DNA from: a virus
IMG/VR virus record: IMGVR_UViG_3300036715_000532
Coordinates: 1-41,533 of that record
Length of the DNA stretch: 41,533 nt
Strand: one strand, 5' to 3'
A model generated the notes under the pieces. That model saw only the letters and a list, made by a program, of their open reading frames with translations, was not told the DNA's origin and ran no database searches. Of the stretch, positions 1-41,533 are shown piece by piece (within the stretch, counting starts at the first letter, position 1; every line of letters starts with the position of its first letter). Position numbers and translations under genes: made by a program.

Positions 1-127
1 TTATCAAGTTCAATAACCAGTCCCGATTAACTCTACTAGGTCAGTGGAACATCCGCGAGAAGATGCGGCAAACTGATCTCGCTTACCAACGTGAGATTGA
101 TTTCACTGACGAGCAGATGAAAGCCAA
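1..127. repeat. 127-bp terminal direct repeat, left copy (assembly overlap)
   Basis: Bases 1-127 are identical to 41407-41533. An overlap of exactly 127 bases is what a de Bruijn assembler with k=127 leaves when a circular or circularly permuted genome closes on itself. The repeat lies inside the portal gene, which reads through the join in frame, so it is most likely not a physical terminal repeat. The non-redundant genome is 41,406 bp. Confidence 0.95.
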
Positions 128-2030
128 AATCTCTAATCGCTACGGTGACCCTACTAAGTTCCAGAACATTACAGTTCCAGTAGTTATGCCTCAAGTAGAA
201 GCTGCTGTTACTTATCAGTCTTCTGTATTCCTTACTGGCACACCTATTTTCGGCTTCGTGGCTGATCCCCAATTCGAAGATGAAGCGCAGCAACTAGAAG
301 CTATTATCGAAGAGAACTCAACCCGCGGAAGTTGGGTGGAGCAGCTTATGTTATTCTTCCGAGATGGTTTCAAATATAACCTGTGCGCTATCGAAGTAGG
401 CTGGGGACGGAAAGTAACAGCGGCGCTGGAAACAGATATTAACTACTCCACATCACAAGGTAGACCTAAGGAAGTGATCTGGGAAGGTAATACTTTGCGC
501 CGTCTCGATCCATACAATACCTTCTTCGACTCTCGTGTGGCCCCAGTAGATATCCCTGCTAAGGGTGAATTTGCTGGCTGGGTTGAGATTATGTCTCGTA
601 TCCAACTAAAGAAATTCATTGCAGAACTTCCAGACAAGATTATCCCTAATGTAGTTGCAGCTTTCGAATCTGGACTTGGAGGCGGCGGAGCAGCAGAATC
701 TTATTACATTCCACAGATCAACCCAGATGCCCTGATTTTGAAGAATCCTCGCGCATCTGTAGATTGGATGGCATGGGCAGCAGTAACTGCTACTCAACAA
801 CAGATTAACTACAAGAATGTATATGAAGTAACTACTCTGTATGCGCGTATCCTTCCTGCTGACTTCGGCCTCAAAGTTCCAGCAGCTAATACGCCGCAAG
901 TATGGAAGTTTGTTATTGTTAATAATCAAGTAGTTATCTATGCAGAGCGCCTAACAAATGCTCATGGTTTGATTCCTATTCTATTTGGACAGCCTTTGGA
1001 AGATGGTCTGGCTTATCAGACTAAATCACTTGCGGATAATGCACAGCCGTTCCAAGCAATTACTTCTGCTATGTGGAACTCGGTAATTGCAGCTCGTCGT
1101 CGCGCAATATCAGATCGTGGTATATACGACCCATCTAGAATTGCAGAGCACCATATTAATAACGATAATCCATCTGCTAAGATTCCAGTGCGGCCAGCAG
1201 CCTATGGTAAGAGTGTGCAAGAAGCATATTATCCTATCCCTTTCAGAGATGACCAATCTGGTATCTTGATGCAAGAATCCCAAGGAGTGTTGCAATTCGC
1301 TAATATGGTATCTGGGCAAAACCAAGTTCGCCAAGGACAGTTTGTTAAGGGTAATAAGACACAGCGCGAATTTGATTCAGTAATGTCTAATGCTAATGGC
1401 CGTGACCAGATGACTTCTATGTTGTTGGAGTCGCAAGTATTCACTCCAATGAAGGAAATCATCAGGCTCAATACATTACAGTATCAAGCTGGTATCACTC
1501 TCTACAGCCCCTCAAAAGGTAAGAACGTAGAAATTGATCCAGTAGCTTTGCGTAAAGCAGTTATTAACTTCAAAGTATCTGATGGACTTACACCTACAGA
1601 TAAATTGATTAACTCTGATACCTTGCAAGTCGCAATGCAAGTAATTGGCTCATCGCCGCAGATTTCTGCTGGCTACAATGTGGCGCCACTGTTCTCTTAC
1701 TTCATGAAAACACAAGGTGCTCACTTATCTCCGTTTGAGAAATCGCCAGCACAACTTGCATATGAACAAGCAGTACAGCAGTGGCAACAAACTATGCAGA
1801 TGGTAGCGCAGCAACTTGCTCATGCTGATCCTACAACTGTACAGAATGTTATGAAACAATTACCTAAGCAACCAGTTCCACAGGATTATGGCTATGATCC
1901 TTCACAAGCAGTAGGTACTGGGCCATCTGGGATTGGACAAGTTACTGCTGCTATTGCCAGCCCAGATATGCAAACACGTAATATCAACAAGGTAAATAAT
2001 CCTTACGGAACTACAGGAGATTCTGCGTAA
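3..2030 (+). CDS. Portal protein (main part; true start at 41358 across the join)
   Basis: Dodecameric portal that forms the packaging and ejection vertex of the head. The frame is open to the left edge and continues the ATG at 41358, giving a 692-residue protein. The first ATG inside the window is at 63 but is probably internal. Position directly after the large terminase and before scaffold and capsid genes, length, and the Gln-rich C-terminal region fit podovirus and SU10-like portals. The N-terminal third (PVVMPQVEAAVTYQSSVFLTG onward) resembles this family. It ends in a TAATG overlap with the next gene, which suggests translational coupling. Family assignment is by context and general resemblance. 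Confidence 0.85.
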   Translation: MKFNNQSRLTLLGQWNIREKMRQTDLAYQREIDFTDEQMKAKISNRYGDPTKFQNITVPVVMPQVEAAVTYQSSVFLTGTPIFGFVADPQFEDEAQQLEAIIEENSTRGSWVEQLMLFFRDGFKYNLCAIEVGWGRKVTAALETDINYSTSQGRPKEVIWEGNTLRRLDPYNTFFDSRVAPVDIPAKGEFAGWVEIMSRIQLKKFIAELPDKIIPNVVAAFESGLGGGGAAESYYIPQINPDALILKNPRASVDWMAWAAVTATQQQINYKNVYEVTTLYARILPADFGLKVPAANTPQVWKFVIVNNQVVIYAERLTNAHGLIPILFGQPLEDGLAYQTKSLADNAQPFQAITSAMWNSVIAARRRAISDRGIYDPSRIAEHHINNDNPSAKIPVRPAAYGKSVQEAYYPIPFRDDQSGILMQESQGVLQFANMVSGQNQVRQGQFVKGNKTQREFDSVMSNANGRDQMTSMLLESQVFTPMKEIIRLNTLQYQAGITLYSPSKGKNVEIDPVALRKAVINFKVSDGLTPTDKLINSDTLQVAMQVIGSSPQISAGYNVAPLFSYFMKTQGAHLSPFEKSPAQLAYEQAVQQWQQTMQMVAQQLAHADPTTVQNVMKQLPKQPVPQDYGYDPSQAVGTGPSGIGQVTAAIASPDMQTRNINKVNNPYGTTGDSA

Positions 2031-2320
2031 TGTCAACCTTAATACCCAACACGTTTTCATCTTATCAGCTTACACGAGAGGAAGATCTCTCAGGAAGGAT
2101 TCTTAACACACAACAAAGACAAGTACTGCAAAACCAGCTATCTTCAATTGCAACGGATAAGTTAAATCTTATCTTTAATCCAAAGGAACCAGAGGATTAC
2201 GCAATGCAGGTAGCTTATAAGCAAGGTCAGCTGGATTTTATTAACTATCTCCTAGCTGAGTCAGAAGAAGCAGGAGCAATTGCTTACCATCAAAAAGTAA
2301 CATCAACTAATCAGGAGTAA
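2030..2320 (+). CDS. Small head-region protein, unknown function
   Basis: A 96-residue acidic, Gln/Leu-rich protein between portal and scaffold. The start codon overlaps the portal stop (TAATG) and AGGAGA lies upstream. The sequence is largely helical by composition, with no Cys cluster or membrane span. Small genes at this place are often head-completion or assembly cofactors, but I recognise no family. Confidence 0.8.
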   Translation: MSTLIPNTFSSYQLTREEDLSGRILNTQQRQVLQNQLSSIATDKLNLIFNPKEPEDYAMQVAYKQGQLDFINYLLAESEEAGAIAYHQKVTSTNQE

Positions 2321-2326
2321 TTAAAA

Positions 2327-3067
2327 ATGAGCATCATGGACAAACTGTTCGGTACTGCACCGGCGCAAACTGCCCCTACCCAACAACCCGCATCAGGTAC
2401 TGGTAATCCCGGGAATATTCCACAAGGAGCTGGCACGCAGCCTGCTGCTGGTAGTGGCGTTGTTCCAGCAGGAGCCGCCAATGAACCTACGAAACCAGAA
2501 TCCCCACTGGATGGCTTTAGTGACCTATGGCAGCCTCCTACTAAACCTGAGGGCACAGCGGGGGAACCTGCTAACTTCTTTAATGTAGATCCTGCTAAGT
2601 TAATGGAATCTGCTAAGAGAGTTGACTTCAGTAAGGCAATTACTCCCGAACAGTTAGCTGCAATTCAGCAAGGTGGCGAAGGTGCTACTAAAGCGTTTGC
2701 AGAAGCAATGAACTCTGTAGCACAACAAACTTTCGCACAATCCGCAATGGCAACTACTAAGATCGTCGAAGCAGCACTTGCTAAGGCTGAGGCATCTTAT
2801 GACGCAAAGATCCCGGGTATGCTCAAGAAACAGCAAGTTAATGAGAACCTGCGGCAAGACAATCCTATCTTCAATCATCCAGCAACAGCTCCTATTCTGT
2901 CCGCAATTGAACATCAGCTTACATTGAAGAATCCAACAGCGTCTGCTGCTGAGATTACCAATATGGCTAAAGACTACATGACTCAATTCGGCGCAGCTCT
3001 AGCTCCTAAGCCTGAGCCTGTGAAACCAGCTAAGGGCGAAATCGACTGGAATAGCTTCCTAAACTAA
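2327..3067 (+). CDS. Putative scaffolding protein
   Basis: A 246-residue protein with a low-complexity Pro/Gly/Ala/Thr N-terminal half (about residues 10-75), then a charged helical Ala/Gln/Lys-rich region and a short C-terminal tail ending WNSFLN. An unstructured N-terminus, a helical body and location between portal and capsid genes are typical of podovirus scaffolds, which template procapsid assembly and then leave. No catalytic motif is seen. AGGAG precedes the ATG. The scaffold call rests on context and composition. Confidence 0.65.
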   Translation: MSIMDKLFGTAPAQTAPTQQPASGTGNPGNIPQGAGTQPAAGSGVVPAGAANEPTKPESPLDGFSDLWQPPTKPEGTAGEPANFFNVDPAKLMESAKRVDFSKAITPEQLAAIQQGGEGATKAFAEAMNSVAQQTFAQSAMATTKIVEAALAKAEASYDAKIPGMLKKQQVNENLRQDNPIFNHPATAPILSAIEHQLTLKNPTASAAEITNMAKDYMTQFGAALAPKPEPVKPAKGEIDWNSFLN

Positions 3068-3098
3068 AACTTTCTTGTAATCTAATAGGAGAATCAAA

Positions 3099-3749
3099 AT
3101 GGGCATTCTTAAGCCTGTAGTATGTGACGGTATAACTCATCGTCAAATCGCTGTCGGTGATATTGTTGCGGGTGCAGAAGTTGTTCCTGCTACTAACGCT
3201 GGCACAGCAGTAACACTTACTGGTTCCATGCTATCGCTTGGTAATTTTCTTGGCAGTCCCGGCTCCGCTAGCACTCTGACACTGGATACGGCGGCTAATA
3301 TTATTGCAGCTCTGTCTGGCGGTCTTGGTAGTGTTGGTATCCAGAATGGTACTAGCTTCCGTTTCCGTGTTATCCAGACTACGGCGTTCACAGCTACTCT
3401 GCAAGCTACAGCTAATACTGGTATTACTGTTAATCGTGGTGTTGTACCTGCATCTGGTTTCAAGGAGTTCTTGGTAACTATTGTGAATGGTACTCCAGCT
3501 CAGACTTTCCAAGCTAATACTACCAATGCAAGTAACATCGTAACTGGTCTGACTAGTGCACAAGCAGCACAGCTGTCAGTTGGTCAAGTAGTAATCAATG
3601 CTGTCAATGGTCTGCAAGGTACATCCGTTACAGCAGTCAATGTTACCTTGGGCACTGTATCTCTGTCTGGTAATGCTAACGCTACATCTACCTCTCCAGT
3701 CGCAGTCAGCTTCAGCCCAGTTGTCCAAATCGACGGTCTGTCCGCTTAA
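3099..3749 (+). CDS. Putative capsid decoration/accessory protein
   Basis: A 216-residue Thr/Val/Ala/Gly-rich, apparently all-beta protein between scaffold and major capsid, preceded by AATAGGAGAA. Residues about 138-205 form a small beta module (VGQVVINAVNGLQGTSVTAV) that resembles residues 70-125 of the downstream major capsid protein. Few charges and no Cys cluster fit a virion surface protein. Head decoration is the likeliest role; a head fibre is an alternative. Confidence 0.6.
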   Translation: MGILKPVVCDGITHRQIAVGDIVAGAEVVPATNAGTAVTLTGSMLSLGNFLGSPGSASTLTLDTAANIIAALSGGLGSVGIQNGTSFRFRVIQTTAFTATLQATANTGITVNRGVVPASGFKEFLVTIVNGTPAQTFQANTTNASNIVTGLTSAQAAQLSVGQVVINAVNGLQGTSVTAVNVTLGTVSLSGNANATSTSPVAVSFSPVVQIDGLSA

Positions 3750-3779
3750 GTCTATAACTAACAAGAAAAGGAAACTAAA

Positions 3780-5000
3780 ATGTCTGCTGGTATTTTTTCA
3801 ACTGCTCTGCTTACACAAGACCTAGCTAAGAGATCATTTGCGGGTATGATTACTCGCTTGATGCCAAATGGTACTGCACCTCTGTTTGGTATTACTTCTA
3901 TGCTGGACTCTGATACAGCAGTAGCTATCGAACATGGCTTCTTTACTAAGACCATGCTCTTCCCACAACTTACTGTATCTGCTGCTGGTCAAGCTGCTGG
4001 TGATACTACCTTCACAGTTGGTTCTACTACTAACGTGCTCCCCGGCATGATTATGCGCGTAGATACAACTGGCGAAAATATTATCATCAACAGTGTGCTG
4101 TCCGCAACTCAAGTGTCTGTATCTCGTGCAATTGGCTCTGTTGCTGCACAAGCTATCGCTGCTTCTGTTAATCTGTATCAAGTTGGTAATGCTTACGAAG
4201 AATCTTCTATGCGTCCTAATGCATTGATTATTAATCCAGTTCGTATTACTAACTTCACTCAGATCTTCCGTAATACTTGGGCAATCTCCGATTCCGTCCG
4301 TACTACAATGATGATCGCAGGTGATACTAATGTTGCTGAAAGTCGTCAAGATTGTGCCGCCTTCCACGCTGCTGACATCGAGAAGGCTATCTTCTTTGGT
4401 CAGAAGTCACAAGGTACACGTAATGGTCAGCCTTTCCGTACTATGGATGGCTTGCTGAACATTGTTGGTAACATCGGTTACTATCCCTCGTACTACGCTT
4501 CTCCAAACGTAACAACTGCTGGTGGTACTACTAACTACACACAACTGGAAGCTGCTCTCGATCCAGTGTTCAACCAAGCTACTGATCCTAAGGTTGCTAA
4601 TGAGCGTGTGCTGTTTGTTGGCGGTCAAGCTAAACGGGTACTTAATAACATTGGTCGCTTGAATGGTACTTACTATATGGTTGATGGTCAAACCTCTTGG
4701 GGTCTGCAATTCACAACTATTAAGACTGCTCGTGGTACGTTCCGTGTTATCGAACATCCGCTGTTTAACTCCAATACCAGTTGGTCTAAGATGGCAGTAG
4801 CTGTTGATCTGTCCTCTTTCCGTCTGGCTTACTTGGGTGATCGTAAGACTCAGAACAAGGAGTTCAATCAAGACGCTGATGCTAATGATAATGGCATCGA
4901 CGCAGTTGGTGGTACTCTGACTACTGAGCTTACAGCAGTTGTTAAGAATCCTCCAGCTAATGCAGTTATCTATAACCTGACTGCTGCGGCACAAGGTTAA
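3780..5000 (+). CDS. Major capsid protein, SU10/DUF5309-like
   Basis: A 406-residue HK97-fold-type capsid subunit. The features around RMRPNALIINPVRI-like residues 145-160 (SMRPNALIINPVRITNFTQI), the DIEKAIFFGQ helix near 199 and the C-terminal KTARGTFRVIEHPLF strand match the SU10 major capsid family. A beta-rich insertion at about 65-130 looks like an added surface domain. AAAAGGAAAC precedes the ATG. An intrinsic terminator lies just after the stop (5037-5068), probably setting the high expression of this gene apart from downstream tail genes. Confidence 0.88.
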   Translation: MSAGIFSTALLTQDLAKRSFAGMITRLMPNGTAPLFGITSMLDSDTAVAIEHGFFTKTMLFPQLTVSAAGQAAGDTTFTVGSTTNVLPGMIMRVDTTGENIIINSVLSATQVSVSRAIGSVAAQAIAASVNLYQVGNAYEESSMRPNALIINPVRITNFTQIFRNTWAISDSVRTTMMIAGDTNVAESRQDCAAFHAADIEKAIFFGQKSQGTRNGQPFRTMDGLLNIVGNIGYYPSYYASPNVTTAGGTTNYTQLEAALDPVFNQATDPKVANERVLFVGGQAKRVLNNIGRLNGTYYMVDGQTSWGLQFTTIKTARGTFRVIEHPLFNSNTSWSKMAVAVDLSSFRLAYLGDRKTQNKEFNQDADANDNGIDAVGGTLTTELTAVVKNPPANAVIYNLTAAAQG

Positions 5001-5036
5001 TAGGTAGTATAACTATAACATTGCAATCAACAAACT

Positions 5037-5068
5037 CCTCTCACTGTTTAATTACGGTGAGAGGTTTT
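5037..5068 (+). terminator. Intrinsic terminator after the capsid gene
   Basis: An 8-bp perfect stem (CCTCTCAC at 5037-5044, GTGAGAGG at 5057-5064) with a 12-base loop is followed by TTTT. The stem and short U run predict partial termination, so downstream tail genes would be made at lower level than capsid. Confidence 0.8.
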
Positions 5069-5091
5069 CAACAGAAAAGGAAGTTTCAATC

Positions 5092-5505
5092 ATGGCTATC
5101 AAATCATTGTTTAAATCCCGTATTCCATTCATTCAGTATTTCTTCAAGAATGGTAAACAAGCCGCATTTCTGAACGGTGAATTTATTACTGATGTTCCCT
5201 CAGAAGTAGAAGAACTTAACTTGGAGGTGACTTCAGGTCATCCACACATCTTTATTGACGAAGAAAAGAAGACAATTGATACTAATCAACTTGATCCACT
5301 CGACGAGATTCGCCGTAAAGCTGTAGAAGAATACAGAGCAAGTATTGCAGCAGCCACTGATAAGAACCAAGATCGCGGAAGTACCGAACAAGGTAAGCTG
5401 GAAGGTATTGCCTCTACTAGCACAATCGCTGATGCATCCGCTAGTTCTGACGCTGCAGCCGGTAATCCTGCTATTGCAGCAGCTCTTGCTAATCTCACTA
5501 AGTAG
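5092..5505 (+). CDS. Head-region protein, unknown function
   Basis: A 137-residue protein with a basic N-terminus, a central acidic stretch and a low-complexity Ala/Ser/Thr C-terminal half (from about residue 85). AAAAGGAAG precedes the ATG. It lies between capsid and the tail adaptor, where head-completion or connector genes are usual. No recognisable family or catalytic motif. Confidence 0.75.
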   Translation: MAIKSLFKSRIPFIQYFFKNGKQAAFLNGEFITDVPSEVEELNLEVTSGHPHIFIDEEKKTIDTNQLDPLDEIRRKAVEEYRASIAAATDKNQDRGSTEQGKLEGIASTSTIADASASSDAAAGNPAIAAALANLTK

Positions 5506-5534
5506 TACAGTATAATAATAGAGGGCTTTAAGCT

Positions 5535-6128
5535 ATGACTTCCTTTGCAGATATGTTAACTCAAGTATACACGATCACAGGTCGTCCCGATCTTGTGACT
5601 GAAACTACTTTAGCTCTCAAGCAAGCTACGCTTAAAGCCCATAACTCCGACTTCTTCCCTAGGGATATTTATGAGACTGGTATATCCTTCGCTGCTGCTG
5701 ACTATATACAGCAGTTCGATTACCAATCAGTCTTGCCGCGGTGGAGAGCGTTAAAATACATTCGCAAGTTTGATTCAGTGAACAACTCGGCGGGAAAGTT
5801 CTTGAAAGTAATCACTCCTGAACAGATACTAGATGGCTATGGCAATGAGAAAGCCGACATCTGTTACCAAGCTGGGTCTAAGTTACAGATTAAAACATAC
5901 GAACAGAATCAGTATTTTCTTCTAGGTTGTTACTTAAATCCATCGGTTGATCCTCTGAATTATATTTCATGGATTGCTGAAGTACAACCTGATGCGATAG
6001 TTGTATTAGCATCAGCTGCTATTTTTAAGATGGTTGGTTTCGATGAACAAGCATCTATGTATACACAACTTGCAGCAGATCAGTTAGGTATGCTGAAGGT
6101 TTCTTATTTACAGACGATTGGATACTAA
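5535..6128 (+). CDS. Putative tail adaptor (tail tubular A / gp11-like)
   Basis: A 197-residue protein beginning MTSFADMLTQVYTITGRPDL, a pattern common in podovirus connector and tail tubular A proteins, which sit beneath the portal and hold the nozzle. It has a helical N-terminus, an aromatic-rich middle and a helical C-terminus (AAIFKMVGFDEQASMY). AGAGGG precedes the start. Order capsid, adaptor, fibre, nozzle supports the call. Confidence 0.65.
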   Translation: MTSFADMLTQVYTITGRPDLVTETTLALKQATLKAHNSDFFPRDIYETGISFAAADYIQQFDYQSVLPRWRALKYIRKFDSVNNSAGKFLKVITPEQILDGYGNEKADICYQAGSKLQIKTYEQNQYFLLGCYLNPSVDPLNYISWIAEVQPDAIVVLASAAIFKMVGFDEQASMYTQLAADQLGMLKVSYLQTIGY

Positions 6129-6129
6129 C

Positions 6130-7479
6130 ATGAGCGGCTCTATTTGGAATCCCGGGGGCACACTTATCAACTCAGTTGAATCAAATACTACTGAGGAATC
6201 ATTAATTGCCTCCGCTGGACAAACTACGTTTACACTAACAACGATAGCATATGAGGTAGGGGCTGGCGCTCTTGTTATTTACAGGAATGGACAAAGACTT
6301 AGAATAGGGGATGATTTTACAGAAGTAAGTTCTACCAGTTTCAATCTCCTAGTGTCTCCCGCTGTGGCTGCTGGAGAAATAATTACTGCTGTTACAGGAC
6401 TTACTACTGCTTATGCCGCCGCTGCTGCTATCTCAGCAACGAATGCTGCAACAAGTGCTACTGCTTCCGCAAGTTCGGCAACCGATGCTGCCAATTCCGC
6501 CACTGCTGCTTCGAATGCTCCTGTAGCCGTGCCAACTCACGCAGCAGCATCTAAGGCTACTCCAGCAGATGCTGATGAGTTTCCGCTAGTTGATAGTGCT
6601 GCTTCATTTGTATTGAAGAAGTGGACATGGGCAAATCTGAAGGCGGCACTGACGATAGATAACTCCATCAACGATTTCCGCCTGTCTCTTCAAACTGGCG
6701 TACCTGTCCCAACAGCAGATCAGACATCAGTAAACGGAGTGTACCTTATTCCCTATAAGGGAAACAGAATTGCCTTGTACAACGGCACTGTGTGGAATAT
6801 ACGTATTGCCGCACAGCAATTTACATCTCTCGGGACTCTCGTTGCAAGCCGCCCTTACGATGTATTCTGCTACGACAACGCAGGTACTCCTACGCTGGAA
6901 TATCTGGCGTGGACAAATGATACAACTCGAGCAACTGCACTAACCTATCAAGATGGCGTGCTAGTTAAATCAGGAGATGCGACTCGGCGCTATCTTGGCT
7001 CATTCTATACCACGTCAACAACTACAACGGAAGATTCTGTTGCCAACCGCTATCTGTGGAATTACTACAACAGAGTAGTACGTCCGATGAAGAGGGTGGA
7101 GGCAACGGCATCTTGGACATATGCAACGGCAGCATGGAGGCAGGCAAATGGTTCCGTAGCTAACCAGCTTAACTTTATTGTTGGTATGGCAGAGGATGTT
7201 GTGTGTGCTGATGTTCTAGGAAGTTTCAGTGGGCCAAGCACAACCACGACTGCTTACGTTGGTATCGGACTTAATGCTACCAATGCAAATAGCGGGGTAA
7301 GTGCTGCCGGCGCATCAAATACTACTTACATGGGGGGTGTACCTCTTTCATCAGCCTTTAAAGGGCACCCAGCAGTAGGCAGAAATTACCTTGCATGGAT
7401 CGAGTACGCAGGTGGCTCTACCTGTACATTCTATGGTAGCACGAGTAGTACTGGCATTATAGGGGATGTTATAGCATGA
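6130..7479 (+). CDS. Tail fibre or tailspike protein
   Basis: A 449-residue fibre. Residues about 15-95 resemble the virion-attaching N-terminal domain of podovirus fibres (FTLTTIAYEVGAGALVIYRNGQRL). Residues about 98-135 are an Ala/Ser/Thr heptad-like stretch (ATNAATSATASASSATDAAN) typical of trimeric fibre stalks. The C-terminal part is beta-rich, Gly/Ser/Thr-rich and probably receptor-facing. The ATG at 6130 is chosen because it lies two bases after the previous stop. The end overlaps the next small gene (ATGA). No enzyme signature for capsule cleavage is seen. Confidence 0.8.
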   Translation: MSGSIWNPGGTLINSVESNTTEESLIASAGQTTFTLTTIAYEVGAGALVIYRNGQRLRIGDDFTEVSSTSFNLLVSPAVAAGEIITAVTGLTTAYAAAAAISATNAATSATASASSATDAANSATAASNAPVAVPTHAAASKATPADADEFPLVDSAASFVLKKWTWANLKAALTIDNSINDFRLSLQTGVPVPTADQTSVNGVYLIPYKGNRIALYNGTVWNIRIAAQQFTSLGTLVASRPYDVFCYDNAGTPTLEYLAWTNDTTRATALTYQDGVLVKSGDATRRYLGSFYTTSTTTTEDSVANRYLWNYYNRVVRPMKRVEATASWTYATAAWRQANGSVANQLNFIVGMAEDVVCADVLGSFSGPSTTTTAYVGIGLNATNANSGVSAAGASNTTYMGGVPLSSAFKGHPAVGRNYLAWIEYAGGSTCTFYGSTSSTGIIGDVIA

Positions 7480-7640
7480 AACTATTTGAATTGCACGACA
7501 AAATTGCATTAGTATGTCCGATCATCGGAATCAACTCTGATGGTATTATCTGCTTCAAGGATGAAGCAACGGATGACCAGAAGACGCAAGCTAAAGCTAT
7601 GATGGACTTGCATTATAGTGAACTGGAATTGATGCCATGA
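7476..7640 (+). CDS. 54-aa fibre-associated small protein
   Basis: ATG at 7476 overlaps the fibre stop (ATGA) and the stop at 7638-7640 overlaps the next ATG. The product starts MKLFELHDKIALVCPIIG and has an FKDEATDDQKTQAKAMMD segment. That DEAT-x-x-Q-x-x-A pattern recurs in short genes beside phage fibre genes, which suggests a fibre assembly or chaperone-like role. Tight double coupling supports real translation. Confidence 0.75.
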   Translation: MKLFELHDKIALVCPIIGINSDGIICFKDEATDDQKTQAKAMMDLHYSELELMP

Positions 7641-7996
7641 AGCTGACTATCTCTTTAATTATCTGGCTATTTTGGCTTGTCTTCGCCATCTCAGGATTGA
7701 TTGCGGTTCCTATTCTGCTGGCTTTCGGCTGGGAAGGTTACACCGGGCCGTGGGGTAACTCGCTATATGGTAAGTATGGAAACGGCACAACCCTCACTCG
7801 CTCCAATGCTTATCTATTCCTAGCAATCCGCAACCCTGCCAGTAATGTAGGAAGGCACTGGTTTGGTGTGCCTGCTACCGCTACGTGGCCTTGGTATGTT
7901 GATAACAATTGGATTCGCTACGGCTGGGCTGAAAAGCCTGATAGCAGGGATGGAAGCCGTAAGTTTTATTTCAACCCGTTTCGCTGGACACATTAG
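7637..7996 (+). CDS. Small membrane-anchored protein (possibly DUF7338-like)
   Basis: A 119-residue protein with a strong N-terminal transmembrane segment (about residues 4-29, LIIWLFWLVFAISGLIAVPI) and a Trp/Tyr/Asn-rich polar remainder. The AIRNPASNVGRHWFGVP segment resembles small phage proteins annotated DUF7338. It is coupled by ATGA to the preceding gene. Role unknown; location in the fibre block suggests a late gene. Confidence 0.7.
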   Translation: MKLTISLIIWLFWLVFAISGLIAVPILLAFGWEGYTGPWGNSLYGKYGNGTTLTRSNAYLFLAIRNPASNVGRHWFGVPATATWPWYVDNNWIRYGWAEKPDSRDGSRKFYFNPFRWTH

Positions 7997-8011
7997 AAGA
8001 AGGGTATAACG

Positions 8012-8404
8012 ATGACAACACTATCTACTCACCAGCTTGTAACAGCTGCTGGTACTGATCTTGAAACAGCTTTAGCAAACAAACTAGATGTAGCTGACTT
8101 TATAGGCTCTCTAGGAAGTGGCTCACTAGTGTTACCTAACGGGGATATTATCAAAATAGGTACTATCGCTTCTACAGCATCTATTGGAGCTAACGGAACT
8201 TTGCAGGTTACCGTTACATTTGCCGCAGCGTTCCCTAATAACTGTCTCTACTTTAATGCTGTGCTGACTCCTGCTGTGTCAACAGACTTTTACGGACTGA
8301 CTTCGCTTGTTTCACTTACTAAGACTGCTGCTGTCTTTATTGTAAAGAATGGAGCCACTGCACAGGCTGTTGCCTCGGGCAAGTTCTTTGCTTTAGGTAA
8401 CTGA
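8012..8404 (+). CDS. Short fibre protein with gp53-like C-terminal domain
   Basis: A 130-residue protein. The C-terminal 85 residues (DIIKIGTIAST...VTVTFAAAFPNNCLYFNAVLTP) resemble the gp53-like receptor-binding tip found at the end of many fibres. The N-terminal 40 residues could form a short helical attachment. It may be a separate tip subunit for the fibre encoded upstream. AGAAGGG precedes the start. Confidence 0.7.
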   Translation: MTTLSTHQLVTAAGTDLETALANKLDVADFIGSLGSGSLVLPNGDIIKIGTIASTASIGANGTLQVTVTFAAAFPNNCLYFNAVLTPAVSTDFYGLTSLVSLTKTAAVFIVKNGATAQAVASGKFFALGN

Positions 8405-8446
8405 TTCGAATTCGAATAACAAGCTTCCTATAGGATAACAATAAAA

Positions 8447-8722
8447 ATGGATGCAAAAGAAAGAAGGCATAAAATCTTGGGTGAAGAAGATATCGAAGCT
8501 ATAGCCTTAAAATTAACAGAGTTCTCTGGGCTAACGCCGGAAGATCATAAGAATCATCACGAGCTTCTGGAGTTATTCATAAAGGAGCACAAAAGAAAGA
8601 TAGAAAGAAAGGAGAAGTGGTTGCAATCTACCCTTGGTTGGTTTACTGTAACTGTTCTAGGAGGCCTTGGAACATTAGTATACCACGGACTCCAATGGCT
8701 GATAGATCACTATAAATCATGA
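8447..8722 (+). CDS. Small tail-anchored membrane protein (holin-like candidate)
   Basis: A 91-residue protein with a highly charged helical cytoplasmic region (Lys/Glu/His-rich, about residues 1-60) and one C-terminal membrane span (about 64-84, TLGWFTVTVLGGLGTLVYHGL). It overlaps the next gene by ATGA. The topology suits a membrane accessory to lysis or injection, but no holin family is clearly recognised. Confidence 0.7.
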   Translation: MDAKERRHKILGEEDIEAIALKLTEFSGLTPEDHKNHHELLELFIKEHKRKIERKEKWLQSTLGWFTVTVLGGLGTLVYHGLQWLIDHYKS

Positions 8723-10248
8723 CACAAGTATCCTATAGAGCTAATCTTAATGCAGCTTCCTACCCGTTCCTATCGGAGAATCAGGGTAGGTCTGTTATCG
8801 TGCGCGGTCAGGATGGTAATTACATTCCTAATGTTACATCGCAGGAGGATAAGGATAAGGCTGGTATTCCTCAGATGTACTATTGCCATAATGTCATGCC
8901 AGTAGAGGATGGTATGCAATCTGTGGGCTACAACTTATTAGTAGATTATGTTGGGCTAACTGAGTCAGGATTCAATGAGACTCTGCTATTACGAGATAAC
9001 TTAGGTAATAAAGCCTACCTTGCGAAGATGACAGATACGCGGAACTATGTCTACTTACCTGTATCTAATACATGGGTTGCTACAACTTCCATTCCTTCGT
9101 CTGCTGGCGCTTTTGTAACTACAGCATTTATCAACGGAATTACTTATATCTATTTTTCTGGGATAGGTTGCTACAAGTATAACTGGAGTACCAATACTCT
9201 GGACACTGTAACTCTGACAGGATTAACTGCGGCGAATGTTATCGGAATTACGGCTGCTGCTGGGTATATGATAGCTTGGACTAAATCTTCTGTAGCATGG
9301 AGTTCTTTGATTGATCCAACAGATTTTACTCCATCCTTATCTACAGGAGCAGGCGGCGGTAATGTACAGCAGGTTAAGGGTAATATTACATTCTGTTTCC
9401 CTAACATGTTAGGCTTCATTATTTATTCAGAAGATAATGCCGTTGCTGCACTAGCTTCCAACAATACTAGATACCCATTTAACTACAGAGAGATTGTAGG
9501 TTCTGGAGGATTGAGAGATAATACCCTGATTGCCTACGATGCAGATACAGCCGATCATTACGTATATACCACGGATGGAATGCAATTAGTAACATCCAAG
9601 TCTGCTCAAATGGTATTTCCAGCTGTTACAGACTTTGTAGCAGGATCCTATTTTGAAGACTTTGATGAATCGTCGCTTACATTCTCTCGTACTGTTCTTA
9701 CCTCGAACATGAAGAAGAAGGTAACTGTTGTATCATCTAGATATCTGATTATCTCATACGGCATCTCCTCATTTACTCATGCGCTGGTGTATGATACTTC
9801 ACAGAAACGTTGGGGCAAGTTAAAGATAGATCATGTAGATTGTTTCGAGTTTGCTACTCTCGATCCAGCTGTAGTTGAAGCTCCGAAAAAGGCTGTCTGC
9901 TTTCTGCAGGCTAACGGAGTTATTATGCAGGTGGACTTTTCTGTGGGATCAACTGTCTCATCTGGGATTCTAGTGTTAGGTAAGTACCAGTACGTAAGAA
10001 CAAGAACACTACAACTGGATACGGTTGAACTGGAAAATATCAGAGCTAATAATACCTTTGCATTGTACGATGTACCTAATTTAGATGGTAAGGCAGGTGT
10101 TGCTATAGCTGGAACTCTTATCAGTAATAGTAATAATACCAGAAAATATGGGTTTAGATCAGTAGCCATTAACCACTCACTGATCTTCAAGGGAGGTTTC
10201 TACGTAGTATCACTGCAACTGGACTTCAACGTGCACGGAAGAAGATAG
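8719..10248 (+). CDS. Tail nozzle/hub protein (P22 gp10-like or tail tubular B-like)
   Basis: A 509-residue beta-rich protein. It starts with an extended segment (YRANLNAASYPFLSENQGRS) and has repeated propeller-like strands such as ITYIYFSGIGCYKYNW and ALVYDTSQKRWGKLKIDHVD. These recall P22 gp10-type DNA-stabilising tail hubs and podovirus nozzle proteins. At 509 residues it is shorter than T7 gp12 (about 790) and close to P22 gp10. Coupled to the previous gene by ATGA. Confidence 0.7.
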   Translation: MTQVSYRANLNAASYPFLSENQGRSVIVRGQDGNYIPNVTSQEDKDKAGIPQMYYCHNVMPVEDGMQSVGYNLLVDYVGLTESGFNETLLLRDNLGNKAYLAKMTDTRNYVYLPVSNTWVATTSIPSSAGAFVTTAFINGITYIYFSGIGCYKYNWSTNTLDTVTLTGLTAANVIGITAAAGYMIAWTKSSVAWSSLIDPTDFTPSLSTGAGGGNVQQVKGNITFCFPNMLGFIIYSEDNAVAALASNNTRYPFNYREIVGSGGLRDNTLIAYDADTADHYVYTTDGMQLVTSKSAQMVFPAVTDFVAGSYFEDFDESSLTFSRTVLTSNMKKKVTVVSSRYLIISYGISSFTHALVYDTSQKRWGKLKIDHVDCFEFATLDPAVVEAPKKAVCFLQANGVIMQVDFSVGSTVSSGILVLGKYQYVRTRTLQLDTVELENIRANNTFALYDVPNLDGKAGVAIAGTLISNSNNTRKYGFRSVAINHSLIFKGGFYVVSLQLDFNVHGRR

Positions 10249-10257
10249 GAGTACTGT

Positions 10258-10788
10258 ATGCCTAATAACATGTCTATTAACCTAGGGCTTACCATAGTTC
10301 CGGAGGCGCATAATCCTGAGGATGCGCTGGAATTTAATAAGATATATAATGCGCTTAATACATTAGGTAATGCGCTAGATTCCTACACTTCTCCTGTTGC
10401 CTATCCTCAAGCTGATTGGCCTAGTCTACTTCCTTCTTCCACGCTAAAGTGGCAAAACATGTGCAGAGCTTACTTCTTAGCTTCCGAGGCAATAGTAGCA
10501 GGAGCAGTTATTAATATCTGGAGCAATGCAGGAACACCTAATATTAGGAATGCCAATGCATCTGTACCACAGTATGTGCGAGGAGTTGCACCGAATGCCG
10601 TAGCTTCTGGAAGTTATGGTGAAGTGTTTCTGAAAGGAATGGCGTTTATTTCTGGACTAACTCCGGGGGCTGTATATTACTTATCTAATACAGCAGGATT
10701 GATATCATCCGCGCCCGGAGCCAACTCACAGATTGTAGGTTTTGCTTTAACATCTAATACATTGTTATTCGATCCGGAGATTAAGTAA
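10258..10788 (+). CDS. Virion structural protein, unknown
   Basis: A 176-residue protein with a helical N-terminal half (DALEFNKIYNALNTLGNALD) and a C-terminal beta domain (GLTPGAVYYLSNTAGLISS) of the kind seen at the end of phage fibres and capsid-associated proteins. AGGAG precedes the start. It may be a short fibre or tail tip; the exact role is inferred from position. Confidence 0.65.
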   Translation: MPNNMSINLGLTIVPEAHNPEDALEFNKIYNALNTLGNALDSYTSPVAYPQADWPSLLPSSTLKWQNMCRAYFLASEAIVAGAVINIWSNAGTPNIRNANASVPQYVRGVAPNAVASGSYGEVFLKGMAFISGLTPGAVYYLSNTAGLISSAPGANSQIVGFALTSNTLLFDPEIK

Positions 10789-11205
10789 ATGAACAGTACA
10801 GTACAGACACGCGGCGAAAGAAATAATAACCCCGGAAATATTCGTAAGGATGGAAGGACGGTATGGAAGGGACAACTTACAAGTGGCGCCGATCCTAGCT
10901 TCGTAACATTCCTTGATGCTAACTCCGGTATTCGCGCCCTTGCAGTTATCCTCAAGAACTATCAGACTAAGCATGGCTTGAGAACATTACGGGATATTAT
11001 TAACCGTTGGGCACCTCCGGTAGAGAATAACACAGAAGCTTACATCAATGCTGTATGTACTGACTGCTCTATTACTGACTCTGAAGTCGTAGATTTAGCG
11101 ATCCCTAGTGTACTGGTTAAGGTAGTGAAAGCTATAATCCACCATGAAAACGGTCGCTGTCTCTACAGTGATGATAACATCTTACAAGTTGTGAAAAGTT
11201 TATAG
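10789..11205 (+). CDS. Virion-associated peptidoglycan hydrolase (P5-like)
   Basis: A 138-residue protein with the motif series RGERNNNPGNIRK (residues 8-20), FVTFLDANSGIRAL, and IINRWAPPVENNTEAYI. These mark the lysozyme-like family often annotated structural protein P5, which cuts cell-wall glycan. No signal peptide is seen. It lies directly before a GTA-type holin, so it could serve as endolysin, as the virion-borne hydrolase, or both. The start at 10789 follows GGAG and the previous stop by one base. Confidence 0.7.
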   Translation: MNSTVQTRGERNNNPGNIRKDGRTVWKGQLTSGADPSFVTFLDANSGIRALAVILKNYQTKHGLRTLRDIINRWAPPVENNTEAYINAVCTDCSITDSEVVDLAIPSVLVKVVKAIIHHENGRCLYSDDNILQVVKSL

Positions 11206-11220
11206 CCCTAGGAGAATAGT

Positions 11221-11772
11221 ATGGATACCCTGAAACAGTTACTTGGAACAGTTGCACCTTGGATTGGCTCTGCATTAGGGGGGCCGCTGGGAGGTGCAGC
11301 TGCTACAGCTATTGCTAAGGCACTAGGATTGCGGGAAGAAGATGCCAAAGATATGTCCTCAATCCAAGCAGCTATTGCTGGTGCAACTCCAGAACAGATG
11401 CTTGAACTTAAGAAACAAGATCAAGACTTTGCAGTACAGATGCAGTCTCTGGGCTTCTCGCATATTGAGAAACTTGACGCGCTATCTCAACAGGATAGAG
11501 ATTCTGCAAGACACAGAGAAGTTAGCACTGGCGATAAGGTTAATCGCAATCTGGCTTATCTGTATACATCTGGATACTTTATTATCATTGGGGTCGTAAT
11601 CACAGCTGGTATTAAGGCAGAAGCTAAGGACTTGGTAAACGCCCTGCTGGGAATGATGAGTGCCGCACTTGTTGCAATTAATGGGTATTACTTCGGATCA
11701 TCTAGCGGCTCCGCTACTAAGACAGAGTTGCTAGGAAAACAGTTAAGTGCCCAACAAGGGCAAGGAGAATAA
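11221..11772 (+). CDS. GTA-type 3TM holin-family protein
   Basis: A 183-residue protein. Residues 5-35 are a hydrophobic Gly/Ala-rich segment (WIGSALGGPLGGAAATAIAK), followed by a charged helical middle and two spans at about 112-130 and 140-158. The layout and the DRDSAR segment at 92-97 match the three-span holin family of gene-transfer agents (PF11351). It would permeabilise the inner membrane for the hydrolase encoded just upstream. TAGGAGAA precedes the start. Confidence 0.8.
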   Translation: MDTLKQLLGTVAPWIGSALGGPLGGAAATAIAKALGLREEDAKDMSSIQAAIAGATPEQMLELKKQDQDFAVQMQSLGFSHIEKLDALSQQDRDSARHREVSTGDKVNRNLAYLYTSGYFIIIGVVITAGIKAEAKDLVNALLGMMSAALVAINGYYFGSSSGSATKTELLGKQLSAQQGQGE

Positions 11773-11776
11773 TAAA

Positions 11777-13033
11777 ATGGCTACCGACACGCTTGAGAAT
11801 AAACAGGCACCTAATAACGGGGTTGACCTCGCTTCAATTCTTAAACTCTTTATTCCGTCACAAGGCGATCAGACTACTAAGACTTCCGGCGGAACCCAGA
11901 CTACCCAGACTGGACTAGATCAGAAAACTATAGAAGGTTTGATCAATCAGTTGCTAGGATCTAATCAAGGTCTGGCATCTGTTGTATCTGGACAGAACAC
12001 GTCTGGTATGTATAACTCCACTGTGAATACTCAGCTAGTTAATGATCTAATGAGTAAGGTGACTACAGACGTAGCTGCTAAGGCGGCTCCATCAGTAGTT
12101 ACTACATCGCCACTTACTAAGACTGCTTCCACAGCCGCACAAGTTGATCCTATTATGGGACTCCTTGGTACTGCTGGTGCGTATGTGGGTAATAGGATTC
12201 TTAAGAAGTCTGGCATTCAAGATGCTATTGACGGGGCAAGCGATAAGCTAGGTGGAGCTATCTCCAGCGCACTTGGTCTTGGTGATTCCTCTACAGTAGC
12301 TGGCGCTGGCGTTGGTAATGCTGTGAGTGATTCCCTATCTTCTGCAGGTAGCAATCTTTTCGGCGTAGGAGGCTCCAATGCTGTATCTAGTTTCGCAGAT
12401 AGTATCTCATCTTTTGGCGGCCTTGGCGATGCTGTTGGCGGTGTAATGAATAACTTCTTAGGTTCAGCCGGTGGGAATGTTATCGGAGATGCTACAGGTA
12501 TTATGGGATTGGATGGTGCTATGGGGCTTGGAACTAATAGTGTACCTGTTCTTGGGCCAGTAATGGATTTCGCTAACGGTAATCCCGCTGGTGGTATTGG
12601 TACTATCATAGGTTCTATGACACCTCTTGGCCCAGTTGGTGGCGTAATCGGTGGATTGGTAGGTGATCTTGTCGGGGGTGATTCTGTTATCTGTACTGAA
12701 TTGCACCGTCAAGGTTTGCTAGCATCTGATGTATATGCTCTTGATAGCATCTATGGTAAGACTAAGGTATCTGCTAGAGTAATGACAGGTTATCATTCCT
12801 TCGGTATTCCTATTGCACAAGCAATGGCTAAGAGTTCTTTCATTACCTCTTTGGTTAAACCATTCGCTACAGCTTGGGCTAATGAAATGGCACATAAGAT
12901 GCAACCACACGCTTACGCGCCTGACCTGCTTGGTAAGCTCATCTTCGCTATCGGTGTACCAGCGTGTGCTGCTATTGGATATGCTATCTCTCTTAAGAAA
13001 GGGGCTATGTCATGGGTTCCATCGACCAACTAA
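11777..13033 (+). CDS. Internal virion protein, Gly/Ala-rich (418 aa)
   Basis: Start at 11777 is chosen because CAAGGAGAA lies 8-14 bases upstream. The middle (about residues 110-310) is long, Gly/Ala/Ser-rich and weakly hydrophobic, suited to crossing membranes during ejection. The C-terminal 110 residues form a distinct domain (SVICTELHRQGLLASDVYAL) shared by internal proteins of many podoviruses. It is the first of three consecutive large genes likely to form the ejected complex, and overlaps the next by 22 bases. Confidence 0.7.
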   Translation: MATDTLENKQAPNNGVDLASILKLFIPSQGDQTTKTSGGTQTTQTGLDQKTIEGLINQLLGSNQGLASVVSGQNTSGMYNSTVNTQLVNDLMSKVTTDVAAKAAPSVVTTSPLTKTASTAAQVDPIMGLLGTAGAYVGNRILKKSGIQDAIDGASDKLGGAISSALGLGDSSTVAGAGVGNAVSDSLSSAGSNLFGVGGSNAVSSFADSISSFGGLGDAVGGVMNNFLGSAGGNVIGDATGIMGLDGAMGLGTNSVPVLGPVMDFANGNPAGGIGTIIGSMTPLGPVGGVIGGLVGDLVGGDSVICTELHRQGLLASDVYALDSIYGKTKVSARVMTGYHSFGIPIAQAMAKSSFITSLVKPFATAWANEMAHKMQPHAYAPDLLGKLIFAIGVPACAAIGYAISLKKGAMSWVPSTN

Positions 13034-14742
13034 TTCAGACTCAACCCTTCGGTACTCCTGCTATCCTTAACAGCGTAGCAGGACGTAATACGCAGATTGA
13101 GTCTGATAAAACTGCGGTATCAAATGCAACAGTTAAAGCAGACGATGTATTCTCTCAGTACGTAAATACTATTGATCGCGATGTTGGTAATGTCCTTATT
13201 GTTAAGCAAGCAGAAGGTATTCGTGAAGCTGACCTGAAGAATAATACTAGCAAAGCTATCATTGCTGCGGGCGCTGATCCAGATACTATTGTGGCTCTTA
13301 CACAACAAGCTGGCCAAGAGTATCAACAAGCTCTTGCTGCCAGAGACAAGATTGCGCAGAAAGAATCTGTAGGCTTCTTGGACTCTCCTATTGAGTACCT
13401 TGTGAATCAGGTAACTCTTGGACAAGATTACGCAGACTATAATGCACATGTCGATAAACATAACATGATGCAAAATCGTATTGTAGCACTGAATACAGCA
13501 TCTTCTGATATTGGTAAGGCTGTAGCAGCTACTCAAGAATCTGAATCGCTGGATACTATCAATCGCCGCGCAGTTGTAGCTGCCGGCGCACTGCAAGATA
13601 AATCCTATCAGACCCAAGTTGAAGCTCTTAAGTATGATCAGAACTCTCTAAATGAATTACGTTCTATGAGTGAGGAGCAGATCAGAAATCAGATGGGTGC
13701 AGCATCTCTTATTAGACAAGATGAAGATATGGAGATGCGCAGGAAAGACTTCGTATTGCGTCAGGAAGAGCTTAAGCAACGTGCGGAGTCCGCTGCTGAT
13801 GAGCATGAATTGCGCCGTATGACTTTAAAGCAACGGGAAGAAGAGATGGCATCTCAAGCTGGATTGGTAGAGGCCCTAAATCGCGGTCGTGCTACCAAGG
13901 GACTTCCACCACTTGATGCTAAGACTGCTATCAATGTTCTGAAGATGAACAATCCTATCGGCGCCGCCGCTAATGTTGATCTCGCTGCCGGTTATACAGA
14001 ACTTAGTACACAACCACGCGATGCGAATGGTAATCCAGACCCTACAAAACAAGGTATTAGATCTCTCGGATCGGATCTTTCCTCGGCAGTTGGATCTATT
14101 CTTGTCAACAATGCGCCCGGATCTTCTGAAGGACAGAGACAGGTTATCAAAAGAATCAATGACCTTAGGGATAATGTACTCCTTAATCCTCAAAATGCTA
14201 ATATCAAACCTAACGTACTTGCGGATACTGTAGCTGATGATCTTAAGAAAGAGATCAACAACGATAAGAATAATGTACCTCAAGGGCGCGGATCGCTTCT
14301 GGAAGTTCCTGCACCTTCGGTAGTTCTTGAAACTAATGAGAATCTTGTTAAGCTTCCCTTCGTATCAAAGGTAATTGTTCCTAGTGTACAGCAGAAGGGA
14401 GCAACTGATCCTACTGCATTAGTACTTCGCGGCGTTGCGGAAGTTAAGGCAGGTAATCTAAAGGTGAATGACTTGATTGATGGTATTTCTCAGTACTATA
14501 CTCAAGCTAATCAGCTCAATGCAGCGCAAAAGGATCTTAATGCATTCGGTATTACTGCACCTAGTACTTACAACGTTAAACTGGATGTAGGTGTTCCATT
14601 TGTAGGGCCTGTCGATCTTGTTAATAAAGCTAAAGTTACAGCTGTTATTATGTCCAGATTGAGATACGAGAATTTTGGGTCACTGCATCCAATCGAGGGT
14701 GTAACAGATTGGCAGCCTACTTCATTTAGAGGAGAGAAATAA
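13012..14742 (+). CDS. Internal virion protein, coiled-coil (576 aa)
   Basis: Starts inside the end of the previous gene, with AAGGGG upstream, and ends in a TAATG overlap with the next. Residues about 220-295 are strongly charged and predicted coiled coil (EMRRKDFVLRQEELKQRAES). The rest is polar and helical with no catalytic motif. Place and composition match the second member of a T7 gp14/15/16-like ejection set. Confidence 0.7.
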   Translation: MGSIDQLIQTQPFGTPAILNSVAGRNTQIESDKTAVSNATVKADDVFSQYVNTIDRDVGNVLIVKQAEGIREADLKNNTSKAIIAAGADPDTIVALTQQAGQEYQQALAARDKIAQKESVGFLDSPIEYLVNQVTLGQDYADYNAHVDKHNMMQNRIVALNTASSDIGKAVAATQESESLDTINRRAVVAAGALQDKSYQTQVEALKYDQNSLNELRSMSEEQIRNQMGAASLIRQDEDMEMRRKDFVLRQEELKQRAESAADEHELRRMTLKQREEEMASQAGLVEALNRGRATKGLPPLDAKTAINVLKMNNPIGAAANVDLAAGYTELSTQPRDANGNPDPTKQGIRSLGSDLSSAVGSILVNNAPGSSEGQRQVIKRINDLRDNVLLNPQNANIKPNVLADTVADDLKKEINNDKNNVPQGRGSLLEVPAPSVVLETNENLVKLPFVSKVIVPSVQQKGATDPTALVLRGVAEVKAGNLKVNDLIDGISQYYTQANQLNAAQKDLNAFGITAPSTYNVKLDVGVPFVGPVDLVNKAKVTAVIMSRLRYENFGSLHPIEGVTDWQPTSFRGEK

Positions 14743-17700
14743 TGTCTTTCTCAGATTACTCTCAAGAAACAGCTTATCAACCATCTCAGATGGAAGACTT
14801 ACCAGACTACCGTATCGCTTCCGAGAACCATAACTACGGTAATGGAAATGCAGTAACTTATGATCCATCAACTTGGGGTGACGCTCTATCCAATGCAGGT
14901 AAGTTCGCAGTAGGTTCCGTTGTCTCAGGTTGGAATGGTATCGAGAATACAGCAGTGGCTGTAGGTAACTTCCTCGGAGGTGACTTCCAGAAAGCGAATA
15001 CTGCGGCAGATCTTGCTGGCATCGACTCTGATCTTGGTATGTACTATCTGAAGAACCAACAAGCAATTGATACTGTTGGCTTCATTCTAGGTTCCACTGT
15101 TGGTGGCATGGCTGGTGTTAAAGTCCTCAATGCAGGACTCAAGGTATTTCAAGCGGCCGAAACTACTGGTATTGTTGGTGCCAATCTGGGCACTGCAACT
15201 GGTCTGATAAATCCTGCAGTAGATGCTTACATTGCTAAGGCGGGTATCGAGATTGCGCAGACTTCGCAGGCTTTCTCGTGGCTCAATGCTGGCGTACTTA
15301 AAGCCGCTGGTGCAGGTATTGGACAAGCAGCTCTGGAGAACGCAGTATTCACTACTGTAGGTATGGCTACTAATGCGGCGTCACCTGTGTTAGAGGACTC
15401 CGATCGCGGCGACATTGTATCTAACATTCTGTGGGGAACAGGTGTTGGCACAGTCATTGGTGGAGCTTTCAATCTTGCTAAGGTTGCTCGCGGTGTTAAG
15501 GCTACTGTTACTACAGCAGAAGATAGTACCATGTTTGCCCGCGCCATTGATGAATTACAATCAGATAATAAGAACGTCCAGCCATCTGATCGTATTATTC
15601 TGTGGCAAGGTACGCTGGAGAAAAGATTGAGTCCAGAAGCACAAGCTCTTATGAGTGATCCTAGCAATCCACTGTATCAGAAGGTACAGAGAGATATGCA
15701 GGACATGACGAGTAAGGTAAGGAATCTGCAAGGCGCTGAGATGCAGGCTCTTGCTCGCGGTGATGCGGAATTATCTGTTTCTACTTGGAACCTTATTAAA
15801 GGACTAGATGGTAAAGCAATGCAAGAAGCACTGTATGCTTCTACAAGCATTGCGCGCGTAGGTGTGCAAACAGCGGAGGAATACTCTTTCATCAGAGCTG
15901 CTAAGAAACTGGTAGGTATTGAGAATCCAGAGGCAGCAGATACTATTCAGTCCTTCCATACTCGCTTTGTAGCCCTCACTGGCGAACAAGCTGGACAAGT
16001 ATTCTCTGAGGAACCTCTGGTACTTAACATCGCTGACACTGTGAAGAACGCAGCAGCGGTTGATTCCAAGGTTAGTTCTTATGGATACAAATTCTCTCAA
16101 ACAGATTTCAATGTAGCCAATCCAGAGTTGAGTCATCTAGATGTAGAGGCTAGATACCTTGCAGCGGATAGGGACTTTAGACTAACCGCAGGTAGCACAG
16201 TAGGTGCTAAGGATATCCCTGCGCTGGAGAAAGCTTACTTCCAAAAGCTAGATGGATTGAAACTGGATCACGGCGATGGAGTTCCAGAAGTTTTAGGGAG
16301 TAGACAGGAAATCTATTCGGCGCTCGGTAATGCTAAGGATCAAGCTATTCATGAGATGCGACTGGCAAAGGTATCCGAAGAAGAGATTGCTAAGAGAGTC
16401 AATGTTACTCAAGCTTATCTTCGGGGGGAAGCTGGTACAGAACTTGAATCGAATCTGTTTGCTAGACAGAAAGCTGCTGCTGACTGGATAGCTAAGATGA
16501 AGGATACTGGAGTGGATACTAGCAAACTCCCTAGCCTAGAGTATCAGCCGAAGTATGCTAAGGTGATCTATAGTCCAGAAATTATTGCTGGCTTCAAGCC
16601 TATGGAAGCTAACGCTATCTCCCTCATTAAGGCTAGATCGAAACTGTATCAGCAAGGCGTGGACACAGTAGTTGCCAAGTATGCAGGTGATCTTGCATCG
16701 CGGCTTACTCTTGGTACTGAGGATGAGTTACTGAAAGCCAATCGCTTCGGTGCTGGTGCTGGCCTGTTTAGTTTCGGTAACGGTAACTACGGTACTCTTG
16801 CAAGTCTGGCAGAAAGCAATGGACAAGTTACATCCATACTCCAGAAGAAGTTTGTAGATGAAACTACGGATGCTCTTACTCCTGCTATCGTTAAAGCCGC
16901 ACAGGATAGGGACTCTATGATTGAGTTCGCAGTTGTGAATAATAGAATCGCGGCTACTCCATCTAGTGTTCAGTATGTACATGTTGACTTGAAGCAGATG
17001 TTTGGGGATAAGTTATCAGTACTTCCCGGACTTGATAAGGTAATCAATGAGCGCGGAGTTGGTATGATGCCCACAGCTCAACTGAAGTATTATCAGGATT
17101 TGGTATCAGGAGTTATTCACAAGGATGGTAACGGTAACATTGTGCCACTGAGTGTCCCTAAGTTAGAGGCCGATGCCCCCATCTTTATTCCCGTGAATAG
17201 AGAGAACACCTCTAGTATCATTCAGGCTCACATGGAACGTAGCGATAACAATATCAATCGCTTCCAAGAACTGCGCGGCTCGCAAGGTCTGGCAGTAACA
17301 AAGAAGATTGGCACGTTCCAACCTATACATCCTAATCCTAAGGACTATCCGTTCTTTGCCTTGGTAGTCGATGATAGTGTACATGGTGCAGGTCATGTAA
17401 GTATGATCAATGCTTCATCTTCTGAAGATTTGGAAGCCTTGATTTCTAAAGTACCTGCTGATAGAAATTACAGAGTAATCAAGAAATCTGACAGTATTGA
17501 TTTCCACAAAGCTCTTGGTGACTTCGAGTACAATAGAACTCTGAATGAGAATTACATCAATGCTGACCTTAAACGTGTTGGTGCTAATACTCAATTCATT
17601 CCTGCAACTGATGCCGATGTTGTAGCTAGGAATCTGCTCGAGTTCCACACAACAGCAGATAATACTTTTGCAAGAGAGTTAGTAAGTGCGAAACTGGATA

Positions 17701-19703
17701 AGGAGTTTTCTTTCCTTCGCAGGCTCGGTGAGAGATACTCCGACATCGAAGCATCATCCTATAGCACTAGCACAAAGTACGCGGAAGCTATCGCTAAAAA
17801 TCCATTCATGGATTATGTTAAGACCTCGTTGAACATCTCTAAAGTAAATGAGTATCCATTACTACAAGGGTTCAACCAGATTCTTGATAAGGGTGTTAGC
17901 TTCGTAGCACAGAAGGCACAAGATGCTTTATTCAAAGCCAGAACCCCAGAAGATGTTGAGGCCGTGCATCGTATCTATGCAGAGCACGGTATTATGACCG
18001 GGACTTACGATGCTAGTAATGCAGTATATGCCAACCACACAGCTCCTCGCGGTGCGCTTAACAGCTTCATTCGGGCTTCGAATGGTATCGTTTCTACACT
18101 GGTAACACGTACTGATCCATTTAATGCCGGCAATAACATGTTAGGCTCTTTGCTCCTTACAAGTATAGAGGGTAAGCATGTAATTGATGCTATCAAAGCA
18201 GGTAATTCCGAGATTGCTGGGAAGCTTGCATTACAGATTCCGGGCACTGATATGTCACAGCTCTCCATTGGTAGGCTGATTCGTGAGAGCTACGGAGAAA
18301 TGCTATCTGGTAAGCTGGGGACTGGTGGGGATGCAGCACTGCTGGCAAAGATGGAACGCTTCAAGGCTAATAGGTGGAACAATACTATCCACGATCAGCT
18401 GCGTTCAACTCTATCTGATCTTGCATTAGATGGGACTGAAGATGTTACTAGGCTAGATGGTAAGATAATGTCTGCTGTGAATCGTGCGAAGGAAGTGCTT
18501 GGCAACGCGGCTGACAAGCTTGAGAATATTACAGGTAATCGTTTGGCTGAAGAAACTAATCGCTTCGTATCTGCACGTGTAATGGATAAGCTTACAGAGC
18601 CTCTGGTAGCTGCAGGTAAAATGACTCAAGGAGAAGCAGATGCATACATTAATACCTTTGTTAATAGAACGCAAGTCAATATTACAGCATCACAAAGACC
18701 TCTTATTTTCCAAGGGCCGATTGGTCATGCTATTGGCTTGTTCCAATCATACCAATTTAATATCATGCAGCAGCTCTTCCGGTATGTTCAGGAAGGTAGT
18801 AGCAAGGATGCTGCAATGCTGCTTGGATTACAAGGAACTTTCTACGGTCTTAATGGTGAGCCTGCTTTCCAGTATCTTAACCAGCACGTAGTTGGTACAG
18901 CTTCTGGTAATACTAATCACCGCGATCTGTACGATCTTACCTATGGTACATTTGGTAAGCAAGTAGGGGACTTCGTAATGTATGGTGCACCTAGTGCGTT
19001 ACTCGGAGTTAATCTGTACTCTCGGGGTGATATTAATCCAAGACAGATCACAGTGATTCCTGCTTCGCCGTCTGAGATTCCTTTGGTAGCAGCCATCAGT
19101 AAGACTCTGGGCAATCTTAATAATGTGGCACAGAAGCTAAATGATGGTGGCGCGTTCATGACTACTATGTTAGAAGGTCTGGAACATAATGGATTGAGTC
19201 GTCCCCTCGCTGGCTTGGCTGTTGCAGCAGAAGGTATTGCTAGTCCTAGTGGGCAATCCTTTAGTACCACCTCGCAGGGTTCTCTGCTCTATGCTAACGA
19301 TCTCATGTCACTAGCTAATGTTAAGAGAATCGTAGGGGGTAAGCCACTTGATGAAGCTCTTACTAATGATGCGCTGTTCCGCCATACAGCCTATGAAGCA
19401 GTAGATTCTCAAAGGAAGCAGGTACTCGCTGAAGCTATTAAGACTAGGTTCGCAGGTGGCGATGCTCCTACTGCATTACAGGTTCAGGAGTTTGCTAAGG
19501 AATATGCGAAGATTGGTGGACAGCAGAAGCAGTTTAATAAGTTTATGTTACAGCAAATGAAAGGAGCAGATACACCTAAAGCAAACATGATAGCGACTGG
19601 ACTTAAGACGCCAACGGCACAGAGTATGCAATTAATTATGGGAGGTCAGAGTTTCCAATCTATATCTACTCCCACAACGACACAACAAGGAGAAGCACAA
19701 TGA
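14742..19703 (+). CDS. Very large internal virion (ejection) protein (1653 aa)
   Basis: The longest gene in the genome. Several Gly/Ala-rich hydrophobic stretches occur in the first 300 residues (FILGSTVGGMAGVKVLNAG; ILWGTGVGTVIGGAFNLAKV), followed by a long helical body. Length, final position in the structural block and membrane-active N-terminus fit the largest ejection protein of podoviruses, the counterpart of T7 gp16. I do not see a clear lytic transglycosylase catalytic site. It overlaps the next gene by ATGA. Confidence 0.75.
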   Translation: MSFSDYSQETAYQPSQMEDLPDYRIASENHNYGNGNAVTYDPSTWGDALSNAGKFAVGSVVSGWNGIENTAVAVGNFLGGDFQKANTAADLAGIDSDLGMYYLKNQQAIDTVGFILGSTVGGMAGVKVLNAGLKVFQAAETTGIVGANLGTATGLINPAVDAYIAKAGIEIAQTSQAFSWLNAGVLKAAGAGIGQAALENAVFTTVGMATNAASPVLEDSDRGDIVSNILWGTGVGTVIGGAFNLAKVARGVKATVTTAEDSTMFARAIDELQSDNKNVQPSDRIILWQGTLEKRLSPEAQALMSDPSNPLYQKVQRDMQDMTSKVRNLQGAEMQALARGDAELSVSTWNLIKGLDGKAMQEALYASTSIARVGVQTAEEYSFIRAAKKLVGIENPEAADTIQSFHTRFVALTGEQAGQVFSEEPLVLNIADTVKNAAAVDSKVSSYGYKFSQTDFNVANPELSHLDVEARYLAADRDFRLTAGSTVGAKDIPALEKAYFQKLDGLKLDHGDGVPEVLGSRQEIYSALGNAKDQAIHEMRLAKVSEEEIAKRVNVTQAYLRGEAGTELESNLFARQKAAADWIAKMKDTGVDTSKLPSLEYQPKYAKVIYSPEIIAGFKPMEANAISLIKARSKLYQQGVDTVVAKYAGDLASRLTLGTEDELLKANRFGAGAGLFSFGNGNYGTLASLAESNGQVTSILQKKFVDETTDALTPAIVKAAQDRDSMIEFAVVNNRIAATPSSVQYVHVDLKQMFGDKLSVLPGLDKVINERGVGMMPTAQLKYYQDLVSGVIHKDGNGNIVPLSVPKLEADAPIFIPVNRENTSSIIQAHMERSDNNINRFQELRGSQGLAVTKKIGTFQPIHPNPKDYPFFALVVDDSVHGAGHVSMINASSSEDLEALISKVPADRNYRVIKKSDSIDFHKALGDFEYNRTLNENYINADLKRVGANTQFIPATDADVVARNLLEFHTTADNTFARELVSAKLDKEFSFLRRLGERYSDIEASSYSTSTKYAEAIAKNPFMDYVKTSLNISKVNEYPLLQGFNQILDKGVSFVAQKAQDALFKARTPEDVEAVHRIYAEHGIMTGTYDASNAVYANHTAPRGALNSFIRASNGIVSTLVTRTDPFNAGNNMLGSLLLTSIEGKHVIDAIKAGNSEIAGKLALQIPGTDMSQLSIGRLIRESYGEMLSGKLGTGGDAALLAKMERFKANRWNNTIHDQLRSTLSDLALDGTEDVTRLDGKIMSAVNRAKEVLGNAADKLENITGNRLAEETNRFVSARVMDKLTEPLVAAGKMTQGEADAYINTFVNRTQVNITASQRPLIFQGPIGHAIGLFQSYQFNIMQQLFRYVQEGSSKDAAMLLGLQGTFYGLNGEPAFQYLNQHVVGTASGNTNHRDLYDLTYGTFGKQVGDFVMYGAPSALLGVNLYSRGDINPRQITVIPASPSEIPLVAAISKTLGNLNNVAQKLNDGGAFMTTMLEGLEHNGLSRPLAGLAVAAEGIASPSGQSFSTTSQGSLLYANDLMSLANVKRIVGGKPLDEALTNDALFRHTAYEAVDSQRKQVLAEAIKTRFAGGDAPTALQVQEFAKEYAKIGGQQKQFNKFMLQQMKGADTPKANMIATGLKTPTAQSMQLIMGGQSFQSISTPTTTQQGEAQ

Positions 19704-20170
19704 AAGGTTTTAAGAAGTTTTTAGTTCTGGCACTGGTGAGTGCTGTAGCACTAGTAGCTACCGTAGATGCTCAGGCAATTAATAGCCCGTTCCACTCCGT
19801 TAATTACTGGCTGACTTCAGATATTCGTACTACCACACAGAATCTTGCAGACCAGACAGGTATTTATGCTCAAGGTATTCGAGTAGTTTGTGTGGTATCT
19901 GCGGCTTCTGGTACTGGAGGATTGATTGTAAAGCTGCAAGGCAAGGAACCGCAGTCTGGTACTTACTATGATGTAGCGGCTACACTTAACAATACGTCTA
20001 CAGGGGTGATTACTCTACTGGCTGGGGAAGGTATTTGGAATCAAGCCGCTACTCCGAACTTTGTAGCTGCTAACTACTATATGCCGTATATGTGGCGGGT
20101 TCAGGTATTGCACGGAGATGCAAGTAGTTATACCTATGACTGTACTTATACGTTGCGAGCAGCACAGTAA
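19700..20170 (+). CDS. Secreted beta-rich protein with Sec signal peptide
   Basis: A 156-residue protein with a textbook signal peptide: basic MKGFKK, hydrophobic core at 7-21, and likely cleavage after Ala26 (VDAQA). The mature part is about 130 residues, beta-rich, with two Cys (VVCVVS and YDCTYT) that could pair in the periplasm. It is the last late gene, with AAGGAGAA and an ATGA overlap. A periplasmic or surface role in lysis or superinfection exclusion is possible but not shown. Confidence 0.8.
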   Translation: MKGFKKFLVLALVSAVALVATVDAQAINSPFHSVNYWLTSDIRTTTQNLADQTGIYAQGIRVVCVVSAASGTGGLIVKLQGKEPQSGTYYDVAATLNNTSTGVITLLAGEGIWNQAATPNFVAANYYMPYMWRVQVLHGDASSYTYDCTYTLRAAQ

Positions 20171-20184
20171 AGTACTAGATAAAG

Positions 20185-20221
20185 AAAAAGCCTCCTTCCT
20201 GTAATAGGTTGGAGGCTTTTT
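20185..20221. terminator. Bidirectional intrinsic terminator between convergent arms
   Basis: An 11-bp perfect stem (AAAAAGCCTCC at 20185-20195, GGAGGCTTTTT at 20211-20221) with a 15-base loop. The T run at the end of the right arm and its mirror on the other strand let it stop transcription from both directions. It lies 14 bases after the late-arm stop and one base before the early-arm final stop. Confidence 0.93.
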
Positions 20222-20222
20222 C

Positions 20223-20483
20223 TTAGTGCGCGACAGGCGGAGTAATAATGATCTCTCTGCGTTTCTGTAAGAGTCTGGTACAAGCTTCACAGATAGCATC
20301 TACTTCTTCATCTGTGGATACCAACTCATCTAGAACAATGCCAACATACTCTGCAATCCTACCTAGCCGTACATCCCAAGTGTCATTGGGATAATATGAT
20401 AGGTTCTCTTGTAGCTCTGGATGTTCTAGTATTTCCTTGTTCAATGCAATCATATCTTCCGAAAAGAACTGTAAGATTCTCAT
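20223..20483 (-). CDS. Hypothetical early-arm protein (86 aa)
   Basis: Last gene of the leftward arm. The product is acidic (MRILQFFSEDMIALNKEILE...), helical, with Cys in EAICEACTRLL. The start overlaps the exonuclease stop. I recognise no family. Confidence 0.7.
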   Translation of the reverse strand: MRILQFFSEDMIALNKEILEHPELQENLSYYPNDTWDVRLGRIAEYVGIVLDELVSTDEEVDAICEACTRLLQKRREIIITPPVAH

Positions 20484-21034
20484 CCTGCTATCTCCTTAAA
20501 ATGTTCTAGCAGAAGCTCACAATGCCCTGCCTGATATCTAGCATCCAGTAGTGCATTATGCATCATATCAGCAGGCCGCGGTCTGATCCTGATTTCTGGG
20601 AAGAAGCTCTTAAGTGTACGATAGCACCTACCATTATACGGCTTCCATGGAACTTCCATATCACACGCCGCATAGGCTGCTGTAAGGATAGGAAGATCGA
20701 AGTCTGCTCCATTACCCCAAGCTAACAAATCATCGCCGCGCCATTTATACCATAGAGAGAACATAGTAAGTACATCTTTAATTGGAAGAGTGCCAGAATA
20801 AGCTTCATCGCGTACATCCTGTGGCTGCCTACTCCACCACGCGACTGAGCTAGGCTCATCGAATAGTCCTACAGCGTGGCAAGATGTTACATCTATCTTC
20901 CCGTAGAACTCCTCGCTGCCATCTAACGTGTCCGTAAACATCTGAACTGCGCCGATGCTTAGGATAGCACATCCGGGGTTTATACCTGTTGTTTCCAGAT
21001 CAATCATGATACCATTAAGTTCTATCTTAGCCAT
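20480..21034 (-). CDS. DEDDh 3'-5' exonuclease (DexA/Rv2179c-like)
   Basis: Start at 21034 is preferred (GGAG with a 9-base gap), giving 184 residues. The catalytic set is visible: IDLETTG (D12, E14), GADFDLPIL (D111 or D113), and HNALLDARYQ (H159, D164). This is the RNase T-like DEDDh fold closest to T4 DexA and Rv2179c-type exonucleases. It would trim 3' ends of DNA or RNA in replication or host DNA breakdown. It lies at the end of the replication block. Confidence 0.85.
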   Translation of the reverse strand: MAKIELNGIMIDLETTGINPGCAILSIGAVQMFTDTLDGSEEFYGKIDVTSCHAVGLFDEPSSVAWWSRQPQDVRDEAYSGTLPIKDVLTMFSLWYKWRGDDLLAWGNGADFDLPILTAAYAACDMEVPWKPYNGRCYRTLKSFFPEIRIRPRPADMMHNALLDARYQAGHCELLLEHFKEIAG

Positions 21035-21242
21035 TATAGTGCTCTCCATTGTTACCGTTTTGTCCGATGATGTCAATGCGCTCTTCACTAGGGAAGTCAG
21101 TATCCACTCCTAGTCTGTCTACTATTAGCATAGTATCCCTAAGATCACACTCGGGGCACTCATCGTTAAGTTGTGTCTCATATATCACCGCTTTGAATCC
21201 ACAGGATTTGCAAATAACTTTAAGTTTGCTTGCGAGGATCAT
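21027..21242 (-). CDS. Small zinc-ribbon protein
   Basis: A 71-residue protein with two CxxC pairs, CKSC (residues 11-14) and CPEC (29-32), that can hold one zinc. The remainder is acidic. AGGAG lies upstream, and the last codons overlap the exonuclease start. Zinc ribbons of this size often bind nucleic acid or a polymerase; the target is unknown. Confidence 0.8.
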   Translation of the reverse strand: MILASKLKVICKSCGFKAVIYETQLNDECPECDLRDTMLIVDRLGVDTDFPSEERIDIIGQNGNNGEHYNG

Positions 21243-21251
21243 CTGTTTCTC

Positions 21252-21392
21252 CTAGTGCCTTCCGACCAGCAGCACACCAACCAGTATTGAGATGATCCAG
21301 ACCCACGCAGAGTTTACATTGTCGCAACTTGCTCCTTGGGTGGCTCCCTGTTCTGCCAATCCACAAATCCCTGTATAAGATAGTAAACTCAT
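21252..21392 (-). CDS. 46-aa membrane micro-protein
   Basis: ATG at 21392 overlaps the stop of the helicase-like gene (ATGA). The product begins MSLLSYTGICGLAEQG and has one C-terminal span (AWVWIISILVGVLLVG, about residues 29-44) with two Cys before it. The stop at 21252-21254 immediately precedes the ribosome-binding site of the zinc-ribbon gene, so it fills the gap exactly. Function unknown. Confidence 0.7.
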   Translation of the reverse strand: MSLLSYTGICGLAEQGATQGASCDNVNSAWVWIISILVGVLLVGRH

Positions 21393-22624
21393 TTTGTCAT
21401 TGCCCTTTCTTCTTCCGTTAATAAAGTATTATCTACTAATCCTGAATCATCCTCCACGATCGGTTTTCTAATCGGCAAGAACCCTTGTGGAAGAGATTGT
21501 ACCTTACCTGCTATCTGTAAGTTACGCACCAGCTCCATACATTGATTGAGATTCTTTAGGTCATTACTTACATCTGTGAATAGTTCCTGTAAGGTAAGAG
21601 GCCTTGTAGCCGCAAATAGTTTCTGCATTATACGGTGTGAAACATCACTATTATCGTTTTTACCAAATTCGCCAAGTGCTCTAGGCATAAGATGCTCAGT
21701 ATGAGTAAGCACAGTATTTGCGTAAATAACATCTGCTTCCGTAATCCCACTACCACATCTGGCCGCTGAATGTATAAGACAAAGTTTAAGCAAATGAGTA
21801 AAGCGGCGATTAGCGTAAGACTCAAATCGTACATCATCTATTCCTTTCCATGTTTTATATATCTTATCTAGTAGCAATGAAGCATTTTTATCTAGCGCTG
21901 CATTACCTACAGATAACATCTTGATACGTTGCAGATACTTTACTACTTCTTCTGTAGCTTCTGGAGTTGGCGGAGTCGGAAATGTAATTAGCCTCTCTGA
22001 TTTATCTGAATGAATTAGTATTAGTCGTGAAAAGAATCCTTGTCCCATGATCTCTGTAGGAAACGCAGTAGCGAATCCAGTATGGGTATTACCTCCAAGA
22101 ATAGAAACAGTTGGGTCTTGTATTGTAACAGACTTACCATTCTTAATTCTGTTCTTGTAAGGCCCAGAGTAATCCCATAGACTCCCTAGTAACGCAATAA
22201 ATTCCATATTGCCATTACCGAAGAATGTATTGAACTCGTCAGCAGCAATAAACATTTCGCGCGGCTCTTCGGAATTAGTACCGAATAGAACTGAGTCGTA
22301 ATCTTGCTCTGCTGAATCTGTATCCTCTCCTGCTAGATCGAGCAGGAACTTTTCCTTCGTTGTAGTATCCGCTGCGAATGTATTGTAATTAGCTTTATGT
22401 AGTATAGATTTGATTAGCTTAATAGCGGAGGATTTTCTTGTGCCTGCTGATCCTATTAACATACAGTATATGTTGGGATTGATGTGAAATGCGCCATGTA
22501 CGAATGTATATTGTCTACCTAAAAATGCACCTACGCCGGCAATAGCTGACCACCTGTGAAAAAAGGTCGGTACTTCGCTATCGCTGGCGTAGGTTAGATA
22601 CTGGGTGAAGAAGTCATCGCGCAT
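21389..22624 (-). CDS. DUF3987-like AAA ATPase, probable replicative helicase
   Basis: A 411-residue protein. Walker A is IGSAGTRKSS (residues 57-66) and Walker B FIAADEF (125-131). A conserved strand PTVSILGGNTHTGF follows, and QGFFSRLILIHS likely supplies the arginine finger. The N-terminal PTFFHRWSAIAGVGAFLGR is typical of DUF3987-type phage ATPases. Neighbouring polymerase and exonuclease genes suggest the replicative DNA helicase. No primase domain is seen in it. The C-terminus looks like a small winged-helix region. Confidence 0.75.
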   Translation of the reverse strand: MRDDFFTQYLTYASDSEVPTFFHRWSAIAGVGAFLGRQYTFVHGAFHINPNIYCMLIGSAGTRKSSAIKLIKSILHKANYNTFAADTTTKEKFLLDLAGEDTDSAEQDYDSVLFGTNSEEPREMFIAADEFNTFFGNGNMEFIALLGSLWDYSGPYKNRIKNGKSVTIQDPTVSILGGNTHTGFATAFPTEIMGQGFFSRLILIHSDKSERLITFPTPPTPEATEEVVKYLQRIKMLSVGNAALDKNASLLLDKIYKTWKGIDDVRFESYANRRFTHLLKLCLIHSAARCGSGITEADVIYANTVLTHTEHLMPRALGEFGKNDNSDVSHRIMQKLFAATRPLTLQELFTDVSNDLKNLNQCMELVRNLQIAGKVQSLPQGFLPIRKPIVEDDSGLVDNTLLTEEERAMTK

Positions 22625-22664
22625 GATGATCTTTCTATCTCTTATTGTTTTAGAAGGTTATTAC

Positions 22665-22997
22665 TTATGCCTGCGGTGCGGCTGTTTCTGCAATGATGGC
22701 TTCCACCTTCCGCTTCTTAGTAAGGATTATAGATTCCTTCAAATCATCTGGAAGTGGAAAGCCATCTACCAGTGCAGCAAGGATTGGAAGCAATGAGGTA
22801 ATGTTATCAAACAGTGCATCGACTACACCATGTTGGTGCTCTGGTGGCCGCGATACTAACTTAATTGCATGATTGATGAAGGCCGACATATCTTCTACAG
22901 CGGCAGATAGTAACTGGCCATTGATTACTACATTAAGAGGTGCAGCTTGTTGTTGTGCTTCTTCAACTGCTTCTTTGATTGGGCTATCTTCTGACAT
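22665..22997 (-). CDS. Hypothetical replication-block protein (110 aa)
   Basis: Acidic, helical protein with AGGAGTAATACC before the ATG. It lies between polymerase and the helicase-like ATPase and may be a processivity or loading cofactor by position only. No family recognised. Confidence 0.75.
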   Translation of the reverse strand: MSEDSPIKEAVEEAQQQAAPLNVVINGQLLSAAVEDMSAFINHAIKLVSRPPEHQHGVVDALFDNITSLLPILAALVDGFPLPDDLKESIILTKKRKVEAIIAETAAPQA

Positions 22998-23035
22998 GGT
23001 ATTACTCCTATCTATATCTATTTAATTAAAAGGGA

Positions 23036-25324
23036 CTACTCTGTTTCGCTCCAATACTTAGCACCCTTACCATCTGGGCCAGCCTTGATTGCAGCGGGTA
23101 CTACAAACTCTCTTGTGATTCCATCGTATGCTTTGATCCTCAATGGAATCTCCATACAATTCTTTACTTGTGTTGCAAGGTATTCGTGTCCTACTCTGAA
23201 TTGGAACAAGATGCTATCATGAATCTGCGCGCACAGCTTGAAGTTCTTCCGATGCACAGGATGTAATGCTATAGTATAGAACACATGCATGAATGCCTTG
23301 TTCAGTGTCATAGCATTTAGAGACTGTGGAACATGAGCAACATAAGCATTGCGGTCAGACTTGTTCTTATCAGGATCACCGAAACAATATCTAGTCCATC
23401 CACCAGTTTGCTCGTACCACAGTTCTGGATTATATAGTTCAGAAGATTCCTTAGCAATCCAACTAGCGGTACTATGTAACATCTCAGTTGCAATAACTTC
23501 ATGAACAACTCCCGGATAGAATACTTTAGAGAGTTTCGTATATGTTCTGTGAAACCTTGCAAGTAAATCCTCCGCAATCTGTTTCGGCTGTAGGAACTTA
23601 GATAACTTCAATGCCGCTTGTGCGAAGTAGATATTAACTAAGCCCATTGTATCCACAAGTACGGCAGGCCCCATGAGATAGTTCGCTCCGTGATTAACTC
23701 GTTTTGCCAAGTCACGGAGGTTCTTATCAAGAGTCTTTCGCTTCTCGTCATCGTATATGGTACTGTACTCCCTACCAAAGAAAGCACTTGCATTGGTAGA
23801 ATGGAAATCTCTTTCGGAACTGACAGCGGAGATAAGAGCCTCGTCTCCACTAATGTACGCAGTATCTCTTGATTCAGCTTGTTCAAGATCGACCTCTGCG
23901 ATTAGAAAGTCTTCGTCCGAAACAACTGTGGACTTAACTTCCTTACCTCGTGGGATGTTTTGTATTTGAAGTCCACACCAGAAATGGTGCTCTCTACTTG
24001 CAAGTCTGCCTGTGTCAGTTGCATGTGGATTGAGAGCGTATAAGATTCTGGCTGTTCCATGAAGCTCCTTCCCCGCTACAAGATATGTACTGATTAGCTT
24101 ACGCAGTCCTCGGATAGTAAGTACCTTATCTAGTAACCTTACATTAAGTGGATGACGGAATTTAGCTTTCTCAATATGTTTCTCATCTGAAGATTCGGCG
24201 GCGATATCTCCGCAACCAAGAACTGTCATTAGAGCTTTAACTTGTTTAGGTGAATTAACATTGAATCCTTTCACTCCTATACAAGCATCTAAGCTGGCCC
24301 CCTCTGCTACAATTTGCGCTTCTACTTTATTCGAGATAGCATCTAGTGCTGTCATATCTCTTTTAACTCCGGTCATTTCCGCCATGTGGCAAGGAAAGAC
24401 GAGAGGGAACTCTAGTAGATAGTTCCTGAAAGCATAATCTGGAAGTTCTAACATCTGTGCTAGGAATACATTAGCAGTTGCCCATGTATCTAGCGCATTG
24501 TATCTGTAGTATTCCTCAAGATCATTTGTATTAGCTAGGTCTTTCCAGTATTGCGCATTGCGTACATAGAAACTGTTAAGGAATCCTAGGTCTTTAGGAA
24601 GTTCTGAATATGTGCAATGAAAGAGATGCGCAGTATCCCAGAGCCAGTTGTGGATAACCGCGTCAAATCTTGAGAGATAGGCGTTATCGTATTTACCGTT
24701 CTGAAAGATTTTCGCTGGTGCTGTTGCATTGAACTTCCGTATCCATGCTAGTGCCCATTCGGAGTCTAGAGGAATAACAAAGCTCTCACTAGTGAACGCA
24801 CCGTCCTGAGAATGAATAAGAGTATAACCAACACAGCGGATGCTAAGAGGTTCTCTAAGAGTTTCAATATCCACAGAGATAAGGAAAGAAGTTTGCGCCT
24901 TAGCAAATAGAGAGTCAATGTTAGCAGGAGTAGCGATGCACCATTTGAAAGGTGTAGCTGGCTGCCATCTGTCTGGCTGTGTAAGCTTGGAGCAGAATCT
25001 TCTTGTAAGAAATTTTCCATAGGATACTTTCACTAGGTGCTCAAGCGGGTCAATGAATACAAACTCTATACCATCCCTCAGATAATACGAGCCTGCATAT
25101 GAATCTAAAGATGGCTTCTCGTATCCTGAGAGCTTAGATAACAAGGTACGATTAGTGGATAGAACTCCTGTAATCTGCCGCGCCTTGCAATAGGCAACTA
25201 CCTCAGTTACAGTAGTTATAGGATCGAGATTTACAAAGACTGTAGCATCTGCTACACAGTCTTTTAACCTAGGTAGGTAGTTCTTATCTTCCTGATTACC
25301 GAAGAATACTAGTCTTGCGCTCAT
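23036..25324 (-). CDS. Family A DNA polymerase with 3'-5' exonuclease
   Basis: Start at 25324 (MSARLVFFG, 762 aa) is preferred because AGGGAAAGG precedes it; a longer TTG-started frame would translate a GAAAGA repeat into Glu-Arg. Exonuclease motifs are DIE (D152, E154), NGKYD (N209, D213) and YNALD (Y275, D279). Polymerase motif A is EVDLEQAE (D479, E484), motif B R537-K541-H545-Y549, motif C IHDS (H702-D703-S704). There is no 5' nuclease domain. Two sites are unusual: His at the E. coli Phe762 position and Ser at the Glu883 position. It replicates the phage genome. Confidence 0.93.
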   Translation of the reverse strand: MSARLVFFGNQEDKNYLPRLKDCVADATVFVNLDPITTVTEVVAYCKARQITGVLSTNRTLLSKLSGYEKPSLDSYAGSYYLRDGIEFVFIDPLEHLVKVSYGKFLTRRFCSKLTQPDRWQPATPFKWCIATPANIDSLFAKAQTSFLISVDIETLREPLSIRCVGYTLIHSQDGAFTSESFVIPLDSEWALAWIRKFNATAPAKIFQNGKYDNAYLSRFDAVIHNWLWDTAHLFHCTYSELPKDLGFLNSFYVRNAQYWKDLANTNDLEEYYRYNALDTWATANVFLAQMLELPDYAFRNYLLEFPLVFPCHMAEMTGVKRDMTALDAISNKVEAQIVAEGASLDACIGVKGFNVNSPKQVKALMTVLGCGDIAAESSDEKHIEKAKFRHPLNVRLLDKVLTIRGLRKLISTYLVAGKELHGTARILYALNPHATDTGRLASREHHFWCGLQIQNIPRGKEVKSTVVSDEDFLIAEVDLEQAESRDTAYISGDEALISAVSSERDFHSTNASAFFGREYSTIYDDEKRKTLDKNLRDLAKRVNHGANYLMGPAVLVDTMGLVNIYFAQAALKLSKFLQPKQIAEDLLARFHRTYTKLSKVFYPGVVHEVIATEMLHSTASWIAKESSELYNPELWYEQTGGWTRYCFGDPDKNKSDRNAYVAHVPQSLNAMTLNKAFMHVFYTIALHPVHRKNFKLCAQIHDSILFQFRVGHEYLATQVKNCMEIPLRIKAYDGITREFVVPAAIKAGPDGKGAKYWSETE

Positions 25325-25332
25325 ACCTTTCC

Positions 25333-25356
25333 CTCTTTCTCTTTCTCTTTCTCTTT
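25333..25356. repeat. CTCTTT x4 tandem repeat at polymerase ribosome-binding site
   Basis: Four perfect CTCTTT units (AAAGAG on the coding strand) end 8 bases before the polymerase ATG and abut its Shine-Dalgarno site. Slippage would change purine content and spacing upstream of the start. Confidence 0.9.
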
Positions 25357-25364
25357 CCAAACTA

Positions 25365-25398
25365 ATACTCCCTCACCTATTGCTAAGTAAGGGAGTAT
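25365..25398 (-). other. Intergenic hairpin without U tract (before polymerase)
   Basis: A 9-bp perfect stem (ATACTCCCT at 25365-25373, AGGGAGTAT at 25390-25398) with a 16-base loop lies between the ssDNA-binding candidate and the polymerase. No U run follows on the transcribed strand, so RNA processing or stability is more likely than termination. Confidence 0.7.
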
Positions 25399-25420
25399 GG
25401 ATTTAGATCATAGAATCAGA

Positions 25421-25855
25421 CTAGACAATGATCTTTGTAACATTGGTATAAGCTTGAGTCTTATCCTTGTTCCAACGGACATTGGTAACTACTGTGACTT
25501 CCATGCCCTTGGATTGTGCAATGATGTCACGCAAGGAAGATACGCCCAGATGTTCTTGCAGTGGACGCAGAACCTTCTTCATACTACCTTGTGCGAACTC
25601 GTTATCCAGCATGAACAAAACGCTGGATTCAGCACCTGCTGCCAGAGGATGTGAATTAGTGGGATCAGCAAGTTCCAGAGTCTCAATCGCTTTAAGTTTC
25701 AGTTCGATTGATGGATGCTTATTAACTTCCTTGCTTTCCAACTCAATAATTACCTTGTGAGCACCAGCTGGGTACGGAGCAAACTCCGGCAGGTCTGCCA
25801 GATCATCCAGAGTAGCATCAAGAAGGGAGTCGAGATTAACATTGTTTTCAGACAT
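25421..25855 (-). CDS. Possible ssDNA-binding protein (144 aa)
   Basis: Acidic N-terminus (SLLDATLDDLADLPEF), then a beta-rich core (GAHKVIIELESKEV; IELKLKAIETLEL) and a C-terminal strand (AYTNVTKIIV). Size, composition and location between the Sak4-like ATPase and polymerase are compatible with a single-stranded-DNA-binding protein, but no OB-fold signature is certain. It has its own promoter and a hairpin leader. AAAGGAAAT precedes the ATG. Confidence 0.65.
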   Translation of the reverse strand: MSENNVNLDSLLDATLDDLADLPEFAPYPAGAHKVIIELESKEVNKHPSIELKLKAIETLELADPTNSHPLAAGAESSVLFMLDNEFAQGSMKKVLRPLQEHLGVSSLRDIIAQSKGMEVTVVTNVRWNKDKTQAYTNVTKIIV

Positions 25856-25896
25856 TTGTATTTCCTTTATATATTGATTAGATTGGTATGTGATTT

Positions 25897-25924
25897 CCGC
25901 TGGTAGTATTACCCTCGCCAGCGG
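25897..25924 (-). other. Inverted repeat in the leader of the ssDNA-binding candidate
   Basis: CCGCTGG (25897-25903) and CCAGCGG (25918-25924) form a 7-bp GC-rich stem with a 14-base spacer, just after the predicted transcription start. It could be an RNA hairpin or an operator. No U tract follows. Confidence 0.6.
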
Positions 25925-25937
25925 TCAAGGATTTGAT

Positions 25938-25966
25938 AGATTAACAGAACCTGTGGGAGATGTCAA
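25938..25966 (-). promoter_or_regulatory. Sigma70-type promoter with extended -10
   Basis: On the leftward strand, TTGACA (25961-25966), a 17-base spacer, then TAATCT (25938-25943) preceded by TGT, an extended -10 TG element. It would start a transcript near 25931, about 75 bases before the gene at 25855. Confidence 0.65.
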
Positions 25967-26262
25967 TCGGTCAATTCTTGAGATACTAAGTGGGCATAGC
26001 CTTCAATATCTACCCAGCTATCTTTGTAGTTAGGGTCGCCGTTTAGGATCCTACCTATTTTATGCGCAATCATTTCTAAGGACTCTTTTTGCGCGCTAGT
26101 AAGTTCATACCATTTAGGAGTACCACGCATTACTCGTTTCAAGCCTTGCGTAATCTGTGCGTGCTCCTTGAAGTCACCATACTTATCGCCGCGATCCGCT
26201 AGTGTTGCTTCGATACCTTGCGCCTTATTGGTTACTTTAGGTACTGATTTACATTGTGTCAT
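25963..26262 (-). CDS. DUF6378-family protein
   Basis: A 99-residue protein. The core (ADRGDKYGDFKEHAQITQGL, then MIAHKIGRILNGDPNYKDSW and DIEGYAHLV) matches the widespread phage family DUF6378, whose conserved acidic and His residues recall MazG-like folds. Its biochemical role is not established. AAGGAGTTT precedes the ATG. Confidence 0.8.
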   Translation of the reverse strand: MTQCKSVPKVTNKAQGIEATLADRGDKYGDFKEHAQITQGLKRVMRGTPKWYELTSAQKESLEMIAHKIGRILNGDPNYKDSWVDIEGYAHLVSQELTD

Positions 26263-26307
26263 TATGCGAAACTCCTTGTCAGTGTTTTCCCAGAACGAGA
26301 GAACTGT

Positions 26308-27225
26308 TTACGAATTTAGTATCCCCCGAAAGTGTTTATTACTTATTTCCTTCCCCTCCCCTTGTGGCGAACCTACAAGATTCTTAAGCTGTGATAATGC
26401 AGTAGCTCCATTACCCGCATTGTTACTAACTGATTGGTTCGCGCCTCCTTGCTCAGTGAAGATATCCAGAAGTGTAGGTTCTGCGTTCTTCTCCAGTTCC
26501 ACAGAAGTACGAGAGCCGGTTAGGATATTGTTACTATATACAGTAGAGGAAGCGAAGTTATGTTTCCGATTCTTAATCTCTGCGTATACTACATGGTCGA
26601 AATACTTCGCAGTATTGCGCGAGAAGTTAGTAGTACCAGCAACAGGTACCAACTTCTTCTTACCATCTTCCATTTCCACTTCCGCTTCATGTGTGATGAC
26701 TACCACATTGTACTTAGCTTGCTGAAGTTGGGACAGGAACTTATCTAGTAGCTGCCCTTGATTACGGTAATCAGTCCACTCTGGCTTATAGGTATCTGAT
26801 TCCGTCTTAGTAAGATGATTCATTGCACTGTTACTTAATTGTGTAAGTGAATCAACTACTACAACCCAATCATCGCCTAGCGCATTAAGCTCAACTGTCG
26901 TCTCAGGCTTTCCCTCTTTCTTGCAGAGAGCACAAGATACTCTGCCATGTTCCTCACAGATAGATACCTTCTGTCCTGTAATGACTTTAAGCATTGTCTC
27001 GATTGCAATAGGGAATATCTTTGTATCTGGGATTGATACAATGTCAATTCTTTCCTTCCAACTCTGCGGGAGTTTAAGTAAAGTTTCATATCCATTCTCC
27101 AGATCAAACCATAATAGATTATAGCGCTCTGCGAGCTTGCCTGCTAACTCTGTCTTACCAGACTTCGGTGGCCCAAAGACGAGAGCGCGATGGGTTTTAG
27201 ATACCTGTTTATCTGTTAGTTTCAT
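26308..27225 (-). CDS. Sak4-like RecA-family ATPase
   Basis: Start at 27225 follows AAAGGAT; an ATG at 27249 is an alternative. Of 305 residues, Walker A is GPPKSGKT (18-25) and Walker B WVVVVDS (120-126). A Cys/His cluster (C90, H93, C98, C101) inserted between them probably binds zinc. The pattern matches AAA_24/Sak4 phage ATPases, which anneal or exchange single strands together with an SSB. Proximity to a nuclease and an SSB candidate supports a recombination role. Confidence 0.8.
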   Translation of the reverse strand: MKLTDKQVSKTHRALVFGPPKSGKTELAGKLAERYNLLWFDLENGYETLLKLPQSWKERIDIVSIPDTKIFPIAIETMLKVITGQKVSICEEHGRVSCALCKKEGKPETTVELNALGDDWVVVVDSLTQLSNSAMNHLTKTESDTYKPEWTDYRNQGQLLDKFLSQLQQAKYNVVVITHEAEVEMEDGKKKLVPVAGTTNFSRNTAKYFDHVVYAEIKNRKHNFASSTVYSNNILTGSRTSVELEKNAEPTLLDIFTEQGGANQSVSNNAGNGATALSQLKNLVGSPQGEGKEISNKHFRGILNS

Positions 27226-27457
27226 TTGAGTTATATCCTTTATATACATCTGTATTCTCGTCTCCCGAGAGATGCTTTTGTAGTGCGGTAATTGATAGCT
27301 TCCTGAAGTCTTGTTCTAGCAAGCACTCTAACTTCTCTTGAATATAGCCTCTCTCGTCAACTATTTTAGTTACGGCATCAATACGGATTCGATATACTAC
27401 TGGCTTCCCTATTACTACCCCCATTATTCCCTCTCCTACTCCTATTCCCTTTCTCAT
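27209..27457 (-). CDS. Hypothetical protein (82 aa)
   Basis: Glycine-rich start (MRKGIGVGEGIMG) followed by strands and a helix (KLECLLEQDFRKLSITALQK). AAAGGAGTAG precedes the ATG, and its end overlaps the Sak4-like gene. It is translationally linked to the recombination pair but otherwise unrecognised. Confidence 0.65.
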   Translation of the reverse strand: MRKGIGVGEGIMGVVIGKPVVYRIRIDAVTKIVDERGYIQEKLECLLEQDFRKLSITALQKHLSGDENTDVYKGYNSNETNR

Positions 27458-27459
27458 TT

Positions 27460-28392
27460 CTACTCCTTTCTAAGTTGTGCTTCAATAAGATCATTAAGTG
27501 TAAGTTGGATTTGGTACTTACTATTCTCTGCTCCAATTCTATCAATGTCAGTAGCCGTGATCGCTGTTGTGAGATAGCTAGTAGACATCGTGCATGACTG
27601 GAGATATTCACACTCACGGAAATACTCATAACAAGATTCTCCATGCATAGGATAGATACTAGATTCTTCATACATTACTATTGTGTCAATATCTAGAAGC
27701 AGTTCTCTGATCCAGAGTGCCCTTTGTAAGTATGACTTTGTGAACGGGAGCTGTTCGTATGCCATCTCCTTCGTCTTATATACCAGATAAAGGACTTCGT
27801 AGCTAGACAAATCAGGAAAGAGAACATCAAGAACAATAGAGTATCCAATACCTTGTGCTGAATTTTTGTACTGCGCGGCATTGAGGTTAGTTGCTGATGT
27901 AGTTTTACATTCCAGTACCATAACCTCTCGCGTTGTCTTATGAACAAGTACAGCATCTACGTATCCTCTATAAACGAAACCATTTGGGAAGTGAATAATG
28001 AAAGATAACTCTACAGCAGGCTTGTCATCATGGTAGTACAGTTCCCAATCACTCAGATACCCATTAGCTTGTAGGGATAAGAACTTCTGTACAGCCATCA
28101 CAGCCTTGTAGAAGTTTTTATTCTGCCTAGGTATATCATCGAATAGGTCAGCGTGCCAACCTAGAAACATATTCCACAAGATAGTATCTTCACTCTTACC
28201 TTGCAATGCATCCTGTATACCTTCTCCAACTACATGACCATAAGCAAAGGTAACATTACCAGAGCCATCCGTATCCGAGTCTGCTCGTTCCGCCTGTAGT
28301 TTGTACAGCTGGAATTTACGGGGGCAGTTGTGCAGAGTTAGTAAGGATGAATAGGATAGCTGTTTAAGTCTTAGGTCTATCTGTCCTGTCAT
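27460..28392 (-). CDS. PD-(D/E)XK nuclease, Cas4/RecB-like
   Basis: A 310-residue protein. The N-terminal LSYSSLLTLHNCPRKFQL (C23) is typical of RecB/Cas4-type nucleases. Core residues are GHVVGEGIQ (H53), YVDAVL (D146), and ECK (E161, K163), then QYKNSAQGIGYS. Three C-terminal Cys in C-x6-C-x5-C (C254, C261, C267) with C23 could hold an iron-sulfur cluster. It would resect DNA ends for recombination. It starts by ATGA overlap with the previous gene. Confidence 0.85.
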   Translation of the reverse strand: MTGQIDLRLKQLSYSSLLTLHNCPRKFQLYKLQAERADSDTDGSGNVTFAYGHVVGEGIQDALQGKSEDTILWNMFLGWHADLFDDIPRQNKNFYKAVMAVQKFLSLQANGYLSDWELYYHDDKPAVELSFIIHFPNGFVYRGYVDAVLVHKTTREVMVLECKTTSATNLNAAQYKNSAQGIGYSIVLDVLFPDLSSYEVLYLVYKTKEMAYEQLPFTKSYLQRALWIRELLLDIDTIVMYEESSIYPMHGESCYEYFRECEYLQSCTMSTSYLTTAITATDIDRIGAENSKYQIQLTLNDLIEAQLRKE

Positions 28393-28616
28393 GAGTTATT
28401 CTCCTGCTCCTTAAGTGTTTCGGTAGGCAGTGCGGCGTAAAAACGAGTGCCAACTGGATATTTCTTGTAGAAATCAGTTCCAAAGTCTGGATTCCAGCTT
28501 ATGTATTTGTAGCCTTCAGGGTCTACTACAACTATCGCTACCTGCTCATAACTTTCAAACTGGCTGGCTTCGACTTCTGCAATGAGGGCTTTTGATTCTA
28601 GCATCTTTTGATTCAT
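28389..28616 (-). CDS. Hypothetical early protein (75 aa)
   Basis: An acidic protein with a central beta segment (QVAIVVVDPEGYKYISW). AAGGAG precedes the start, and it is coupled by overlaps to both neighbours. No family recognised. Confidence 0.7.
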   Translation of the reverse strand: MNQKMLESKALIAEVEASQFESYEQVAIVVVDPEGYKYISWNPDFGTDFYKKYPVGTRFYAALPTETLKEQENNS

Positions 28617-28801
28617 TTGGTAGATAACTCCTTAAGTAATTCCTTAACCTGCGTATCAACATCACCTAGTAGCTGAATAATAAACGCCACCCTAGCAATG
28701 AGCATTTTGTCCCCTGCTTTGTAGGCGTCTATACCGTATGATTGTATAATAGTCTTGAGCTGTTCTTGATGCTTGGCTAGTGGTTTCTCGCGGTGAGCCA
28801 T
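28613..28801 (-). CDS. Hypothetical early protein (62 aa)
   Basis: Small Lys/Glu-rich helical protein (MAHREKPLAKHQEQLKTI). AAAGGAT precedes the ATG, which lies inside the end of the previous gene. No family recognised. Confidence 0.7.
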   Translation of the reverse strand: MAHREKPLAKHQEQLKTIIQSYGIDAYKAGDKMLIARVAFIIQLLGDVDTQVKELLKELSTK

Positions 28802-29085
28802 GTTACTATCCTTTCTTTTTCTTGTTGTGTGTAATGATAGACCATCGTCTTGTAGGCTTCATAGATTATATATTCAATGATATCTCTGTTACGCTGTACA
28901 CAGTTATCATATATGTAATCTGTAAGTACATGGTATTCATGTTTGGATATTCTGGTTCTATCCTTCGGAACTATATACTCATAACACCCGAGCCAGATGC
29001 ACAGTAATTTGTAATCCTGAAAACATCTTATAGCTCCAGTAGCGTATTGCAGATAGAGAGTCTCTTTAATGGATAGAGTTACCAT
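28777..29085 (-). CDS. Hypothetical early protein (102 aa)
   Basis: A Tyr- and Cys-rich helical protein (TGAIRCFQDYKLLCIWLGCY). AAGGAG precedes the start within the end of the previous gene. No membrane span or known motif. Confidence 0.7.
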   Translation of the reverse strand: MVTLSIKETLYLQYATGAIRCFQDYKLLCIWLGCYEYIVPKDRTRISKHEYHVLTDYIYDNCVQRNRDIIEYIIYEAYKTMVYHYTQQEKERIVTWLTARNH

Positions 29086-29323
29086 TCTTAAGATACTCCT
29101 TCTTGTCTACAAGTAAGCTCCCTGCAATAGCATCATCTAGTTCTGCTATTGTTTCCTCTACTGCTTGTACTACTGTAGCACCGCTGGGTAAAGCAAAGCC
29201 CCCAATAATATGGAGGCTCTGGTCTTTGTTATTGTAATCGAATATAACATCTGTCGGTGGATTACCTTCCGTACAGATCATAAGATCGCCGCCCTTATAT
29301 GACCCCTTCCACAGCGGCTTCAT
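29066..29323 (-). CDS. Hypothetical early protein (85 aa)
   Basis: Beta-rich first half (LMICTEGNPPTDVIFDYNN) and acidic helical second half (AVEETIAELDDAIAG). GGCGGA precedes the start and the ends overlap both neighbours. Function unknown. Confidence 0.7.
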   Translation of the reverse strand: MKPLWKGSYKGGDLMICTEGNPPTDVIFDYNNKDQSLHIIGGFALPSGATVVQAVEETIAELDDAIAGSLLVDKKEYLKNGNSIH

Positions 29324-29586
29324 AGTTCCGCCAGTGTGATGTTTTTCAGTGCCTTAGTTGTAGACTTTGATTTCATAACTGAAGTAGCAATCTCTACCTT
29401 AGTCTGTGCTTTAAGTCCGTTGACGATAACAAGAATCTCTGGCTCTTGCAGGAGAGTAACTACTTCTGGATCAGCCTTGAGTGCCGTGTGGATTTCTCTT
29501 AGCAGAGAGGGCATCATAGGATGTGAAGCTAACATTGCATCTTGCAAGCGTGTTATCTTCTCTTGGATTTGTTCGTAAGGGGACAT
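29320..29586 (-). CDS. Hypothetical early protein (88 aa)
   Basis: A helical protein (LQDAMLASHPMMPSLLREIH) with a polar basic C-terminal half. AGAGGT precedes the start. The sequence style recurs in phage early regions, but I cannot name a family. Confidence 0.7.
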   Translation of the reverse strand: MSPYEQIQEKITRLQDAMLASHPMMPSLLREIHTALKADPEVVTLLQEPEILVIVNGLKAQTKVEIATSVMKSKSTTKALKNITLAEL

Positions 29587-29589
29587 GAT

Positions 29590-29676
29590 CTAATTACCTC
29601 TTGAGATAGCGTAAAGAACTACGAATAGAAGGAACCAAATAATGCCTGACACTATAAACTGTTCTAGTGAGGGCAT
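29590..29676 (-). CDS. 28-aa single-span membrane micro-protein
   Basis: ATG at 29676 overlaps the stop of the upstream gene (TGATG), and the stop (29590-29592) lies three bases before the next ATG. The product is MPSLEQFIVSGIIWFLLFVV then eight residues, one hydrophobic span from Phe7 to Ile24. The exact fit between genes argues for a real coding unit. Possible roles include membrane toxin, pinholin-like or host-membrane modifier; none is shown. Confidence 0.65.
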   Translation of the reverse strand: MPSLEQFIVSGIIWFLLFVVLYAISRGN

Positions 29677-29939
29677 CAGATAATTCCTTTCTTCCGTAGG
29701 ATCCAGCTCTTAACTGTTAATTTAACACGATCTTTTTCATGATCTGTACACTTGCGTGATACAGTACTAAGAGGTAGCCATACATCTTCTGTTTCTTCAA
29801 TGCCATCACAGTTATCTGTGTGAATTGAGATGAGAACAGCATTGGCGGTTTCATGTACTAAGCCAGCTTCGATTACTGTCTCTGTTACTGTAGGAGAATC
29901 AGGATAGTCTCCGAAGTCTCCGCTATGTACTACTGTCAT
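29676..29939 (-). CDS. Hypothetical early protein (87 aa)
   Basis: Beta-rich acidic protein (VTETVIEAGLVHETANAVLI) ending in a basic patch. AAGGAGATA precedes the start; its stop overlaps the 28-aa membrane gene. No family recognised. Confidence 0.75.
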   Translation of the reverse strand: MTVVHSGDFGDYPDSPTVTETVIEAGLVHETANAVLISIHTDNCDGIEETEDVWLPLSTVSRKCTDHEKDRVKLTVKSWILRKKGII

Positions 29940-29960
29940 TTGTTTATCTCCTTTGAAGGG

Positions 29961-29999
29961 TTACTGTTACTGTTACTATTACTGTTACTGTTACTGTTA
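29961..29999. repeat. TTACTG hexamer tandem repeat (stacked in-frame stops)
   Basis: Six TTACTG units (one is TTACTA) at 29961-29996 run into the stop codon of the leftward gene at 29997-29999. Read on that strand the repeat is TAACAG, so every unit supplies a further TAA stop in the same frame, plus one TAG. Confidence 0.95.
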
Positions 30000-30689
30000 T
30001 TTGGTGCAACGGAAGCCAACGGAGCTGCTGCGATGACCTGACCATTCTCCGTCAAGATAGAATACTCCGGCATCCGACCATGAGCTCCAATAACCGCCCC
30101 GTATAAGTACATAGCCAGTCCCGTTATAGCCTGCGGACGGATACCAACCTACACCTTTCTTAATACTAGGATATGGTGCTGTAGTTATTGAGGGAGAATC
30201 AGGAGCAAAAGCCTTGGCTATGATTCCATCTTCGTCGCCCTGTACATCGTCATAAATCCAACTATATACATTCCCGTTGAAATCGCAGATACGTTCTCCA
30301 TTGGATAGCGTTAGCCAACGGCGTTCCTTAGGGTCAGAAGGTACAAAGTTTCCGGGCTGGGCACTACTGACATTCGTTTTACGAATACCACGGAACAGCT
30401 TGCCTTTACCAACAGCGCCCTTCGTCCAGTTGCAATCTTGCTGTACGATGTCGTAGGCTATTGCCAGTGCTTGAGTCTCCGTTAGTAACTTGTATCCTAC
30501 ATCCGCACAAGCCTCTCGCGCCTCATGATAATTGATACTTACCCAAGGTGGGAGCGATGGATCGAGGACGGCTTTTTCATCCGTTCCCTTGGCGCAGTGG
30601 TATTGACCTACTTGAAATTCCGGTACGACTATACCACTCGGCAACGTTGTTTCTGGCACGGTAATAAAATAGTCTGTTGGCGCGTCCAT
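29997..30689 (-). CDS. FGE-sulfatase/C-type-lectin-like domain protein
   Basis: A 230-residue protein with the formylglycine-generating-enzyme (SUMF1-like) fold signature: PWVSINYHEAREACADVGY (48-66), WLTLSNGERICDFNGNVYSW (125-144), and a C-terminal IRGGYWSSWSDAGVFYLDG...SVGFRCTK (196-230). In phages this fold is usually a ligand-binding adhesin rather than an enzyme. Residues 199-223 are rich in Tyr, Ser, Trp, Asp, Gly, His and Arg, like a diversified receptor loop. Its place in the early arm, far from fibre genes, is odd. AGAGGAC precedes the ATG. Confidence 0.8.
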   Translation of the reverse strand: MDAPTDYFITVPETTLPSGIVVPEFQVGQYHCAKGTDEKAVLDPSLPPWVSINYHEAREACADVGYKLLTETQALAIAYDIVQQDCNWTKGAVGKGKLFRGIRKTNVSSAQPGNFVPSDPKERRWLTLSNGERICDFNGNVYSWIYDDVQGDEDGIIAKAFAPDSPSITTAPYPSIKKGVGWYPSAGYNGTGYVLIRGGYWSSWSDAGVFYLDGEWSGHRSSSVGFRCTK

Positions 30690-30708
30690 GCTATGTCCTC
30701 TTCTCCTC

Positions 30709-31017
30709 TTAGAGTTTAAATTGCATTGCTGATGATGGTAGGCGAGAACCCGAGAACATGAGTCTGAAAGTTATAGTGCTTTGGTTCACACTTTTTAATA
30801 GCGTAGCTACTTTACCCTCTTCTGCGAGAAGGACTTTGTAGCCAAGATCTTCATTCTTCTTCTTGATGACAGCTTTAATAATCCGCGCATGTAACGCTGG
30901 TATAGCTGTGACTGTACAAGTGTGGTTTGGAGAGTTCTTTAGCATCTCCCAGATAGGAGAGTATGTTTTATTCCGTGGATTATTCTTCTTCAATGGTGGC
31001 GTTGACATTGGGAGCAT
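30709..31017 (-). CDS. Hypothetical basic early protein (102 aa)
   Basis: Lys/Thr/Pro-rich basic N-terminus, then TVTAIPALHARIIKAVIKKK and a C-terminal beta stretch. The second Met (31008) with GAAG nine bases before it may be the true start. It overlaps the end of the previous gene. A DNA-binding role is possible from charge only. Confidence 0.65.
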   Translation of the reverse strand: MLPMSTPPLKKNNPRNKTYSPIWEMLKNSPNHTCTVTAIPALHARIIKAVIKKKNEDLGYKVLLAEEGKVATLLKSVNQSTITFRLMFSGSRLPSSAMQFKL

Positions 31018-31351
31018 CTTCTATTATAAGATATGATGTAATTCTATCCGCTTTCGGAGCGAGATATATCTTCACCTTGTAGTATTCATCTGTAGGTTTA
31101 GATAATACTTCTGCCCTGATGGATAGTTCCTCTGAACCTATACTGAAATCTAATCCAAGTTTTTTATTAGTTCTTGCATTAGCTTCTTCTGTGTTACGTT
31201 TAATGTTGCTGATGTTACTACGAAAATTAGTGAAAGCTTTCTTAGATATGAATGATAGTATGGTGTAGTTACCTGCAAGAAGGATGCGCTCATAGATACT
31301 TCTGGCATCTAGCTGCGCTCCTGTCCATCCTACATATTTACTCTCACCCAT
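30980..31351 (-). CDS. Hypothetical early protein (123 aa)
   Basis: Begins MGESKYVGWTGAQLDARSIY and ends in a beta-rich acidic tail (YYKVKIYLAP...IEEE). AGAAAGG, the last unit of a 10-bp tandem repeat, is its ribosome-binding site. The Lys/Arg-rich middle (NISNIKRNTEEANARTNKK) is helical. No family recognised. Confidence 0.7.
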   Translation of the reverse strand: MGESKYVGWTGAQLDARSIYERILLAGNYTILSFISKKAFTNFRSNISNIKRNTEEANARTNKKLGLDFSIGSEELSIRAEVLSKPTDEYYKVKIYLAPKADRITSYLIIEDAPNVNATIEEE

Positions 31352-31360
31352 AGAGCTTAC

Positions 31361-31400
31361 CTTTCTGTATCTTTCTGTATCTTTCTATGTCTTTCTATGC
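31361..31400. repeat. 10-bp tandem repeat at a ribosome-binding site
   Basis: Four 10-base units: CTTTCTGTAT twice, then CTTTCTATGT and CTTTCTATGC. On the leftward strand each unit carries AGAAAG, and the last serves as the Shine-Dalgarno site for the ATG at 31351. Confidence 0.9.
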
Positions 31401-31413
31401 AGATACCTTACTG

Positions 31414-31449
31414 ATACACCCTCACACTAGGAAAGATATGAGGGTGTAT
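31414..31449 (-). other. Intergenic hairpin without U tract
   Basis: An 11-bp perfect stem (ATACACCCTCA at 31414-31424, TGAGGGTGTAT at 31439-31449) with a 14-base loop lies between two leftward genes. The transcribed strand continues CAGTAAGG with no U run, so it is a poor terminator. Confidence 0.8.
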
Positions 31450-31460
31450 GATAAAGCGAC

Positions 31461-31484
31461 TACAGGCTTACAGGCTTACAGATT
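31461..31484. repeat. TACAGGCT tandem repeat at a gene end
   Basis: Two TACAGGCT units followed by TACAGATT span the stop codon (31476-31478) of the leftward gene, so repeat number would alter its last codons or its stop context. Confidence 0.85.
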
Positions 31485-32168
31485 AGCGAGCAATGCAGCT
31501 TCATCTGCGGCCAGCAATGTATCTACCTTGTTACCCAAGAACTCGATGCAATCAACAAAGGTCTCTGCATTAGGAGAGTTAGCTGCATACAGAGCCAACT
31601 GATCCTTAAGTACCTTGAGCACTGGCTTGTTAGTTTTAACAGCAGAGAACTTGTTAAGGAAGATTTTACCAGCATTACCGACTTGTTCTGCGGTCTTACC
31701 GGTAACTGCTGGCATAACTTCAACATAGTCCTTAGCAAAGGCTTCCCAAGTTTCCTTAGGAATACCACCACCACGGCGTTCCTTAGGAGGAATATTAGCA
31801 ATGAAGTCCCAAGTAACTTCATTCATTGGGAATGTTTCTTGGCTAATATCTTCTCTAGCATCAATGATAGTACGAGCTTGTGCAGCAATGGCATCTGCTA
31901 CGATTTCCTGCAAAAATTCCAGTTGCTTACCTCCGGCTCGCAGAATAGCAACGATGCCTTCTACGCTCGGTACTGGAAGCTTGAGTTCTACAGTTGGACG
32001 CTTATTGCCCAATTCATCCTTGCGGAACTTGAAAACGAAATCGCGTACATCTACTGTGTTATCAAAGTTTGCTTGGACTCCGTCTTGGGTTACTGCGGTC
32101 TCATCATTGTGATGAGCTGCTGCGGTATTACCTTTGTGATGAGCTGCTACGATTTGATTTTCGGACAT
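31476..32168 (-). CDS. Hypothetical early protein (230 aa)
   Basis: Acidic protein with a His/Asn/Ala-rich N-terminus (AAHHKGNTAAAHHNDETAV), a beta segment (VRDFVFKFRKDELGNKRPTV) and a long helical C-terminal half. ATAGGAGTAATACAA precedes the ATG. It is the largest gene of its transcription unit, suggesting abundant expression. No family recognised. Confidence 0.8.
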   Translation of the reverse strand: MSENQIVAAHHKGNTAAAHHNDETAVTQDGVQANFDNTVDVRDFVFKFRKDELGNKRPTVELKLPVPSVEGIVAILRAGGKQLEFLQEIVADAIAAQARTIIDAREDISQETFPMNEVTWDFIANIPPKERRGGGIPKETWEAFAKDYVEVMPAVTGKTAEQVGNAGKIFLNKFSAVKTNKPVLKVLKDQLALYAANSPNAETFVDCIEFLGNKVDTLLAADEAALLANL

Positions 32169-32251
32169 TTGTATTACTCCTATTAGGATTGAGATGTTGC
32201 GTTAGGATTGTATTGCATATTACAGAACAGAACAGGACATTACTTCTACTT

Positions 32252-32407
32252 CTAAACTACTTCGATCTTAGTCCCTGCTTTCGGATCGAATTGGTACAGC
32301 CTCTTATTAAACTTGGATGCGGAACATTTAGAATAGGCTTCTCTTGCTGTATCTATTGAGGCAGTCCACTCTATCGTTGTTCCGTAAGCTTTAACTTCGT
32401 ATATCAT
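32252..32407 (-). CDS. 51-aa small early protein
   Basis: ATG at 32407 with GGAG ten bases upstream, stop TAG at 32252-32254. The product begins MIYEVKAYGTTIEWTASIDT and ends in a short beta stretch (GTKIEVV). It follows the promoter at 32475-32503 as first gene. Its composition is normal for a folded mini-protein. Function unknown. Confidence 0.7.
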   Translation of the reverse strand: MIYEVKAYGTTIEWTASIDTAREAYSKCSASKFNKRLYQFDPKAGTKIEVV

Positions 32408-32474
32408 TACATGCTATCTCCTTGTTGTCTTTGGGTTTGGTAATTGAGTGGGGATTCCCCCGAATTGAATAGAC

Positions 32475-32503
32475 AGTATGCCACAGTCGCATTTCAATGT
32501 CAA
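32475..32503 (-). promoter_or_regulatory. Sigma70-type promoter with extended -10
   Basis: On the leftward strand, TTGACA (32498-32503), 17-base spacer, CATACT (32475-32480) preceded by TGG. Transcription would start near 32468 and read the 51-aa gene and its downstream neighbours. Confidence 0.75.
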
Positions 32504-32512
32504 GTGGGGCGT

Positions 32513-32701
32513 TTACTCCTTTACTTCTGGACGCTGTATATCCTTGCAAACACATTCCGGCATTGCTACTACTTGGCACTGAGGATGAGTATGAAACGAT
32601 TCAACTCCGTGCATAAGCATATCATATGTTACAAGACTGAGAAGTACAGTACAGCAAAATATCGCGATCGCTAGTAAGAAACCTATGATTTTATCGTGCA
32701 T
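32513..32701 (-). CDS. Small membrane-anchored protein (62 aa)
   Basis: Start at 32701 has AAAGGAAAT upstream. The N-terminal MHDKIIGFLLAIAIFCCTVL forms a membrane anchor (about residues 5-24), followed by a His/Cys-containing polar tail with VAMPECVCKD. The tail is probably periplasmic. It could modify the envelope early in infection. No family recognised. Confidence 0.7.
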   Translation of the reverse strand: MHDKIIGFLLAIAIFCCTVLLSLVTYDMLMHGVESFHTHPQCQVVAMPECVCKDIQRPEVKE

Positions 32702-32751
32702 GATATTATTTCCTTTCCTTTCCTGTTTCAATGAATTGTTGCTCTGATTTA

Positions 32752-34518
32752 TCAGAAATCATCCATAAGACTCTCCTCTCGCCTCTTAAGTGAGCCCTTG
32801 AAGAACTCTGCTTTCTCCGCTAGTGTAGTACCTTTAATCTTCTGGCTACGTACACCTCTCTCGAAAGTGTCGGGTTCACAGATAATATATAGCTCTTCTC
32901 TGGCTCGAGTGACTGCTGTATAAAGAAGTTCACGCTGTAACATAGTATTATGTGACTGATGGAATAGAATGAATACTCTTCTCCATTCTGATCCTTGGCT
33001 CTTATGTACAGTCAGGGAATAGGATAGTAGCATTGAGTTAATATCAGATGCTGTATCTACTGTTATTTCCGCGCCGCTATCTTCCAGCCTTACTTTGATT
33101 TTATGTGATGCTTTACGTACTCTATCTTCGTCATCACCCGAGATTGCCATATTGGCTAACATAACATCTATGTCATGTATGTTTTCGTCTGCTACTGTGG
33201 TATGGCCTCCCCAATTATGTCCCCAATAATCTAATGTAGCAGATGCTGGTTGTGGATGTGCGCCCGTATATTCCGGATTCTTCTCAATAGATACTATCGT
33301 TGCATCCTCTTTATCGTATAGTACCCTATCCCCGAGCGAGAAGTAATGCTTGTTAAAACCTGCAATCACTTCATGTACTATCTTCTTATTGCGCAATGCT
33401 ATATGGTTAGCAATGTGCTTATTTATCTCTTCTGTTCCGCACGCTTTGTTGAATGGGACAAGAATCATATCTTCTTCTGGATCGTATCCACCAGCATCCA
33501 GTGCTGTAGTAATGAATTTAGCAAATGTTAGTGTAGCAATATCTGCGTGTATCTTCTTCTTCCAAGGATGGATAGTCAGCTTGCCATCTTCTGTTTCTCT
33601 CTTCACCTGTTCCTTGTAAATCGCAGTTACGCCAGATCGTATATCGGTAGCAAGAGAGATAATAGGACTATTCAAAGCTTGGCGATATACTTGTGTTAGT
33701 TCTGTGACTGGTAGTTCTAACAGCTTATAACCTAAGATAGCAGGGCCAAATACTGGCGGTAACTGCTGGATGTCACCTAAGAAAATGAATACAGGGTTAT
33801 GGGGACAAGCTGCCACAAGCCGTTGATATAGTCTCACAGATACCATTGAGCTTTCATCGATGATAATATAGCGGATGGATTCAGGTAATGGGTTATAGAT
33901 ATTTCGCTGCGGTTCAAACCGCATTGTTTTCTTCTCCATTCCGGTAGTTTCATCTATTGTTTCATAGCGTACGGGCTCATACGCTAGGAGCTTATGGATG
34001 GTGATACAATTGTTCTTCAAATCCTCTGGTAATGCGCGCTTGAGATTACTAACTGCTCTGCGCGTAAATGATGTTGCTACTATGCCTGCATTACCAGAGG
34101 TAAGATATCTATGCCCTTCTATCTGCATTATTCCTGCTGCGCCAGACTGGATAAGTTCTAATACCTTACCTTTTGTACAAGTTGTTTTGCCTGTACCTGC
34201 TGCACCAATAAGAACGCAGGAACCTTTTTGGTCGATGAAATCTTGTTGTTCCTTATTGTACTCTATTACTCCTTGGAACTGTTTGTTTGAGCTATGAATA
34301 GCGGGAACAGATGGCATCTGAGTCTGAGTCTGAGTCTGTGTTGGAACAGGAGCAGGAATAGCTGTGGTATTGTAATTGGTATTTCCAGTGTTGATATTGG
34401 AATTGGAATGGGAAATGGTGTTTCCGGCCGCTTCGCTCTTTCTAGCTGCTATTAACTGAGCTAGTTTATTAAGTGACGCCGAGGATATTGTTGTGTTCTG
34501 TGAGTTTTGTATACTCAT
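32752..34518 (-). CDS. RecD/Dda-like SF1B helicase
   Basis: Start at 34518 overlaps the previous stop (ATGA) and has GGAG at a good distance, giving 588 residues. Walker A GAAGTGKT (105-112), Walker B IIIDES (218-223), motif III LGDIQQLPP (247-255), motif V LTVHKSQGSEW and motif VI YTAVTRAREELYI are all present. Residues about 33-75 are a low-complexity linker containing a TQTQTQTQ repeat. It is a 5'-3' DNA helicase likely to act in replication start, restart or recombination. Confidence 0.92.
   Translation of the reverse strand: MSIQNSQNTTISSASLNKLAQLIAARKSEAAGNTISHSNSNINTGNTNYNTTAIPAPVPTQTQTQTQMPSVPAIHSSNKQFQGVIEYNKEQQDFIDQKGSCVLIGAAGTGKTTCTKGKVLELIQSGAAGIMQIEGHRYLTSGNAGIVATSFTRRAVSNLKRALPEDLKNNCITIHKLLAYEPVRYETIDETTGMEKKTMRFEPQRNIYNPLPESIRYIIIDESSMVSVRLYQRLVAACPHNPVFIFLGDIQQLPPVFGPAILGYKLLELPVTELTQVYRQALNSPIISLATDIRSGVTAIYKEQVKRETEDGKLTIHPWKKKIHADIATLTFAKFITTALDAGGYDPEEDMILVPFNKACGTEEINKHIANHIALRNKKIVHEVIAGFNKHYFSLGDRVLYDKEDATIVSIEKNPEYTGAHPQPASATLDYWGHNWGGHTTVADENIHDIDVMLANMAISGDDEDRVRKASHKIKVRLEDSGAEITVDTASDINSMLLSYSLTVHKSQGSEWRRVFILFHQSHNTMLQRELLYTAVTRAREELYIICEPDTFERGVRSQKIKGTTLAEKAEFFKGSLKRREESLMDDF
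34317..34340. repeat. TCTGAG tandem repeat inside helicase gene
   Basis: Three TCTGAG units and one TCTGTG encode the TQ-repeat linker of the helicase. Being a multiple of three, copy-number change would lengthen or shorten the linker without frameshift. Confidence 0.85.
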
Positions 34519-34886
34519 GGTACGAATCTCCAATCTTTGTTACTTAGTTCTGCTATCAGCATATTTACGAATTGTAAGCGAGCATAGTTTACAAACCTAG
34601 CTGACTTGTTTTGTTGTTTGAAGAGAAGCAGACTCTGGTAACTTCCCAAAGTTTCGTCTAATCTTCCGGCTTTTTTAGCCGTAAATATAGCAAAGTTATT
34701 ACTGCCCTCCATATACTGTCTTAGTAGAGACTTTAATTCTATGCCGGTATCTTTGGAGATCAGATTACGGACTACTAATCTATCAATCTCAAAACACATA
34801 AAGATACTAGTTCTCTCCGTCTCCCAACGTTTGGTAAGAGTCTCTTTAATAAGTTCTAGGCCTTTAATACATTCGCGCTTGTTCAT
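34515..34886 (-). CDS. Hypothetical early protein (123 aa)
   Basis: Helical, basic protein (CIKGLELIKETLTKRWETER). AAGGAGATACTACA precedes the ATG. Its stop overlaps the helicase start, so it may act with the helicase. No family recognised. Confidence 0.75.
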   Translation of the reverse strand: MNKRECIKGLELIKETLTKRWETERTSIFMCFEIDRLVVRNLISKDTGIELKSLLRQYMEGSNNFAIFTAKKAGRLDETLGSYQSLLLFKQQNKSARFVNYARLQFVNMLIAELSNKDWRFVP

Positions 34887-34903
34887 TGTAGTATCTCCTT
34901 GTG

Positions 34904-35119
34904 TTATCTAGCTTGGTAGTTTTCACATATGTTGTATGTATTACGATAGTCTTCTCTGTCATTACAGTAGCCTAGTGTACCGTGCCTTGGATACTGGAAG
35001 AGCTTACATTTACCGCAAGAACCCCCAGATACTATCGCTACCTTACTAGCTTCTCTCCTAGCGTCTGTGAATTGATGTTCATGGCGATTCTGTATTAATA
35101 TTGCATGAGGTCTAGTCAT
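34904..35119 (-). CDS. Small four-cysteine zinc-binding protein
   Basis: A 71-residue protein with CGKC, then GYCND and NICENYQ, giving four Cys of zinc-ribbon type in the C-terminal half. The N-terminal half is basic (ARREASKVAIV). Structural zinc is likely; the partner is unknown. Confidence 0.75.
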   Translation of the reverse strand: MTRPHAILIQNRHEHQFTDARREASKVAIVSGGSCGKCKLFQYPRHGTLGYCNDREDYRNTYNICENYQAR

Positions 35120-35120
35120 T

Positions 35121-35492
35121 TTAGTCGTTCCCTTCGTTATCTTCTACGATACTAACAAGTACATAGTTGGGCAGATTGAACACTGGTAACGGTACACGAT
35201 AGCTTAGTTTGATTTCGTTTGCGCGCTTGACTGCGAATGGTGTACAGTTCTTATATACTACTAGAAACTCTTTACCTTCCCGCTCTACTGTACCTTCATA
35301 GATACGGTTCATGAACTTAGAGCCGTTGGAATGTAAGATGTAGTAATGTTCCAGACAGTCCTTGAAATCTTCTGGGAAGTGGAACTGATTGATAAGCATG
35401 TAGGATAGAGTGTTTCTAGAAACTCCTGTTTTCCTGTATGCTTCTGCTATTGGCTTGATTGGATTATAGATGGTATCTACTTGTGTGCACAT
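35121..35492 (-). CDS. Hypothetical early protein (123 aa)
   Basis: Helical N-terminus with a helix-turn-helix-like stretch (IAEAYRKTGVSRNTLSYML) and a beta-rich C-terminus (REGKEFLVVYKNC). AAGGAGATACAA precedes the ATG. A DNA-binding role is possible but weakly supported. Confidence 0.7.
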   Translation of the reverse strand: MCTQVDTIYNPIKPIAEAYRKTGVSRNTLSYMLINQFHFPEDFKDCLEHYYILHSNGSKFMNRIYEGTVEREGKEFLVVYKNCTPFAVKRANEIKLSYRVPLPVFNLPNYVLVSIVEDNEGND

Positions 35493-36481
35493 TATTGTAT
35501 CTCCTTGGTAGTTTCGCTTACTGCAACTGCATATGATTGAGCTAGTTCATACTTATGTTTCGCTTTGATGTAAGCTAGCCTGTTCGGGTAATCGGAAGCT
35601 ACTGGTAACTCCGAGGGTGCAGAAGCTATTAAAGCTAGTATGTTAGCATCTTCCACACTTGCCTCCGCATCTAGTATCTTAAAGCCACCAGCACCAGCAG
35701 ATATACTAGGAACGAAATCTCCTAAGCCTAAGAAACTAGATTGCTTATCTCTACCTTTACGCAGTAGTTCCATTAGTGCGTGGGAGAAGATAGAGCCATG
35801 AGAGATATTAAATTCGCAGTGCTCTATTAGCTCATCTAGGTCTACCTTGGGAACAGAGAAGATACTTTCGGAGCGTACGCACTTACAGATAATCTCTTTC
35901 CAGTATTCATCTATATAGCTGGGAAATGCTCCGGCCTTAGATGCCCATTCGCTTAGATGTTTAGCATAGCGCTCTGGCTTGCTTTGAGAGCTCTTGATTA
36001 TCTTTTCCAGTGCAGCCTCTCTTTGTACTAGAGCTCTTGCTATATCGTATTCCTTATAGCCATCTTGGAACTCTTCTATCCGATCCTCCCAAGATTTAAT
36101 CCAGTGTTTCACATTACCTAATGTGCAAGTATCTGGTGTAACTGCAATCCCAGATAATACAAGGCTAGGATGCTTGATAAGGTTGATCTTACCAATTACC
36201 TGCGCCAATGCTTCCATATTATTGGATATGATATGTTCCGTTAGTTCTGTACGTTTCGCGGGAACTCTCCAGTCGACTAGTTTTGTACTATTCAATAATG
36301 CAGTGAATAGTAGATAGCTATCAATCGCGGATAGTTCATCTTTGAAGTATCTGGAGATATCTGCTAGTAAGTGTTTCTGTTCTAGTAGATATATAGGATG
36401 GTAATAACCGCTATTGTGTAGCGATCTTGGATAGTGCTCTACAGAGAACACTATTCCTGATATAGAACATTGTATTTTCAT
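35492..36481 (-). CDS. Hypothetical early protein (329 aa), possible replication factor
   Basis: A helical protein beginning MKIQCSISGIVFSVEHYPRS, with a Trp/Glu/Lys-rich middle and a Ser/Ala-rich segment near residue 260. It is the second gene after the candidate origin, a usual place for replication initiators, and is followed by small genes and the helicase. No Walker, primase or HTH motif is clear, so function is not assigned. Confidence 0.75.
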   Translation of the reverse strand: MKIQCSISGIVFSVEHYPRSLHNSGYYHPIYLLEQKHLLADISRYFKDELSAIDSYLLFTALLNSTKLVDWRVPAKRTELTEHIISNNMEALAQVIGKINLIKHPSLVLSGIAVTPDTCTLGNVKHWIKSWEDRIEEFQDGYKEYDIARALVQREAALEKIIKSSQSKPERYAKHLSEWASKAGAFPSYIDEYWKEIICKCVRSESIFSVPKVDLDELIEHCEFNISHGSIFSHALMELLRKGRDKQSSFLGLGDFVPSISAGAGGFKILDAEASVEDANILALIASAPSELPVASDYPNRLAYIKAKHKYELAQSYAVAVSETTKEIQ

Positions 36482-36552
36482 TTCTTAGTATCTCCTTACA
36501 TTGTGAGTGTTGATATGTTGATACGAATGTATCGGTGTATCTGTATTCGAAC

Positions 36553-36780
36553 CTATGATAGGATAGAAACATAGATTACATTATCTGGAACTTCTTTCAT
36601 TCTATTGCCATAGAAGTATTCTAATCTGATCGTCCTTCCTTTCACTCTTTCAACAGCTGCTAGTCTACGCCTAATGAGCTTTGGATCAGTAGATGGATGG
36701 TGTAGAATAAAACAGTTATTAGTTCCCACAGAATCATATGTACCGTCCTGATTCTGTATTGTTACTATGGCTATTACCAT
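36553..36780 (-). CDS. Hypothetical early protein (75 aa)
   Basis: The ATG at 36780 (MVIAIVTIQNQDGTYD) follows AAAGGAGATACTATT; a longer upstream frame would read through the leader and is rejected. The protein is beta-rich with a basic RLAAVERVKGRTIRLEYFY segment. It is the first gene after the promoter at 36882-36910. Confidence 0.75.
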   Translation of the reverse strand: MVIAIVTIQNQDGTYDSVGTNNCFILHHPSTDPKLIRRRLAAVERVKGRTIRLEYFYGNRMKEVPDNVIYVSILS

Positions 36781-36830
36781 AATAGTATCTCCTTTCATTG
36801 TGATATTACATATTACATCAGCTAGTAGAT

Positions 36831-36858
36831 GTATGAATGTATGAATGTATGAATGTAT
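36831..36858. repeat. GTATGAAT x3.5 tandem repeat in promoter leader
   Basis: Three perfect GTATGAAT units plus GTAT lie just after the predicted start site of the promoter at 36882-36910, in the untranslated leader of the gene at 36780. Confidence 0.9.
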
Positions 36859-36881
36859 CTGTAATGCAATTGCGAAAGCAA

Positions 36882-36910
36882 ATTCTCTCATACTTCTACG
36901 CAATTGTCAA
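36882..36910 (-). promoter_or_regulatory. Sigma70-type promoter with extended -10
   Basis: On the leftward strand, TTGACA (36905-36910), 17-base spacer, GAGAAT (36882-36887) preceded by TGA. The predicted start is near 36875, with a leader of about 95 bases to the ATG at 36780. Confidence 0.75.
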
Positions 36911-36918
36911 GTGATATT

Positions 36919-36942
36919 TTATTCCATAATGGATTCCTCCTT
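36919..36942 (-). other. Perfect Shine-Dalgarno followed by two-codon ORF
   Basis: AAGGAGG (36936-36942) and an 8-base gap precede ATG GAA TAA (36919-36927) on the leftward strand. It is either a start-stop leader element or the remains of a lost gene. Confidence 0.5.
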
Positions 36943-37004
36943 GTATTGTATCCTACATGGTAAAGGGTTTTCCCTTCCTCATAACTTAGATTGGGGTATG
37001 TGGC

Positions 37005-37034
37005 AATCCCTCAGTTAACAATTAACGATTAATT
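37005..37034. repeat. 30-bp inverted repeat, left arm, flanking candidate origin
   Basis: Begins AATCCCTCAGTTAAC and ends CGATTAATT. It matches the reverse complement of 37332-37361 at 28 of 30 positions. Confidence 0.9.
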
Positions 37035-37067
37035 CCTGCCCCCTTTCCCATACTTCCCCTCGCCTTG

Positions 37068-37416
37068 TTTTCTTCCTTATCTTATATCTCATATTTCATC
37101 TTCCTTATCTTAGCTCTCATATATAAGGGATCTTATCTTATGAGGAGCTCTATGGGTCTATTTCTAGCCCCACTAAAATTTTTATACATACATATACATA
37201 TATAACTAACTACCTATATATACACCTAACTACCTACATACCATATATATACACCTATATATCAGGTATGTGCCATATGTAGTAACTAAGTACCGAAATA
37301 TGTGCTCCGAAGGTGCGGGATAGACCCTAAAAATTAATCGTTAACTGTTAATTGAGGGATTCATATTTTCTAGTTTTTAGTAATTACTCCGAAAAAGAAG
37401 TAATTACTGAAAAAGA
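37068..37416. other. AT-rich direct-repeat region, candidate replication origin
   Basis: Contains CTTCCTTATCTTA-like direct repeats (37071 and 37110 areas), two copies of a TATATATACACCTA element (about 37215 and 37244), TAACTACCTA repeats, and AGTAATTACT followed by GAAAAAGA twice (37379-37416). Such AT tracts and iteron-like repeats between an upstream terminator and a promoter fit a replication origin. This is inference from structure. Confidence 0.5.
37332..37361. repeat. 30-bp inverted repeat, right arm
   Basis: Begins AATTAATCG and ends TTGAGGGATT; the partner arm is 37005-37034. The 297 bases between the arms are AT-rich and repetitive. Confidence 0.9.
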
Positions 37417-37504
37417 ATCTATCCCAGAAGAAATTCTGAGATTCTAAAAATCTGAAACTCAGGAGTGTAGATTCATAATATATACAGTAATGCGGGATAC
37501 AAAG

Positions 37505-37549
37505 ATAAAAGAAAAATCCCCTGTACCATATTTCTACAGTACAGGGGAT
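37505..37549 (-). terminator. Strong intrinsic terminator for the first early unit
   Basis: An 11-bp perfect stem (ATCCCCTGTAC at 37516-37526, GTACAGGGGAT at 37539-37549) with a 12-base loop is followed on the leftward strand by TTTTTC and TTTTATC. It lies 43 bases after the stop of the gene at 37592. Confidence 0.92.
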
Positions 37550-37591
37550 GAGGGGATTTTACAGTGCTACAGTGCTGCTGCGGAGCAGGTG

Positions 37592-38257
37592 CTACAGTGC
37601 CAGCAGGTCAACTGATTGTTGCGTCTTCATCTGCTCTAACCTCGCTGTGAACTTAACTGCCAGAGCATCATCTGGGATCAGAGCTAGTGCCTTCTCCAGT
37701 TTTCCCACTGTTTCCAGATCGAACTTCGTCTTGGGAGAAGCAAACATTGCGATCTTGTCTCGGTACACGTTACATGCGATCTCGATCTTCTTGTTATCCT
37801 CTTCCGATGGGGAATCAGGGACTCCGAGTTTATCAGCGAAGGCCAGCATCAATTTATCCTTCAGCGTGTCGGTGAACCATTCTTTGATCTGGTCACCATT
37901 CAACCGACCAGAAGTGCCGCCGGTAGAATTGTAGAACGCCACGATTGAACTGATGGAGATCTGGTCATCGCTTACAGATGTTTTCCCATCTTCCAGCAAG
38001 GAGCGCAACAGTAAGTCCTGAGTATCAATAACAGTGTCCAGCAGCATCGCTTTCAACAAGTCGAAGTTACTCTCCAGATCACTGAAACTTACAAGCGGCA
38101 CTGACACTGCCATTGCTTGCTTCTCTGTTTCGCCCCTATCCTTCTGTGCCTGAGTGAACCGAAACTTGATCTTAGCTAACCGCTGGCCATCATAAGGTTT
38201 CTGATTGGCTTTCGGATCATAGGTTACGAAGGAGTGAACATTAGAGATTACGGACAT
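37592..38257 (-). CDS. Hypothetical early protein (221 aa)
   Basis: Start at 38257 follows AGGAAAT; an upstream TTG is rejected. A soluble protein starting MSVISNVHSFVTYDPKANQK with a charged helical C-terminus. It is the last gene of the first early unit, followed by a strong terminator, so it is probably made at high level right after entry. Host takeover is a possible role; no family recognised. Confidence 0.8.
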   Translation of the reverse strand: MSVISNVHSFVTYDPKANQKPYDGQRLAKIKFRFTQAQKDRGETEKQAMAVSVPLVSFSDLESNFDLLKAMLLDTVIDTQDLLLRSLLEDGKTSVSDDQISISSIVAFYNSTGGTSGRLNGDQIKEWFTDTLKDKLMLAFADKLGVPDSPSEEDNKKIEIACNVYRDKIAMFASPKTKFDLETVGKLEKALALIPDDALAVKFTARLEQMKTQQSVDLLAL

Positions 38258-38301
38258 GATGGAATTTCCTTTCAAGTATCATCTTGTTTCATGGTATGAA
38301 T

Positions 38302-38334
38302 GGTCTCGTCTTATCCCGCTAGTTAGTAGTGCTG
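38302..38334. repeat. Long inverted repeat, downstream arm (around first early gene)
   Basis: 33 bases beginning GGTCTCGTC and ending TAGTAGTGCTG. Its reverse complement matches 38587-38620 at 29 positions with one bulge; three of the four mismatches would be G-U pairs in RNA. Confidence 0.9.
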
Positions 38335-38349
38335 TACCCTGATGGTGCC

Positions 38350-38538
38350 TTAGATGATGAACCTGTTACTGTATGTTGCAATGGCTGATGGCTCGATGAA
38401 ACCTTTTGTCGGGTCTAGGATAGCATCCCGATTGTTACAGTATGACCTGCGGGTGATGGCTCCACTCAGTAACATCGAGTTGAGCTTATCAATCATGGCA
38501 GTCAATTGTTTCTCCGTAAGGATGAGTGCGTGTTTCAT
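38350..38538 (-). CDS. First early gene, hypothetical (62 aa)
   Basis: Start at 38538 (MKHALILTEKQLTAMIDKLN) follows GAAAGGCGAC. A basic helical protein with a possible DNA- or protein-binding helix pair. It lies wholly inside the loop of the long inverted repeat and is the first gene transcribed from the early promoter. A reverse-strand frame over it is rejected. No family recognised. Confidence 0.75.
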   Translation of the reverse strand: MKHALILTEKQLTAMIDKLNSMLLSGAITRRSYCNNRDAILDPTKGFIEPSAIATYSNRFII

Positions 38539-38586
38539 AGTAGTGTCGCCTTTCGTAAGATACATGAAGTGTATGAGATTACGGAG

Positions 38587-38620
38587 CAGCACCACTAACT
38601 AGCAGGACAAGAATGAGACC
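38587..38620. repeat. Long inverted repeat, upstream arm
   Basis: 34 bases beginning CAGCACCACTAACTAGCAG and ending GAGACC. Paired with 38302-38334 across a 252-base loop that contains the whole first early gene. Confidence 0.9.
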
Positions 38621-38623
38621 GGA

Positions 38624-38636
38624 TTGTTAAAGAGCA
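38624..38636 (-). promoter_or_regulatory. rrn-type boxA antitermination element
   Basis: On the leftward strand the 13 bases TGCTCTTTAACAA match the E. coli ribosomal RNA boxA. It lies about 25 bases after the predicted start site and three bases before the long stem. In rRNA operons boxA recruits NusB and S10 (NusE) to keep RNA polymerase from terminating. Confidence 0.75.
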
Positions 38637-38639
38637 GGG

Positions 38640-38663
38640 AACTACCGAACTACCGAACTACAG
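38640..38663. repeat. 8-bp tandem repeat in early leader
   Basis: ACTACCGA-type units (ACTACCGA, ACTACCGA, ACTACAGG) repeat at the very start of the predicted early transcript, directly before boxA. Confidence 0.85.
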
Positions 38664-38667
38664 GCAT

Positions 38668-38696
38668 AGTATATCAGGGTCTGGCGAATTGTGCAA
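38668..38696 (-). promoter_or_regulatory. Main early promoter with extended -10
   Basis: On the leftward strand, TTGCAC (38691-38696), 17-base spacer, TATACT (38668-38673) preceded by TGA. Predicted start near 38661. It drives the first early gene through the boxA leader. Confidence 0.75.
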
Positions 38697-38731
38697 ACTA
38701 TGTCAGGCCTGCCGGACAATTATTTTCGCTC

Positions 38732-38759
38732 TCCATACTAACTGACCAGCAGGTTATCA
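38732..38759. repeat. 28-bp direct repeat, copy 1 (operator or promoter)
   Basis: TCCATACTAACTGACCAG followed by CAGGTTATCA. It matches copy 2 at 26 of 28 positions, 55 bases away. On the leftward strand each copy reads (T/C)TGATAA... TTAGTATGGA, like a weak tandem promoter or a regulator site. Confidence 0.85.
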
Positions 38760-38786
38760 ATTGTGATCACCATCATCAGCCCCATT

Positions 38787-38814
38787 TCCATACTAACTGA
38801 CCAGTAAGTTATCA
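38787..38814. repeat. 28-bp direct repeat, copy 2
   Basis: Same element with T and A at the two variable positions (CCAGTAAGTTATCA). It lies about 90 bases upstream of the main early promoter -35. Confidence 0.85.
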
Positions 38815-39045
38815 GTCATCTCAGAAGCTGGCGGGGGTAGGGGCTTTTTTATGAGCTGCCGCCCGTCCCGTCCTAAAGGCCCAATTCAATTTTGCTAAAC
38901 TTTTTCAAACCTCCCCAGAAATGACTAATATATAAGAACCCCATAGCATAGCTACAATATAGAATCCCGCAATCCCTAGTATACTAAATTACTTACCACC
39001 AACTATACTAGCAACTAATTAGTAGAGAAAGAAAAGGAACCAGAA

Positions 39046-39570
39046 ATGGGCACTGCGGCCACTGAGACTAGAGCATTAGAACTGCTGGGCACAGGTGTAA
39101 CTCCTGAGGCTGTGGCTAATGCTTTAGGAATTACAGTGTCGCGAGTATCTCAATTACTATCTCAGGAAAGTTTCGCAGCACAGGTTGCAGAACTTCGATT
39201 CAAGAATCTTCAGAAACATACCATCAGAGATAACTCCTATGATGAACTGGAAGATGACTTAGTATCTCGTCTGCGCGACTTGATGCCACTGATGCATCGT
39301 CCAATGGAAGTGCTTAAAGCAATCCAAGTTATTAATGCAGCAAAACGCCGTGGACAATCGGCACCGGAATCTATTATCCAACAACAAACAATTGTTCAAC
39401 TCAATGTACCAACTAAAATACTACAGCAATTTACAACCAATATCAACAACCAAGTTATTGTAGCAGGTTCACAAGACCTCAATACAATGCAATCCAGCTT
39501 GCTGATTAAGCAGCTAGAAGAGGTGAAACAGAATGACTCAATCACAGCTGAGGCAATTACTAGCATCTGA
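39046..39570 (+). CDS. Terminase small subunit
   Basis: A 174-residue protein that would recognise phage DNA and deliver it to the large subunit. A helix-turn-helix lies at about residues 14-40 (TPEAVANALGITVSRVSQLL), followed by a helical oligomerisation region and a Gln/Thr-rich tail. AAAAGGAACC precedes the ATG. It is the first gene of the late arm, upstream of the large subunit. Confidence 0.8.
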   Translation: MGTAATETRALELLGTGVTPEAVANALGITVSRVSQLLSQESFAAQVAELRFKNLQKHTIRDNSYDELEDDLVSRLRDLMPLMHRPMEVLKAIQVINAAKRRGQSAPESIIQQQTIVQLNVPTKILQQFTTNINNQVIVAGSQDLNTMQSSLLIKQLEEVKQNDSITAEAITSI

Positions 39571-39697
39571 CATGAAGCAGGGTCAGGAGCAAAAACAGAA
39601 AGAACTTATAGCTGCCAATAAGCGAGCAGCGGTAAGTATATTACAATCCCTGAAGCTGGAACTTTCCTCCAAGGTAGATTCAGTACGAGTTAAGTAA
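39533..39697 (+). CDS. 54-aa coiled-coil protein between terminase genes
   Basis: ATG at 39533 follows AGAGGTG inside the end of the small-terminase gene in another frame; stop at 39695-39697 lies 12 bases before the large terminase. The product, MTQSQLRQLLASDMKQGQEQ then basic residues, is Gln/Lys-rich and helical. It may link the subunits or regulate packaging. Confidence 0.7.
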   Translation: MTQSQLRQLLASDMKQGQEQKQKELIAANKRAAVSILQSLKLELSSKVDSVRVK

Positions 39698-39709
39698 TAG
39701 GAGACACCA

Positions 39710-41317
39710 ATGAGTTATAACTCCCTAGGCATTACTTCGGAGGAACTTACAGAAGCTGCGGCCGCCACAGGTACAGAACTCCCTACTCTTCCAGATACCT
39801 TCGTACCAACTCAGGACTCTATGGGACTAGAGGAACATACAGTACAAGAAGTATCTTTTGAAACACAACAGGTAGTAGACTCTGCTCGCAATTCCCTAGA
39901 CTTTCTAGCAGCCCTTGCGATGCCAACTGTTTACAAGTATGCATTTCCTCCAGTATTTCTTTCAGTCTGGACATGGCTACTTACTTATATTGAAAAGAAA
40001 AGAGACTTCTCGCAACTCGCTCTAGGATTACCTCGCGGTTTTGGTAAGACAATGGTACTAAAACTATTTGTCCTCTATTGTATCCTATTCACTGATCGTA
40101 AGTTCATATTAGTAGTATGTGAGACTACTGGTAAGGCAGTCAATATTATCTCAGACGTAATGGATATGTTAGACGAACAGAATATTAAAACAGTGTTCGG
40201 CGATTGGAGGTTAGGAATTGAAACAGATAAACAGGATCTTAAGAAATTTGGCTTCCGTGGTAGGAACATTATCCTAACGGCTGCTGGTGCCGAAAGTGGT
40301 ATTCGAGGAATTACTCTCAAGAATGTGCGGCCAGATGTTATGGTATTCGATGATATTCAATCTCGCTCATGTGCAGACTCGCAAACACAGTCAGATGTTC
40401 TAGAGCGTGAACTAATCGGTACAGCTATGAAGTCTAAATCGCCTCATGGATGCCTATTCATCTTCATCGCCAATATGTATCCTACTAAGTGGAGCCTACT
40501 CCGTAAGCTTAAAGGTAATCCCAACTGGATCAAGTTTATCGCTGGTGGCATTCTCTCGGACGGTACATCCCTGTGGGAAGACTTGCAACCATTAGAACAA
40601 CTAATGAAGGAGTTTGCTAACGACTTATCAATGGGGCATCCTGAGATCTTCTATGCAGAAGTTATGAATGATGAAAACGCATCTTCTAATAATCTCATTG
40701 ATCTCTCTAAGTTACCTCAATTCCCATACGATCCAGTAATAGATACTCCTGTAGGTAACTTTATTATCATTGACCCCTCGAATGATAAAGCCAATTCAGA
40801 TGCAGTATCTATTGGCTACTTCGAGGTGTACGAAGGATTGCCGATATTACAGGAACTGATAGAAGATAGACTATCTCCGGGGGATACTATCCGTAAGACA
40901 TTAGAGATAGCATTACGTAGGAATTGCCGTCTCATAGTTGTAGAATCAAATGCATATCAATACTCTCTTAATTACTGGTTCCGATTCATCTGTCAGCAAC
41001 TAGGTATCGAAGGTATTGAGGCAGTTGAAATCTATTCTGGGTCTATGGCAAAGAACTCCCGTATTCTACAGATGTTTAAGTCATTACTCGCTGGGGAAGT
41101 ATTTATATCCAAGGAATGTCAGGCTCCCTGTTACTTACAAATCTCTCAGTTCAACCCGTTAAAACGAGACAATACTGATGGATTACTAGACTTACTGACA
41201 TATGCTCCCAGAGTCCTAGAGATGTATGGAGAGTTTGTGCAATCAATGAATGTGGTACAACAACAAGACTTCGGGTCAATCAGGGTACTTACCGAGATTG
41301 AGACCTCATCATTCTAA
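39710..41317 (+). CDS. Terminase large subunit
   Basis: A 535-residue packaging motor. Walker A is LPRGFGKT (107-114), Walker B VMVFDD (210-215). The C-terminal nuclease domain begins FIIIDPSNDKANSDA (D355, D364), with VVESNAYQYS and DNTDGLLDLL completing the acidic cluster. It cuts concatemers and pumps DNA into the prohead through the portal encoded next. AATAGGAGACACC precedes the ATG. End type (cos, pac, or direct repeat) cannot be told from motifs alone. Confidence 0.93.
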   Translation: MSYNSLGITSEELTEAAAATGTELPTLPDTFVPTQDSMGLEEHTVQEVSFETQQVVDSARNSLDFLAALAMPTVYKYAFPPVFLSVWTWLLTYIEKKRDFSQLALGLPRGFGKTMVLKLFVLYCILFTDRKFILVVCETTGKAVNIISDVMDMLDEQNIKTVFGDWRLGIETDKQDLKKFGFRGRNIILTAAGAESGIRGITLKNVRPDVMVFDDIQSRSCADSQTQSDVLERELIGTAMKSKSPHGCLFIFIANMYPTKWSLLRKLKGNPNWIKFIAGGILSDGTSLWEDLQPLEQLMKEFANDLSMGHPEIFYAEVMNDENASSNNLIDLSKLPQFPYDPVIDTPVGNFIIIDPSNDKANSDAVSIGYFEVYEGLPILQELIEDRLSPGDTIRKTLEIALRRNCRLIVVESNAYQYSLNYWFRFICQQLGIEGIEAVEIYSGSMAKNSRILQMFKSLLAGEVFISKECQAPCYLQISQFNPLKRDNTDGLLDLLTYAPRVLEMYGEFVQSMNVVQQQDFGSIRVLTEIETSSF

Positions 41318-41357
41318 CTCCCTTAACCATATAACAATGAAGATAGGATACATTAAC

Positions 41358-41533
41358 ATGTTACCATCAATGCCGATGCAACTACCAAGGGCTGCACAGG
41401 AAGCAATTATCAAGTTCAATAACCAGTCCCGATTAACTCTACTAGGTCAGTGGAACATCCGCGAGAAGATGCGGCAAACTGATCTCGCTTACCAACGTGA
41501 GATTGATTTCACTGACGAGCAGATGAAAGCCAA
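41358..41533 (+). CDS. Portal protein, N-terminal segment (continues at base 1)
   Basis: An ATG at 41358 preceded by AGGATA begins MLPSMPMQLPRAAQEAI and stays open to the window edge. After joining 41406 to base 1 the frame matches the open frame ending at 2030. It adds 37 residues before the first in-window Met at 63. The start lies 40 bases after the large terminase stop, the usual terminase-portal order. Confidence 0.9.
   Translation, partial: MLPSMPMQLPRAAQEAIIKFNNQSRLTLLGQWNIREKMRQTDLAYQREIDFTDEQMKA
41407..41533. repeat. 127-bp terminal direct repeat, right copy
   Basis: Exact second copy of bases 1-127. It holds the early codons of the portal gene that starts at 41358. Remove one copy when circularising. 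Confidence 0.95.

Follow-up and report, generated by a model that had tools for sequence, protein, structure and literature searches.

Nus factors are usually regarded as dedicated to rRNA and lambdoid antitermination. In phage lambda, whose boxA sequence differs from that of the rrn operons, boxA-dependent recruitment of Nus factors to the early operon takes place at nut sites, which require boxB and the protein N. In T7, a boxA (GCTCTTTAACAATCTGG) lies at about 813-829, in the structured leader between the host promoter A3 (750) and the first early gene, 0.3 (925); the RNase III site R0.3 is located in the same leader. In the rRNA operons the promoter is followed by boxA, by a 5' arm within tens of nucleotides, by the product and by a 3' arm. 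It was proposed that the NusB-bound boxA stays on the polymerase and that the adjacent boxC thereby meets the trailer, and the resulting leader-trailer helix, for which more than 17 bp are needed, holds an RNase III site (PMC10250234).

The locus described here lies in a stretch of viral DNA of 41,533 nucleotides (IMG/VR record IMGVR_UViG_3300036715_000532), the whole of which is referred to as the window. A first-pass annotation had reported on its leftward strand a 13/13 match to rrn boxA and, directly after it, a long stem around the first early gene. Its coordinates and pair counts were all exact (Table 1), as re-alignment of the arms gave the same 29 Watson-Crick pairs, three G.U, one A.C and one bulge. 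The order that it had likened to rRNA precursors (promoter, boxA, 5' arm, gene, 3' arm) is real as well, and the helix, as in rRNA, exceeds 17 bp. The locus differs from an rRNA operon in that its product is a short mRNA, its loop is about 250 nt and not about 1.5 kb, its arm comes directly after boxA, and no boxB was identified in the window. With T7, likewise a virulent podovirus, it shares a (candidate) host promoter, the same extended boxA, a structured leader and the first early gene, but the T7 stem is local and precedes the gene, whereas the window helix encloses it.

Table 1. Features of the early leftward leader and its surroundings in the window
Feature	Positions	Strand	Remarks
Two upstream repeats, GATAAC(C/T)TNCTGGTCAGTTAGTATGGA	38739..38820	-	Resemble the arm core CTGCTAGTTAGTGG; multiplied in L003
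Candidate early leftward promoter	38697-38668	-	TTTGCA, 18-nt gap, TATACT; TG ahead of the -10 (extended -10)
rrn-type boxA, TGCTCTTTAACAA	38636-38624	-	13/13 against E. coli rrn; the rRNA boxA of the host itself may differ
5' (leader) arm of enclosing helix	38620-38587	-	34 nt; starts 15 nt from boxA GCTC
Enclosed 62-aa gene	38350..38538	-	90% identical in L003/L074
3' (trailer) arm of enclosing helix	38334-38302	-	Partner of 38620-38587
g221, 221-aa early gene downstream of helix	37592..38257	-	tblastn: about 30 relatives
Terminator-like intrinsic hairpin 3' of g221	37516..37549	-	Follows the early gene
Second long inverted repeat	37361-37329 with 37037-37005	-	Arms of about 30 bp; 291-nt loop without an ORF

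The candidate promoter has a match score of 9/12, a quality at which chance matches are frequent, and its TATACT and flanks are kept in the close relative L003 described below. Transcription would be expected to start near 38661, and boxA would then begin about 25 nt downstream. A boxA of the rrn type (at most one mismatch in 12) occurs as a single copy across both strands of the 41.5 kb, in which any given 13-mer is expected about 0.001 times, and no tandem boxA stands right after the 3' arm. On the minus strand TCC separates boxA from the 5' arm, while the trailer arm starts 15 nt past the stop of the 62-aa gene and ends 45 nt before the start codon of g221. Neither gene has its Shine-Dalgarno sequence within boxA or the helix. 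The product inside the arms is a conserved ORF and not a structural RNA, as no Rfam family matched the window leader or the enclosed region; searches of Pfam and PHROGs gave no match for the 62-aa protein or g221. No boxB-like hairpin stands beside boxA in the predicted fold, and no N-like protein was found among the window proteins scanned, which take in part of the small ORFs. The likeness to lambda nut would lie in boxA-dependent Nus-factor recruitment to an early operon, and a possible difference in boxB and N.

The large terminase of the window phage matches those of the Pseudomonas phages PaP2, 119X and PaMx41, Polaromonas phage Tiera, EBPR podovirus 3 and an Aeromonas phage at 31-37%, and PaP2 is placed in the family Fredfastierviridae. 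No RNA polymerase was found among the window proteins scanned. Synteny of g221 and the terminases, found in more than 20 IMG/VR relatives, makes it possible to compare the divergent region across them. Between the divergent operons we also noted a non-coding block (38905-38825, minus strand; GAAAAAGTTTAGnAAAwTT...TTAGGA...AAAAAAGGyCC.A.CCCCC), recognisable in the relatives and in PaP2, which is perhaps a packaging or terminus site or a terS leader. Elsewhere in the window, a 230-aa protein (29997-30689, minus strand) matched FGE-sulfatase weakly (E 0.0012) and short of the curated cut-off; this fold is frequent among the targets of diversity-generating retroelements.

When the whole window was scanned for long-range stems, the enclosing helix reached a score of 60 for the minus strand and of 46 for the plus strand, while the best stem in four Markov-shuffled genomes scored 39; the only other strong stem was the second inverted repeat (37361-37005). 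The minimum free energy fold of the RNA from 38680 to 38280 contains the helix (z = -4.1), and 0 of 100 shuffles were equally stable. The wobble-compatible mismatches had previously been read as a sign of selection on RNA pairing. In the window alone the strand-specific wobble is not significant (three G.U against one A.C), and the claim is upheld by the analogous cassettes of other phages, where wobble is strand-specific (see below).

At the DNA level this region of the window had no match in the phage collection, and searches starting from g221, from the 62-aa gene and from the arm sequence led to one close relative only, IMGVR_UViG_3300035181_002381 (L002/L003/L074, hereafter L003); another candidate, L196, was an unrelated chance match. 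Promoter, boxA, arms and gene are all kept in L003. When its 30-pair helix is set against that of the window, 24 pairs are unchanged, three carry double compensatory changes and two are changed on one side (U-A/U-G), the single A.C of the window is a G-C, and none of the 30 pairs is broken. Sliding the partner by 1-3 columns left 0-1 double changes; a shuffle control for the compensation gave 58/500, weak with two sequences. Covariation in the window lineage rests on these two sequences, because a single close relative carries the exact helix. The boxA is identical at 16 of 17 positions in L003, the stretch from the start site to boxA at 60% and the leader past the 5' arm at 61%, and the sequence of the 5' arm is conserved no better than its surroundings. 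In the intergenic DNA of L003, and in the second-stem arms of relatives, short units (GATAACTT, CCTAGTT, CACCAGAT and others) have been multiplied, and such multiplication of short non-coding units may be the route by which arms arise and get replaced.

Related phages had been proposed as the place to look for covariation and for conservation of boxA. The close relative supplies the compensatory changes, but most of the diverged relatives lack both boxA and the enclosing helix, the latter being absent in about 20 of them. Loss of boxA or of pairing in related genomes, which the first-pass annotation had named as evidence against its own reading, is thus seen in part. At the position of the 3' arm, just upstream of g221, 13 of 22 relatives have a strong local hairpin (z < -2), which in the clear cases ends about 30-60 nt before the g221 start, the window trailer ending at 45 nt; the other nine have no significant local hairpin in place of the helix. 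A stem before g221 is therefore common in the family, and the window lineage builds it using the leader, around the first gene. Near the same place three relatives carry a boxA-like site (AGCTCTTTAACAAT in L055, TGATCTTTAACAAT in L043 and AGTTCTTTAACAA in L056), with long hairpins after each. In the distant relative PaP2 no enclosing helix was found, and its divergent region has no boxA.

Viral contigs often contain the extended boxA (TGCTCTTTAACAATYYGG), with at least 119 stretches in IMG/VR. In a blind test, two IMG/VR scans for it gave 239 listed matches, which came to 82 contexts, 80 of them testable. Among these listed matches a long-range arm began 8-25 nt after boxA in 9 of the 80 contexts, as compared with 0 of 1541 random positions at the same loci, and six of the nine enclosed a gene on the sense strand. 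Among the six are Pectobacterium phage DU_PP_II, Yersinia phage fHe-Yen3-01 (Melnykvirinae) and a relative of the Alishewanella phages Slicko01 and Slickus01, which have genomes of 141 kb. The other three of the nine (L088, L228 and L256, from prophages) were set aside, as the gene between their arms is encoded on the other strand; in these and in many other prophage contigs, the extended boxA follows a GCGCCC...GGACGC hairpin that sits at the end of an oppositely oriented gene.

Pectobacterium phage PP99 has the same succession of boxA, arm, a single 81-aa gene and partner arm, and through its relatives we found two cassettes each in SP6, K1E, MR4 and R15Z, as well as cassettes in ECBP5, JSF38, DT115P1, KL01, Entb_48, mutPK1A2, VLCpiA2b, ACG-C91 and K74PH129C2; PP2 and MA13 of the Melnykvirinae have one too. 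Like the window, the cassettes of SP6, K1E, Gajwadongvirus, Melnykvirinae and Colwellvirinae consist of boxA, an arm 9-15 nt further on, one small gene and a 3' arm, with a helix of 20-30 bp, although the second helix of SP6 (30 pairs, a single G.U) has three annotated genes inside. The spacing of 9-15 nt holds in nearly all cassettes and is 15 nt in the window, within the 8-25 nt of the blind test, with a single gene enclosed and the trailer placed after its stop. The SP6-type cassettes differ in arms unrelated to those of the window, in belonging to phages that encode their own RNA polymerase, and in often being tandem, the next boxA following 2-5 nt past the 3' arm in many Autographiviridae cassettes. 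As roughly half of the cassettes found are tandem, this form does not define them all. Slickus01 has two cassettes, the first of which (L333, 2267-2470) is a boxA with a 26-bp helix around 149 nt without an ORF; the insert had no tRNA or Rfam match, and may be a non-coding RNA produced in the same manner as rRNA. On a 99-kb contig related to the Alishewanella phages, L215, a boxA cassette surrounds a 156-aa gene (3207-3800), and a TTGACA promoter follows its 3' arm. No description of such a cassette was found in the open-access literature, a scope that possibly leaves out papers behind subscription, the original genome papers of SP6 and K1-5 among them.

The 24 distinct arm pairs of the Autographiviridae and Alishewanella cassettes are 98.4% paired, and swapping the 3' arms between cassettes lowers pairing to 51% (maximum 66%). 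Symmetric re-alignment of 21 of these pairs yielded, for the transcribed strand, 38 G.U and 16 A.C (p = 0.004, with relatedness ignored); an initial count of 37 G.U against 2 was biased by the scoring of the search and was dropped in favour of the symmetric one. Near-complete pairing together with strand-specific G.U indicates that the helix acts as RNA. That it is instead an inverted repeat at the DNA level, be it a replication origin, a cruciform or a set of regulator sites lying in the leader by chance, we consider improbable. A stem of that kind may be present in the window, since the second inverted repeat has no gene inside, its counterparts in about 15 diverged relatives have unrelated arms with a common AT-rich core (TTTTAAAGnCCCCTAAAAATAGACCCTAAGA), several with a TTGACA-type promoter at the 3' arm, and its wobble (73 G.U, 77 A.C) has no strand preference, and it is thus possibly a replication origin or other DNA element. 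The core of the first helix also resembles the upstream repeats. Yet the first helix encloses a gene, starts at boxA and scores higher on the transcribed strand, and its analogues have strand-specific wobble. Still harder to credit is a coincidence, in which a chance boxA would have come to lie beside a chance or relic inverted repeat: only two genomes of the window lineage carry boxA and helix, and this lineage readily forms short repeats in intergenic DNA, but neither the 13-mer nor a stem so far beyond the shuffles is expected by chance, and the arrangement recurs elsewhere. Given the blind scan, the arm-swap control and the compensation in L003, we disfavour this explanation and hold it to be the least probable of all.

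A different division of labour, unlikely in our judgement but deserving real weight, would be that an RNase III site of the T7 type separates the first gene from g221, with boxA as an independent anti-Rho element and both simply residing in the leader. T7 itself has boxA and then local structure ahead of gene 0.3, many relatives of the window phage have only the local hairpin before g221 and mostly no boxA, and boxA contexts in viral contigs are mostly without an enclosing helix. Against this, nearly all of the distinct cassettes, which come from several groups of phages, have an arm that starts no more than about 15 nt from boxA, and often a further boxA directly follows the 3' arm, an order that unlinked elements would not need. 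It was also considered whether the helix, or NusB/S10 bound to boxA, governs the access of ribosomes to the 62-aa gene or to g221. The translation of suhB is repressed via boxA (PMC5725501), and the g221 start lies just 45 nt past the helix, but the Shine-Dalgarno sequences of both genes are clear of boxA and helix, and translational control of this kind is very improbable.

The reading that we favour, and think probable, is that boxA and the two arms form a leader-trailer cassette for early mRNA, working by NusB/S10 tethering, looping of the mRNA, annealing of the trailer and processing by RNase III; it is preferred because the cassettes combine a boxA-arm spacing of 9-15 nt with helices of 20-30 bp. 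Host RNA polymerase would initiate near 38661 and transcribe boxA within about 40 nt, whereupon NusB/S10, with NusA, NusG and SuhB, would bind boxA and remain on the polymerase. The 5' arm, adjoining boxA, would be kept close to the RNA exit as transcription of the first gene proceeds and its RNA loops out, and the 3' arm, once it emerges, would anneal to the 5' arm in the manner proposed for the leader and trailer of 16S rRNA. The helix of 25-30 bp would be a substrate for RNase III, whose cut would release the 62-aa mRNA as a unit of its own and create a processed 5' end for g221, some 45 nt ahead of the start codon, and the modified polymerase would be expected to resist Rho along the remaining leftward operon.

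SP6-like and other unrelated phages likewise have the rRNA-like layout of boxA, arm, gene and arm at their early genes. It is conceivable, though we put it slightly short of an even chance, that boxA and, immediately after it, an RNA helix around a gene make up a portable cassette that has repeatedly arisen or been exchanged in unrelated phages, and in which Nus tethering makes the polymerase fold and individualise each early mRNA. If true, the rRNA leader-trailer mechanism would for the first time be seen in general use beyond rRNA. An mRNA cassette in cultured phages, SP6 among them, would let the role of boxA in looping and annealing be tested with ribosome synthesis unperturbed, and the cassette would explain how one early transcript gives rise to separate, protected mRNAs in these phages.
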